Of a stretch of 64,000 nt of DNA, positions 1-64,000 are shown one piece after another (position 1 is the stretch's first letter; every line of letters begins with the position of its first letter). The stretch spans positions 1,488,001 through 1,552,000 of the forward strand of contig JAOVFP010000015.1 of the NCBI GenBank assembly GCA_025738555.1, given 5' to 3'. This DNA comes from Cyathus striatus. Taxonomy: Eukaryota; Basidiomycota; Agaricomycetes; Agaricales; Nidulariaceae. The notes under the pieces were generated by a model. It searched no databases and was not told the origin of the DNA. It saw nothing but the letters and a program-made list of their open reading frames with translations. A program made the position numbers and the translations under genes.

Positions 1-670
1 ATTCAAAGTCTGAGGACGTAGTATATAGATAGCCATTTTTGACGATCGAAATAGTGAAGACAACAGTGGAGAGGAGGAACGAAGAACGAAGGCGATAGAA
101 GATGTGGTGACTTTCCATGCTGAGTTTCGATGTCGATGGTCATAACAGAATGTAAGTCACAAGTGTGGTTGAGTGCCAGGTCTAAATACAGATAGGAGTC
201 TATTGAGACGTCCGTGAAACCTGGGAGTTCTAAGGTTATAATGACAGTAGTTAGCGGCGATAACGTCATAGAAACAATACAACGATAAAGCTTGAACTTC
301 AATACGATGTGCTGGCGTGAGGGTGATGGTCATTGGAGTTGTACTGTTGGACAATGAAGAGGGCGTAATAATCTAGAAAAAAGGTGTTGATCGATGAGTT
401 GGAGGACAGCGCAGTGATACTGTAGGATATATCAGAAGCTTTAGATGAGAGATGGAATTATCGTACCGTAAAGCGAGACAGAAAATCTAGTAGGAAGAGA
501 GGGAGAACACTAGTGGCACTGGCAGTCCGATGAAAAAAGTTCGAGGCATCTGTGGAACGTTGTCTAGTCAATCATCGATGTCATTATTGGAGGTCTTAGA
601 ATAGTCTTGATACATCTGAGTTTTACATCTGATAGGTGAGTAGAGTGGGACGGTGCATACTTGTCAATGT
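1..670 (-). pseudogene. Copy X1 of unidentified divergent ORF family X (partial)
   Basis: I do not recognise this family. It is defined by similarity among four places in the window (here, about 17.26-17.72, 31.19-31.77 and 39.12-39.39 kb), all read on the minus strand. The reading begins near a conserved peptide like LTSMHRP at about 640-670. It then has a peptide of the form SK-SNNDIDD-LDNVPQMP at about 545-600, in this copy with a TGA inside. A segment with FKLYRC follows at about 265-300. The copy runs off the left edge and has stops in every frame, so it is a remnant. In complete blocks X lies head-to-head with the tra2-like gene; here a hAT element was later inserted between the two, at 698. 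Function unknown; coding status rests only on the shared peptide segments. Confidence 0.33.
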
Positions 671-697
671 CAAAACGACGAAAACATGACTCGTAGG

Positions 698-760
698 TAG
701 ACCGGTAGCCGGTCGGTATCGTGACAAGTCACGTTATATGAACGATTGTATCGTATCGAT
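698..760 (+). repeat. Left terminal inverted repeat of the hAT element
   Basis: 63 bases identical to the reverse complement of 3603-3665, starting TAGACCGG. The partial match continues inward as ATACCGAC on both sides. Confidence 0.92.
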
Positions 761-1970
761 ATACCGACTAAGGCTCCAACCCTATAGTATACGAACCGTA
801 TATATACGGTTATGGTTCTATATGTTTATGTATATATCTGGGATATCCCTGTATACAGTAAATATACAGTATACACACAGTTGTATACAGTTGTAAATTT
901 CTTTGCAGTAAGCCTTGTTATGTGCTTGGCTTTGGCTCTTTGGTTTTACGCAGCTTAGACCGCGTGAATTTCAGGGTCTAAGGAGCTGGGCAACGCGGCA
1001 AGGAGCAACGTGCTAATCACTCATCATGTAGCCGTTTGCACCTCTGCTCCACTGTACCAATGACAATGACTTGTTATACAGTTCTCGGTATCGAATATAT
1101 GTATATCAAGACACCATCTATGCATACTTGCTCACATCTTAGTATTTCTTAAGTTTTGGTGCTATCTAATCACTTATAAATATGGCTCTCTTTAAATTAT
1201 AAGGAATTTATGCTCACAATGCCAAGAGCTACACCATGCGACATTTTACAGATACACGGAGATTCTATGACGCTGATCCTTGGTCTCAGTGGTCTAACAG
1301 TCCAACTAAATCTATGACATCTGCTGCTTTACACCTGATCTTTGCCCAAGTTGAAAGGCTTTCAAACCTTATTCCTTTGCTTCCAGATTCTGTACTGTTG
1401 GCAGAGGAGAATGGTACAATTAATCATATATTTAAAGGAATTCCCATTCCTTCTTCTCCTACTGGCAACCATTGGAGTGTTTTTAACTGATGAATGGACA
1501 TACTTTTTGGTGAAGATGTTCGTACAACTTGTGGCAAATTGTGGAATATTCAGTGTGGTCAATTCGGAATGGACCTGGTCATTGACTATATTCATTTTGT
1601 GGTCAATCCTTACTCACTCCCATATGATATTGCGGCTATAAGGGTCAATTGTCTTGTAGCTGAAATCGAAAAATTGACGTATGAATTTGTTTCCTATCAA
1701 TTTAATTTAACATGTGCCTATCACAATTATTACTTTACAAAAATAGTTCAGCTACCTCAACTTTGGAAACACGGTTAGTCGTTACTATGAGCCACTCCAT
1801 GATTGATACTGACAGCCAGTGATTGAATAGAACATTGAGTGAGTGTGGTCCGGTTGCTACTATTGAGAAGTTTGGATCTTTGACTACAGGAACACGGTAA
1901 ATAGCTACTTTTCAATTGTTGTTGATACTTATTATGTTGAATTATATAGAAGCACTGCCATTCCTTTCCT

Positions 1971-2198
1971 ATGCTTTCCAGAATGGCATGTGACTTTCTT
2001 GTTATACCTGCTACTAGTGTTTCTGTTGAACGGGTATTTTCAAAGTCTCACCACATATGCTCAGATCTTCGAAGTTCACTCAAAGCAGAAACTATACACA
2101 AAGCACTTCTAGCAAAAGTATGGATTCATGATGGACTTCTTGATGCCAATCCGCCAACAATGAAGCAGAAGAAGCATGGTGATGTCAGTAACATGTGA
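1971..2198 (+). pseudogene. hAT transposase C-terminal dimerisation fragment
   Basis: This 75-codon open stretch contains the hAT hallmark around residues 14-25 (PATSVSVERVFS), followed by SDLRSSLKAETI and a short acidic/basic tail. That is the C-terminal dimerisation region of agaricomycete hAT transposases. A complete transposase is several hundred residues; the catalytic DDE part and zinc finger are not recognisable upstream. Open pieces at 1236-1490 and 1494-1778 may be scrambled remains, but I cannot align them to hAT. It lies between the two inverted ends and so belongs to the surrounding element. It cannot supply activity; the element would depend on another copy. Confidence 0.85.
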
Positions 2199-2811
2199 CA
2201 TTTTAGATGCACATGATCTATCTGTCTATATACTAGTTATATACAGTCCTTAGCACTACAAAAACAGTGACGAAGTATATTTACGCCTTTCAGAGTATAC
2301 ATATACTATATAGTTGGAGCCTTAATACCGACCGGTCCAACTGGTCAGATTTGAAGTGTCTGTCCCTTACATCCTCAAAATTTCCTTTTTTGGATTCTCG
2401 GCTCTCGCGCATCACATTGACTCTTTCCGTTCTCCGCGCTCCTCTCCTCCCCCTCCTCCGTTCTCCCCTCCTTCTCCTCTTAGGTACTCTGCGTTTGTTT
2501 ACCACTTCCATCAATTACTATTTCTATAAGTCTCGTCAACCTCTCATTGCCTGAAATTCGAGCGCTTTCAACTATATAAGATGCAAAATCCCTAGTTGAG
2601 CAAGCTATTCCTATTGAGCGAGGACTACGCAATGAGTTTTGGAGCAAGTACAACGAGAAACACATTTTGCATGAACTCAAAGCCTGTCTTTTGGTATTCG
2701 TGGCCTCAAATGGAGTGATAGTACCTCTGGAGTTTCAGATGAAGGCGACACTTGCCCTGTTGGCTGGAAAGGTCTCTCTGGTGGATGTCGGTACAGGGTT
2801 AATTTGAGAGG

Positions 2812-2995
2812 GCAATGGTATTCATGACATCAAAAAACTTCTCGCTACTATCCTTGTAGAAATGAGATCTGTAGAAGCTGTATTCGATGTTATTGTCATC
2901 AAGGATGTTTTGGAGTTGGATGAGGTCAAATAGACCAATAGAATCTTCTTTCAAGATATCCAATGCAGCATTTACTTTCTCTGTGATGTTCTTTC
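2812..2995 (-). pseudogene. Unassigned coding-like fragment inside the hAT element
   Basis: Read on the minus strand this gives about 60 residues with no stop and coherent composition, beginning NITEKVNAALDILKED and including FFDVMNTIA. Both flanks lose the frame, so it is an isolated piece. I do not recognise the family. It may be captured host sequence or part of another transposon protein. Confidence 0.35.
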
Positions 2996-3602
2996 TTGGT
3001 GCTCACCTTTTGGGTGAATCAGGTGGTATTAGCTCATGTGGTGTGCTAAACAATCTTCTAGTACGACATAGGCAGGCTAAAGGTGAACAAACCAGTTCTC
3101 CTGGTTCCCACTTGCCAGTGGTGGTGCATTTCCAATTTCTCTTCCACCGATCCCATGTTTACTTTTCCCCCCTCCTCTTCCTCCTTCCTTCCTTCTATCT
3201 TGTTCCTGAGCATGACCTGAGCTCCTTCCATCACTGGGAGGGCGGAAGCGAAAACGCTGTGTAGCTTGCCACTGTTCTGGTGGTTTGCTATTGGGCTGAA
3301 TATTGCATGGCTAGATAACGTCGCTGAGCACAACTTGTTGCTCGTATGAGGCCAAACGAGGTCTTTTGCGCAAGGGCCTATGCTTGGGCAAGGAACCAGT
3401 ACCTTTATGCGAGGGCATGAGGAGAGAGCGGTGGAGGGGAGAGTGGAGGAGGGGAGAACGGAGGAGGGGGAGGAGAGGAGCGCGGAGAACGGAAAGAGTC
3501 AACGCGATGCGCGAGAGAGCCGAGAATCCAAAAAAGGAAATTTTGAGGGACGTAAGGGACAGACGCTTCAAATCTGACCAGTTGGACCGGTCGGTATATA
3601 TA

Positions 3603-3665
3603 ATCGATACGATACAATCGTTCATATAACGTGACTTGTCACGATACCGACCGGCTACCGGTCTA
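3603..3665 (-). repeat. Right terminal inverted repeat of the hAT element
   Basis: Exact reverse complement of 698-760, ending CCGGTCTA and followed by the duplicated target ACTCGTAGG. Confidence 0.92.
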
Positions 3666-3857
3666 ACTCGTAGGGATCTAGGGTTGAGACGCGTCTGTAT
3701 CTGAACGTGATCAAGATTACGTAATTCAAGTTGCCCGAGGTTGGCCGTCGCCAGAGGCCTAGATGCATCAAACTCTCTGACTCGCTCTCTCGGAGTCCTT
3801 GAGCTCTAGCTGTTCTTTATTCACTCTGATTCCAACAACTGTTCTTCTAGTTCTGCA

Positions 3858-5140
3858 ATGCCTACCTTTGTTCACAGCAACCCCAGCATCCCCATCGACA
3901 TCCTTCACCACCCTAGACCATTTCACCGCTATCAATGGATGATGATACGTCCTCGGCATCAGCATCAGCCACGACGACGACGACGAGCCCCCTCTTCTGC
4001 GCTGGCATAGCCCACCAGAGCTCGCTCCATTAACATGGGAAATCTCAAGATATTGGGCCTTTCGGTAATGGCAGGATTAACATCCTCGTGCAGGATCTTA
4101 GGACCGGCGCCCTACAATGTCCCAGTTTTACTGGGAATAGCGCTAGTTGTGGGTGCTCTCGCGGTGCGCCGAGGCGTAACTATAGGAGTAGGAGTCCTGG
4201 AAGGATACTTGTGAAGGGTAAGCTTATGCATTTGCGTTCTACGAGTTGCAGGTGCTGATAAGTTGGGGCCTTTTAGAAGAGAATCGAGGGCGGTTCTGTC
4301 CCGGGAAACAGCTTCCATTTTGCCTAAACTGCAGGATTGACACCCGCGAGCTCGAGGCTACGTTCGTGGAGATTAATAGAGTGTATGTCCCTTTCTTCTC
4401 TTTCTTTCACGCCTTCATGTATGCTCGCTGCTGTGTCTCACAGAGCTATGTTTACTGTCCTTCCAACCCCCTTCTCCCCTTTGTCCTACCTATTCGAATT
4501 GCGCGCGTACATCCTTGCCCCCGCACCCTCTCCCCCTTTCACCTTCTTTCACACTCTTTTCGTTCATAACCCCATACTCATACATGTTACCCTCTTAAAG
4601 GTCAATAGGCCTCAGTTATATACGACACCTACACCCGCAAATCTCGCAACTTCGGGTTCATGACGACAGAGGTGTCCGAGGAAGCTAACGACGCCATTAC
4701 TGTACTCAACACCAATGAGATTCTGGGGAGAGTCGTTGCTATTCACAATGCCTCGACCACGCAAGCCTACCTCGAACGAGGCCCGCCTTACCCCATCGCA
4801 TCGCTCTGCCTTTCCACCTTCCCTCCTCTGCTACCTTGCGCCGACCCTTGGACTAAATACACGTTAATGACGTGATTGACGCGTTAGATGGACCAGGTAG
4901 TGGCAGGATCTCATGCTCCTGCCGTATCGTGTGCAAGGATACCACTCTCACCCCGTCAATGCTATGGCTTTTTTAAACAAGGTGACTGAGTCGCTTTCTT
5001 TCCAGGTAGCGGCAACGAAGTTGCTGAGTCCATACGAACTACGGCCCTGCGGCTCCTGCTATTCGGGCGACTATGATAGGCGTCGTGATGATTGTAGAGA
5101 TCGGGTAGGGATGGTATGGGGATGGGAGGCATTATGGTGG
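3858..5140 (+). pseudogene. tra2-like RRM/SR protein pseudogene, copy 1
   Basis: This is a decayed copy of the gene that is intact at 50.5-51.9 kb. Pieces occur in the right order: an MPTF-type start near 3858; a vestige of the Ser/Arg exon near 4140-4215; the first half of the RRM at about 4267-4382, keeping DTRELEATF but with the RNP2 segment deleted; the second RRM half at about 4602-4745, keeping MTTEVSEEANDAI; a linker with GPP near 4780; and the Arg/Tyr/Asp-rich tail near 5022-5130. Introns between the pieces are retained, so it arose by DNA duplication. No frame links the parts and RNP2 is missing, so no RNA-binding product is expected. It lies tail-to-tail with NACHT gene A, about 480 bp away. 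Confidence 0.75.
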
Positions 5141-5619
5141 GCGTTACTACTAAATTGCGGGATGCCATTTGGTTATGCATTTCTGGTACTTTTATCCGTT
5201 TCTTTCTTGATTCTTCGCACGTTTCTACGATCTACCCTCGTTTTCATGTATAGAAATTGGATTGCGTGTATAAAAATATGTCCTTCAGCTCGACATTCCA
5301 TTAGCGATACAGCAATTGTAGTCACATAATGTGCCCAACCATAATAACTTGCTTAAGCACCCTGGTTTGATAAACTGAACGAACCCCTGAAGTAACTACG
5401 AAAGAACTGAGCGCTGAAGCGCTGAGCACTGATCACCAGTATCTTTGATTTGAAATGGCAGGGTGATAGTAAAGTAGGTGTGGTACACACTGAGTGAAGG
5501 CTTTCGTCTTGCATTCGTCGCTTGCTTCTTCTACCAATACTTACATTCTCTTTTCACCATACTAATAGGACATATCATGAATGATTTAAGTTCCGTATAT
5601 TTTCTATAAACTACATCAA

Positions 5620-8306
5620 CTAGAGTGAAATAGTATTTATAATTGACTGCACATGACATGTTTTAGCGGGGCATGAATTATTGGTAGAGCAATAATATAA
5701 AGAGTAATCAGTCAACTTTTTCTCAGTCGCATGCCGTGCTTTTAAAAATGCTTTCCGCCATGCATCAATGGTACTTTCAGGAGGATCTGGTAAATTCTAC
5801 AGCCATTCGGTCAGATGCTACCAATGACACTGGTAAACTGAATAATACCTTTAGCCAAGCTAATAAGTATTCTTCTGCTTCATGCGAAAGCAGTGTGTTG
5901 AGAAAAATATCGTCATGGAAATTCTGAGCTGCAGAGTTCAGTGCCATTAAAAGCGCAGGAGTTGTTCTTTGGTTTCGATCCAGCAAGGACTTGGCCCACA
6001 TCTTCAATGTGCGAACCCTGTAAAATATATTCTGATCTGAATACTTAGATGCTACTGAAATTTTAATTATGGTAATGCATGCATCAGCATAGTCATCCGA
6101 TGTGCAATGGAAAGTGCCAGAAAACTGATGAGAAGACAAAAATATTCTGAAGTCAATCTGATAGTCTGTGCCACATAAAATATCAATATTGGACATCATG
6201 TCACCGAACGATGTGCGACCATGAATAGTTTCCATCATATTGTATAGATGTAGTTCAGATAATTGTTCCAATGGGATGATGGCATGTAAAGCGAGCAATC
6301 GCTTTACACAAGCGTCATCGTTATATTCTTTTAAATGCCCAAGCCAAAGGGGAAATATAATCAATGTGCGAAAATGATCCATGTCAATGTGCCGATAATT
6401 CTAACGAAAAGAAGTTTCAAAATCAATTAACTGCTCAATAAAGATGGGATTACTTACCTTAGGATGTCGAAGCCATAAATAATTCATGGACTGAAGGACT
6501 TCTGAAGATGGAGAGCGGTCGTTTATAAGGGCTTCAGTAAAATTTATGGTTTGCCAGGCTTGGTCACTATTCCGGGTCCTAAGACCGAGGATGTTGATAG
6601 CTTCTTGAAGATGCATGTAATTATTATATTGTTGGGAGAACATCTTTAAAGGTTGAATAAAATCAGGAATTTCCACAAGTTCATTGCTTTTGCCAATGTG
6701 TTTGCGCCAGCAAAAAAAAGCATAGAACCAACCAACTGCAAGTCATTAGTACTTACATTTTCTGGAAAATATGTTTACATACCATGCTGTTCTACTGTTT
6801 CATATGTGAGGTGAGTTAGGAAATATAGACAGGACTGAGCAACATCTGCATGAGTTACTTTGAGATCTACATGGAAGTCTTTTGATCGCTCCTTTGTGGT
6901 TAAAAAGTCATGGAATGACTTGTGGTGAAACTTAAACTCAGAGTAATCACTGTAAGACTCAGATCCTATGTTTAGATCAATGAGAGAATGAAGGTTATTT
7001 AATGCAAAAAATGCTTCTCCTGGTGGGATCAATAATAGCTGTTCCACAACAAGAAACAATACATTTTGATTGCATTTCACTGCCATTATAATAGGATTTG
7101 ATAAATCATCTTGACCAGAATATGATTTAACATCCAATATGGCAAGTATATATCCCAATACTTTCACAGTTCTTTCAGGTTTCTCCACTCTGGACAGTAT
7201 CTCATGGTAAAGGAGGTCAAGGTCTGCAAGAGGGGAGCTATTACTGTCATCTCGGATTCCAAGTACAATTTCAAGTTGTGCATTAGGATTGTGGTGGGGA
7301 CTAGAAATAAATTTCATTACTGTCACTGCATAAATGAACTGCCTTGAAGATCGCTCAACGAGTTTCTCTATGCTGTATAGGGGTGGCCAAGGCCGACGAA
7401 CAAATTTGAGAGCTGCTTTGAATCGGCGATCATTCAAAATACGGGAAAATCCACTCTCAAGCACGGTTTTAATATCCTGTGAGACTTCTTGAATGCTGGA
7501 CAGGGAGATATGATTTGTCACAGAAACAATCTCCTTTGTATCCCAGATTTCTTGAAGATAAAGTTCTGGTCGACTCGTAATGAAAAATCCCAATGGAAAA
7601 CTCTCATGTCGCGCAGCCTTAGCTAACAGGCGCAAGACCGATACTTGCGTGGCTGTATTAACACATTCATCCAGTCCGTCAATAACTATAATCCAATTCC
7701 GGAGTTGTCGACCGGATTCTACGAAGCAGAGACAGGGCTCAAGAATAAGGTGTTGGAATTGACGCTCAATAGATGTATCATAAATGAGCCGAGGATCTAG
7801 GCCTATCTCTGATGAAATGTAACCCGCAAGCACATTGTTCAGCATCGCTAGTTGATATGCTATGGTAGTGAAGAGTTTCTTCACATTATTTCGATCTTGT
7901 GATCCTCTCCAGAAAAAAAAGCTGCCACCTAGGGATCCTGCATAATCGGCCTCCTCGCAAACAGATCTTGCGATACATGACTTTCCAGCCCCCGCGGGCC
8001 CGTGTAGATATGTTATAGCGGTTTCTTTGTCGGGCTCTCTAATCCACTGATTGATATCGCTGAGAAGTTGTTTACGAGTTTTTGGGTGACATTTTGGGGC
8101 ATCATACTGCTCTCCTGAGTCATGAGTTGCGCCCATCGCAACAAATTGCGAAAGGTATTGGAGTGCTAGTGCAACAAGTAAGTGTGCCATGAAGACTTAT
8201 AGCAGCGAGTATTGACTATCGCACCGTCTCTCCCATTATTTATATGATTATCCACGAACGTTGCTTCGTTTATGACGAAATTCGATGCATTTGGGAAATA
8301 TGACAT
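5620..8306 (-). CDS. NACHT P-loop NTPase (NLR-like STAND protein) A, intact, 5 exons
   Basis: Predicted NTP-driven signalling switch of the fungal NLR-like class, probably cytosolic. Exons by hand: 8225-8306, 6783-8165, 6458-6735, 5849-6400 and 5620-5796, giving 2,472 nt and 823 residues with consistent phases. The start MSYFPNASNF was chosen because the same N-terminus recurs in copies C-F. Walker A GPAGAGKS is at residues 83-90, Walker B IIVIDGLDEC at 186-195 and FITSRPE at about 222-228. The NACHT exon ends in HHKSFHDFL, a usual end motif in agaricomycete relatives. About 350 further residues follow with no WD40, ankyrin or TPR repeats that I can see, ending in a cysteine motif (C-x5-C-x4-C). 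There is no long N-terminal effector domain, only about 28 residues ahead of the conserved linker. A TATA-like site lies about 55 bp upstream. Substrate and partner are unknown. Homologous exon sizes in B support the model. Confidence 0.88.
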
Positions 8307-8360
8307 GTTGCGGCGGGAGACCAAGGTCACCAACGCCTGCTGTCCCATTTTGAATGTCCC

Positions 8361-8369
8361 ATATATAAA
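8361..8369 (-). promoter_or_regulatory. Probable core promoter of NACHT A (TATA-like)
   Basis: The minus strand reads GTTTATATAT about 55 bp before the start codon. Copies B, D, E and F have A/T-rich TATA-like stretches at the same place. A conserved TTCAAAATGGGACA-type box lies between it and the ATG (8341-8354), and a GCATGC box lies upstream near 8378. Confidence 0.5.
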
Positions 8370-8433
8370 CGTCGGTCGCATGCTGCAGCACCTAAAAATA
8401 AATATGTAACCATATTCTTGGATCCTCATCCTA

Positions 8434-8838
8434 CTAAACATCCCACGAGCGCTGGCCCAGAGTGGTATTGTACAGCCTCAATTCAGTACCTAAGCGCACC
8501 ATATGCCCACGAAAAACAGCAATGTCAACATAGCCCGTATATAAAAGTAGTACCTGAAAGCGCGTGAATGTCTTGTGCACACTGCATTCCCTTGGGCGAC
8601 GTGCCAAATGTGACTTTATGCTCGACTTTATAGCTCTAATCGCCTCCAAGTAAAGTCGAATAAGCACCCGCTTTGTTATGCCGGAGGTCGCACCGATGGA
8701 TAGGTGCATCTCCGCGATGGAACCGATAAGCAGATGGCACTCTGTAAATTTGCTGCTTGAGCCTTGGTACTTCATCGACCACGATTGCAACTTCGTTGCT
8801 TCCAATATCGGTAGCATTTTCAGTAATACTGATACCAA
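8434..8838 (-). CDS. Uncharacterised ORF upstream of NACHT A
   Basis: The open frame gives up to 134 residues, with a start like MVSVLLKMLPILEATK and a helical, Leu/Ile-rich composition. That is reminiscent of the small helical N-terminal domains of fungal STAND proteins, but I cannot assign it. A possible donor GTACTA follows FTRFQ near 8556, so the true product may be shorter or spliced. A related but broken stretch lies upstream of NACHT C at about 30.12-30.36 kb, so it belonged to the ancestral block. Either the first exons of an older, longer NACHT gene or an independent gene. Confidence 0.28.
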   Translation of the reverse strand: MVSVLLKMLPILEATKLQSWSMKYQGSSSKFTECHLLIGSIAEMHLSIGATSGITKRVLIRLYLEAIRAIKSSIKSHLARRPRECSVHKTFTRFQVLLLYTGYVDIAVFRGHMVRLGTELRLYNTTLGQRSWDV

Positions 8839-9138
8839 CGCTCCGAACTCATGTTCACTGGCGCGTTTCCGCTTCTATGGGGTAGGGTATCTTTTCTGAG
8901 CCTTCGAATATGTCAGAGATCTCTGTTAGTTGGAGATCGGATATGAGGCCACGTTGCAAGCCTGTCGCATGCTAGCCACTCAAGGTCACAGGATAGATAA
9001 GGATACCCTGGTTATTTTTTATAATCGAGTGGGGATAAACAGGGATGAGAAAGCACGAGGAATAAATATGTTCGTATTTCGTTGTCGACGAGACGTAAGT
9101 GTATTTAGTTGAATCGAATTGACCGAATCTAAATAGAG

Positions 9139-9640
9139 GGGCACGTAGTTTTTACCGTGCACGCACAAAAGTGAGCGTGGCTGAGCGTGCCACGCTCAAG
9201 GCCAAATTTTCACGCTCAATAGGTGAGCGTGTCACGCTCAAGGTACATATAATAGTTGTAAAAGGCTTATTAGAGAGTCAAAAATATGTAAAATAAGTGT
9301 GTGTACTGGTTATTATACTACTGTAGTCTTATGGTCACCATGAGTAAGGTTTTTAAGAAAGATAAATTGTCAGATGTCAAAAAATGACATGTACATTTCA
9401 CGCTCAAATGTGAACGTGCACGCTCACTTTTCACGCTCAAGGTATGAGCGTGCACGCTCATATCACGCACAAGATTTCATTTCACGCACAGGGTCGAAGG
9501 TTCACGCACAGGGTCTATACCTTCACGCACAGGGTCTAAATTTGCACGCTCAAGGTCCATTTTATCACGCTCAAGGTTTATTAATTCACGCTCAAGGGTT
9601 TTGACATCACGCTCACAGGATTCATTATATTTAATGCTAC
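9139..9640. repeat. Left subterminal repeat array of the MULE
   Basis: Many copies of an 8-9 base motif, CACGCTCA or CACGCACA and its complement, spaced roughly 10-40 bp apart; the densest parts are 9155-9245 and 9400-9620. They are interspersed with AT-rich sequence. The right end of the element has the same motifs. Plausible transposase-binding sites by analogy with other MULEs. Apparent open frames here are by-products of the repetition. Confidence 0.8.
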
Positions 9641-10136
9641 ATATATATTGTAGCATTACTGTGAACGTGAATATGTATTCACGTTCACACATATTTGCTT
9701 AAATACCAAGTGTGATAGGCGTGTGCGTGAATATATATTTCGCTCAGGTTTAACTAATATAAATTGTACTTGAGAGTCACAACGTAGAAATTATCCCCTA
9801 TATGGCCCTTGAAGAGCTGGACTCGAGCTGGCTTTCATAGATTGTTTTTATACTTAATCTTACTTGTATGGATGCAACACGAAGGCCTTCTGCACGATGT
9901 AATATATCTATAATTAGGTAAAGCTAAACTTATGTTAGATCATCCGATCAAAGGTGTGTGTGATGGCCATGATACCTGCCTTAGCAGGTGGAACGATTTA
10001 ATGATAAGAGGTTCTGTACAAATCTGATGAATAATTTCGGATCTGTGGCATATACAAGCCATTAAAAATCGTTGGATGAACATGTTTTGCTTCATTTTAA
10101 ACTGATATCAGATAGATATCGACATGGTCCATGCTC

Positions 10137-10145
10137 TATATATAA
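10137..10145 (+). promoter_or_regulatory. Probable TATA box of the MULE gene
   Basis: TATATATAA stands 80 bp before the proposed start codon at 10225, in otherwise non-repetitive sequence between the subterminal array and the gene. Confidence 0.45.
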
Positions 10146-10224
10146 CAGAGTGCTTTTTGAGATCGTCATTATACACTCTGCCCTCACACATCAAGTTTTC
10201 ACCCACATCAAACAACAACTTAAA

Positions 10225-13200
10225 ATGGTTCTGGTGAGTCATATGTATATTTCTGTTCTAGAGATTTATATTCTAATAACAAATAAAGGGATTCTTCAAG
10301 CATATGTATGCTTACTTTGTGCCAGCTCAGAAGAGAAAGCGCTCGGGTTCACAAGGTACCAGAAGTTCAAGTGAGATTGAGCATTTACCATCCAAAAAGA
10401 AGCGGTTGGATGTACTGGATGATTTAACTGGTGATTATATGTTATTATATGATAAAGTAATCAGTCAATAACACTTAAATTACAGCAACAGGAAAGAAGA
10501 AAATTAAGAATACTAAACCTAAGCATTATCTGAAAGCCTCTAAACGAGACCAGGAAGATAGTGATTCAATGTCTGAAACTGAGCTATATGAGTTGCTTCT
10601 TGCTGCAAAGAAAAAAAAGGCCAATCTCAGGAAGGAATTGGCTGATAGTAGCAAAACTGTGAAAGAATTATATGAGTGTACAGCAGATGGAAAATTTGTT
10701 CTTTGCACTTCTGCTTCTAGTGCAGCTGATACTCCTATGGATATCAATGATAGTAATGACACTATTAATATTGAAGATCTGAGATCTTGGGATGGCTGGC
10801 CTGATGGTGACTGGGAAGCCAACTATACTAATGAGTTTGTTGATGCCACAAATAATCTGCATGTACACTGGGCTACAAGATTAAATGGTGGGTATGGAGG
10901 TAGTGCAAAATCAAAACTGTGGAGTAATGGAAAATGTGCTGTGAAAAAGTGTCTGGGTGTTATCAAATGTGATAATAATGATTGTAAAATAAGAACATGC
11001 CCCAAGACAAGAATGTCTGCTCTTACCAAACAACTTAAAGAACCATGTGCTTGTGGTGCTAAAAAAATACATATTGAATGTGGTGTAAATTCTAAAACAT
11101 ATACATGGTCTGGAGGTGTTCATTATGTTAATGGTGGATTTCATACCCATGATAGACCAGGAAACATTCTCTCATTACTACCATATGAATTGGAAGATCT
11201 TGGAGATGTTGTTGAAGAACATCCTAATGCAGGACCATTACAGCTTGTTGTTGGAGTTAGGGGAACTAATGGTCTCCCAGGGAAATCTGTTGCACTTATA
11301 TCAAAGGCTTTAATCAATGCTGATCGAGTAGGATATGAGTGACAAAAAATAATTGGACAGACAGAAAATGCTGATGATTTTGTAAAGAATTTTGCAAGAT
11401 TTCAAGAGGAACACCCTGGATTTATTATATTTGAACAGTTTGGCAAAGTTACAGTTATCTCAGTGCAATCTTCATTTATGGCATCACAGCTCATTAAAGA
11501 TAAGGTAATTGATGGTCCTCTAAATGGTCTTGTTAGTGATGCAGCCCATGGATGGTGGAAAGACCATAAATCCCTGCTTATTGTCTCTTCTGTATATTCT
11601 CCTGAGCTTAGGCGATGGGTTCCAGGCATTTTCTCATATAGTAATGGAGCATCAGCAAGTCATTATGAGCTACACTTCAGTGCACTATTATATAGTATGG
11701 AGGAGCAGCTTGAAAGAAGGGACATTGAAATTACTGATTCACTATTCTCAGGTGTAAGTATTTCATCTACAATGACTACATTACTTGACTAATTAAATAT
11801 TAAAATTAGGTAATGGATTTTAGTGAAGCAGAGCATAAAGGATTTGTTGAAGCATTAGTTAAGTTTTATATTTGACGGAATGATTCTAGATCAGAGGAGG
11901 TTCTTCATGAGATGGCTACAAATTCACTTTGGGGATGTCAAGAGCATTTTCGTGCTTCCCTTACAAGGGTAAAAAGAAATCATGGAGTTATTAGTCCAGA
12001 TAAAGCAGATATATTTGAGTCACGAGTTTTATCAGCTCTTAGAACAAACAATGCTGTTAAGTTCAAGGAAGAAATATGAATTATTATTCGTGACTTCCCA
12101 TTGGCAGAACTATGGATTAATTGGTATCTTCGAGATAGCATAGCAAAAATGCTATTTACGTCACAAAAACGAATGCATCCAGACATATGGGACTCTATAC
12201 CATCTACTACAAATGCAGAAGAGGCAATGCATTGGAAGTTATACAGTGCTGGAGGTAAAGACCATGGCCTTCTTGATGGACTTCATGGATTGTTTGCAGT
12301 TGCAAAGTATTATGAGAGAATTTATGAGGCTGCTTCACAGGGAACATTAATACAATATGGAAGACCTGAGCCTTGGAAAGCAAATATAGAGAAGTATGGT
12401 AGAACAAAGCCATCAAGAGATCCAAGAAGAAGTCGCTCAAAGAAAAAGAATGATGGAAGACCACCAGATACATCTGCAGAGTTAATTCCTAAGCCTAATA
12501 AACATAGTAAAAAATCAAAGAAGCAATCAAAAACTTCTAAGACTATAGCTACAACTGAGAAAGAAGTACTGAAGGAGGAAAAAACAGTACCAAATCAAGT
12601 GGTTGAAAATCAAGATTCTATGGATTGTGAAAGCATGAGAACTCCAAGCTTTAAGTGGGGAAGCAATTCCTGTTGGCTTGATGTATCATTACAGCTACTG
12701 TTCACTGCTCTTAAACAATGTGAGAGTGATTTTCATACAGCTTGTAATGGCAATACCTCCAAAAGTGAAACACCAGCATTCTATGAACTGGTACAATTAT
12801 TCAATAATTGGTTGGATGTTCAAACTAATCCTGAAGGAGAGTCCTCTGTTAAGAAATTATCATCACAACGTGATAAATTCCGAAGCTATTTAATAAAAAA
12901 TAGACTATGCTATGTTGATGAATATGGATGTAGTGATACATGGGTAAGCAGTCCTAGTTTTCTTATTTTTTTGTTTTCTGATCTTCTCATCTATATAAAA
13001 GGGCTGGCTATATTCAATTGTATCAAAAGAAAGTACTGATGAAGAATATCTTGCACATGCATATTTTGAGCAACTTGAGGCTCAGTTTAATATTTGTGAA
13101 GGCTGTGAATCTACAGGTGGTCGTCATATGCAAATTCGGAAAACACCTCGGAGTCAGAAGTATCATGACCTTAGGGATAGTGATACTGAATCTTGTTTTG

Positions 13201-15521
13201 GTCGTGCTGAATTATGGCTCAGACATCAGTCACAAAATCATAATAATAATCCTTCTAGAACAACAAATTCTTGCTGGCGAGTTTGTGAAGGAGAAGTCTT
13301 ATGCTCAGGAACTCAAAATGAAACATATAATATCTGGTTAACACTGCCTGTAATTTTTATTCTAAATGTTGGAGAAAATGTCTCCACAGAATCTGAGCAA
13401 ATGTGGACATTTCCAAGGGAGCTCAGACCATGTACAGTACAAGAAAAAAATAGTGGAATGATTTATGATATTGTTGGACGTGTATTCCATTCAAAATCCA
13501 AAAATCATTTTGTTACACGCTATGAAACATCTGAAGGCATATATCACTATGATGGACTGACAGCTAGTTATGGCATTCCACTTGATATTGATTCTAGTCA
13601 AAGTATCCTACATGGATGGAATATTCAAAACCCTCCAGGTGGTTATAAAACATCTTCTGTTGTTTACTGTCTTAGGGGTGGTCTATCATCTCAGAAGCAG
13701 TTTTTTAAGAAGCAAACCAAAATTTTAAGTTCTCAATATGGTATCCAAATGTCTGGTTTAAATACAATTTCTACTGCACCAATATTGTCATACAGAAAAT
13801 CAGATCTGATAATGATGACTCCAAATGATAGAGTATGGCTTCGTGATCCTTTAAATGCAAAAACAGTTGAATATATAACATATCAAGCCAAGAATAGTGA
13901 GGGTGAATTATCATCTGATAGTCAAAGTCAGTTACAAGTGCTTGCAAAGCCTAAGAAGAAGGTGACCATTTGTATACCAGAATCATCGGCATCTGAAAAG
14001 GAATTTGAAAACTTGATAAGTTCTCAAAAACAGAAACAGAGTGCTCCATTCAAATGTCGATGTGGAAAGAAAGACAATATTATGGATGAAGAGGGATCTA
14101 CATTGATACAATGCAACCGATGTAAATGTTTTATGCATGTGGCATGCCAAAGACATGGAAGGGCATCAGATCTATCAAAGAAGGCAAAATATACCTGTGA
14201 TATATGTTTATATCCAAAGGCTTCTCTTTCCTTCTCACCATTCCAATACCCAAGGTATATTTTTTTATAATAAATATGCACTGCCTTTTCTAATATTGCT
14301 AATAGTCCTTGAATCAGCCGGGGGTTTTCTCAAAAGCCACTTAGCAAGCGGTTAATGTATGTGAATCACTACTATGTAAATTGTTAGAGATGTATCTGAA
14401 CATTTTATAGGTCAGGAAAAGGAGCTCTAGCTCGGTTGGATAAGTTCTGGTATCCAGTGCGATTAATTATAGCAAATGAAGATCAATGGAGAGTCAAATT
14501 CTGGAGAGAATGCTGCTTTTTACCTAACATGGAACCAGATTCACTTTTGGTTTGGATTGACAAGCAAGACATAGTTGATGAACTGTGGGAAGATTTAAAG
14601 GGTCGAAGGAATATTCAGGTATGATTCAGCTAGATACATGTATCTTTTCATACTTACTATATTCTAGCTTGGAGAATGGACACATGCACATGAAGTTTGT
14701 ACAGAAGAAGATATTATAGTAGAGTTCCAGAAGATACCTATCACTCAGGAAACTATCAAGATCTTAACACCACATATTCAAATTTTGAAAGCATTGTTAA
14801 CTATAGATCCTTTTGACCAAAGTATTGAAGAACACAATAATGTACCAGCTCTTCAATTTGTCCGAAATATGTCTAAAACAAAGAATCCAATACACAAGTA
14901 CATACCTGCTGGGACAGTTCCATACTCTGGTGACTTGACACCTCTGGAAAGAGGAGAGATTGCACATTGGTTTTCAGTCAATGTCCCAGGTGCAAGTGAT
15001 ATACCAACTCATAAATGGTTTGGAACAGCACCTCTGGCCCATGCATACACTATCTTTATTGCATCCACAAGAGACAGCCTTATTCAAAGCAGTGATAGTA
15101 TCAATACATTGGAAGCAGCATGGAAATATCAAATTGAAAATATATGGGTAAAGGGACAGACAACTGATGTAGACAGAGAATGCCTCAGTCACTTTGAAAG
15201 AAGAATGTTTGAGAGGTCAGTCCGAGCTGGAAGGGCTGGAAATTATGTATGGGGTCTTGATGTTGGTCCTACACAAAATAAATGGGATCCATATGATGGT
15301 CTTCCAGAAACCTGGTTTGACACCAATGTAAATGGACATGATAGTGACTTAGAGGTGAGTAATTGTGCCATTACATTAGTATTAGTGGGTAATTGAAACA
15401 TTTATAGTTTGGAGAGAATTACAGAGACTCAGAGACACCAACCATTGACTCTCCAAAGCCACTAAAACCCAAGCCAAAACCAAGACCTGTAACAAAAGGA
15501 TGGGTTTGGTTAGAGGAGTAA
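10225..15521 (+). pseudogene. MULE transposase fused to USP-type deubiquitinase and PHD finger (8 exons, three in-frame TGA)
   Basis: Exons by hand: 10225-10233, 10289-10430, 10486-11753, 11810-12943, 13002-14254, 14411-14618, 14668-15354 and 15408-15521. All phases agree, giving 1,604 sense codons apart from TGA at 11340, 11873 and 12077. In order: basic N-terminus (QKRKR, PSKKKR); a GCM/WRKY-type zinc finger at residues about 201-272 (CLGVIKC through FHTH); a MULE DDE core with candidate Asp in VSDAAHG (about 402) and in VMDFSEAE (476), then WGCQEHF (about 515); a USP Cys box SNSCWLDVSLQLLF (Cys about 761) and His box KNHFVTRY (His about 1020) with YHYDG; a C4HC3 PHD finger at about 1200-1256; and a roughly 330-residue C-terminus of unknown role ending KGWVWLEE. 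The transposase and protease assignments rest on motif layout. The stops imply a dead or recently dead gene; CGA-to-TGA change fits at least two of them. Confidence 0.8.
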
Positions 15522-15599
15522 GTACTGCAGTAGACATATACAAACTTCAGTGTAGGTTTGAAATTGTAATTATATTTACATTCTGAATAATATTTATTA

Positions 15600-17240
15600 C
15601 CCCACACATATTTCCATTTGAACATGTGTCATACTCAAGTCATACTCGCACTCAGACTGATATATCATGCTAAAACTCAAATTTATACTATTAACACTCA
15701 ATTTAAACCTGGCCTAAGTATTCATGCTCATGCTCACAGTCAAACTCACTTAATTGAGTGTGAGCATGAACACACCCACCCCACGCTCATGCACAAACAC
15801 AGTTTCATTGAGAGTGAGTGTGATAAGTCAAATTAAAAGGACATACTAAGTACACATGAGCGTGAATACAGATTAGTATATATATTCTCACACTCACATA
15901 TATTTACTATAGAGTCAGCATGATAGGTAATACCTATCACGCTCATGCTCAAATTAATATATATATTCACGCTCACATATATTTACTGTAGAGTGAGCGT
16001 GATAGGTATTACTTATCACGCTCATGCTCAAATTATAACACCATGCTAAGTATGCGTGAGCTGTGAATACAGATTAGAATATACATTCATGCTCACACAT
16101 ATTTACTTTAGAGTGAGTGTGAATTTGAGCATGAGCGTGATAGGTAATACCTATCATGCTCACGCTCAAATTAATATATATATTCATGCTCACATATATT
16201 TACTGTAGAGTGAGCGTGATAGGGTATTACATATCACGCTCACGCTCAAATTATAACACCATACTAAGTATACATGAGTTGTGAATACAGATTAGAATAT
16301 ACATTCATGCTCACACATATTTACTATAGAGTGAGCATGAATTTGAGTGTGAGCGTGATAGGTAATACCTATCACGCTCACACTTAAATTATAACACCAT
16401 ACTAAGTACACATGAGCTGTGAATAAAGATTAGAATATACATTTACACTCACACTCAAATTAATTTATATATTCATGCTCACATATATTTACTGTAAAGT
16501 GAGTGTGAATTTGAGCGTGAGTGTGATAGGTATTACCTATCACGCTCACGCTCAAATTACAAGGACACACTAAGTACACATGAGCGTGAATACTGATTAG
16601 AATATACATTCACACTCACACATATTTACTATAGAGTGAGTGTGAATTTGAGCGTGAGCATGATAGGTATTACCTATCACGCTCACGCTCAAATTAATAT
16701 ATATATTCACACTCACATATATTTACTGTAGAGTGAGTGTGATAGGTAATACCTATCACGCTCACGCTCAAATTACAAGGATACACTAAGTACACATGAG
16801 CATGAATAAAGATTAGTATATATGTTCACGCTCACTCTATAGTAAATATGTGTGAGCGTGATAGGTATTACTTATCACGCTCACGCTCACATATATTTAC
16901 TGTAGAGTGAGCGTGGATGTAAAATACATATTTATGATTCATGTTCATGCTCAATCTAATTGAGTTTGAGTGTGAGCGTGATGGATATTACCATTCACAC
17001 TCATGGACACTCATACCAACTATTAATGTGAGAGTGGATAATTATATTTACACCTTTTTAAGACAATACAATACAGGAATATGTCAACTTATAAGAAATT
17101 ATCTTCACGCTCATTTAGGATTTCTTCACGCTCAAGTGTAGGATATTCACGCTCACATATAAGATCTTCACGCACAGGGTCGATATTCCACGCTCACCTA
17201 TTGAGCGTGGAATATCGACCCTGAGCGTGCACGGAATTTT
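15600..17240. repeat. Right subterminal palindromic repeat array of the MULE
   Basis: About 1.6 kb of degenerate tandem units. Each combines the perfect palindrome GATAGGTAATACCTATC, or its GTATTAC variant, with runs of CACGCTCACGCTCA and its complement, an AT-rich spacer like TATATATATTCACGCTC, and ACATATATTTACTGTAGAG. Units recur at irregular intervals near 15.92, 16.14, 16.36, 16.52, 16.66, 16.74 and 16.86 kb. The array ends in a long hairpin (about 17170-17215) with arms around GGTCGATATTCCACGCTCA. No protein-coding signal. Confidence 0.85.
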
Positions 17241-17261
17241 CTGCCTGCCCTAAATAGAGAT

Positions 17262-17720
17262 ATATGGGTCTCTTGAGACGCCCATCAAACTCGGAGTTCT
17301 AAGATGATCGATGAGATAAGGAAAATAGTTAGTGGTGATAATGTTGAGGAAGTGAGGTACATATCGATAAGATTTGAACTTCAAAACGATGTTCTGGCGT
17401 GAAGGTGATGGATATTGGAGAGGACGTAATCAAGACTAAAATGCTGATCCACGAGGACTAAGAAAGTTTGGTTAGAGTATATCTAAACCCTGTAAGCTGT
17501 ATAGTACCCCAAGACAGAGATGATAGTTCTAGCAGGAGGATGGCACACTTCGTGTCGCACGGAGTACGAAGATTGAAATTTTGAAATTGAGGATTTTGAA
17601 GAATGTTGTCTAGTCGATCATCGATATTTTTATTGGGAGCCTTAGAACACTCCCGTAACACCAAAATTTACTACTCGTAAATTGGCAGAGAGGGACGGTG
17701 CATGCTTGTCAATGAGATGA
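17262..17720 (-). pseudogene. Copy X2 of unidentified ORF family X
   Basis: The minus strand carries LTSMHRPS near 17690-17715, then KAPNKNIDDRLDNILQNPQ near 17580-17640, and then loses the frame. It matches X1 and X3 segment by segment. It lies immediately right of the MULE and divergent from tra2 copy 2. Unknown function; a remnant. Confidence 0.35.
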
Positions 17721-18640
17721 TCAAAACGAAGAAAACAAGACGCGACACGTCTGAAACTGCGACGGTCTTGAACGTGATCCTGAAGATTACGTAAATCAGA
17801 GTCAACGGTCCTCCAGAGCTCCAGCCTTGCTCCAACCAACCTCCAACTCTTATTCACACTCGCTCTGACCCTAACAACTGTTCTTCTGGTTTGCGCCATG
17901 CCCGACGTTTTGGTCTCAGAAAACCCAAGTACATTCATCTCACTATCTCGCCACCAGCAACGGATAACGATACGTCCTCAGCATCAGCTATGTACAACAA
18001 CAACGAGCTCCCCCCGTTCTTCATTGCCGGCCTAGCCCACCGTGACTGCTGCATCTTTTAATCTACTCTTTGTGTTCAATCCTCAGTTTCGCTCCTATTG
18101 CCCCAGTGCTGAGCGCTGAAGGCTCTGTAGAGACTTCGCTCCCGGGTTCACTCCCTTGTCAGCAAACTGATACATGTACTACATACCCAGTGAGTTGACC
18201 GCGTTTTCTTCCCAAGAGTCCAGCGTCTGATGTTCTTTCAGTATTCCCCCCTTCTTTGGTGCATTCCTACCACCCTACTACCTCCCTTTCGACGCATCCA
18301 ACTTTCATACCACCAACTCGATGTGTCAATCCTCTCACATTGGACCTACCCAGTAAATGGCGGGATTAGCACAAATGGGCCGCGAATAACGCTCATGGCA
18401 TGCACTCCCTCGTGATGCGCCGAGATGTAACAGTAGGGCAAGGAGCACTGGAAGGGATGTTCGCGGAGAGTAAGATCCTACTTTTGCGTTCCAGTAGTTG
18501 CGGGTGCTGATGTACTAGTGTGTTTTAGGAAAGATGGAAGGGACGGCTCGAACGGGAGGGAGAATCCTCGTTTCGGAGCTGAGTTATAGCATTGACAGCC
18601 GGAGCTCGAGGCTACGATCATGAGGATTGACAAAGTGTGT
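17690..18640 (+). repeat. Segmental duplicate, shared with 23930-24855
   Basis: About 0.9 kb is closely similar to 23930-24855, starting at GGACGGTGCATGCTTGTCAA and running through the start region and first exons of the tra2-like copy. I count only scattered differences, so this is one of the younger duplications in the window. Confidence 0.8.
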
Positions 18641-19312
18641 ATCATTTATCTCGCCTTTCTTCGTTTTGTGTATGTGCGCGACTGTAGTTTTCATATGACT
18701 GTACTTTCTAATCGCTTTCCATCATTGCATTCATGTGTAAAAAACTGGGCTAGCATGGATAGAAACATTCTCGTTCTCTACTTCTTAGTTGGGACATTTC
18801 TGGTATAATAAGTATTCTGAATCTGGGTGACGTTTAGCGGCAAAGTAGTTAGGAATCTAAGACTACGCCACCTTAGTTTTTGTATGTGCGCACAATAATT
18901 AAAGACATGAAGGTACGTGCGCGGAGGGTGTTTTTATGCTGAGGCATAAGATTGTCGTGACTTCGAGCCTATGGTAGGGTGGGTATTCGTTCTCTATCTT
19001 TTATCCTCTCCTTCGTTTAAACTAGTTATAGCGTCCTCTACTTGAGGTACCACTGAAGGACCAGCGTGTATACCCTTTGTTCTGTCTCCCACTCTTCGTC
19101 CTCCCCTCTTACCCCTCTCTTCTCACTCGCCCATCTCGCCCCGTGACCCCATACTCACTCCCCTTACAGGTCAAAAGTGCATCAGTCATGTATGAACCTT
19201 GTACCTGTGAGCCTCGCGGCTTCGAGTTCATCGCGATGGAGACGTCCAAAGAAGCCGACGCTACCATCACCACCCTCAGCTCTATCGAGATTGTGGGGAG
19301 GTCGTTACCATT
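17898..19312 (+). pseudogene. tra2-like RRM/SR protein pseudogene, copy 2
   Basis: It contains, in order, an MPD(V)L start near 17898; a Ser/Arg exon vestige near 18405-18470; the first RRM half at about 18535-18635 (SYSIDSR-LEA, frame broken); and the second RRM half at about 19170-19312 with EPRGFEFIAMETSKEADATI. RNP1 is altered (GFEFIAM where GFGFVTM is expected). The Arg/Tyr/Asp tail is missing, because sequence similar to the 3' flank of NACHT B follows directly. Introns are retained. It lies tail-to-tail with NACHT B, about 200 bp away. Confidence 0.72.
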
Positions 19313-19515
19313 GAAAGGTCTCCTCCCTCCGTCCCTGGTAGCACCTGCCGATCCGTCTTCCTCTCCTATCCATGGTTCCCTTGTCGGCTCCTCATATATC
19401 ACCTGCCGACATTGATAACTGACAGGCTTTCCCTTACTTTCATCGCTGTGCTCTTCTCACCGCACACAAATACTAGTACAATACCACCTCCAAGTATCAA
19501 TTCTGAAATCGCAAA

Positions 19516-22194
19516 CTAATCGGTACTGTACGTATTGACCATAGTTGACCTCCCAGGGCATGTTTTAGTAGGGCATGAGTCTTTGTTATAGCAAAAATAA
19601 GTAAAGTAACCAATTGACCCTTCCTCAGTTGCACATTGTGCTTTTGAAAATGCCTTCTGCCATCCATCAATGATGCTTTCAGGAGGGTTTGGTAGTTTCT
19701 AAAACATGACCTTTAGATGCTCTTCATGATACTAATAACTGTAAGTAAGTGAATGGTACCTTTAGCCAGCCCAATAAATATACTTCTGCTTCATGCATAA
19801 GCATCTTGTTGAGAGAATCGTTGTCATAGAAATCCTGAGCTGCAGATTGTAGTGCTGCTAGAAGTGCAGGAGTTGAATGTTGTTTTAGATTCAGCAACGA
19901 CTTTGCCCATATCTTCAACGTGTCCATGCTCATCCATAAGTATTCGGGGTCTAGTGAAATTCCAATTATTGTAATGTATGCATCTGCATAATCATCCGGT
20001 GTGCAATGAAAATTGCTAGAAAACTGACGGGTAGATAAAAATATTGATAAGCTCTTCTGGTAGCCCATGTCGTACAAAAAATTGATATTGAAAAGTATTT
20101 CACGGAACGATTTACGATCATGAATAGCTCCCAGTATATCGTACAGCCTATGGGAAATGCCCAAGTAAGTCAAAGGAACGATAACTTGTAAAGCAAGCAA
20201 TTGCTTTATGAGAGTGTCACTGTTATATGATTTTAAATGTTTGAGCCAAAGGGGACAGATAATCGATACGCGAAAGGAATCGATGTTTTGACGTATCTAA
20301 TGAAAAAAGTTACAATATCAAACCTGTCAAGTAAAAGTGGTATTATTTACCTCATAAAATCGAAGCCATAAATCATCATGCAGGGACTTAAGAACTTTCA
20401 CGGACGGTGAGCAATTATTTACGAGGGCTTCAATTAAATCTACTAAAGATTGTGTATCCTGGTCCTTTGTAAGCCCAAGGATCTTGATAGCATCTTGGAG
20501 TTGTAAGCGATTTGAATATTGTTGAGTGGCTGAGAAGAACTTCTTTAAAGGTTGAAATGTTTTGGGAATTTCCACATATCTATTATGACTGTAGAAGTGG
20601 TTGTGCACGCGGAAAAATGCATAGAGCCAACCAACTATGAGATATTAGAACTAATATTTCTTTTGGAAAGTATGTTTACATACCATGTTCTTCTACTGTT
20701 TCATATCTGGGTTGAATCAGGAACTTTAGGCAAGAGTGAGCAATGTTTGCATGAACAGCTTGTAGGTCTATATGGAAACCTTTTGACCGTTCCTTTTCCA
20801 TTAAAAAGTCATGAAATGACTTGTGATGAAACTGAATCTTCAAACGATTGCTGTAACTTGATTCCGATCCTACATTGAGATCAATGAGAGAATGAAGATC
20901 ATTTAATGCAAAAAATGCTTCTCCCTGTGGGAGGGATAACAGCTGTTCCACAACAAGAAACAGTCTATTTTGATTGTGGTATATTGCCATTGCGATAGCA
21001 TCTGATAAATATCCATGTGAATGATTGCAAGCCTCCTCCATGGCAAGTATATATCCCAGCACTTTCATAGCTCTTTCAGGTTCTTCTAATCTGGATAATA
21101 TCTCGTGGTAAAGGAGGTCAAGATCTGCAAGAGGAGAAGTACTACCACTATCTCGTATTCCAAGCACAATTTCGAGTCGTGCATTGGGATTGTGATTGGG
21201 ACTAGAGATAAACTTGATCACTGTCGCAGCGTATATGAATTGTCCTGAAGACCGCTCAACAAGTTTTTCTATGGTAGACGAGGGTGGCCATGGTCGATGG
21301 ACAGATTTAAGAGCAGATTTGAATCGGCGACAATTCAAAATGAGGGAAAATCCACTCTGGAGCACTGTTTGAATATCCTGCTGGCTTCCTGGGATGTTGG
21401 ATAATGAAATAAGCTTCGTTACAGAAGCAATCTCCTCAGTATCCCAGACTTCTTGCAGATGGAGTTCCGGCCGACTGGTGATGAAAAATCCTAGGGGAAA
21501 ACCTTCGTACTGTACAGCTTCCACCAACAGTCTTAGTATTGATAACTGCACTGCTTTATCTTCACATTCATCCAGTCCATCGATTATTATGGTGCCATAG
21601 AGGGGTTTTTGACAGGACCTGACAAATTTGAGGCAAGGCTCGAGAATGAGCTTTTGGAATTGAAAGTCAATGGATGCATCGTGAATGAGTAATGGATTTA
21701 GCTGTATCTCTGCTAAAATGTACCCTGCAAGTACATCATTCAGCATTGCTAGTTGATATGCAACAGTAGTGAAGAGCTTTTTCGCATTGTTTCGATCTGG
21801 TGAACCTCTCCAGAAAAAGAAGCTGGCGCCAAGAAATCCAGCATGAGCAGCTTCATTGCACACAGATCGTGCTATGCATGACTTTCCAGCGCCTGCAGGC
21901 CCGTGTAAATATAATATACCAGTTTCTTTATCGGGTTCTCTAACCCACTGATTGGTATCACTGAGTAGTTGTTTGCGAGTATCTGGGTGACATTTTGGTG
22001 CATCGTGCTGGTCTCCTGAGTTGTGACTTGCACCCTGAGCAACAAACTGAGAAAGGTATTGGAGTTCTAGTACAACAAGTAAGTATGCCATAAATACTTC
22101 TAGCAATGGGTATTGTTGTACCATCTCTCCCGTTATTTATATCCATAAAGTTCCCTCCTTTTATGACGAAATTTGATGAATTTGCAAAAAACAT
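19516..22194 (-). CDS. NACHT P-loop NTPase (NLR-like STAND protein) B, intact, 5 exons
   Basis: Exons by hand: 22122-22194, 20684-22066, 20351-20634, 19760-20296 and 19516-19698, giving 2,460 nt and 819 residues. Exon 2 is exactly as long as in copy A (1,383 bp), and phases are identical throughout. The N-terminus MFFANSSNFVIKGGNF is followed by a conserved linker ending DAPKCHPDTRKQLL, Walker A GPAGAGKS, Walker B TIIIDGLDEC, FITSRPE and HHKSFHDFL. The C-terminal region has FHCTPDDYADAYITI and ends with the cysteine motif in YFCYNKDSCPTKTC. No recognisable ligand-sensing repeats. Expected role: NTP-dependent oligomerising switch in non-self recognition or cell-death control, inferred from the family and not shown here. 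A TATA-like run sits near 22242-22251. Confidence 0.88.
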
Positions 22195-22241
22195 GTTGAT
22201 TGCTGGAGTGTGAGGGTCCCGCTGTCACATTTTGAACGTCT

Positions 22242-22251
22242 ATTATATATA
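22242..22251 (-). promoter_or_regulatory. Probable core promoter of NACHT B (TATA-like)
   Basis: The minus strand reads TATATATAAT about 50 bp before the start codon at 22194. It is preceded by a CATGCTGTG box and followed by a TTCAAAATGTGACA box, the same order as upstream of copy A. Confidence 0.5.
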
Positions 22252-22885
22252 CAATCACCTACATGCTGTGCATATCATGACTTAGGCACCTATAAATATA
22301 ACGACATCTTCCAAGAGAACATGCACGGGCCGATAGCTACTATCTCCACTTATTTGTGTTGTAAAAACCAGTTTATCTTCCACCATATTCTGGAATCGTG
22401 CCTACTAAACCTAATTCCAGAGGCTCGTTTTCGAGCCCTATCTTCAATTTAACAGGACCTGTGAACAATTCCTCTACACCACCATATTTATCGATGCTGT
22501 TGCATCCTCATTCCATTTCAGACGAGAGGTGGCCGTGATTATTGAGGTGCAGAAGTTCTGTGATTTCTATTCATATATACACTTCAGTGCCCCAAAGTAA
22601 AGGCTGTGTAAGAGACTTTAGAACTCTTGGCACTGCACAAAGTTGTATTGCACGCCGAAAATTCTCAGCGCCTAGGCTATCTGTTTTTGATTGATACCCA
22701 TCAAATTCCAGCTTGTATATATCCTATTTTGGGATGCTACCAAAATCATAGCATGTGACTTTCTATGTAACTATTATGGATGAAAATTTGAATGCACGCA
22801 GCACCAATCATTTCTAGGGACCGGCTAAGGTCTGCTAAGGTCAAGCTGAGGTGGTTCGCAGAATCGCAACCCGCTCTGCTTCTGC
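22252..22885. other. No gene recognised (upstream flank of NACHT B)
   Basis: About 630 bp between the NACHT B promoter and a segmental duplicate. Only short random open stretches and no repeat that I could match elsewhere. Confidence 0.5.
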
Positions 22886-23925
22886 TTCACGCGTTAGAGA
22901 CATAGCACAGTGCAATAGAGACGAGGACACCCATACGAAGGAATAGCGAATATACAGTCGCTGGCCGAGAAATCTTGTACGAAGCATAGAAAACACGTAG
23001 GATTCAGGAAGAAAAGTTTGAGGAAGAAAAAAAGTTGAAGGATGGTGTCGGGTTGATCATCGATGCCAGGCTAGAGATGGGGAGGCATGGCGCAGTCAGG
23101 AGGATGGCCTCTGGACACTGTACCGTTAAGTGGACAGAATGTTGAAATGGTGCTTATTGGCTCTGAGACAAGGAATCCGAAGAAAACTTGAAGACATCGA
23201 TCGGAGTCTCGGAGTCTCGAACGCGTCGCGCGTCGTGTTGACTGTGATGTCAACGATTACATAATCAACTATTCTGGTCCAGACCATGGGCCGCCTCCAA
23301 CTGTACTACGTCCTACGTGCCCTCATTCTGTTCCTGGAATCCGATGAAACACTAGTCACTCTTGCTGGCGAGACCGAATGATATGGTGGTACTGCTGCTG
23401 CCATCGCCAGGATATCGAAGATTAAGGCGAATACTACTGTTGACGATGATGTAGATGGTGTTGTACGGAGGGAGACTGGACAGATCACACAAAGTTCACG
23501 TTGCTTCCTATTACAGGATGAGACAAATGCGAATCCAGTATTGAACGTTTGAACAGCAGCTGGCCATCGTCTACTCTACACCCGGTGACCATGCAACCCG
23601 TTAGCGCGAGGATCAACAGCTCGCAGTTCATTCAGACGTAGTGGGAACACTGTTATCTTTGAGAGGAGGCACACAGTCTAAGGTGAGCGTATGTCCCCCA
23701 TCGTCCTTATTCACATTCTGATTGTAACAACTATTCGCCTAGTCAGCGCCGCTATCGACGTTTGGCCACAGAAACACCAGCGTCCTCATCCTTCTCCAAC
23801 CAGCACTAGCTCACCACTAGGATTAGATGAGGAGACGTCATCAGAGTCGGCCACGATAAGAGCCACTTTTGCCGGCATACTCGGGACTTCTGTATTCCCC
23901 ACTCTACATTCCTCAGTTATGTTCT
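22886..23925. repeat. Segmental duplicate, shared with 39463-40500
   Basis: About 1.04 kb is closely similar to 39463-40500, from GTTAGAGACATAGCACAGTG to CATTCCTCAGTTA. Small indels distinguish the copies; for example this copy has extra bases near 23060 and 23490. Neither copy keeps a convincing gene, although a shared peptide-like stretch (TLVTLAGETE) is visible on the plus strand at 23350-23380, followed by a TGA here only. At 23925 similarity switches abruptly to the 17.69-kb family. Confidence 0.82.
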
Positions 23926-24135
23926 GCAAAGGACGGTGCATACTTGTCAATGAGATGGTCAAAACGAAGAAAACAAGACGCGGCGCGTCTGAAACTGCGA
24001 CGGTCTTGAACGTGATCCTGAAGGTTACGTAAATCAGAATCAACGGTCCTCCAGAGCCTCCAACCTTGCCCCAACCAACCTCCAACTCTTCTCATTCACA
24101 CTCTGACCCTAACAACTGTTCTTCTGGTTTGCACC

Positions 24136-26156
24136 ATGCCGACGTTTTGGTCTCAGAAAATCCAAGTATCTTCATCCCACTATCTCGCCACCAGCAACGG
24201 ATGACGATACGTCCTCAGCATCAGCTATGTACGACTACAACGAGCTCCCGCCGTTCTTCATTGCGGGCCTAACCACCGTGACTGCTGCGTTTTTTGATCT
24301 ACTCTTTGTGTTCAATCTTCAGTTTCGCTCCTATTGCCCCAGTGCTGAGGGCTGAGGGCTGAAGGCTCTGTAGAGACTTCGCTCCCGGGTTCACTCCCTT
24401 GTCAGCAAACTGATACGTGTACTACATACCCAGTGAGTTGACCGCATTTTCTTCCCAAGGATCCAGCGTCTGATGTTCTTTCAGTATTCCCTCTTCCTTG
24501 GTGTATTCCCACCACCTTACTACCTCCCTTTCGACGCATCCAATTTTCATACCACTAACTCGATGTGCCAAAACTCCCACATTCCCCCTCATCCTGGCAA
24601 TCCCAAGACATCACGAATGGTGCTAATATCATGCGCCGAGTTGTAACAGTAGGGCTAGGAGCCCTGGAAAGGATATCCGTTGTGAGTAAGCTCCTACTTT
24701 TGCGTTCCAGAAGTTGCGGGTGCTGATGCGCCAGGGTCTTTTAGGAAAGTTGGAAAGGGACGGCTCGAATGCGAGGGGCAGCCTTTGTTTCGGGGCTGAG
24801 CTACATGATTGACATTTTGAACTCGAGGCTACGTTCGTGAGGATTGGCAAGGTGTACGTCCTTTCTCTTTCTTTTTCTCGTGTATGGGTACTAGCATAGC
24901 GCTGCGCTGCATACTTGAGATGTCACTTAGGTACCAAGGCATACGCTCTTGTCCTCTCACCATCTCCTCTCGCCTTCTTCGTGACTTCATACTCACGCCT
25001 CCTACAGGTCAAAAGGCATCAGTCATTTTTGCCCCCCTCACCCGCGAGTCCTAGGGTGAGTATTGTTTCTCTATCTTTTCTTGCGCACGTGTGTGCGCAC
25101 TGTGGTGTTCCTTAGCTCTGCTTGCTCGATGCACAGTCTAGCATCAGCGCATACATCCTTTATCTTCTCAGTCTCCCCTTTCACTCCCTCCGTAACCCTA
25201 TCCTCACGCCTCCTCATGCAGGTAAAAAGGCCTCTGTCATGTACGAGCGTGCTGTGGAAGCTGATTCGTTGGGATCTATGAGGAGAGAAGGATATAAGGT
25301 GGCTCAGACCCGGGGACAATCTCCGTGTTAGGGGACTGGGCCTCGAGATTGGTGCACGCAAGCTCGAGGCTACGTTCACGAAGATTGGTTAGGTGAGTAT
25401 TCCTTCTTTACTACTCGAGTACCAGCGCGCACACCCTTTTATCTTACCTCCTCTCCTTTCCCCCCCCCCCACCCTTACCTCTCACTTATCTTTCGATGTC
25501 CAGGCCTCTCCCTCCCCTCTCACTCTTTCCTGCCACCCTCTTCTTTCGTAGCCCCATGCTCACGCCTCTTACAGGTCAAAATGGGGTCTGTAGTATATGA
25601 CCCCCACCCGCGAGTCTCAGGGCTTCGAGTTCGTCACGATGGAGACGCCTGAGGAAGCCGACACCACCACTATTGCATTTAACTCCACCGTGAATCATAG
25701 AAAAGATCATTGCTGCTGATAACGTCTTGACCACGCCGGCTCACCGCGGACGAGGTTCCATCCTATTCCATCGTGTCGTCCTGTCCTGCTACTTTTCCTC
25801 TCTTTGTCGAAAATACATACACGTTGATGGCGTTGGTTGGCGTGCTAGCTGGACCGGGTAGCATTTTCTCATGCGCAAGGATACCACCCTCACACCGCCA
25901 ATACTACGGCCCTCTCAAGCGGGATCACTGAGCTCTTCTCTTACGCAGCAACTGAAGGATGTACGATCCGCGGCTCTACGATGATCGCCAATGCTGTGAG
26001 AGAGACCATGATGGGCTTGATCGGGACCACGACTACGATAAGCACCGTGATAATTATAGAAATCGGAATAGGGATGGCGGACGTGGGCATGGTGGTGGTA
26101 GAGGAGGGAGGGATTATGAAAGTGATGGCGGGAGAAGAGATTATGATAGACGGTAT
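24136..26156 (+). pseudogene. tra2-like RRM/SR protein pseudogene, copy 3
   Basis: Start-like MPTFW near 24136; Ser/Arg exon vestige near 24630-24690; first RRM half at about 24745-24850 and again at about 25250-25400 (the exon is duplicated); second RRM half near 25575-25700, with a frame break between ESQ and GFEFVTME. The tail is the best preserved of all broken copies: 25959-26156 reads 66 residues rich in Asp, Arg, Gly and Tyr (RDHDYDKHRDNYRNRNRD, GGRGG) and ends DYDRRY. That is the expected C-terminus of a tra2/SR-type splicing regulator. Introns are retained. It lies tail-to-tail with NACHT C. Confidence 0.75.
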
Positions 26157-26957
26157 TAGGTGGTGGAGTGCCTTTCGATCGATGTATGATGAAAAGGCTG
26201 GATGGGATGATACGAAGAAAATGGTTCTTTGGGGTAGGATGGAATAAAGCGAGGATGGATAATGATTATTCGTAGGCTGTATTGTCTACGTCGTTTTACT
26301 TATTTTTGTGCTTTGTCTTATCTGTGTTGTACTAGGTTATGATCGTGGTTTTATGTATACTTTATTTGCTTTGGACATTTTTAGGTGTGCATTGAGCTGG
26401 AGTCCTGAGAATCGAGACGCGAGACGCGATGCAGTGTGGTCATGTGTTTTCGACCTAACTTACTGCAACTTTCCTTCATCTGGTTTCCATTTCCTTAATG
26501 CTTTTTATAGTGCTCGTGTCGACGTACAAAAATCGGACTGCCGTGGATGGAAACACTCTTTACATTTTTTTGGGTTGTTCCGTTAGTCCATGGTCAATGG
26601 TGCTCTGTTGTCTCGATAATTCTATAACTATGAGTTACGCATCCCACGAAAAACTCAGCCTGTTGGCATGGATATCTATTCGAAGAGGTTAGGATCACCG
26701 GAGTACTCCCAACTTAAAATAACAGGACAGTAATTATTAAAGACGTAAAGGTAGGCGTGAGGAGGCCTTTCACTGCTTTTCCTGCCTCCATTTTGCTTCC
26801 ATCACTTATGTTTTTTCTCACCACACCTGAATGAGCTAAGTCATGAACCGTACTATGTCGCATAGGCTACCATTTATTATCCTTTATACAAAATTCAAAT
26901 AGCAGTACAAATTACAGTCGTAAACATCAATTCCGAAATCAATGAAGAAGCAACGAA

Positions 26958-29602
26958 TTAGCGTCGCTCAGGGCAAGTTTGGGTAGGGCACAAATGTTTG
27001 TAGGGGCAAAAATAGAAGTAGTAACCACTTTTCTCTTTTTTGGTCGCATTCCATGCTTTCGAAAATGCCTTCTGCCATGCATTAATGATGCTTTCAGGAG
27101 GATCTGGCAATTTCTACAATCTTTTGGTGAGAAATTACTCATGATACTGGCGAAGTGAATAATACCTTTAGCCAACCTAATAAATACACTTCTACCTTAT
27201 GTGTAAGAGATTTGTTGAGAGAATCTTTGTGGCGGAATTCTTGGGCTGCAGATTCCAGTGCCGTTAGAAGTGCAGGCGTTACACTTTGGTTTTGATCAAG
27301 CAGGGACTTGGCCCAAAAGATCAAGAAGTAGGCATCTTGCCATGGGATCCGGGGTTGCAGTAGTAAAAAATGAATTATGGTGATGTGTGTGTCTGCGTAG
27401 TCATTTGATGTGCAATGAAAATCTCCAGAAAACTGGGGATTTAACAAAAATATCAAGAACACATTTCTATACAAGCCACAAAGAGAATTGATATTGGACA
27501 GCATTTCACTAGATAATTTGATATCAGAAATGATTCCTGCATTGAACATTATCGATGTAGTCAGGTAGTTAGGTAAGGGAAAGACGACATGTAAAGCAAC
27601 CAATTGCTTCACAACGGCATCGTTGTTATACGATTTTAAATGTTTGAGCCAAAGAGGAAAGATAATTGATGTGCGAAATATGTGAATGTTCTGATGTATC
27701 TAAAGATATGAAGTATCAGAATCAATTACCTGTCCAATAAAAGTGGAACTACTTACCCCAGAGGTTCAAGCCATAACTCATTCATGGATTGAAGAACTTT
27801 TACAGATGGTGAATGGTTATTCATAAGGGCTTCTGTAAGCCCTACAGCTTGACGATTTCTCCCAAGCCCAAGGATATCAGCCGCCTGTCGAAAATGCAAG
27901 TGACTTGAATATTGTAGGGTGGATGAGAAGAACATCTTTAATGGTTGAAAAAAATGAGGAATTTCCACATATTTGCTACTTCTGTCAAAGTGTTCGCGCC
28001 AGCAGAAAAAGCATAGAACCAGCCAACTGTGAGGCATCAGAATTGATATCTTCTGTAAAATATGTACACATACCATGTTGTTCTACTGTTTCATATCTGG
28101 GGCAGGCCAGGAATCTTAGGCAGGACTGAGTGATGTCTGCATGGGTTGCTTTGAGGTCTACATGGAAATCTTTTGATCGTTCCCTTGTGATTAAAAAGTC
28201 TTGAAACGACTTGTGGTGAAACTGAACTGTCAAATTATTGCTATAAGAATTTGATCCTAAATTCAGATCAATAAGAGAGTGCAGATCATTTAATGCAAAA
28301 AATGCTTCTCCCTGTGGGAGGGATAGCAACTGCTCCATAACAAGAAACAGTCTATTTTGATTGTGATTCACTGCTGTTATAATGGGATGCGATAAATCAG
28401 ACACACTATAAGAATGTGAGCCACTGTTGCCAATATCCATTATGGCAACCATACATCCCAACACCTTAGTAGTTCTATCAGGCTCCTCCACCCTTGACAA
28501 TATCTCTTGGTAAAGAAGGTCAAGGTCTGCAAGATGAGAGCTGTTATTGGCATCATGGATTCCAAGGACAATTTCAAGCTGTGCATTGGGATTATGGCGA
28601 GGACTAGAGATAAACTTCATCACTGTTGCAGCATAAATGAACTGTCCTGAAGATCGTTCAACAAGCATATCTATGATAGATGGGAGTGGCCATGGTCGAT
28701 GTACAGATCTAAGAGCCCATTTGAATCGACGATCATTCAGAATACACAAAAATCCACTCTGAATAACTGTTCGAATATCCTGTGAAATTCCTTGAATACT
28801 GGACAGTGAGATAAGGTTTGTCACAGAAAAATCTCCTTGGTGTCCCAGACTTCTTGCAGATGAAGTTCAGGTCGACTGGTGATGAAAAATCCCAATGGAA
28901 AGCTCTCATGTTGCAAGGCCTTAGCTAACAGGTGCAAGACTGATAATTGCATAGTTGTATTAACACATTCGTCCAGTCCATCGATAACTATAATCCAATT
29001 CTGGAGTTTTCTACCGGATTCCATGAAGCAAAGACAAGGCTCGAGAATGAGCTGCTGAAATTGACGCTCAATGGATGCATCATAAATGAGTCGTGGATCC
29101 AGCTGTATTTCCGATAAAATGTACCCCGCAAGCACATCATTCAGCATTGCCAGTTGATATGCTATAGTAGTGAATAGTTTCTTCACATTGTTTCGATCTT
29201 GTGAACCTCTCCAGAAAAAGAAGCTGGCACCTAGAAATCCCACATGATCGGCATCTTCACAAACAGATCGTGCAATACATGACTTTCCAGCTCCCGCGGG
29301 CCCATGCAGATATGTTATACCAGTTTCTTTGTCGGGTTCTGTAATCCATTGATTGATATCGCTGAGAAGTTGTTTACGAGTGTCCGGGTGACATTTGGGT
29401 GCATCGTACTGTTCTCCTGAGTCATGAATTGCACCTTGGGCAATATATTGAAGAAGTTGTTGTAGCGCTAGTATATGAATAAGTGTTCCATGAAGATATC
29501 TAGTCATGAGTGTTGTGTACCATCTCTCTCGTTGTTTGTTTGATTATCCACGAACGTTGGTCGGTTTATGACGAAATTCGATGCATTTGCGAAATATGAC
29601 AT
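26958..29602 (-). pseudogene. NACHT P-loop NTPase C, three single-base frameshifts
   Basis: Exons align with copy A: 29521-29602, 28074-29467, 27757-28026, 27166-27699 and 26958-27113. Walker A GPAGAGKS, Walker B IVIDGLDECVN and the C-terminal cysteine motif (YFCPYKHLCPTQTC) are all present. Three -1 losses relative to A, B and E break it: near 28829 in exon 2 (CAGAAAAATC where A has CAGAAACAATC), near 28010 at the start of exon 3, and at the end of exon 3 near 27757. The first two lie in homopolymers, so sequencing error is possible; taken at face value the product stops about 20 residues after the FITSRPE motif. The 12-bp in-frame gain in exon 2 (around residues SNSGSHSY) is copy-specific. 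Otherwise codon content looks well conserved, implying recent inactivation. Confidence 0.83.
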
Positions 29603-31190
29603 GTTGCGGCGGGGGTGTAAAGGCCCTACTGTCCTATTTTGATCGGTTCATAATAAACAGTTGGCCGCATGCTTTGCACATTGCAGCGCCTAAAAATAAA
29701 CATCTTCCAAGAGAACTTCATAAGGTTGGATGTTGTAGAGCAGGCATTCTGCCTGCATGGTAAAAATGCGTTTTCCATCTCCGTTACCTCACTCCGTACA
29801 TACCGTCGCTTACTCATCGTTTACCTCGTGTCGCTTACAAACATAAATGTCATGCGTACGCTTCGAGAATGTCAGCTTCGCATTCCCCCCCTTTCTCTCT
29901 CTCATGCGTGCTCACTGGATCTGAAGGGACAGACGGACGTCTTCCCACTCGCATTATTTCTTTCTCGAGAGGATACCGCCAAGCAAATATCCTCCTCCAC
30001 AATGTGTCCGAAGTTCAATGCTCTCTAAAACTGGCAGTCAGCATTCAGTACGTTCATCCTATTTTCAGTCTGCCTCCACCATATCTTGGGATCGTACCTA
30101 CTAAACATCCGTGACCGCTGGCCCAGCCTTTAACACATGGTAAGTTAATCAATTGTACCTCAATCCAAATCGCGCCAAGCGATCGTCAAAGAATAGCAAC
30201 TCCATCACAGCCCGTTCAGCCTGTGTACTTGAAAGCACGCGGATGCTTGTACTTTCATTGGACAACGTAAAAATAAAGAAGCTTCTGCTTCATACTCAAC
30301 TTCTTATCCTCTTCAAATAAAATCGAATCAAGCACTTACACCTTGTTGTACCGTGGTTCCATGTACATTTCGAGAGGGGCTCCGACGCAGCAAGAGTTTT
30401 AAAGAAGATTGTAGTGGAGAGGGATGGCGAGGAATTGGGGACTCCGTTGCCATCTAATATGGAGATGCAGTTTGTTCCAAAGTACGTTTTTTTATTTACG
30501 TTTTGAATTGCATTTTTGGTGTGATAGAAGGGATGGTAGTTGAGACGAGCACTCTTTGTGGCCTCAACGCATTACTTACAATCACGGCCTCTTCTCGTTT
30601 GAAACCGAATGAAAATATGTCATTAAACTACGACTTAGATGGCAGGGTTGAGACTTGATGCATAGACCTAGGCGACATACGGTTCATCTTGATATATCGT
30701 CCGATGAAATATGTTATGTAACTCATTGCCACCTGGGGTCCGTATACTTGTATCCCTGTCGTGCCAGACGACGTCTCTTCCATAGGCTATATCAATGCGA
30801 TAATGGAACATCTTGAAGAACAAGGCCTTCGTCAGTGTCGGTCCCTCTAGTGCCAGTTCAGTAGGTCTCGAAGTGTATATCGCTGACAGGTCTATAGAGG
30901 TTCTCACAGCTAGTCACAAATCGGACTTTATTGAGAATTTGCTTGCAGAGCTTACCCTCAGAGGATACTCCTTAGGGTTGATAGTATCGACCACAGCTCG
31001 GCATTAATAACATTGTCAGCGGCTTTGAGCAACGTCGATTAAAGATAGGGGCCACCTCCGTTGGTGCATTCATGTTTCGACTTCTACACGGTGGTAGCTG
31101 AACCGACCTTTGCACAGTGTTCAGAATAGCTCTAACCGGTTAATACGGTAACGGTCAGGTTAGATGCTGCGAGCTTGTCGCATTTGATCG
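29603..31190. other. No intact gene (upstream flank of NACHT C)
   Basis: 29620-29720 repeats the NACHT promoter module (GCATGCT box, CCTATTTTGA box). 30120-30360 is a broken relative of the ORF at 8434-8838. 30405-30530 matches segments at 49.10-49.20 and 52.08-52.20 kb (ATATGGAGATGCAGTTTGTT). Between these I see only short, unrelated open stretches. Confidence 0.5.
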
Positions 31191-31194
31191 TTCA

Positions 31195-31768
31195 AGGCAT
31201 ACGGATAGTTATTTCATTTTGACGATTGAAATGGTGAAGATCGGAAGGGATGAGGAACAAGGTCGGTAGCTGATGTAGTGGTTTTCCACTTGCTCATCAC
31301 TGTCGATGGCCAACGTAATGTAGGTGTAGTAGTTGAATGAACCTAAACATGGATATATCGTCAAACCTAGGAGTTCCGAGGTGATATCGTTAACTGCGAT
31401 AACGTCCAAGAAAGAACACAACGACAAAGCTTGAACATCGAAACAATGTTCTGGCGTGAGGGTGCAGTTGCATTGGACAATAGAGAGGTCGTAGTCGAGA
31501 CAAAAGATGTTGATAGACGAGTGAAAGGAAAGCGTAGAGTAGCGGTACTGTAGGATATATAAGAAGGTTTAGACACAGGACAGAATTACTGTTTGATTAT
31601 CGCACTGCAAGGCGAGACATGAATTCTATAGTAGGAAGAGAGGGAGAACGCTAGTAGTATTGGCAGGAAGTCCATTTGAGGCATTTGAGGAATGTTGTTT
31701 AATCGATCATGGATGTCATTATTGGCGGACTTAGAAGTGGGATGGTGCCATATGCTTGTCAATGTCAT
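31195..31768 (-). pseudogene. Copy X3 of unidentified ORF family X
   Basis: The longest X remnant. The minus strand starts MTLTSIWHHPTSKSANNDI at 31768 and continues through DRLNNIPQMPQ and a hydrophobic Leu/Ser stretch. After frame changes it shows FKLCRCVLSWTLSQLTISP near 31390-31440. It is divergent from tra2 copy 4, with 174 bp between the two starts, so they may have shared a promoter. Family not recognised. Confidence 0.37.
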
Positions 31769-32047
31769 GTCGAATCAAACGAAAAAACACGACCTGGAGA
31801 CCCGTCTGACTCTGCGTCTTGAACGTGATCTTGAAGATTACGTAAATCAACGCTGGCCGTCGTCAGCTAGACTCTCCTCCAAAGTACTCTCCAGGTCCCC
31901 ACTCACATTCTGATTCCAACAACTATTCTTCCGGTTAGCGCCATGCCAACATTGGGTCTCTGAAAATCCAAGTATTCTCATCCCACCATCTCGCCACCAG
32001 CAACGAGTGACAATACGTCCTCAACATCAGCTACGGCTACTCCGAGC

Positions 32048-32780
32048 TAGTGTTGCCACGGCTCGGCTCGGCTTGGCTACGGCTCGGCTTCTATCAGCTA
32101 ATGGCTTTTTGTATCTTGGCTTGAAGCCGAAATGAACAGCTACGGCTTGGCTTCATCAGCTTTGGCTAGCTAATCAGCTAAGCCGTTGGCTAAGTTACCT
32201 ATTTCTCTTTAGTTTCTAAACAAATGTCACAATAATAGAAAATGTAAGTATTCTACTTAAAATACACTGCAAAGATGTATGCAAATAGAGAATTAAATAT
32301 TTACAACAACTGAATATTTGGTATTAATGACATTGTAGCTCAAAATACTTGGAAACAACGAAGCCTGAGGTGGAGGATTAAGTAGTTGCAGTGCCGTGAA
32401 CCTGAACTTAATTAAAGTCACACTAGATCACGACGTTGTCACGTGTCGCACATCATTATGCGTTAAGTCAATGTTAAGTAGAAAGTTTGGAAGTAGTTTG
32501 CACACATAACTGAACATATTTCGATATAATGACATTTTCCAACATTTACAGTTGTATATACTTACAAACAACCAAAATGTGCTGACAAAATCACACAACA
32601 TATAAAATGTGAGAAATAGGTAGATAAGCCGCTGGCTTAGCCAGCTTTTAGCTGCAGCGAGCCGCTAAATTCTTAGCCGTCCCTCAAATGAGCCCTGAAG
32701 CCATGAAATTAGCTTGGCTCGGCTTATTTTCGGCTTGGCTTAAACGGCTAGTGGCTTTCAGCCGAGCCGTGGCAACACTA
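32048..32780. mobile_element. hAT-like non-autonomous element, 733 bp
   Basis: Inverted ends TAGTGTTGCCACGGCTCGGC and its complement border AT-rich non-coding DNA. Both ends carry several GGCTCGGCTT and GGCTTGGCT repeats just inside. The terminal TAG-GTTGCC form fits hAT ends. The flanks CTACTCCGAGC (left) and CGAGTCCGAGC (right) are an imperfect direct repeat, so the target duplication is uncertain. No coding capacity. Confidence 0.72.
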
Positions 32781-33001
32781 CGAGTCCGAGCTCCCTTCGT
32801 TCTTCTTTGCCGGCCTAACCCGCCGTGACTGTTGTGTTTTTCGCTCTTTATGTATATGCATCACGCCCCAGTTGTGATCAATCTCTGGTGTTACTTCCCC
32901 CTCCCCAGTTCTGCTGGCTAATGGCCGAAGCACTGACCAGATCTTGTATTCGCGCCCACGTTCTGTTATCGTCAAACGCGTGTCCTCTGTTTTCACCAGT
33001 A

Positions 33002-34584
33002 GCTTTCAAATTGATTGATCACTTCCGGTAATCTGCAGGACAACAAACTGTTTAGTGAGCGAGGGTTTTATTGAGTGCATTTGGAATCATAATTGGCATG
33101 CGAGATCATTAAATTAATAAATTTGGGATCAATCAATCAACTCAATCCTTTTGTAGTTAGAAATCAATCCTTATGTAGTTTGAAATCAATGACAATTAAA
33201 TAAGAAATAAATGAGAAATAAATGTGCAATCAATGAGGAATCAATCAAAAATCAATCAAAAATCAACAGATAACTCGAAATTGTTAGGTACCCAACTACA
33301 GGACATACTAAATAATAGGGTGGTTAACTACATACATGCACTTACTTTATCTACTAGGCCACAAGTCCTTTTTCAACAAGTAAATTTTTCTCTATATTAC
33401 ACATACCTGAAGAGCGAAATCAATATTGAAATCAATCATTTGTACTTAGTTTAAATCACATTTCAAAGTGAAATCATTGCTAACATCAATCCTTTTGGAC
33501 TTCATAGCATTATTGGTACAAGTTTGAAATCATTGGGGAGATCAATGCAAATTCCAAATGAAATCAATGCTAAAATAAATGTTATTACATAGGGAAATCA
33601 ATGGGAAAATAATGGGAATCATTACTGAAATCAATGATAGTTCAATAGAAAATGAATGGGAAATAAATATGAAAATCAATGTCATATCATAGAGAGATCA
33701 TTGCTGGAATAAATGCTAAATTCAATGTTAATTCAATACTTGTCTTATATCTATTTTTATCATACATAAATGCACATATTATGTAAAAAGTATTATATTA
33801 GTAATAATGCTACAGCTCAGAAAACATGATTGTATGATTTCATTGTTCTAGCATTTTTGAAACTAGTACACCTCCATGAAGGTTATAGAATAGAATGAAA
33901 TAATATGTTGATTTTAGTATTTATTTCGCATTTATTACCAATTTGCTTCTCATTGATTTCCCTGTGATATAACATTGATTTTAGTATTTATTTCGCATTT
34001 ATTACCTATTTATTTCACATTGATTTCCCATTGATTCCATTTGGAATTTGCATTGATCTCCCCAATGATTTCAAACTTGTACCAATAATGCTATGAAGTC
34101 CAAAAGGATTGATGTTAGCAATGATTTCACTTTGAAATGTGATTTAAACTAAGTACAAATGATTGATTTCGCTCTTCAGGTATGTGTAATATAGAGAAAA
34201 ATTTACTTGTTGAAAAAGGACTTGTGGCCTAGTAGATAAAGTAAGTGTATGTATGTAGTTAACCACCCTATTATTTAGTATGTCCTGTAGTTGGGTACCT
34301 AACAATTTCGAGTTATCTGTTGATTTTTGATTGATTTTTGATTGATTCCTCATTGATTGCACATTTATTTCTCATTTATTTCTTATTTAATTGTCATTGA
34401 TTTCAAACTACATAAGGATTGATTTCTAACTACAAAAGGATTGAGTTGATTGATTGATCCCAAATTTATTAATTTAATGATCTCGCATGCCAATTATGAT
34501 TCCAAATGCACTCAATAAAACCCTCGCTCACTAAACAGTTCGTTGTCCCGCAGATTACCGGAAGTGATCAATCAATTTGAAAGC
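33002..34584. mobile_element. 1.58-kb palindromic element with about 0.55-kb arms
   Basis: 33002-33568 is almost the exact reverse complement of 34037-34584. The arms differ by a few substitutions and short indels, such as an extra ATTGAAATCAAT in the left arm. The 0.47-kb spacer and much of the arms consist of AATCAATG/AAATAAAT-type words. Both arms carry the same 65-70 residue open stretch (MQSMRNQSKINQKSTDNSKL), probably fortuitous. Outer sequence GCTTTCAAATTGATTGATCA. Target duplication not resolved (TCCTCTGTTTT versus CTCCTGTTTTT). Most like a foldback or long-TIR MITE. Confidence 0.75.
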
Positions 34585-35639
34585 CACGACTCCTGTTTTT
34601 TCTATATCTCGATCTCGAAAAGGCCTGCATCAGCTGTCATGTGCTCCCCATCCCCTCATCATTTTTACTGTCGACTGCTACCCCTTTCAACGGCTTCAGC
34701 TACAGTTTCGCCAACGCGACCCGACACGACTCTCACCTTAGACTTCTCCCTTAGCAAGGCAATCTCAAGATATTAGATATTACGCCTTCCGAGCTCCAGC
34801 AAAGGCGAGATTAACATTCCCGTCCATCACTGCAGGTGGGAACCCCTACGAACACCGATGCCCAATTTGCGAGTAGCACTAATGGTGAGCGTTTTGCTTG
34901 TGGTGCGTATAGGCGTGATAGTCAGAATAAGATACTGAAAGGAATGGACATAGCTTGAAGGCGAGCGTGAGCCACAAGATCCATATGCGTGAGCTCGAGG
35001 CTACGTTCGTAAATATTGACAGAAGTGTGTATTCCTTCTTTCTTTTCGTTTTCAAACCTCTGCATACGTCCACTGATGCATGCCCATTGTTCAACCAGAG
35101 TATCCGCATAGACATCCTTTGCCTTGCCATCCTCCCTTCTCACCCTCTTCGTCACCCCATACTCACGCCTCCTCTTACAGATCAACCGGCCTCTGCCCTA
35201 TATATCCCTATGCCCGCGAGTCTAGTGCATTTGGGTTCATGACGATGGAGATGACTGAGGAAGAGCAATGCCGTAAGTACCGCTGTTAGTGCCGTTGAGA
35301 CTATAGGAAGGTCGTTACCATCGACTCAAAAGGCCCCTCCTTTCTTTAAACTACGTCTGTTAACCGCTTGATCACATCTAACCTTCAATTACACGACTGT
35401 GTAAGCCTGTGCGGACACCCAAGGATGCCCTCACCCGGTTACTACGACGGCGCTCCCAAACTGGATGAGCGTGAGCCATCCTCCATCCGAGTAGCATACT
35501 AACTCTTTTCTTTTCCTTTTCCCTTTTTCCGCAGTATACAGCTAAAAGATTGTACCACTCTCACTACTCATGATTGTAGAGATAACGTTAGTGAGCTTCC
35601 GCAGCAACTCCGTTTCTGGCAAGATAATGGAACGTCATG

Positions 35640-36816
35640 GCATCTGGACTCATTGGATGTCGGGACAGAAACAGCCAGCTTCCAGCCACCCCGCGTTCAA
35701 TTTTGCGTAATTGGAAAGATTGTAGATATTTATGTATTTCTCATGCATTAAACAGAGTGGTATGCAGGTCTGATATGGTTGCGAAGTCCGTATACGGTTA
35801 ACAACGAGGCCTAGGTTCAATGAATATACGGTTTCTTTTCGATTCTAAAATGTTTTCCGTGTGTTTAAATCAAACGGTTGTATATAGGTACACTTGAATG
35901 CTACACCGTTATTATGTAGACATCTCTAATGACAGCTGCAATAATCAAGTAGGTAATGAAATGTGATCTATCACTGTCTCAAATGTGTTATGAGGACTTA
36001 GGCCTTGTTAAGGTTTGCCGAGAACCATAGCGTTGGTGTATTCCTGTGAGTACATAAGGTTAGTACACTTAGATAACTTGTATAATCGTACCCTTGTATG
36101 TTTAGATAATGTTGTATAGAGTCAAAGCATAGGGAAGTTGAGCGTACTGAAATGGCCGACTTCAAGAAGCGTAAGTTTACCAAACACTGAATTATGCGTC
36201 ACGAGCTACCGCTGATTGGATTATCCAATCATATTCAGCAATCGATAATACTTAGAGTATGAAGTAGCGAGCTAATAGACCTTAATAAAAGTATATCACC
36301 CTTTTTAGCAACAGACGAGACTTAGCGCGCGTAGCCTCAAGTCAAGCTCTGATCTTACAGTTCACACTGGTTTGGTAGTCAAAAAAGGATGATATTTTAT
36401 GTTTTGCACGGTGCTTATATACTTTCTGTACACTATCCTATCTGCTTTTTACGAAGATCTGACATGTTCTGGTATGATATAGAATGTTCTACCACCTTCT
36501 ACTGACTCGGCTTTCTCGGGATAACTTCAGTATGAAAACATGTTAGCGAGTCATGTGATATTGAGCAGGCCAGCTGCGAAAATAGAATTGAGAAGAAAGA
36601 AAAGAAAAGAATTTGAACTCTAGGTTTAGCGATAGTAGTGTAGGTAGTCGAGAACCCTATCTACTATAGAATGGCGATATATCCATAACAGGCCTAGGTG
36701 TAGCCTACAACCTAAAATGCCCTCAGACCTCAATCCTTAGGCACCCCAGGTGTCAAAATCAAAAGTACTCCAGCCCATTAAACGTTGTCAGGGAGTATGC
36801 GGGGTCTCTAAGAACT
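35640..36816. other. No gene recognised
   Basis: AT-rich sequence between tra2 copy 4 and NACHT D, with only short open stretches. 36720-36785 resembles repeats at 42.54 and 50.28 kb (CCTCAAT-CCTGGGTACGCC-like, ending CCCATTAAAC). That suggests the breakpoint truncating NACHT D joined it to tra2-upstream DNA. Confidence 0.5.
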
Positions 36817-38185
36817 TCAAAGAAGGAAAGGTAGTGCATGTTGATTATGTCCTACGTTGAGATCAATGAGAGAGTGAAGATCATTTAACGCAAGAAATGC
36901 TTCTCCCTGTGGGAAGTGAAGTAACTGCTCCACTGCAAGAAATAGTCTATTTTGATTGGCATTTACTGCCTCTGCGATAGAATCCGACATATCACGGCCA
37001 TAGCTCGGTGCCTCGGTGTCAGCTTCCAATTTCATCGCAATTATATATCCCAACATGTCGATAGCTCTTTTTGGTTCCTCCACTCTGGACAATATTTCAT
37101 AGTAGAGGAGATCAAGGTCTGCAAAGGGAGAAATATTAATACTATTACGGATTCCAAGTACAATTTTGAGCCGTGCATCAGGATTGTGGCCAGGACTAGA
37201 TATATACTTCATCGCTGTTGATGCATAAATGAACTGCCCTGAAGATCGCCCAACAAGAATTTCTACAGTTTCAGAAGAAGGCCATGGTCGAGGGACAGAT
37301 CTAAGAGCTGCTTCGAATCTGCGATCATTCAAAATCCGAGAAAATCCACTTTGGAGCACTGTTCGAATATCCTCCGAGCTTCTTGGAATACCAGACAATG
37401 AAATAAACTGTGTTGCAGACATAATCTCTTCTGTATCCCAGACTTCTTTCAGATGGAATTCCGGTCGACTGGTGATAAAAAATCCAAATGGAAAGCCCTT
37501 GTGCTTCACAGCCTTTGCTAGCAAGCGAAGGACTGATATTTGCATATTTGTATCGACACATTCATCTATTCCATCAATAACCATGACGCCTTCAAAGTGT
37601 TGTTCGCCAGATTTGACAAGGAGAAGACAAGGTTCGAGAACGAGCTTTCGAAATTGACGCTCTAAGGGAGCATCATAAAGTAGTCGTGGATCCTTATGTA
37701 TCTCTTCAGCAATGCACTTTGCAAGCTCATCATTCAGCGTTGCGAGTTGATATGCTATAGTGGTAAATAACTTTTTTGCATTATTTCGATCTTGGGAGCC
37801 TCTCCGGAAAAAGAAGCTAGCGGCTAGGAATCCTGAAGAAGCTTCCTGACATGCAGACCGTGCTATGCACGATTTCCCGGCGCCTGCAGGCCCATGTAGA
37901 TACATTATGCCCGTAACCTTGGAAGGCTGTTTAATCCACTCATTTACATCGTGAAGGAGCTGTATACGAGTGTCCGGGTGACATTTTGGTTCATCATATT
38001 GGTCACCCGAGTCGTGAGTTGCACCTTGGGCAACATATTCAGAGAGATATTGAAGTGCTAATATGATAGATAAGTATATGATGAAGACTTCTCGTCGCGA
38101 GTATTGTCATACCATCTTTCCCGTTATTTAAATCCACGAATGTTGCTCTTTTTATGATAAAATTTGAGGCGTTCGAAAATGACAT
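36817..38185 (-). pseudogene. NACHT P-loop NTPase D, truncated after the NACHT exon
   Basis: Exon 1 is 38113-38185 (MSFSNASNFIIKRATF). Exon 2 runs from 38057 and stays open to a stop at 36817, 437 residues in all. Walker A GPAGAGKS, Walker B GVMVIDGIDEC and FITSRPE are intact. Similarity to the other copies ends at about 36852, inside LHSLIDLNVG, about 45 residues before the normal end of the exon. The next residues (HNQHALPFLL) are unrelated, and exons 3-5 are absent. It keeps a complete switch module and a TATA-like promoter (38238-38246). It could therefore make a NACHT-only protein, but I score it as a truncated copy. It is the most divergent sequence of the six. Confidence 0.82.
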
Positions 38186-38246
38186 GTCGATGGCGAGGGC
38201 GCAGAAGTATTAGAAGTAACGGCACAGTTGTTTGAACTATATATAC

Positions 38247-39110
38247 GATCGGCCGCATGCTTTACGCCAATGACATAAGGCAGTGTTCGAAATAAAGGAA
38301 AAGTATCCAAGAGAAGTTAAAGCTCATGATGCTGTACAAAATTCTGAATCCAGAACGCGCCCGTGAGGCCCCATTGGCCCCACTGGACGCCCCAAAATTC
38401 CCAGCTTTGTATTTCCATGGTTAAGAGCAGTTTGACTATTTTACAGTCAACATATTGACCGCGTTCATATTTCCTGTTCTTGGCCTTATTTCTGTGTGAT
38501 CACCCGCTCACATTACTTATGTCAATCCAATTGTGCCACATATCCTTCCAGAAAGGTACTATGCTTATTTTATACTGTACAGATGAAGCACCACTGCTCA
38601 ATGTATGTATTTAAGTAGTCTACGTTGTACTGAAGATACACATCGATTTACCTCATGCTTTCGCTTCCTGTGCTCTGAGGCCATTAAAACATAGTGCCGC
38701 TGTCGACATTGCGTCGTTTACTCAACTTTCATTATTTCTGGCCTAATTGTAACGTGTGGTTAGATAATTATGAACCCCAATTGCAAGGAGTCAAGTAGGG
38801 CGCGCGCTGGCAGGAGACCTTTTCCCGGCGTTGATACTGCTCCGAGATCTCTTAGCCATTGGTGACGTCTAGTTCTATTTTTGCCGCCACAGAGCATGGG
38901 GGCAGCGAGGGTTTCAGAGCCTGACATACCATTGGCTACGTCAGCCACTCATGCCAAGCTCTCAACTTGCTTTTACTCTTCGAGTTTCATTGTACACTAT
39001 CGCACATACATACGCTGGTTGCCTCGATGCTTCCCTCTTATGAGCTGAATTGCTGGTCGATGATCCCCCGTGCCCGTACTGGGAAAACATTGAAGCGCTG
39101 GTACTACTAA
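38247..39110. other. No intact gene (upstream flank of NACHT D)
   Basis: 38920-39080 is similar to 49.91-50.08 kb (ACCATTGGCTACGTCAGC; GGTTGCCTCGAT), a degraded portion of the block. The rest shows no recognisable feature. Confidence 0.5.
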
Positions 39111-39119
39111 CTCTTGACA

Positions 39120-39390
39120 GTCGAGATGTTGAAGATAGCGGGGACTAGATAGAGATGAGGATTGGATGAGGAACGAAGGGGGTAATTGGGTAGTTACTTT
39201 CCGCTTACTTTCGCTTCCGCTGAGGTGTAGGTTGTGGTTTAGTAGACATAAACGATGAGATAGCCTATTCGTGTTTCTAGAAATGTTCTTCCAACCTAGG
39301 GGTTCTAGGATGATAAGGAAGCTAGCAATTGTAAAGTCGAACATCAAAACAAACCTCTGGCATATGAAATGATTCACAGACCCTAAGTTA
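39120..39390 (-). pseudogene. Copy X4 of unidentified ORF family X (fragment)
   Basis: The minus strand reads RFVLMFDFTIASFLIILEPL and then LCLLNHNLHLSGSES. This parallels the FKLCRC-TISP-NLHL part of X1 and X3. The start region is missing; its place is taken by the duplicated segment 39463-40500. Confidence 0.3.
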
Positions 39391-39462
39391 AGCTGGACTC
39401 AGCCTGGATTAATGATGGTTTGTAGTATGTAAAGCGGTTTGTATATGAAATGAAGCAACGTA

Positions 39463-40500
39463 AAATATGTTAGAGATATGGCACAGTGCAATAGAGACGA
39501 GGACTCCCATACGAAGGAATAGCGAACATACAGTCGCTGGCCGAGAAATCTTGTTACGAAGCATAGAAACACGTAGGATTCAGGAATAAAGGTTTGAGGA
39601 AGAAAAAAGTTGAAGGATGGTGTCGAGTTGGCGCAGTCAGGAGGATGGCCTCTGGACACTGTAACGTTAATAGTACTTAAGTGGACAGAATGTTGAAATA
39701 GTGCTTATTGGCTCTGAGACAAGGAATTCGAAGAAAACGTGAAGACATCGATTGGAGTCTCGGACGCGTTGTGCGTCGTGTTGACTGTGATGTCAAAGAT
39801 TACATAATCAACTATTCTGGTCCAGACCATGGGCCGTGGCCTCCAACCCCTCTCAATCTGTCTGTCCACTGTACTACGTCCTACGTGCCCTCATTCTGTT
39901 CCTGGAATCCGATGAAACACTAGTCACTCTTGCTGGCGAGACCGAATGCTATGGTGGTACTGCTGCTGCCATCACCAGAATATCGAAGATTAAGGCGAAT
40001 ACTACTGTTGACGATGATGTAGATGGCGCCGCACGGAGGGAGACTCACAAAGTTCATGTTGTTTCTTATTACAGGATGAGACAAACGCGAAGCCATCATT
40101 GAACGTTGAACGTTGAACAGCTGGCCATCGTCTAAGTTCTCTACACCCGTTAACCCATGCAACCCGTTAGCGCGTCCAGGATCAACAGCTCGCAGTTCAT
40201 TCAGACGTAGTGGGAACACTGTTGTCGCTGAGAGGGAGCATGCAGTCTAAGGTGAGCGTATGTCCCCCCATCGTCCTTATTCACATTCTGATTGTAACAA
40301 CCATTCGTCTAGTCGGCGCCAATGCCGACGTTTGGTCGCAGAAACACCAGCGTCCTCATCCTCCTCCAACCAACACTAACTCACCACCAGGATTAGATGA
40401 GGAGACGTCATCAGAGTCGGCCACGATAAGAGCTACTTTTACCGGCATACTCGGGACTTCTGTATTCTTCACTCTACATTCCTCAGTTAGTTCTGCAGAA
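39463..40500. repeat. Segmental duplicate, shared with 22886-23925
   Basis: Partner of the repeat at 22886-23925. In this copy the surroundings are collinear with the following tra2-like sequence (MPTFG-type start at 40322, then the Ser/Pro-rich stretch). This is probably the donor arrangement and the 23-kb copy the chimera. Confidence 0.82.
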
Positions 40501-41757
40501 TCCTCGGTTTCGCCCCCATCGCCTCAGTTCTGTTCAGCAAATACTGGAGTCGGCGTCCGATGTTATTTCAGTCCAGGCCCCCTCCTCGTTGTATTCCTGC
40601 CACCTCGCCACTGCTCCTTTTAACGGCTCCAGCTACGCTAACTCGACCAGACACGACTCTTACCCTCTCCCTCTCCCTGGCAATCCGGGATTGGCATCCC
40701 TGTGCAAGAGCGTAACACCAGCACCTCTGTGAACAACGACAACCCAATTGGACTGCGAATCGCGTTAATGGCGGGTGCCCCCCTCCCGAAGCTATGAGGC
40801 ATAGTAGTAGGAATAGGAGTCTTGGAAGGGGCGATAGTGGAGAGTACGCTTTGTTTTTGCGTTTTTGGAGCTGTGGGTGCTGATTCGTAGTGGTCTTTTA
40901 GGAGAGAAGTAAAGAGGGTGACTCGGACCCGGGGGACAGCGTACATGTTTCGGGGCTGAGGTATAAGATTGTCGTGAGCTCGAGGCTACGTTTGTGAAGA
41001 TCAGAAAGGTGAATAATCTTTTCTTCCGTTCGTGTATGCGTACTACAGCGTTATCTGTCCTGCGTGCTTGAGGCGCCACTGGAGTACCAACGCCTATGTT
41101 GTTTGTCCTTTCACTCTCCCTCCATCCCACCTGCTGAAGTGCCACTTGGGTTCCAGCGCGTACATCCTTTGCCCTCTCACCTTTCCTTCTCACATTCCCC
41201 CTCAGCCTCATATCTCGCCGTCTTTGTAACTTCGTACTCATGTCTCTTTACAGATCAAAGGCCCTATGATGTACAATCGTTACACTCGCGAGACCTGCGG
41301 CTTCCAGTTCACGATGAATACGACTGAGGAAGCTGGCACCGCGATTATTGCCCTTAATACAACCGAAATTATAGGAAAGGACCTTGCTGTCCTCCTTGTT
41401 TCTTCGCTTCCGTGGCTGTTCCTTGTTGATGCACCGTTGATCATCGTTACGCTGGATACGTGCTGACGCTCGTCAACTTGACTTCTTGACCACGCAGGTC
41501 CGCCTACGCGCGGCCAATACTTCGGCCCTCTCAAGCAGGATGACTGAGCCACTTTCTCTCCAGGTAGCTGTAGAACATCTGAAAGACCGTACGGTCCGCG
41601 GCCCTACGACTCTTACCTCTCGCGGGACTATGATAGGCACGTCGATGATCATAGAGATCGGGATAAGGATGATAGACGTGGGTAATGGTCGGCGTGGGGT
41701 AGTGATTATAAGAGGGATGGGAAGAGGAGGCTATGATAGGCAGTATTGGGTGCTGGA
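40322..41757 (+). pseudogene. tra2-like RRM/SR protein pseudogene, copy 5
   Basis: Ordered pieces: MPTFGRRNTS start (40322); Ser/Arg exon vestige near 40790-40850; first RRM half at 40900-41010 with RNP2 scrambled (the frame breaks after GDSVHV); second RRM half at 41254-41400 reading MYNRYTRETCGFQFTMNTT, with RNP1 shortened by one codon; linker near 41495-41530; tail near 41575-41757 (RPYGPRPYDSY, RDRDKDDRRG). The intron donor before the tail is GA where the intact copy has GT. Non-functional. The second RRM half is otherwise well kept. Confidence 0.75.
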
Positions 41758-41899
41758 ATGCCTTCTGACCGATGTACAATGAAGAGGTTGGATGGAAAGA
41801 TACGAGTAAAATGGCTTTTGGGGCCCTCACGTACATGTTGGTAGGCTCGAAGCCTCTCTCCTGCGAACGTGTAATTCATCAATTGCATCCTATGCAATT

Positions 41900-42600
41900 T
41901 TATGCTAGATGGTACTTTATATCGGATCTCGGTGGTGCCCAATTGGAAGGCAGGCTTCTGGCGCTACGGAGCGAACTTTTTGGTCATATTTTGGTCACCC
42001 AAGGCATCACTGTGGATACAGATATCCTTCACTGGCCAGTTCGCTTGGATTGTCTTCCATAATGTGTACGGCGGGAGGCTTTGCTTGGTGATTTCTCGTT
42101 CTCTGCTCTATCTACGTCAGCAATGGACTACGTTATGTGGGCCATCGTCGAGTCCGGGTAGTCAGCCTGACATACCACTGCATTGGTTGGATACGTCACT
42201 GATTCGAGCCAGGCTCTCAGCCTGCTCCTGCCCCTTCCTCTTAATACTACTAATCATACCACTCATGCTCACCTCATACTTGGACCTATCGTACATACGT
42301 ACACCGATGGTGGCTTCGATATCTCTTTCGTGCGAGATGGTGGTCTGGTTGGTACCACTTAACACGCGAAGTTGTAATTCGTCTCTATACCCACCTGGAC
42401 AGAGCGGCCTCTTGCACCCTGCTCGACCGTTCTCGCCTACGGTATTTCCTAGATCCACTTACTTTGTAAGCACCCAACTTCAGTTCCCGAACTTTCGCGT
42501 AGCATGTTGGTGACGAGTAAAGTATAGTATATGCAACCTCTATATGCCTCAATTCCTGGGTACGCCGGATGCCAAAATGTGAAAACAATATGGCCCGTTA
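41900..42600 (+). repeat. Degenerate duplicate, shared with 49630-50340
   Basis: Interspersed segments are clearly alike, for example CTTTTTGGTCAT near 41968/49708, TCTCGTTCTCTGCTCTATCT near 42093/49832 and GTGACGAGTAAAGTATAGTA near 42510/50250. They end in CCTCAATTCCTGGGTACGCC and a CCCGTTAAAC box. In both places the duplicate immediately precedes a tra2 copy of the MTPSVFP type. Confidence 0.75.
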
Positions 42601-42608
42601 AACGACCA

Positions 42609-43690
42609 CCTTGTTCGCTTCCAGAGACGACGACCCCCTCTGTCTTCCCTACGATGACCACTGTACTCTTCACTCCAAGTCTCCCAGCCATGGTGAATTC
42701 CCGGGCCTCGCAATGTTCCAGTTTTGCTGGAACTATACAACTGGGTTTACACCATTATCAGTAATTGCGACCCGATACTTACACATACTGCATGGCTCAT
42801 TGAGTGGGCCAGCATCATTTGTTATTACAGTATATCCGCCCTCCGTTATTACCACTACTTACTACCCTCCCCCATATTAGCAATGTCGATATACTGCGCC
42901 CGTCAGCAACGGGATTGACAGGACTAGTACTGTGCCAAAGCTTATCACTGATCACTCAACGAACTCCAACGACATGGACAGCCCAATTGACAAATACAAC
43001 TAACGATGGGCGCTCCCCTAGTGACGTGTCGAGGCGTAATAGCAGGAGTAAGATCCTAGAAGGGTTGATCATAGGTTTTACGTTCTTACTTTTTGTGTTT
43101 TGGGGGGGTGATGGAAAGAGGTCGGCTCGAATGCGCGGGACAACCATCATTTCGGGGCTGAGTGATAGGATTGAACCTGCGAGCTCGAGGTTACGTTCGT
43201 GAGGATTGGCAGGGTGTGTCTCACTCATGTACAACCTAGGGGGGCTGAGCCATAAGGTCGATACGCGCAAGCTCGAGGCTACGTTCGCAAAGATTGGTGG
43301 GCGAGTATTCCTTTCCTAGCTTTTCTTGCTTCTCCTGACTTCGTGTATACGGGCTACGGCGTCCTCTGGCCTACTTACTTGAGGTACTACTCGAGCACTA
43401 GTGCGTACACCCTCCTTTCACCTTTCCCTCGATTTCTCACATCCTTCCCTCGACATCCCTCTCCCCCTCCCCACTCACTCTTTCCTGTCACCCTCTTCTT
43501 TTGTAACCTCATGCTCACGCCTCGTACAGGTCAAAATGGCGTCTTTCATGTACGACTTCACCCGCGAGTCTCGGGGCGTCGGGTTCGTGACGATGTAGAC
43601 GCCTGAAGAAGCCGACGCCACCATTACCGCTTTCAACTCCACGGAGAATCGTTGGAAAGGTCACCATTGTTGATAATACCTTGACGATGC
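42609..43690 (+). pseudogene. tra2-like RRM/SR protein pseudogene, copy 6
   Basis: The closest relative of the intact copy at 50516 in its 5' part: exon 1 region near 42620-42760, but with the start ATG changed to ACG, and a Pro/Tyr-rich segment (FVITVYPP) ending in TAG near 42879. The Ser/Arg region is near 43020-43060. The first RRM half occurs twice (about 43115-43215 and 43240-43300), as in copy 3. The second half at 43528-43670 reads ESRGVGFVTM and then TAG. Non-functional. It lies upstream of NACHT E. Confidence 0.73.
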
Positions 43691-44214
43691 AGGCCCACCG
43701 CGGACGAGGGTCTGTCTTATTCCATCGTATCATCCTGTCTTGCCACTTTTCCTCTTTCTGTCACTTTGTGACAGCCCTCGGACTACTTACACATCGACGA
43801 TGTTGGTCGGCATGTTACAGTCTTTCATGCTCATGTCGTATCATGCGCAAGGATACCACCCTCACCCCTCTGATATTACTATGGGTAATGCTTATTCGTA
43901 TATCGTGTTGTCTCGGTCGTTTACTCATTTTGTTTTTGTCTTTATCCATCGCACAGCGCACTGAGTATGGCTGTTCTTTGTATATTTGTTTTGTTTTGGA
44001 CATTTTTTAGTGTGCACCGAGCTTGAGAGCCGAGATGTGTGGTCATGCATTTGATAAACTTCTTGGTTGCTATTCTATCACCCCAATGCTTCTGTAAGTA
44101 AGTATGAGCAAGCAGAGAGGAGCGAAATCGTGCCATGTCGCATAAGCTATCATTTATTATCCAGTATACAGATAGTATTACAATCGTAAACTTCAATTCC
44201 GAAATCAATGTAAA

Positions 44215-46866
44215 CTATCGTATCCGTCGAGTCGTTGACCAGTCAGGGCAAGTAGGGCATGAATCTTTGTCGTAGCAAAAATATTCGAGGTTACCTGGAT
44301 AGTTTTTCTCAGCCACAACCCGTGCTTTTGAAAATGTCTTCTGCCATGCATCAATGATGCCTTCAGGAGGATCCGACAATTTCTATAACCTTTTGGTCAG
44401 ATGCTTCCCATGATATTGGTGAAGTGAATAATACCTTTAGCCAACCTAATAAATATACTTCTGTCTTATGCGTAAGAAACCGGTTCATATAATCTATGTC
44501 ATGGAAACCCCGAGCGGCAGTTTCCAGTGCCGCCAGAAGCGTAAGAGTTGCACGTTGGTTTCGATCCAGCAAGGACTTGGCCCACATCTTCAAATCAGTG
44601 AAACAATTTGGGGATAACATTAAAATGCCTAGTATGGTTATGTATGCGTTTGAGTAGTCATTCGATGCGCAATGGAAACCACCAGAAAACAGGCTAGCGG
44701 ACAAAAATATCGATAAATCCTTCTGGTGGGGTTTTCCGTACAACGTATCGATATTGAACAGCATTTTACCGAATGATTTTTCGTTATAAGTAGTTTCCAT
44801 CATATTGTACAGATAGGATTGATCTAACCATTTCAAAGGAAAGATAACTCTTATAGCCAGCAATCGCTTTACGAGAGCATCGTTGTTATATGACTTTAAA
44901 TGTTTGAGCCAAAGAGGAAAGATAATTGATGTGCGAAAAGGATGCAAGTCAATGTTTCGATGTATCTAAAGAAAACAAAGTTTAAAAATTAATCCCAGTT
45001 CAGTAGAAGTGGGACTACTTACACCATCAAACTGAAGCCATAAACCATTCATGGATTTAAGGAGTTCCACTGATGGTGATTGATTATTCATAAGGGCTTC
45101 AGTAAAATCTATTAGAGCTTGTGCATCCATGCTGAGGATCTTGATGGCCCTTTGGAGATCCAAGTAATCTGAACATTGTTGGGTGGCTGAGAAGAACATA
45201 TTTAAAGGCTGAAAGAAATCAGGAATTTCAAAAAAATTGCTGCTTCTGTTTATGTGGTCACGCAAGCGAAAAAAAGCATAGAACCAGACAACTGTGAAAT
45301 ATTATTGGAACTGATATGTTTTGAAAATATGTGTACATACCATATTCTTCTGGAACTTCATATCTGTAACGAGTCAAGAAATTTAGACAGGAGTGAGCAA
45401 CATCTCCATGGAGTGATTGTAGGTCTACATAGAAGCCTTGTGATCGCTCCCTTGTAATTAAAAAGTCCTGGAATGACTTGTGGTGAAACTGAACCTCCAA
45501 AGGAGCACTGTAAGAATCTAATCCTACTTTAAGATCAATGAGAGAGTGTAGATCATTTAATGCAAAGAATGCTTCTCCCTGTGGGAGCGATAGCAGCAGT
45601 TCCATAACAAGAAACAGTCTATTTTGATTATAATTCACAGCCCTTGCAATTGGATTGAAAAAAACACTGCTTTGACTATCACTTGAGTTTGATGAATTAA
45701 CATCCATTATTGCAAGCATATATCCCAAGACCTTGGTAGTTTGTTCAGGCTCCTCCACTCTGGACAATATCTCATGGTAAAGGAGATCAAGATCGGCAAG
45801 AGGAGAACTATTATTGGCATCACGGATTCCAAGCACAATTTGAAGTTGTGCATCGGGATTGTGGCGAGGACTAGAGATAAACTTCATTACTGTTGCTGCA
45901 TAAATGAACTGTCTTGAAGATCGCTTAACAAGTATATTTATGCTAGATGGGGGTGGCCATGGCCGGCAGACAGATTTAAGAGCCCATTTGAATCGACGAT
46001 TATTAAAAATACACGAGAACCCACTCTGGATGACTGTTCGAATATCCTGTGAGATTCCGGGAACGCTGGACAGGGAGATAGGATGAGTCACAGAAGCCAT
46101 CATCTTGGTGTCCCAGACTTCTTGTAGATGGAGTTCAGGTCGACTAGTGATGAAAAATGCCAGTGGAAAGCCCTCGTGTTGGAAAGCATTAGCTAGCAAG
46201 TCCAGGATTGATACTTGCATAGCTTTATCAGCACATTCATCTAATCCATCAATAACTATAACTCCATTGCGGAGTTGTCTACCAGATTCAACGAGGCAGA
46301 GACAGGGCTCGAGAATAAGCTGTTTAAATTGCCTCTCAATGGATGCATCATTAATGATTTGTGGATCCAGCTGCATCTCTGATGAAATGTACGCAGCAAG
46401 CATATCATTTGCCATCATCAGTTGATATGCTATGGTAGTGAAAATTTCTTCACATTGTTTCGATCCTGTGAACCTCTCCAGAAAAAGAAGCTGGCGCATA
46501 GAAATCCTGCATCTGCAGCTTCCTTGCAGACAGATCGCGCTATTGATGACTTCCCAGCGCCTGCAGGCCCGTGTAGATACATAATGTCGGTTTGCTTGTC
46601 AGGTTCTTTAATCCACTGGTTGATATCGCTGAGAAGTTGTTTGCGAGTGTCTGGGTGACATTTAGGTGCATCGCACTGTTCTGCTGAGTCATGAGTTGCA
46701 CCAAGGGCAACATACTGAGATATCGCTAGTACAATGAAGTAAGTATGCAATGTCACCTTCTAGCAGTGAGTATAGATCACATCGTACCATCTCTCCCATT
46801 ATTTATGTGATTATTCACAAACGTTGCTCTTTCTATGACAAATTTCGACGCATTTGAAAATGACAT
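44215..46866 (-). pseudogene. NACHT P-loop NTPase E, one single-base frameshift
   Basis: Exons: 46788-46866, 45341-46725, 45023-45291, 44435-44965 and 44215-44382. Everything matches the intact copies in phase except one base missing near 46441-46446 in exon 2, just after GSQDRNNVKK, beside a T/A run. Walker A (GPAGAGKSSIARS) lies before the shift; Walker B (GVIVIDGLDECAD), FITSRPE, HHKSFQDFL and the C-terminal cysteine motif YFCYDKDSCPTC lie after it. With that base the frame would cover about 810 residues. So this is either a very young pseudogene or an intact gene with an assembly error. Exon 1 encodes MSFSNASKFVIERATF. Confidence 0.84.
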
Positions 46867-47179
46867 GTTGACAGCGTGATTGAAAGGTCCCTCTGTCCCA
46901 TTTTGAATAGTTCATACTTATATATACCTCGAAGAGAAATCACGCATGTGTCCGAAGCCCTGATGTCTTTTGTTTGTGGTTGTCAAAACCAGTACGATAG
47001 CCAGCGTTTCTTTCCGTCCATAATTTCTATCTTTAGTCAGCCTTGGATCGTACTTGCTCAGCTAAGCACCGACCTTTGATATTGAAGACATGTATCGTCC
47101 AGATTACATATAGGCCCAGACTGTATAGCCTGCTATTCACTTTCTAGCCGCTTTTTCAACGTTCCAGAGACCAAATGAT
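46867..47179. other. Upstream flank of NACHT E, no gene
   Basis: Carries the conserved GTCCCATTTTGAA box (near 46896) and a TATA-like stretch (near 46917-46926); nothing else is recognised. Confidence 0.5.
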
Positions 47180-48780
47180 TTGATGCTAAGGACTGCAGCT
47201 AAGGTAAAGCGTGGGAACCACGATGTTCGATCCCCGTCATTTCATTCCCCACCGGGCCCACCCACCACCAGCAACTGGCAGCAACGGGCCCCAAGTACGC
47301 CCCAGCATCAGATACGACGACGAATCCCTTCGTTCTTCTTTACCAGCATAACTCACCGCAACTGCCGTGTTTCTGTCACGCCCCAGTTGTGTTCAATCTC
47401 CAGTCTTACTTCCCCCTCCTCAATTCTGCTGGCTAATGGCCGAAGCGCTGACCAGGAATCTCCTCAATTCCGCCCCACTTCCTGTTACCGGGAAACCCGT
47501 CTCCCCCGCTGTTTTTTCGACATCTTGATTTCGAACGAGGGCTGCGTCAGCTGTTACTTCATTCTTCTCTCCCATCCCCTCATTACTTCTGCTGTCTAAT
47601 GTTGCCCCTTTTAACGGCTTCAGCTACAGCTTCATGCAATCTGACATAACCCTCACCCTAGGCTTCTCCCTTAGCAAGATAACGCGACCTCCAGTAGTAG
47701 CGATATTAACATCCCCATGCACGAGCCTGGTACTGGTGACGTACACCCCTACAAAGACCTATGGCCCAATTGGCGAGTAGCACTAACAATGGGCGCTCCC
47801 CTCGCAATGCGCCAAGGTGTAACAGAAGGAGTATGATTCTGGAGGGGTGATCATGGAGGCCTGAGGGTACGTTCTCGCCTTTTGCATTTTGGGAGATATG
47901 AGCCCTGATTTGTTGGGGTCTTTAGGAGTGATAGAATAGAAGGCGGAGCGAATGCGGGGGGTCAATTTTGTCTTGGGGTTGAGCTAGAGGACTGACAGCA
48001 AGGGCTCGGTGCTGCGGTCGTGAGGATTGGCAAGGTGTGTCCCTTCTCTTGCTTTTCTTTCCTTCGTGTGGGTGTGCGCTACTGTATAATTCGAGACACT
48101 GCTCGAATGCTAGGCCATACGCTCTTTTCCCTCTCGCCCTCTCCTTCATGATCTCATACTCACGCCCCCTCCCATAGGTCAAAAAGCATGACTCATGTAC
48201 GACCTCTACACCTGCAAGTCCCGAGGTGAGTATTATTTATTTGCCTTTTCTTGCCTTCATGTACGCGCATTTCGGTGTTCCTCAGCCCAGTTTACTCGAG
48301 GCGTCAGGCTAGCACCAGCGCTTTGTTCTCTTGTCTTCTCTCTCACACTCTCCGTAACTCTGTACTCACGCTTCCTACAGGTCAAAATTTTTGCCTCTGC
48401 CATGTACGAGCGACCTCTCGACCTGTAGGTGCCTATTCGTTGCGGTCTTTTAGGAGAGCAGGAAAGAGGGTGACTCGAACTCGGGGAACAACCTCCATGT
48501 TTAGGGGCTGAGCCACAAGATTGGTACACGCGAGTTCGAGGCTACGTTTGCGAAGATTGGTGGGGTGAGTATTCCTTTACTACTCGAGTACCAACACGTA
48601 CACCCTTCTTACTTCCTCTCCTCTCCTCTCAACCTTCCCTCTCACTCTTCCCTCGACGTCCCCACTCTCCCTTCCCTCTCTCTTTCCTATCACCTCTTCG
48701 TTCATTGCTCACGCCTCTTACCATGTACGACCCCCCACCCGAGAGTCTCAGAGCTTGGTCAACGTCGCTTTATGTGCTTT
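47180..48780 (+). pseudogene. tra2-like RRM/SR protein pseudogene, copy 7
   Basis: A strongly decayed copy: Ser/Arg exon vestige near 47795-47850; RRM first half near 47935-48035 and again near 48440-48560; second half truncated near 48178-48225, with a second stub near 48380-48420 (CHVRATSRPVG); a last stub at 48721-48760. No pieces join in frame. It resembles copies 3 and 6 in having the RRM exon repeated, so that rearrangement predates some of the block duplications. Confidence 0.62.
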
Positions 48781-48799
48781 CATTTTAAATCGTATTTCA

Positions 48800-49629
48800 T
48801 CTCGGTACTGCCCAGTTAGACAGCGGGATTTGGGCTCTATAGGGCGGCCTTTCTATCCTGCTCGATTACTCTCTCAGCCTCGCGTGTAAGCCTGTGAAGG
48901 CCATTCGAGCGAGGCAAGGGGATGGTTTTAGGAACCTGAGGTCACCGAGTCGCCAACTTTCTGCTTCACACTCAGAACTCTGACGTCCTTTTCCTCTATA
49001 TATAAAGTAGAATCTAGCGCCTGCACTTTGCTATCTGGGCATCGAGTCTCGACGACTCAGAACAGATAATTATTAAGTTATAGGTATAAATATCAAGAAA
49101 GGGCCTGGACTGCAGTGGAGGAGGATGAGGAGGGATTTGGGACGCTGTTGCCACATCGAACATGGGGATGTAGTTTGTTTCAAGTATGACTTCTCCCCGT
49201 ACTCATTGACATTTCCGTTCTGACAACTAAACTGTAGTCTGCGATAGTAGATGTGACGGGTACGCTAGGCCCGATGCGTCGCGTACCATCAAGGCCTCCT
49301 TGTGTCTGTTTTCGAATACCGATGCTTTGTATGGCAGCATTTGAAGTGCATGAAATGGCGGCACTACAGTATATGACCCTCATGTAGAGCTATGCATATG
49401 CTAGGAAAGAGACTGGCGGCGGCTGGATAGTGAAGTGAGGATGTGTCTAGTATCTACGCGTACGCAACAAAGGGTGCGTCTAGGGGGTATATCATGGAAA
49501 GTATGTTATCACTCATTACTACCTGTGATCTCTATACCGGTGGTGCTTTCGTACCAAACTCTGGATATGAGTCAAGAGGTGCGTTTCTGCTTCTATAGAG
49601 CAGTATAATTGAACCAACATATGTCATAG
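48800..49629. other. No gene recognised; block-flank remnants
   Basis: 49085-49300 matches segments near 30.41-30.53 and 52.07-52.26 kb (TGGGGATGTAGTTTGTTT; GTAGATGTGACGGGTACGC), i.e. the sequence normally found downstream of a tra2 copy. No coding signal. Confidence 0.5.
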
Positions 49630-50340
49630 GATCAGTGTTCAGAATGGCTTCTCAGTCTTTCTGAACCCTGAATGGGAGGGTCGCCAAACACGGTGTTGCG
49701 AGCCTGTCACTTTTTGGTCATTCAAGGCATCGGTATATTCGTCTCTGGCGGATTGTCTTGGATTGTCTCCCGTGTTTACAGTGGGAGGCTTTTCTTGTCG
49801 CTGCCTTCGACGGAACAGACTGGCTGGCGCATTCTCGTTCTCTGCTCTGTCTACGTCAGCAACGATGACCTACGTTATGTGGGCCATCATCGATTACGGG
49901 TAACCAGCCTAGCATACCATTGGATTGGCTGGGTACGTCGCAGGTTTTCAACTTACTGCTCCTACGCACTCCTCGATCCTAGAATCCATGCCGCTCATAC
50001 TCGCATCTTACTCGGACCTAACGCACATACGTACGCTGCTGGTTGCCTCGATATCTCTTTCTTTGGAGCCGGTTGTCTAGTTGGTACCAACTAATGCGAT
50101 TTCACGCGAACTCGTACTTCATATCTGTATTACCCACCGGGAAGGGGCAGCCTTGTATCCTGCTTGATCGTTCTCGCCTACGTTATTTCCCAGACCCACT
50201 TACTTAATCACTCGACTTTAATTCCCGAACTTACGCGTAGCATATTGGTGACGAGTAAAGTATAGTATATGCAGCTCTATATGCCTCAATTCCTGGGTAC
50301 GCCATATGTCAAAATGTGAAAGCAAAATGGCCTGTTAAAC
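49630..50340 (+). repeat. Degenerate duplicate, shared with 41900-42600
   Basis: Partner of the repeat at 41900-42600, located just upstream of the intact tra2-like gene. It ends in CCTCAATTCCTGGGTACGCC and a GCCTGTTAAAC box near 50335. Confidence 0.75.
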
Positions 50341-50515
50341 TAAAAGTTGACAAAATACAGTGCGGAGACTAATAAGAAAGAAGGTTGAGGATGGATCTAG
50401 GTGACCTATTACTAAAACGAACAAAGAATCGTCGTCTATCACAGTTCACGTCTACGATTGCCCCCAATCCCCACTACTTAAAGCTGCTGAAACCACTTGC
50501 TCGCTTCCCAAGAAG

Positions 50516-51913
50516 ATGACCCCCTCTGTCTTCCCTACCATGACCACTGCACACTTCACATCAAGTCACCCAGTCATGGTGAACCCCCAGGCCCCGCATT
50601 GGTCCAATCCTGTCGGCTACTCGACTGGGTTTACTCCGTTATTGGTAAACTCTACCTAATGCTGACACGTACTGCATGGCTCACTGAGTGGATTCCGTCC
50701 CTTCGATATTTGGTCTCGAAAGACGCCAGCACCATTCGTTATTACAGTCTATCCACCCCCCTTTGTTCCCGCTAATTACTATCCTCCCCCACCCCAGCAA
50801 CCTCAATATACTACGCCCGTCAACAAAGGCAAGCCAACTAGCACTGTACAGAAGCTTATCACCGACCACTCTACGAACGCCAACGACTCCATTCATGTTC
50901 GGACTGCAGATAGCTCTAACGGTTGGCGCTCCACTAACGATGCGCTGAGGCAGAATAGTAGGAGTAGGAGCCCTAGAAGGGATGCCCGCGGAAGGTGAGT
51001 TTTCGGCTTCGCATTCTAGGAGTTCTGGGTGCTGATGTGTAGGCTTAGCAGATGGTCTTTCAGGAGGGATGGTAAAGAGGGTCGCTCGAACCCGGGGAAC
51101 ATTCTTCATGTGTCGGGGCTGAGCCATAACATTGATAGTCGTGAGCTTGAGACTATGTTTGCAGATATTGGCAGGGTAAGTGTTCGTTCATTCATTTCAA
51201 CTTCGTATATGCGGGCTACAGCGTCGTCTGGCATACTTACTCGAGGTACCACTCGAATACTAGCGCATACACACTTTCTTCACTCACCTTCGCCTCTCAT
51301 CCTTCCGTCTCAACATCATCTCTCTCCGCTCCTTCCTGTCACCATTTTCGTTCGTAATGCCATACTTACACCCATTTATAGGTCAAAAAGGCCTCAGTTA
51401 TGTACGATCCCCACACCCGAAAGTCTCGCGGGTTTGGGTTTGTCACGATGTACACCACCGAGGACGCCTACGCAGCCGTTACCGCCCTCGACTCGACTGA
51501 GATCATGGGGAAGGTCGTTACCATTGAAAAGGTCACTTTTTTTCTCCCTCGCTTCCGCTAGCTCTTGCTGACTTGTTATTATCTCCTCTTTTCTCCCCAT
51601 TGTCGACTTCTGTTGATCATACCTTGCTCACTCGCTTGACCACACAGGCCCGCCGCGGACGCGCAAGGACTCCCACACCCGGTCGATACCACGGCACTTC
51701 CAAGCGAGGTGACTATGAGCCGCTTTCTATCCAGGTAGCATACTAACTCCCTTCTTTCCATATTATTTCTTCCGACCAGCTGAACGACCGTACGGCTCGC
51801 GGCCCTATGGTTCTCACTACTCGCGGTATGATGATCGCCGACGTAGAGTGAGTGACTACGATGGACATGATCAGGACTGTGACCATACTAATAGGCACAG
51901 CGATGATTATTAA
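50516..51913 (+). CDS. tra2-like RRM/SR splicing-factor protein, intact, 6 exons
   Basis: Likely a nuclear SR-type splicing regulator that binds purine-rich exon sequences. That role is inferred from transformer-2 proteins. Exons by hand: 50516-50644, 50723-50994, 51064-51175, 51382-51531, 51648-51708 and 51780-51913, giving 858 nt and 285 residues with consistent phases. There is a Pro/Tyr-rich N-terminus (YPPPFVPANYYPPPPQQ), then SRSRSPRRDARGR at about 122-134. One RRM spans about 146-221, with RNP2 ILHVSGL (147-153) and RNP1 SRGFGFVT (186-193). It is followed by the diagnostic tra2 linker ARTPTPGRYHG and an Arg/Tyr/Asp-rich tail. The last intron has a perfect TACTAAC branch site; the fourth donor (GTCACT) is weak. 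The start could instead be the ATG eight codons downstream. It is the only one of eight copies that reads through. It is divergent from tra2 proper in its short tail. Confidence 0.8.
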
Positions 51914-53076
51914 GATTGGGATAGGGATGGCGGAGGAGGGTGGAGGGATTATACGGTAGATAGTATTATATGGTAGAATGCCTTTTGGTCACCTTCGATG
52001 TACGACGAAACTTAGGTTGGATGGAATGATACAAACAAATGGTCTTTGGGGTCTTTGGGGATGAAAATGGAATAAACTGTGAAGATGGGTAGGTGATGGA
52101 AGCGATGCTGCCGCCGTGGAGATGCTGTTTGTAAGTTAAAAGTATGTCTTCCTGTTCTTTATCACGTTTCCGTTCCATTAGCCGAACGTTGAACTATGGT
52201 GATAGATGTGACGAATTCGCCGGGCCCAACGCGTCGCCTACAATCGGCAACAAGGCTAGGATTGCCAGTATATTCGATTGGATAATAAATAGTTAAATAG
52301 GTGAGGTACACGTGGAAAAGCCTTTCGCTTGCTTTTCTTAGTACAATTACTTACATTCTCTTCTCACTGCAGTATCACGTTAAATCATTAAACTATATCA
52401 TGTCGCACAGTTACCAGTGTACAAATAGCAGTACGATTCATTCCGAAGTCAATGAAAAGTCAACAAACTACCATATGCGTCGACTAGAGTTGACCGTTGA
52501 CCGCCCTGGGCATGTTTGAGTAGGGTATGAATCTATTATCTTTGCGATAGCAAAAATAATGATCATAGCCAACTTTCCTTTCCTTGGCCACATACCGTGC
52601 TTTCGAAAATGACCTTTGCCATGCAATAATGATGCTCTCAGGAGGACTTGGTAATTGCTACAACCTTGCCGTTAAATGCTGTCCATGATATCAATGAAGT
52701 GGATAGTACCTTTAACCAGTTTAATAAATACCCCTCTGCCTTGTGTGTAAGTAACTCGTTAAGGGAATCTTCGTCATGGAAATTCGAAGCTGCAGATTGT
52801 AGTGCCTTTAGAAGTGCAGGAGTTGTACCCTGGTCTCGATCCAGCAAGGACTTGGCCCACGTCGTTGTCCATGAATACCTTGATGCTATTGAAATGGCAA
52901 TTATGGTAATGTATGCGTCTGCGTTGTCATCCGATGTGCAATGAAAATTGCCAGAAAACTGAGGAGTAGACAAACACATGAATAGGTCCCTCTTGCAGTG
53001 GTAGTCCGTGGTGTACAAAAAATTGATATTGGACAGTATTTCGTGGAACGCTTTGAGATCGTGATTAATTCCCATA

Positions 53077-53365
53077 CTGTACCATTACGACCAAGTGTTC
53101 ACGCGTTTTTAGCGTGACGGCCACAATCAGTTGGACCTAGTGTTCATACTATGAACGTGTGATGCGTGACAAATGTGTTATCTGTTCACAGCTGTCAACT
53201 GTTCAAGTATGCCGACAGGCGCCGAATTTTTTCAGTTACTTACCCTTTTGTAAGTCTTGTTGTACCTCTGTTCAAGTACCTCTGTGATGCGTGACAAACC
53301 CGGGATCTGTTCAAGTTCATCGCCCTTTGTGACGCGTGACTGAACACTTGGTCGTAATGGTACAG
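53077..53365. mobile_element. 289-bp MITE with TA target duplication
   Basis: Inverted ends CTGTACCATTACGACCAAGT...(inverted), at least 25 bp, are bordered on both sides by TA (53075-53076 and 53366-53367). Removing the element restores a sequence matching exon 4 of copy B (CCCA-TA-ATATC). The interior repeats GATGCGTGACAAA twice. The TA duplication fits the Tc1/mariner superfamily. No coding capacity. Confidence 0.88.
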
Positions 53366-53569
53366 TAATATCATAATAATAATCATATAGCCCATGGGAT
53401 GCATTCAGGTGAGCCAAAGGAACGATAACTTGTAAAGCGAGTAGTTGCTTTACAAGGGCATCATTGTTATATGATTTAAAATACCTGAACCAAAGAGGAA
53501 AGATGACGGATACACGAAAACGATCCAAGTCAATGTTTTGATGTATCTAAAGCAAAAAAAAGTTAACAT

Positions 53570-54299
53570 GTAACGTACATCGCTTCGCGACGCACATTAA
53601 AGGGTAAGCTTGACGAATCCTAGTTTTTTTGTATTTCTTTTTTATACATAATAATAAATTTACTTGTTAGATACTCATTCAGGAGTTGCTGACACCTGAA
53701 TCAACAGAAACCTCACTTGGATAAAAAATTTACTTTCACATTTCTTGTTAGGAGACAGAAACCTTTTTATTGATTGCTTGTGCATTATTTTATTTATTTT
53801 ACCTTCATTCTAAAACCCCTTGCTTCGTTCTAATTATACTATCTTCATTATAATATTTTTCATTTGTTTTACTAGCTGCAACTAGCTGTTACAGTGTTTC
53901 CACAGTTATGCACTCATTTTAATGGCTCCCACTTTATTCCAATTATTCAACAATGAGAAAATCAAGGGTGAATGTATAGAAACACTTTATATGGGAGTTA
54001 TGTATGTGGCAGTTGCCTAGTAAGTATCCAATAAGTAGCATTTGAAGTGGTTATGGAAAAGTACATAAAAGAATTTAAAGTAATTTGATATCCAGGCTAT
54101 TTAAATGAGCAGAGATATTTTGATGATGAGAATGTGTCTAATTTATGTGAGGTTTGATACAGTTTGGATACAGTAACATTTTGTGAAATTGTGTTCCGTG
54201 CACGGTGCGCGACAACTCGAAGAGAGGTAGGTGCTGACTAATGCACCGCACATGCACAGCCACTACGCATTTTGGGTCACCAGAGTCGCTGACTGATAG
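53570..54299. other. Unidentified insert replacing part of NACHT F exon 3/intron 3
   Basis: AT-rich, no coding signal. The left edge is marked by CGCTTCGCGACGCAC, the right edge by TGCACGGTGCGCGACAACTC. CpG is almost absent between these edges. I find no inverted ends or target duplication, so the element class is unknown. Confidence 0.45.
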
Positions 54300-55400
54300 T
54301 AATGTTGAATATTGCTGGGCAGTTGAGAAAAACATCTTTAAAGGCTGAAAAAAATCAGGAATTGTCACAATTTTGTGACTTCTGCTGACATGCTTGTGCA
54401 AGCAGAAAAAAGAATAGAACCAGCCAACTATGAACCTCAGTTAAAACCAATATCTTCTGATAAATATGGTCACATACTATATTGTTCTGCTGTTTCATAT
54501 CTGGGACAACTTAGGAATTTCAAGCAAGACTGAACAATATCTGCATTAGCTGCTTGCAGGTCTATATGGAAACCTTGTGATTGCTCTCTTGATGTTAAGA
54601 AGTCATGAAATGACTTATGGTGGAACTGAGTCTTCAACAAATTACTGTAACTTGGCTCTGATCCTACATTGAGACCAATAAGAGAGTGAAGATCATTTAA
54701 TGCAAAAAATGCTTCTTCCTGTGGGAGGGATAACAACTGTTCCATCACAAGAAACTGTCTATTTTGATTGTGGTGTACTGCTGCTGTAATAGGATCTGAT
54801 AATTTGTTCTGTGAATTACTGAGAGGTACCTTCATCATGATGGCAAATACATATCCCAACACTTTGGTAATTCTTTCAGGCTCCTCCACTCTGGACAATA
54901 TCTTGTGGTAAAGAAGGTCAAGGTCTGCAAGAGGAGATGTGTTACCACTGTTTCAGATTCCAAGCACAATTTCCAGCCATGCATTTGGATTGTGATTGGG
55001 GCTGGATATGAACTTCATGACTGTTGCTGCATAAATGAACTGCCCCAAAGATCATTGCACAAGTTTTTCTATAATCATTGAAGATGGCCATGGTTGATGG
55101 ATAGAGCTCAGAGTGGTTTTGAATCTACAATCATTTAAAATACAAGCAAATCCACTCTGAAGCACCATTTGAATATCCAATAAGCTTTGTGGATTGCTAG
55201 CTAAAGAAATAAACTGCATCATGAATGTAACCTCTTTGGTATTGAAGGCTTCTTGCAGATGAAGCTCCAGTCAACTGGTAATGAAGAAGCCCAGGGGGAA
55301 ACCATGCTGTACAGCCTTTGCTAACAGATGCAGAATGATTGTCTGTGTTGCTTTATCAATACATTCATCCAGTCTGACAATTGCAATGGTGTGAAAGAGG

Positions 55401-56420
55401 GGAGGAGACATGGGAGTCTGTTGGCGGGTACCTGTGCATTAGAGTACAAGTAAACAAAGCTCTGACAAGTGAAATGCAGTCTGTTAGACCATGTGAGTGA
55501 CGCGTTCAATGGATTATGTAATCCATGCGTGGAAACAAATGCGACACATTTAAACGTCATGGGAGCGGAATATGGAGGGAAAGGGAAGAGGACAAATGAA
55601 GATGGGACTTAGCTAGTAGAGTACAAAGCACACAGTACAAAGAGAATAAAACCAGAAGTCGATCTGAGCTCAAAGCACAGTCTCGCAGAAAATACCGAGT
55701 GAACAGAAGATGGATTTCTCCTTCTGAGGGAGTGGGTTTATGTACAAATGAAAGCTGGTCTGCAACACATTCTCTTGCATCACAGACCCCAATTCTCTTA
55801 CTACACTACTCTACGTCGTGTCTAAGAGTCCTTGTCAAGCAACAAGAAAGAGAGATGTCAAGAATTACCAAAAGAAGAAAACCCGGACTTGGTGTTTTCC
55901 GGGCACAGTCCCGAGAGCTTTGGGGCTATTTGCGATGTGCTTCTGCTCCCCCAGCACAGAGCGGCCCCTCAGCAACCTGGTTGCAGCTCCTTTCCACACC
56001 TTACCTAGTTTCCCAGCTCCCAGCAATTCTTTAACACCTTAAAATAAGTAACGAAAAAAATGTATGTAAATTCAAATAAAAGCAGAGGAAAAAAAAGAAA
56101 ACAAAGCTACTGTTGGCTGACTACTTCTAACCCCATACCAGTATCCCTCTCAATCAAAAGTCCTTGACAGGAGCCAGACAGTTCCCTTGAAACTCGCACC
56201 AACGCACTTCTTCCCTCAAGCAACCCCAATTTGGGCATTTGGCAAGACCTAGCAAGAAAAACAATTAGTAAGCGCCCTCCAGCTATCCTTCTCCATCTTG
56301 AATTTGGTGGGCCCAGAGAAGGCTTCTCTCATCAGATCCAGCTATGGCCAATATTCATGAGTACGTCGAGAATTTTGGCCACAATGGTGCCTTTGAGAAG
56401 CCTCTCACCAGATTTGGCAA
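55401..56420. mobile_element. Unclassified 1-kb insert in NACHT F exon 2
   Basis: NACHT similarity stops near 55400 and resumes near 56421. The intervening DNA is unrelated to the other copies and contains many CpG, unlike the flanks. A short plus-strand stretch (MANIHEYVENFGHNGAF, 56343-56421) is open up to a TAG at the right junction. Some target sequence was lost on insertion (about 170 bp of exon 2 is missing). Not recognised as a known transposon; an LTR-like or composite insert is possible. Confidence 0.4.
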
Positions 56421-56446
56421 ATAGATCATGCTATGCATGATTTTCC

Positions 56447-56664
56447 TGTTGGATTGGCAAGGTTGACAGCCTTGACTGGGTTATGGGGGTGTATATATAT
56501 TGGAGCACCCCTGCCATGGTGACAAGCCTGGTAGCCCACTCAACTGGTTAAGTACCTGTTCTTGCTTGTGTATAGGCAAGGGCTGGTAGCTCAGTTGGAA
56601 GAGCACCTAGTCATGAGTATGGGTGGTCACAGGTTCAATCCCTGTCCAGTCCAATAGTTTTAAC
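56447..56664 (+). mobile_element. Insert with tandem tRNA-like sequences (SINE-like)
   Basis: It interrupts the NACHT F P-loop codons between TTTTCC (56441-56446) and ATTTCC (56665-56670), perhaps a short duplicated target. It contains a tRNA-like unit at 56580-56652 and an earlier half-unit (CCTGGTAGCCCACTCAACTG, from about 56526). Roughly 218 bp; CpG-free like the surrounding copy, so it is old. Confidence 0.5.
56580..56652 (+). tRNA. tRNA-like sequence, degenerate anticodon stem (probable pseudogene)
   Basis: 73 nt. The acceptor stem GGGCTGG/CCAGTCC is fully paired with one G-U. D stem GCTC/GAGC with loop AGTTGGAA is good, and T arm ACAGG-TTCAATC-CCTGT is perfect. The anticodon stem CCTAG/TATGG pairs only partly and the loop lacks T at position 33, so the identity cannot be read (a CAT lies in the loop). 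Internal promoter boxes A and B look usable. It lies inside a SINE-like insert in a dead gene, so a working tRNA is unlikely. Confidence 0.5.
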
Positions 56665-56999
56665 ATTTCCAGCACCTGCAGGCCCATGTAAATACAATAT
56701 TCCAGTTTCTTTGTCAGGTTCTCTGATCCATTCATAAATATCCCAGAGGAATTGTTTGCAAGTGTCTGGATGACATTTAGGTGCACTGTACTGGTTTTGT
56801 GAGTTGTGAGTTGCACCCTGTGCAACATGTTGAGAAAGGTATTGGAGCACTGGTGCAATGTGTAAGTATGCCATGAAGACTTCTAGCAGTGAGTATGGGC
56901 TTATATACCATCTCTCCCATTATTTATGTTCATGAAAGTTGATCCATTTATGACAAAATTTGATGCATTTGGGAAATATGACATGTTGAAATTGGGTGC

Positions 57000-59900
57000 T
57001 AATGGTGTAGTAGCCTTGTTGTTAAATCTTAAATGGCCCATATACTTATATACTTAGAGACAGCCACATTTTCACCTAAAAATAAACACCAATTCAGAGC
57101 ATGTCAGGTGTCATGTTTGTGAACAGGCCATGGTGTCAATATGACTACAGTAATGTACTAGTAGTACTAGCAACTCTTTCCTTGGGAGGCAAAAAGTCCT
57201 GGGGGTACATTCTGTCTGCAACTTCAGATGCTATTGTTGTGAGGTTTAAAAGTAGTTGAAGATAGATTGGATAAGCACTTGAGTCTTAGAGTAAATTAAA
57301 TTGACATTAGAAGTGGTCCATTTTGGCTTGCAGTTGTTATTAGTAGTATGATCATCCAGTGGTATCAACACATTGATTTTGATGCACTGCAGCAGTGTAT
57401 CTACTATGTCTTTAAGTTTTCACACTACTTATTCTTACACATGGCCTTGATTTGAAAACCAGGCAAAGTCACTTGACTTATTTAACATTATTGTCATCAA
57501 CAACTTCGAGAAATTTAGGGATCTCAGTCACAATCTCTCTGACTGGAAATGTCATCATTTCGATGTCGTTGTCGAGGATCAGTGAAGCATCTGTCAATAT
57601 TCTGGAATTGTACCCCAAGTGAGCCAATCATTGGATAATGTGTTTTCTTTAGCCATATTGCTCATGCCTTTTTCAGCATTACATAATTGATGTATCACAC
57701 TTAATAGTAGTGTCGCAATAATATAGAAATAATTGTGTAAGTAGTACATGTAAACGGAATCCGGATGACCTTGTTCGTTACTTACTATGAAGTATGATGC
57801 CGGCCAAATGCTACAGACGCGGACCGGACGGCCCACTCTTACAGGGTGTTGGAGGCCCTTAGAAAATAGGAATCAACAAGCCCCAAACAAATCACTATTT
57901 TGCGGGCTCTACCCAGCTCTTGCCGGACTTTAGCTGGACTCCCTCTCACATGGCCATAGTTGCTCCAAAATCTTGCCAAAATCAAGCTCTCTTTCCATGC
58001 CTTAGGTGAAAATCCGTTCTCAGTGATTTACCCCAAAGACTCAAATCTCTAACGAACATGGCAGGAAGCAGGAAAATACTGAATTTGTGTTTCCGGTGAC
58101 CAAGTACTAAGCGACCAAGCTTGAAGCTACTGCACTTCATTCAGCTAATACCAGTTGACGCCAGATACTCTCTCTTGCTATCTTCCTCTAGCAAGAGAGT
58201 GGTATAATTATCCGGCATTATTGGGCTTGACTTCGTCAGTGTGATCTGCTTCCGACGCGAGATTCGTAATTGGTATGTCTGTTCATGCACGAGGAGATGA
58301 TAAGATGACATATGGACTACTCGATTCCGGTGGTGCAGCACAGTCTTCTACAATAGCCCTTTACTTGGTCTTAACTTGGAGACATCTGGTGGCGAACGGA
58401 TCTATGAACCATTTCAGCGAAGGCATGTAAAACAGTCGCAACTATTAAGAGCCAGGCAGCCGGATGAGGATACTCTCTCTGCTTATGTCTCGGTACAAGA
58501 TTTATGGCATTATAACCTATCTAAACTCTGTGAGGAAAATGAATTTTCACAGCTGGTTTCGCAGTACTATTCGTTCCTTGGGATCCCGAGCACTTCGCTC
58601 ACGACGGCAACGCCTTCCTTACAATGCTGCAGTGGACTCACTCCATACCACTTGGCACAACCAATTCTGGCCTACTATATTTTGGCATTGCTAGGTTTTC
58701 TTTATGACACTGAGTAGTGCAAGAGGAAAGAGTCGTTATAGTTGAAGTTGTAATCACACCTTCTCCAGCACAGGTCCTGTTCAACCTTATAACGCATGTC
58801 AAAGATGATCTAACACTAGTCGTCGATTTGGTATCCCTTCCAAACGAGGAAGTGATGGGAAGGGATACATTGATGGAAGCTGTACGATGCGTATTTGACC
58901 GATGTAGACGTCTAAGAAACATAGGGCGTTACATTAGCAAGTGATTTACGTGATTGACAAGGCGTCTGGGTAAGGTCGATATTGGAACATCATCAGCAGA
59001 ATGGGTGATCACACCTTTAGATTGGACTAGACCTAGTTCTATTGACCGAGCCGCATTTCTGGTTCTCGAGGCTCGTACCGCAACTTTTCAATTCACTCCA
59101 TACAATTGTACATCTGTGTATCGCAGATGACCACCCAATTCCTTTATCATCAGGTCTTCCTCGGACATGACGAACATTGGTAATGCATTGATGATAACAA
59201 TGGCCATTCTACACCGAGATTGCTGTGGAAGGTGACATTCCAGCCTCAGTTACTTACTCCATGTCGACAATTCTCTGTCGAAGTGACTTCTCAACACCGC
59301 ATCAGCTCTAATGTCAGACCATACCCCTCTCTTTTACTTCTCGTTTGTCTGTCACTTCCGATGTTTGCGGGAAGTCTCATGTCGCCTTTCGACCTTTAGG
59401 TGAGCGAGCCACCTTCTTATTGCCATTCTTGACAGAACTAATCTCGACACAAACCATAAATAGCAGGACATCTTTCGATTCGGAAGATTCGCGAAGTGTG
59501 CAGGGTTCAATGTTCGTCTTTCAATTGAGATGAACCTCGCCGCGAATGTATGCATTTCGACAGCATTTCAAATCGGCATGTCTTGGAAGTACTACTACAT
59601 GGGGAATGATACAAGATTCGCCCTTCATTTTTGATTCGGAACCGCACGCCTTTGTATGTTTCCCTTTTCGTTCCTCAGATGTTTCGGGCACGATGCTTCT
59701 ATGATTTTCATCTGGCAACGTCCTTGAAGTTGAAATGTCAAGGAATGATCAATCATTTCCATTGAATCTGGCAGGAGCTGATTGGTTCTTGTTAGCTTAA
59801 TTCTTTTTAGATATCGTCCGGACTCACGTACATACGAAATATTGACATGCTAAGCAGCAGTCTGAAGAAGTGCATTTGGTGGTGAATTGATAAGCTCTTT

Positions 59901-62690
59901 GATGTTTCTATAAACTGGTTGTCCTGTGTTGTCTCCTTTTTCTTGCTCCCAGCGCCCGTTGATAAAAATTGCATCGTCACAGCTTCTTTTGATTATATGA
60001 GCCGTCTCTCGATTTTAGCATGTGGTACCTATCCTGTACTAGCTTCGGGGCCTCCAGGACAGACCGACAATAACTTAAGGTGTGTCGTTAAATACCTACC
60101 GATTCATCCTCGTGTCCACTCAGAACCCCCCTCAATGACTATTTTAATATGCAAGTCTCAAGGAACGTATGTACATAAAAATACCATGGTTCAATGTATA
60201 TGCTCGTATACTTACTAAAACCTCTACAGCTTCAAATAGCTAATCCGTGTAAGCGAAGATCATTTTCTGCGTGTCACTTGATTTCCGATTGTTGTTCACA
60301 GGGGAACACATACAACGAGACTACTAAGAGAATTCGAAAACGTCGTTCCAGGTGTTATCACTACTTGCTAAGCGTAATCCTGGCTCCAATAAACTAGTTC
60401 ATTCTTACAAGACTAAGGCTTGATGTAAACTGGCGGCAAATCGAGTTCTTCTTGCTCTATTCTACAGCGGCTGAAAAGAGGACAGGTGGATAGTTACCCT
60501 GGAGCATGTTTGGAACTGGAAGCAATCAATTTATGAAGCTTTTTCAGTTCCTCTCCGAAATCAAGAACGTAGAGACTACCGGCTCGTAACCCGAGGTACG
60601 GAGCGATTTCTCGTTAATGACGCACACTCATTGGATCGGAAAGAAAACGTACTGTGAACTCTTCACAGTGAGTACTGAAAAGTCTATCTGAAGCACGCCA
60701 CAACTGACAACATGCATGGTTTTTCTGTTTAAAACGCCCATACAAAAATTTCACTGAAACTCAGCGGCCATCGATCAACTGAAAAAACCAGAACGAAAGT
60801 TGAAGTTTCCTCGGAGGACGTCGTCAACGAGGAGAATCATCCGATCTTTCCTCCAAGCTTCACATCCGAGACTGCACTTCTTACCTCGGGTCACGCCTAG
60901 AAAGGTAGCAAAGATCTTCTCATTCAGGGAGCTCAACCGGGAAGCCACCCGCTGCACCAGTTCACGAATATTTCCCATTGATTCCCTACCAATTTTTTTC
61001 AGGTGAACCCGCAAACGAACACCCAAAAACTCATCCTAATCCTCCAAATCAGCAACATTTTCCCCTATCCATTCACGATTCTAGAAATTCCCTCGATCGT
61101 CTATCCTTTCATCTCCAAAACCCCACGCTCATACATTTAAAACACACATCCCAGATGTTTTCAACTCAGCGAGCTCCCTCTACCTCCACCATCTCTTACC
61201 TCGCGGCATAAGCTTTCCCTGCTGACCCACGAAACGATTCTCAAGAGTTCATATCTTTACCACACGAAGCACCTCATTGAGTCATTCCATGGTTCTACCA
61301 GTGGTGTGTGGTGAACCATGCTAATTATACCAGCCATCGATGTGTCGTTCAGCCTATACACCACTTGGCTCCCCTTGTGATATGCATAGGCTGGTGGCGG
61401 AAGTGCGGGTAGGGGGAAAAGACTTTGTTTCAGCTGAGGTATGGTGCAATATCGATTTAATGGTTTGAAACGAGAAAGTGGTTGATGTGAAGCTTGTTTC
61501 CCCGCATTTTCCTTACTCCATCGAGCTGACGAACTGCTCCGCTTCTACGCTGCGGAATCAGTCAAGCAATCAGCTTGCTCTGCGTTGGAACGATCCTACG
61601 CGTGGAGTGGCTTAGGTTGCTTCGCTTCGTTATGTCGGATTGGTTTTATGTGGCGACTTCGTTCGGTTCAAAAGATTGCCTTTGCTTGGATGTCGCGCAA
61701 TTGGAAACTTCTTGATCAGTTGATCGTCTACACATAAGTTACACTCGTACGCGAACCAACTTGTCTTTTATTATTTCAATGCATAGAAATACTGCGACTT
61801 TCGAATATTTCTGTGCGCCACGATAGCAGACGCCCAGTTCCCTATCCCTCTCCCTATCCTGTTTTTAAAACGGTCACGACGTCGTTTCAGATCATGATCG
61901 TACCTACAGCTTTGCTCAGGAGGCACGCGCTATAATTACTAAATTTAAATATAGTTTTGATCTTGCGCATGACCATCCTGCGGCCTGCTGCACTCAGCCT
62001 GCAACATCTCTCACGGTACGCCGAATATGCTTAAGACAAGGCGATTTGGCTATAGGTATAAACATTTGAACAATAATTGATTAATTGCTTTGGTACATGT
62101 TTTGCTCGAACTATAAAATATACACGATACGATGCAACTACGCAATTCAGCAAAAAGTAAAAGTGAATGAATGGGAGGCTCAGAGAAAAAGTTCGAAGAT
62201 GCCAAGCTACGAAAACGTTAAAGCTAAAAGTTTGAAATCTGTACGAAAGGAATTGCATGTGCAGTAAAATGGAAGGCGAAATGCAGTATAAGTTTTGAGG
62301 TGTATGGTACATAAATGCGAAAGGATGGGTGAGTTATAAACAGCGGTAATGCCTGAAACTAATTGTTAACTGGTGAAAAATAATTATGGATACTTGCAAG
62401 GGATGTGCTATGTACGAAAATGAATCACGATGTTTTCTTGATGAGAAGACCTTTTTTAAGTTATGTTCCGGTTTGCGATGGTATTATGGGATGCGATATG
62501 TTTGCGGGATGAAAACCATGACCAGACAAACTCTCCAATGATGGGCGTACTTCAAGCGGTCCTATTTGATGCAAAAAGATAATCTAGGTCGAGTAAGATT
62601 TCGATGGTGATGAGCGAAGTGTATAGCTGGTGCAGATCCGGGGATAACCACAAGCAAAGTACTTCAATAGCCATAATATGCGCGCTGGAG
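57000..62690. other. About 5.7 kb with no recognised gene
   Basis: 57000-57506 continues the CpG-free upstream flank of NACHT F. From 57.5 kb on, base composition is ordinary. Open stretches of 60-113 residues occur (for example 58376-58717 plus and 60775-61026 minus), but none shows a family motif, linked exons or consistent splice sites that I can support. 58160-58200 holds a small hairpin (CTCTCTTGCTA with its complement). I cannot exclude poorly conserved genes here. Confidence 0.45.
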
Positions 62691-62700
62691 GACAAGATCA

Positions 62701-64000
62701 TCAACACGGGTGGGGCCGAAGCATAAGAACCAAAGCTTCACGAACCATTCTATCACTAAGATTTAAGATAGTAATTCAGTTGGGTTGATCGTCTTTTCAG
62801 GAACAGTGCTCGACTTACAATAACCAAATGACTTTAGAACCAGTCTTGCAGCCCCGCAAGGTAACAATATGTCCTTTGATGCAGTCGTAAAGTAGGCCTC
62901 TCTGATCTTTATCCGCCTACAGGAAAAAACATAATCAGTAAAGTCAAATTTCCCCATACGAAAAATCGTGCGTACTGTCGGTAACACACTCGCTATCAAC
63001 TGGCTTCCGGTGGGGGAGAGAGCCATGTCAACAATCATCGCCCTTCTTGCCCTGTGCGGATCAATAAGTCAGCCTTTGATGCCGAGGGAACGCCGCAGAA
63101 TTCCGAAAAGGAGAGAGATGGACTGCTTACCCTTTGGCTGGCTCGCACATACGCTTTACGACTTTATCTAACGTGTCTTTGCCGCCTTCCTTCAACGCCT
63201 TCATCACAGACTTGGACCCTTGTTCGTTGGTAGCGAACTCGAGGAAACCTTCTAGAAGATGGTCAAGTGTCATGTGCCTATGCTTCTCAGAACCATGCTC
63301 TAGGACTGGGGAATAGGTAACGTATTAGTACCAAGGCGCGCCAGACGGGAACCACTCATGTCACTTTACAAGTAACCGAGAGGAAGGACGTACTGTGCTG
63401 GACGCAGTATGCTCCCCACTGGTTCTTCGTTACCTCACTGAAGATGGCGTGGCCTTGATTGAGTAACTCATCGACGATGCCGTCCTTGGCTTCCTCCTCC
63501 AGATTCTCGAACGCATGCTACGGGGTAATCGTTTATGAGCAACCACCGCCGACGCCGATGAAGATCCAACAGGACACATGGGTTCCTCACCTGAACGACC
63601 AAGGAACCTGTTTCATGACAGGCGAGAGATGCCCACTTGCCCTTCAAGGATTTGTTGACACTACACGTATGCTCAGAGAAGTCGACGGGGGGGTCTGAGA
63701 GATTGGACTCACTATGTGAAGATCGGAGGCGCAGGTGGCGTCCACGACAACTCCATGATCTATGGGAAAATGTCAGATCAGCGGCGGAAAACTAAGGATA
63801 TATTTATAACGGACCTTGCTCCAGACATGGGATGCGTGCTTGTTTACGAGAGTCTGCGCTGGATCTCCGACAAGGAGTTCCGATACGATGAGCAGGCGGA
63901 TGTCCTCTTCGCAGTCAAGAGCTTTCTGAAGAACGTGGCACCCGTAGCAGTTGGTAGCTAGCTCGACGATACGTCCCCTGTAAAGGCGAACCATATCGGG
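62701..64000 (-). CDS. Pumilio-family (PUF) RNA-binding protein, 3' part, runs off the window
   Basis: A sequence-specific binder of mRNA 3' regions, cytoplasmic, controlling translation and decay (family knowledge). Exons by hand: about 63815-63977, 63713-63759, 63591-63660, 63394-63517, 63131-63305, 62976-63051, 62819-62916 and 62701-62755, all in phase. PUF repeats are evident: GRIVELATNCYGCHVLQKAL, KGKWASLACHETGSLVVQHA, KNQWGAYCVQHILEHG, EFATNEQGSKSVMKAL and LSPTGSQLIASVLPT, then RGCKTGSKVIWLFDRM at the end. The last intron (62756-62818) was accepted because skipping it ends the frame before FDRM. The acceptor at 63978 sets the start of the first visible exon; the N-terminus lies beyond the right edge. 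It is probably single-copy and essential-type, marking the end of the array. Confidence 0.9.

Follow-up and report, generated by a model that had tools for sequence, protein, structure and literature searches.

The window analysed here (the whole 64,000-nt stretch of Cyathus striatus assembly GCA_025738555.1, contig JAOVFP010000015.1, positions 1,488,001-1,552,000 of the forward strand; all coordinates are window-based) contains a decayed copy of a transposon. The element spans positions 9139-17250, with 9-bp duplications just outside, and is wider than the 10225-15521 interval first noted. Its features are as follows.

9130..9138, unstranded: left target-site duplication copy, 9 bp, TAAATAGAG (same letters as 17251-17259)
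9139..9164, + strand: left terminal inverted repeat GGGCACGTAG...CCGTGCACGC (19 of 26 positions match the reverse complement of 17225-17250)
9165..9950, unstranded: left subterminal array of TGAGCGTG/CACGCTCA repeats (tandem arrays; repeat copies counted)
10225..10233, + strand: exon 1, start codon (splice model, GT donor)
10289..10430, + strand: exon 2 (splice model)
10486..11753, + strand: exon 3, GCM-type DNA-binding domain and DDE start (first Asp, VSDAAHGWWK), TGA at 11340-11342 (splice model; GCM fold modelled in homolog P0004)
11810..12943, + strand: exon 4, second Asp (VMDFSEAE), helical insert, Glu (STTNAEEAMHW), basic linker and protease Cys box (splice model; homolog fold)
11873-11875 and 12077-12079, + strand: in-frame TGAs of exon 4 (splice model)
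13002..14254, + strand: exon 5, remainder of the USP-fold protease, then PHD finger at 14055-14207 (splice model, fold, alignment)
14411..14618, + strand: exon 6, conserved GKGALARL..FWYPVRLI domain adjoining the PHD finger (conservation)
14668..15354, + strand: exon 7, C-terminal domain, conserved (50 rows matched genome-wide)
15408..15521, + strand: exon 8 and stop codon (splice model)
15640..17224, unstranded: right subterminal array of TGAGCGTG-type repeats, minisatellite-like (tandem arrays; repeat copies counted)
17225..17250, − strand: right terminal inverted repeat, 26 bp (pairs with 9139-9164)
17251..17259, unstranded: right target-site duplication copy TAAATAGAG, 9 bp (same letters as 9130-9138)

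Splice modelling reproduced the structure proposed in the earlier note, that is, eight exons with all phases consistent, amounting to 1,604 codons and a TAA stop. The same note had described a single transposon chain. Its order and phases hold, running from the GCM-type domain through the DDE core with its helical insert, the USP-fold protease and the PHD finger to two conserved C-terminal domains, but three in-frame TGA codons (11340, 11873 and 12077) lie inside the chain, and the window copy is therefore unable to make it as it stands.

At the element ends, 15 subterminal repeat copies were counted in 9139-9950 and 34 in 15522-17250, with none in the gene and two outside the element. The 9-bp duplication and the terminal inverted repeats conform to Mutator/MULE ends, which carry inverted repeats flanked by duplications of about 8-11 bp. 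Genome-wide, a degenerate pattern of these inverted repeats (up to 2 mismatches) hit 244 sites versus 0 for the reversed control, and an exact 9-bp duplication flanked four of 10 other repeat pairs checked, the remaining six having no exact duplication. These ends were located for the window copy's own subfamily only; a duplication and inverted-repeat scan of other copies turned up nothing in L031, L033 or L034, and in L032 repeat-array pairs only. In the stop-free subfamily, two copies can be aligned over nearly all of the 9.5-9.8 kb stretches compared, so its ends either fall outside these stretches or went unrecognised. The 97.5% identity between the two copies reaches, or nearly reaches, the ends of the stretches, and they may therefore represent a segmental duplication.

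The zinc finger of GCM/WRKY type and the DDE-like motifs that had been read from the sequence are present. A structure model of the homolog P0004 supports the GCM-type fold of the N-terminal domain, which places a zinc domain of the WRKY-GCM1 class ahead of the DDE core, as is common, if not universal, in MULEs. The core itself was modelled as an RNase H-type DDE domain with a helical insert, akin to IS256/MuDR transposases; this transposase model is of moderate quality (pTM 0.58) and its DDE match is remote. A Pfam search of the spliced product, which the earlier note had suggested, recognised neither MULE nor UCH at E≤1 and returned weak PHD matches only. The MULE profile (PF10551) likewise found no match in six homologs or the whole genome, although a divergent member could escape it. 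The predicted PHD finger was confirmed codon by codon as a C4HC3 motif at 14055-14207. It has the eight ligands of a PHD and is related by sequence to Bye1 (E 2.8e-7); the zinc-ligand columns are invariant across 11 aligned fingers, all chosen by that very pattern except P0016. The adjoining GALARL..WYPVRL domain of exon 6 yielded no match at E≤1 among PDB sequences. Altogether, we consider it likely that the element is a mushroom DNA transposon of the Mutator/IS256 type that moves by cut and paste and unites GCM, DDE, USP-fold isopeptidase and PHD in one chain, with the roles proposed below.

For the protease region, the earlier note had read a USP Cys box with a matching His box, and both were borne out. 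The Cys box NSCWLDVSLQLLF carries the catalytic Cys at codon 12671-12673, the His box NHFVTRY its His at 13506-13508, and the Asp codon lies at 13551-13553. Structure prediction and comparison revealed a right-hand USP fold in which the Cys opens helix 1 and the His and Asp sit on later strands. Kinship with USPs was uncovered by structure comparison only and not by sequence profiles: searches of PDB sequences with two protease alignments, A1 (7 sequences) and A7 (9 sequences), retrieved no USP. Nearly all of the best 50 folds are ubiquitin USPs (USP12, USP46, USP7, USP1), which favours the possible reading, already given in the earlier note, of the protease as an ordinary ubiquitin-specific deubiquitinase; it would shield the transposase from degradation or clear histone ubiquitin. 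USPL1 (7P99) is absent among these 50 and may rank lower, so its absence is no test. Neither family's sequence profile reached its cut-off. Pfam UCH (PF00443) peaked at 15.5 bits where 23.9 is required, with one of 26 members at E≤10, and Peptidase_C98 at 13.9 bits where 27 is required, with two of 26 members at E≤10; the latter profile had no match at E≤1 in the whole genome. The Cys-box piece of L034 matched UCH at 0.013 versus C98 at 0.044, whereas that of L033 matched C98 (0.14) and not UCH.

The residue right after the catalytic His argues against a ubiquitin USP. It is Phe rather than Tyr in all 20 public rows and in three own-genome rows, whereas in the same genome nine His boxes of cellular USPs read GHY, with the upstream His visible in eight. 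According to PMC8983731, every ubiquitin USP has a Tyr directly behind the catalytic His, and every ortholog of USPL1 a Phe; USPL1, a SUMO isopeptidase (peptidase C98), shares with the element protease both the USP fold and this Phe. Where ubiquitin USPs have their upstream His (Tyr451 in USPL1), the 20 public rows show F, Y, W or L, in a register that is unsure because nearby His residues lie at shifted positions, one residue later in the window copy and two residues earlier in P0016, P0019, P0021 and L034. The CWLD at the catalytic Cys is likewise a USPL1 motif. USPL1 differs in being a cellular protein and not a transposase, and the C98 sequence match to the element protease is not significant. 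A USPL1-type SUMO isopeptidase, kept in a Mutator-type transposase chain of Agaricomycetes beside a histone-H3 reader, is a possible reading of somewhat less than even probability; in that case Mutators would have gained SUMO proteases on two or more occasions and from unrelated sources, Ulp1 elsewhere and the USP fold here.

MULEs have been reported with transduplicated gene fragments (PMC2528002), and the protease could be a fragment captured from the host, or a dead scaffold, inactive and carried with the transposase. Conservation of the active site renders this very unlikely: among public rows the catalytic His is retained in 20/20, the Asp in 20/20 counting Asn in two, and the Cys in every row whose gene model includes the box. 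The H-F..Y.YD pattern persists in 28 of 29 own-genome copies, in which retention of the Cys is uncountable because the copies were selected by it; 18 of 19 pairs have a dN/dS below 1, and the protease occupies the same place in the chain wherever found. Asn in place of the catalytic Asp is tolerated by USPs.

Coronavirus papain-like protease cuts at LXGG sites, and an LRGG motif, resembling the ubiquitin tail LRLRGG, lies at 13671-13682 in exon 5 of the window copy, at the end of the last protease strand. An exact YxLRGG recurs there in 23 of 29 own-genome copies; LRGG is found in 13 of the 19 alignable public rows, and L plus the final G in all 19. A maturation enzyme cutting its own chain after LxGG, and so parting transposase and reader halves, is nevertheless most improbable, as five public rows have V, D, E, E or Q in place of the Arg and the modelled LxGG (residues 330-333) is no exposed linker: it forms the end of the last USP strand and runs on into a helix, within a block of pLDDT 95 on both sides, where USP structure matches stop. 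The same variability and structure weaken LRGG as a ubiquitin-tail cleavage site.

The earlier note had proposed searching for copies with the same domain order, and these proved frequent. At 35 of 43 anchors in the own genome, the three parts follow one another in this order, and other subfamilies and genera also have the chain; some copies are stop-free. Three subfamilies, whose protease exons are about one third identical, have four intron positions within the compared stretch in common; recurrence of the order together with matching intron positions therefore places the combination beyond chance. Element genes show strong CpG decay. That the single chain is an artefact, with transposase and protease/PHD being separate neighbouring genes, is extremely unlikely, although the chain is here predicted from DNA, several public models omit the Cys-box exon, and L033 and L034 need one additional intron between the two parts (with a weak, phase-chosen GTCATT donor in L033), since phases agree across introns in the three subfamilies, in the window copy the DDE Glu and the Cys box share exon 4, uninterrupted by a splice site, and public models from Mycena and Hygrophoropsis join both parts in one protein.

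We propose that the GCM domain would bind the subterminal repeats (TGAGCGTG in the window copy), that the DDE core would cut and join the element ends, and that the PHD finger and its neighbouring domain could anchor the complex to histone H3 tails. The isopeptidase would act on the transposase or on chromatin proteins close by and remove either ubiquitin or, with slightly higher probability, a ubiquitin-like protein such as SUMO, which might protect the transpososome or ease silencing at donor or target sites. With this combination, the element family, present in several mushroom genomes, may clear ubiquitin-like tags off its own protein or off chromatin during its movement. The earlier note's idea of an element that edits ubiquitin on chromatin or on its transposase while reading histone marks is supported in part. 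Transposons carry proteases of several kinds (Ulp1 in Mutator and CACTA, OTU/VTD in Helitrons, OTU or Ulp1 in Ginger1), which raises the question of why transposases should so often bear enzymes of this sort. A USP-fold protease joined physically to a transposase and a histone reader, in many copies, some of them stop-free, offers a testable fungal system. If the enzyme is a deSUMOylase, two different protease families would have converged on one task, pointing to a SUMO-controlled specific step of transposition or silencing; were the USPL1-type reading true, SUMO removal at the transposition complex or silenced chromatin would be a recurrent need of Mutator elements.

Mutator-like elements with Ulp1 (SUMO) protease, known from plants, hydra and lancelet, likewise combine a Mutator-type transposase with a cysteine isopeptidase for ubiquitin-like tags, whereas the protease here has the USP fold (nearest USP12/USP7) instead of belonging to the Ulp1 family, and comes from mushroom hosts. 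A figure legend of PMC2836005 mentions Ulp1 and PHD domains for transposases of Ginger1 and Mutator, and a table there lists Ginger1-9_HM with Ulp1, PHD and Ginger1 transposase in one chain. Its transposase is of Gypsy-integrase type with CCGG/CCGT-specific duplications, in contrast to the GCM/IS256-like transposase and 9-bp TAAATAGAG duplication of the window element. Trichomonas vaginalis XP_001314237.1 similarly joins a DNA transposase to a C19/USP protease (transposase_11 plus peptidase C19), but the transposase belongs to another family and the relevant passage of PMC2836005 mentions no PHD. Searches of open-licence PMC literature for USP/C19 plus PHD in a MULE, or for a GCM/PHD fungal transposon, gave no description of this element among the matches listed. 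Compared by description only, Rehavkus shares a PHD in the transposase, a 9-bp duplication and a minisatellite near the 3' terminal inverted repeat, all found in the window element, but here with repeat arrays on both sides; the passages of PMC6446971 place Rehavkus in arthropods and annelids and mention no USP, and the window element is not assigned to Rehavkus. Helitron-borne VTD and OTU deubiquitinases (PMC9741609) are likewise ubiquitin-removing enzymes on mobile elements, and TET/JBP-bearing fungal transposons (PMC12730594) carry enzymes modifying methylated DNA, in both cases with another transposon class and other folds.

The transposon gene of the window was assembled from eight exons with GT..AG borders and consistent phases, and the reconstruction (1,604 codons plus a stop) bears out the eight-exon model of the earlier note. 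The accompanying claim of a single transposon chain holds for exons and phases and fails for intact coding, since in-frame TGA codons at 11340, 11873 and 12077 mark this copy as decayed. Neither MULE nor UCH, the Pfam profile of ubiquitin USPs (C19), both of which that note had proposed, was recovered from the X-masked product at E ≤ 1, while its PHD finger surfaced as PHD_5 (E 0.0057) and PHD (E 0.033), both under cut-off. Features of the window are as follows.

10225-10233, 10289-10430, 10486-11753, 11810-12943, 13002-14254, 14411-14618, 14668-15354 and 15408-15521, + strand: exons of the window copy
14411-14700: conserved GKGALARL..WYPVRLI domain, after the PHD finger
14668-15354: conserved C-terminal domain of 230 aa, after the PHD finger
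6775-8193, − strand: reading frame neighbouring the element, encoding an NPHP3_N/NACHT NTPase domain (E 6.1e-25 and 1.6e-7)
56580-56653, + strand: tRNA-Ser, TGA anticodon (tRNA scan, bacterial setting)

The GKGALARL..WYPVRLI domain had no match among PDB sequences.

Querying the C. striatus genome with the protease/PHD exon yielded 68 matched rows, of which five share 88-100% identity with the query and the others 30-56%; the N-terminal and C-terminal exons yielded 54 and 50 rows, respectively. Collinear matches to both of the latter accompanied 35 of 43 protease-exon rows taken as anchors, and 10 of these 35 were stop-free across the three matched stretches, a weaker property than intactness given that the window copy, whose stops sit between the matched stretches, is itself counted among them. 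Re-splicing of the six core exons nonetheless revealed the stop-free copies with the same domain order that had been sought, namely L034 (1,659 aa) and L033 (1,514 aa), both with zero stops. Four intron positions in the compared stretch, including one that falls within the protease domain, are common to these two copies and the window copy, and an extra intron separates transposase from protease in L033 and L034. Moreover, L034 is 97.5% identical across 8.6 kb to L055, a copy on another contig, and this likeness suggests recent movement; the identity continues as far as, or close to, the limits of the retrieved stretches, as would also fit a segmental duplication. Separately, at G000 C8:583184-584038 (+) and C8:592689-595040 (−) a close copy has its N-terminal part ~10 kb from a protease part and in opposite orientation to it, perhaps an inversion.

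The L034 protease/PHD region retrieved six proteins (one from Suillus clintonianus, four from three Mycena species and one from Tricholomella constricta), and a profile built from them gave 19 matches, four already known and the new ones from Hygrophoropsis and further Mycena. A protease profile found 11 proteins, the top two from C. striatus. No matched public protein row carried precomputed Pfam domains, and the names, where given, were hypothetical or uncharacterised, except for one 'GCM domain-containing' and one 'Zinc finger PHD-type'. Tabulating motifs across 32 proteins revealed several that combine the parts in a single chain, e.g. Mycena P0002, P0004 and P0007, and direct reading showed likewise for Hygrophoropsis P0013; other public models, including those of Suillus and Tricholomella, are missing the Cys-box exon or some further part. 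Mycena P0016, P0019 and P0021 form a second lineage, more remote, that has LV/LD/LE-GG and differs in its C-terminal part.

The earlier designation of the protease as a USP-type deubiquitinase stands as to the USP fold and falters at the residue following the catalytic His. According to PMC8983731, this is Tyr in all ubiquitin USPs and Phe in all orthologs of the SUMO isopeptidase USPL1, which also has Tyr where ubiquitin USPs have an upstream His. Phe occupied this place in 20/20 public alignment rows and all three own-genome rows, and the H-F..Y.YD pattern recurred in 28/29 own-genome copies, the sole miss having Asn for Asp. As a control, His boxes were counted by eye in cellular USP pieces from 30 loci of this genome, and HF strings that lay in stop-containing frames or lacked the flanking motif were discounted as noise. 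All nine distinct boxes read GHY, with the upstream His visible in eight. Cys boxes differed likewise, C[YF]xN in cellular USPs versus C[WY][LF]D in the transposon. At the upstream-His place, where the register is uncertain, the window copy has His one residue later and four rows have it two residues earlier. Because Phe follows the His, yet the score against C98, the Pfam family of USPL1, is far below cut-off, we name the protein only as a putative USP-fold isopeptidase, leaning towards SUMO as its tag.

The protease domain closes, in 23/29 own-genome copies, with LRGG (13671-13682 in the window), a motif like the ubiquitin tail. It is kept in 13/19 alignable public rows, the remainder having LRRG, LQGG, LEGG, LVGG, LDGG and LEGG; the L and final G are thus invariant in 19/19 and the Arg variable. 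In the predicted model, LRGG ends the last strand and runs into a helix with high confidence, so that it reads as structural; its use as a self-cleavage site of the chain, which the ubiquitin-like tail might evoke, is a minor alternative.

The gene lies within an element of 8,112 bp (9139-17250) flanked on either side by TAAATAGAG and bounded by 26-bp terminal inverted repeats (TIRs) identical at 19/26. A degenerate TIR pattern (≤2 mismatches) hit 244 sites in the 107-Mb genome and its reversed control 0. Ten inverted TIR pairs spaced 1.4-3.9 kb, with flanks retrieved, showed exact 9-bp duplications at 4/10 and none exact at 6/10; being more closely spaced than the window element, these shorter relatives are presumably non-autonomous. 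Of the 51 copies of TGAGCGTG in the window, 49 lie in the element flanks, 15 to the left of the gene (9139-9950) and 34 to its right (15522-17250), while the gene itself has 0 and the other 2 are elsewhere; the flank copies are likely transposase binding sites. The PHD finger, 9-bp duplications and 3' minisatellite are also described for Rehavkus (PMC6446971), a likeness in these features.

Isopeptidase-bearing transposases are already known. Mutator and CACTA elements are reported to carry Ulp1 (PMC2528002), and Helitrons VTD and OTU (PMC9741609). PMC2836005 describes OTU or Ulp1 in Ginger1, with PHD alongside in one case, and a Trichomonas transposase_11 + C19 protein, and a figure legend there mentions Mutator transposases with Ulp1 and PHD domains. 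Among the matches listed, the open-licence literature contained no description of a USP-fold plus PHD Mutator-type family.

TGA made up 59/65 stop codons in protease-exon genome matches, against an expectation of 54/196 stop-creating single changes of a stop-free copy, and CpG observed/expected was 0.20 in the gene versus 0.80 outside the element; this TGA excess and low CpG point to methylation and deamination of cytosines in family copies. Twelve stop-free copies, falling into three groups, gave 19 within-group pairs, of which 18 had dN/dS <1 in the USP part (exception at dS 0.007). In the short PHD stretch, dN/dS was >1 in three pairs; CpG decay makes all the dN/dS values noisier.
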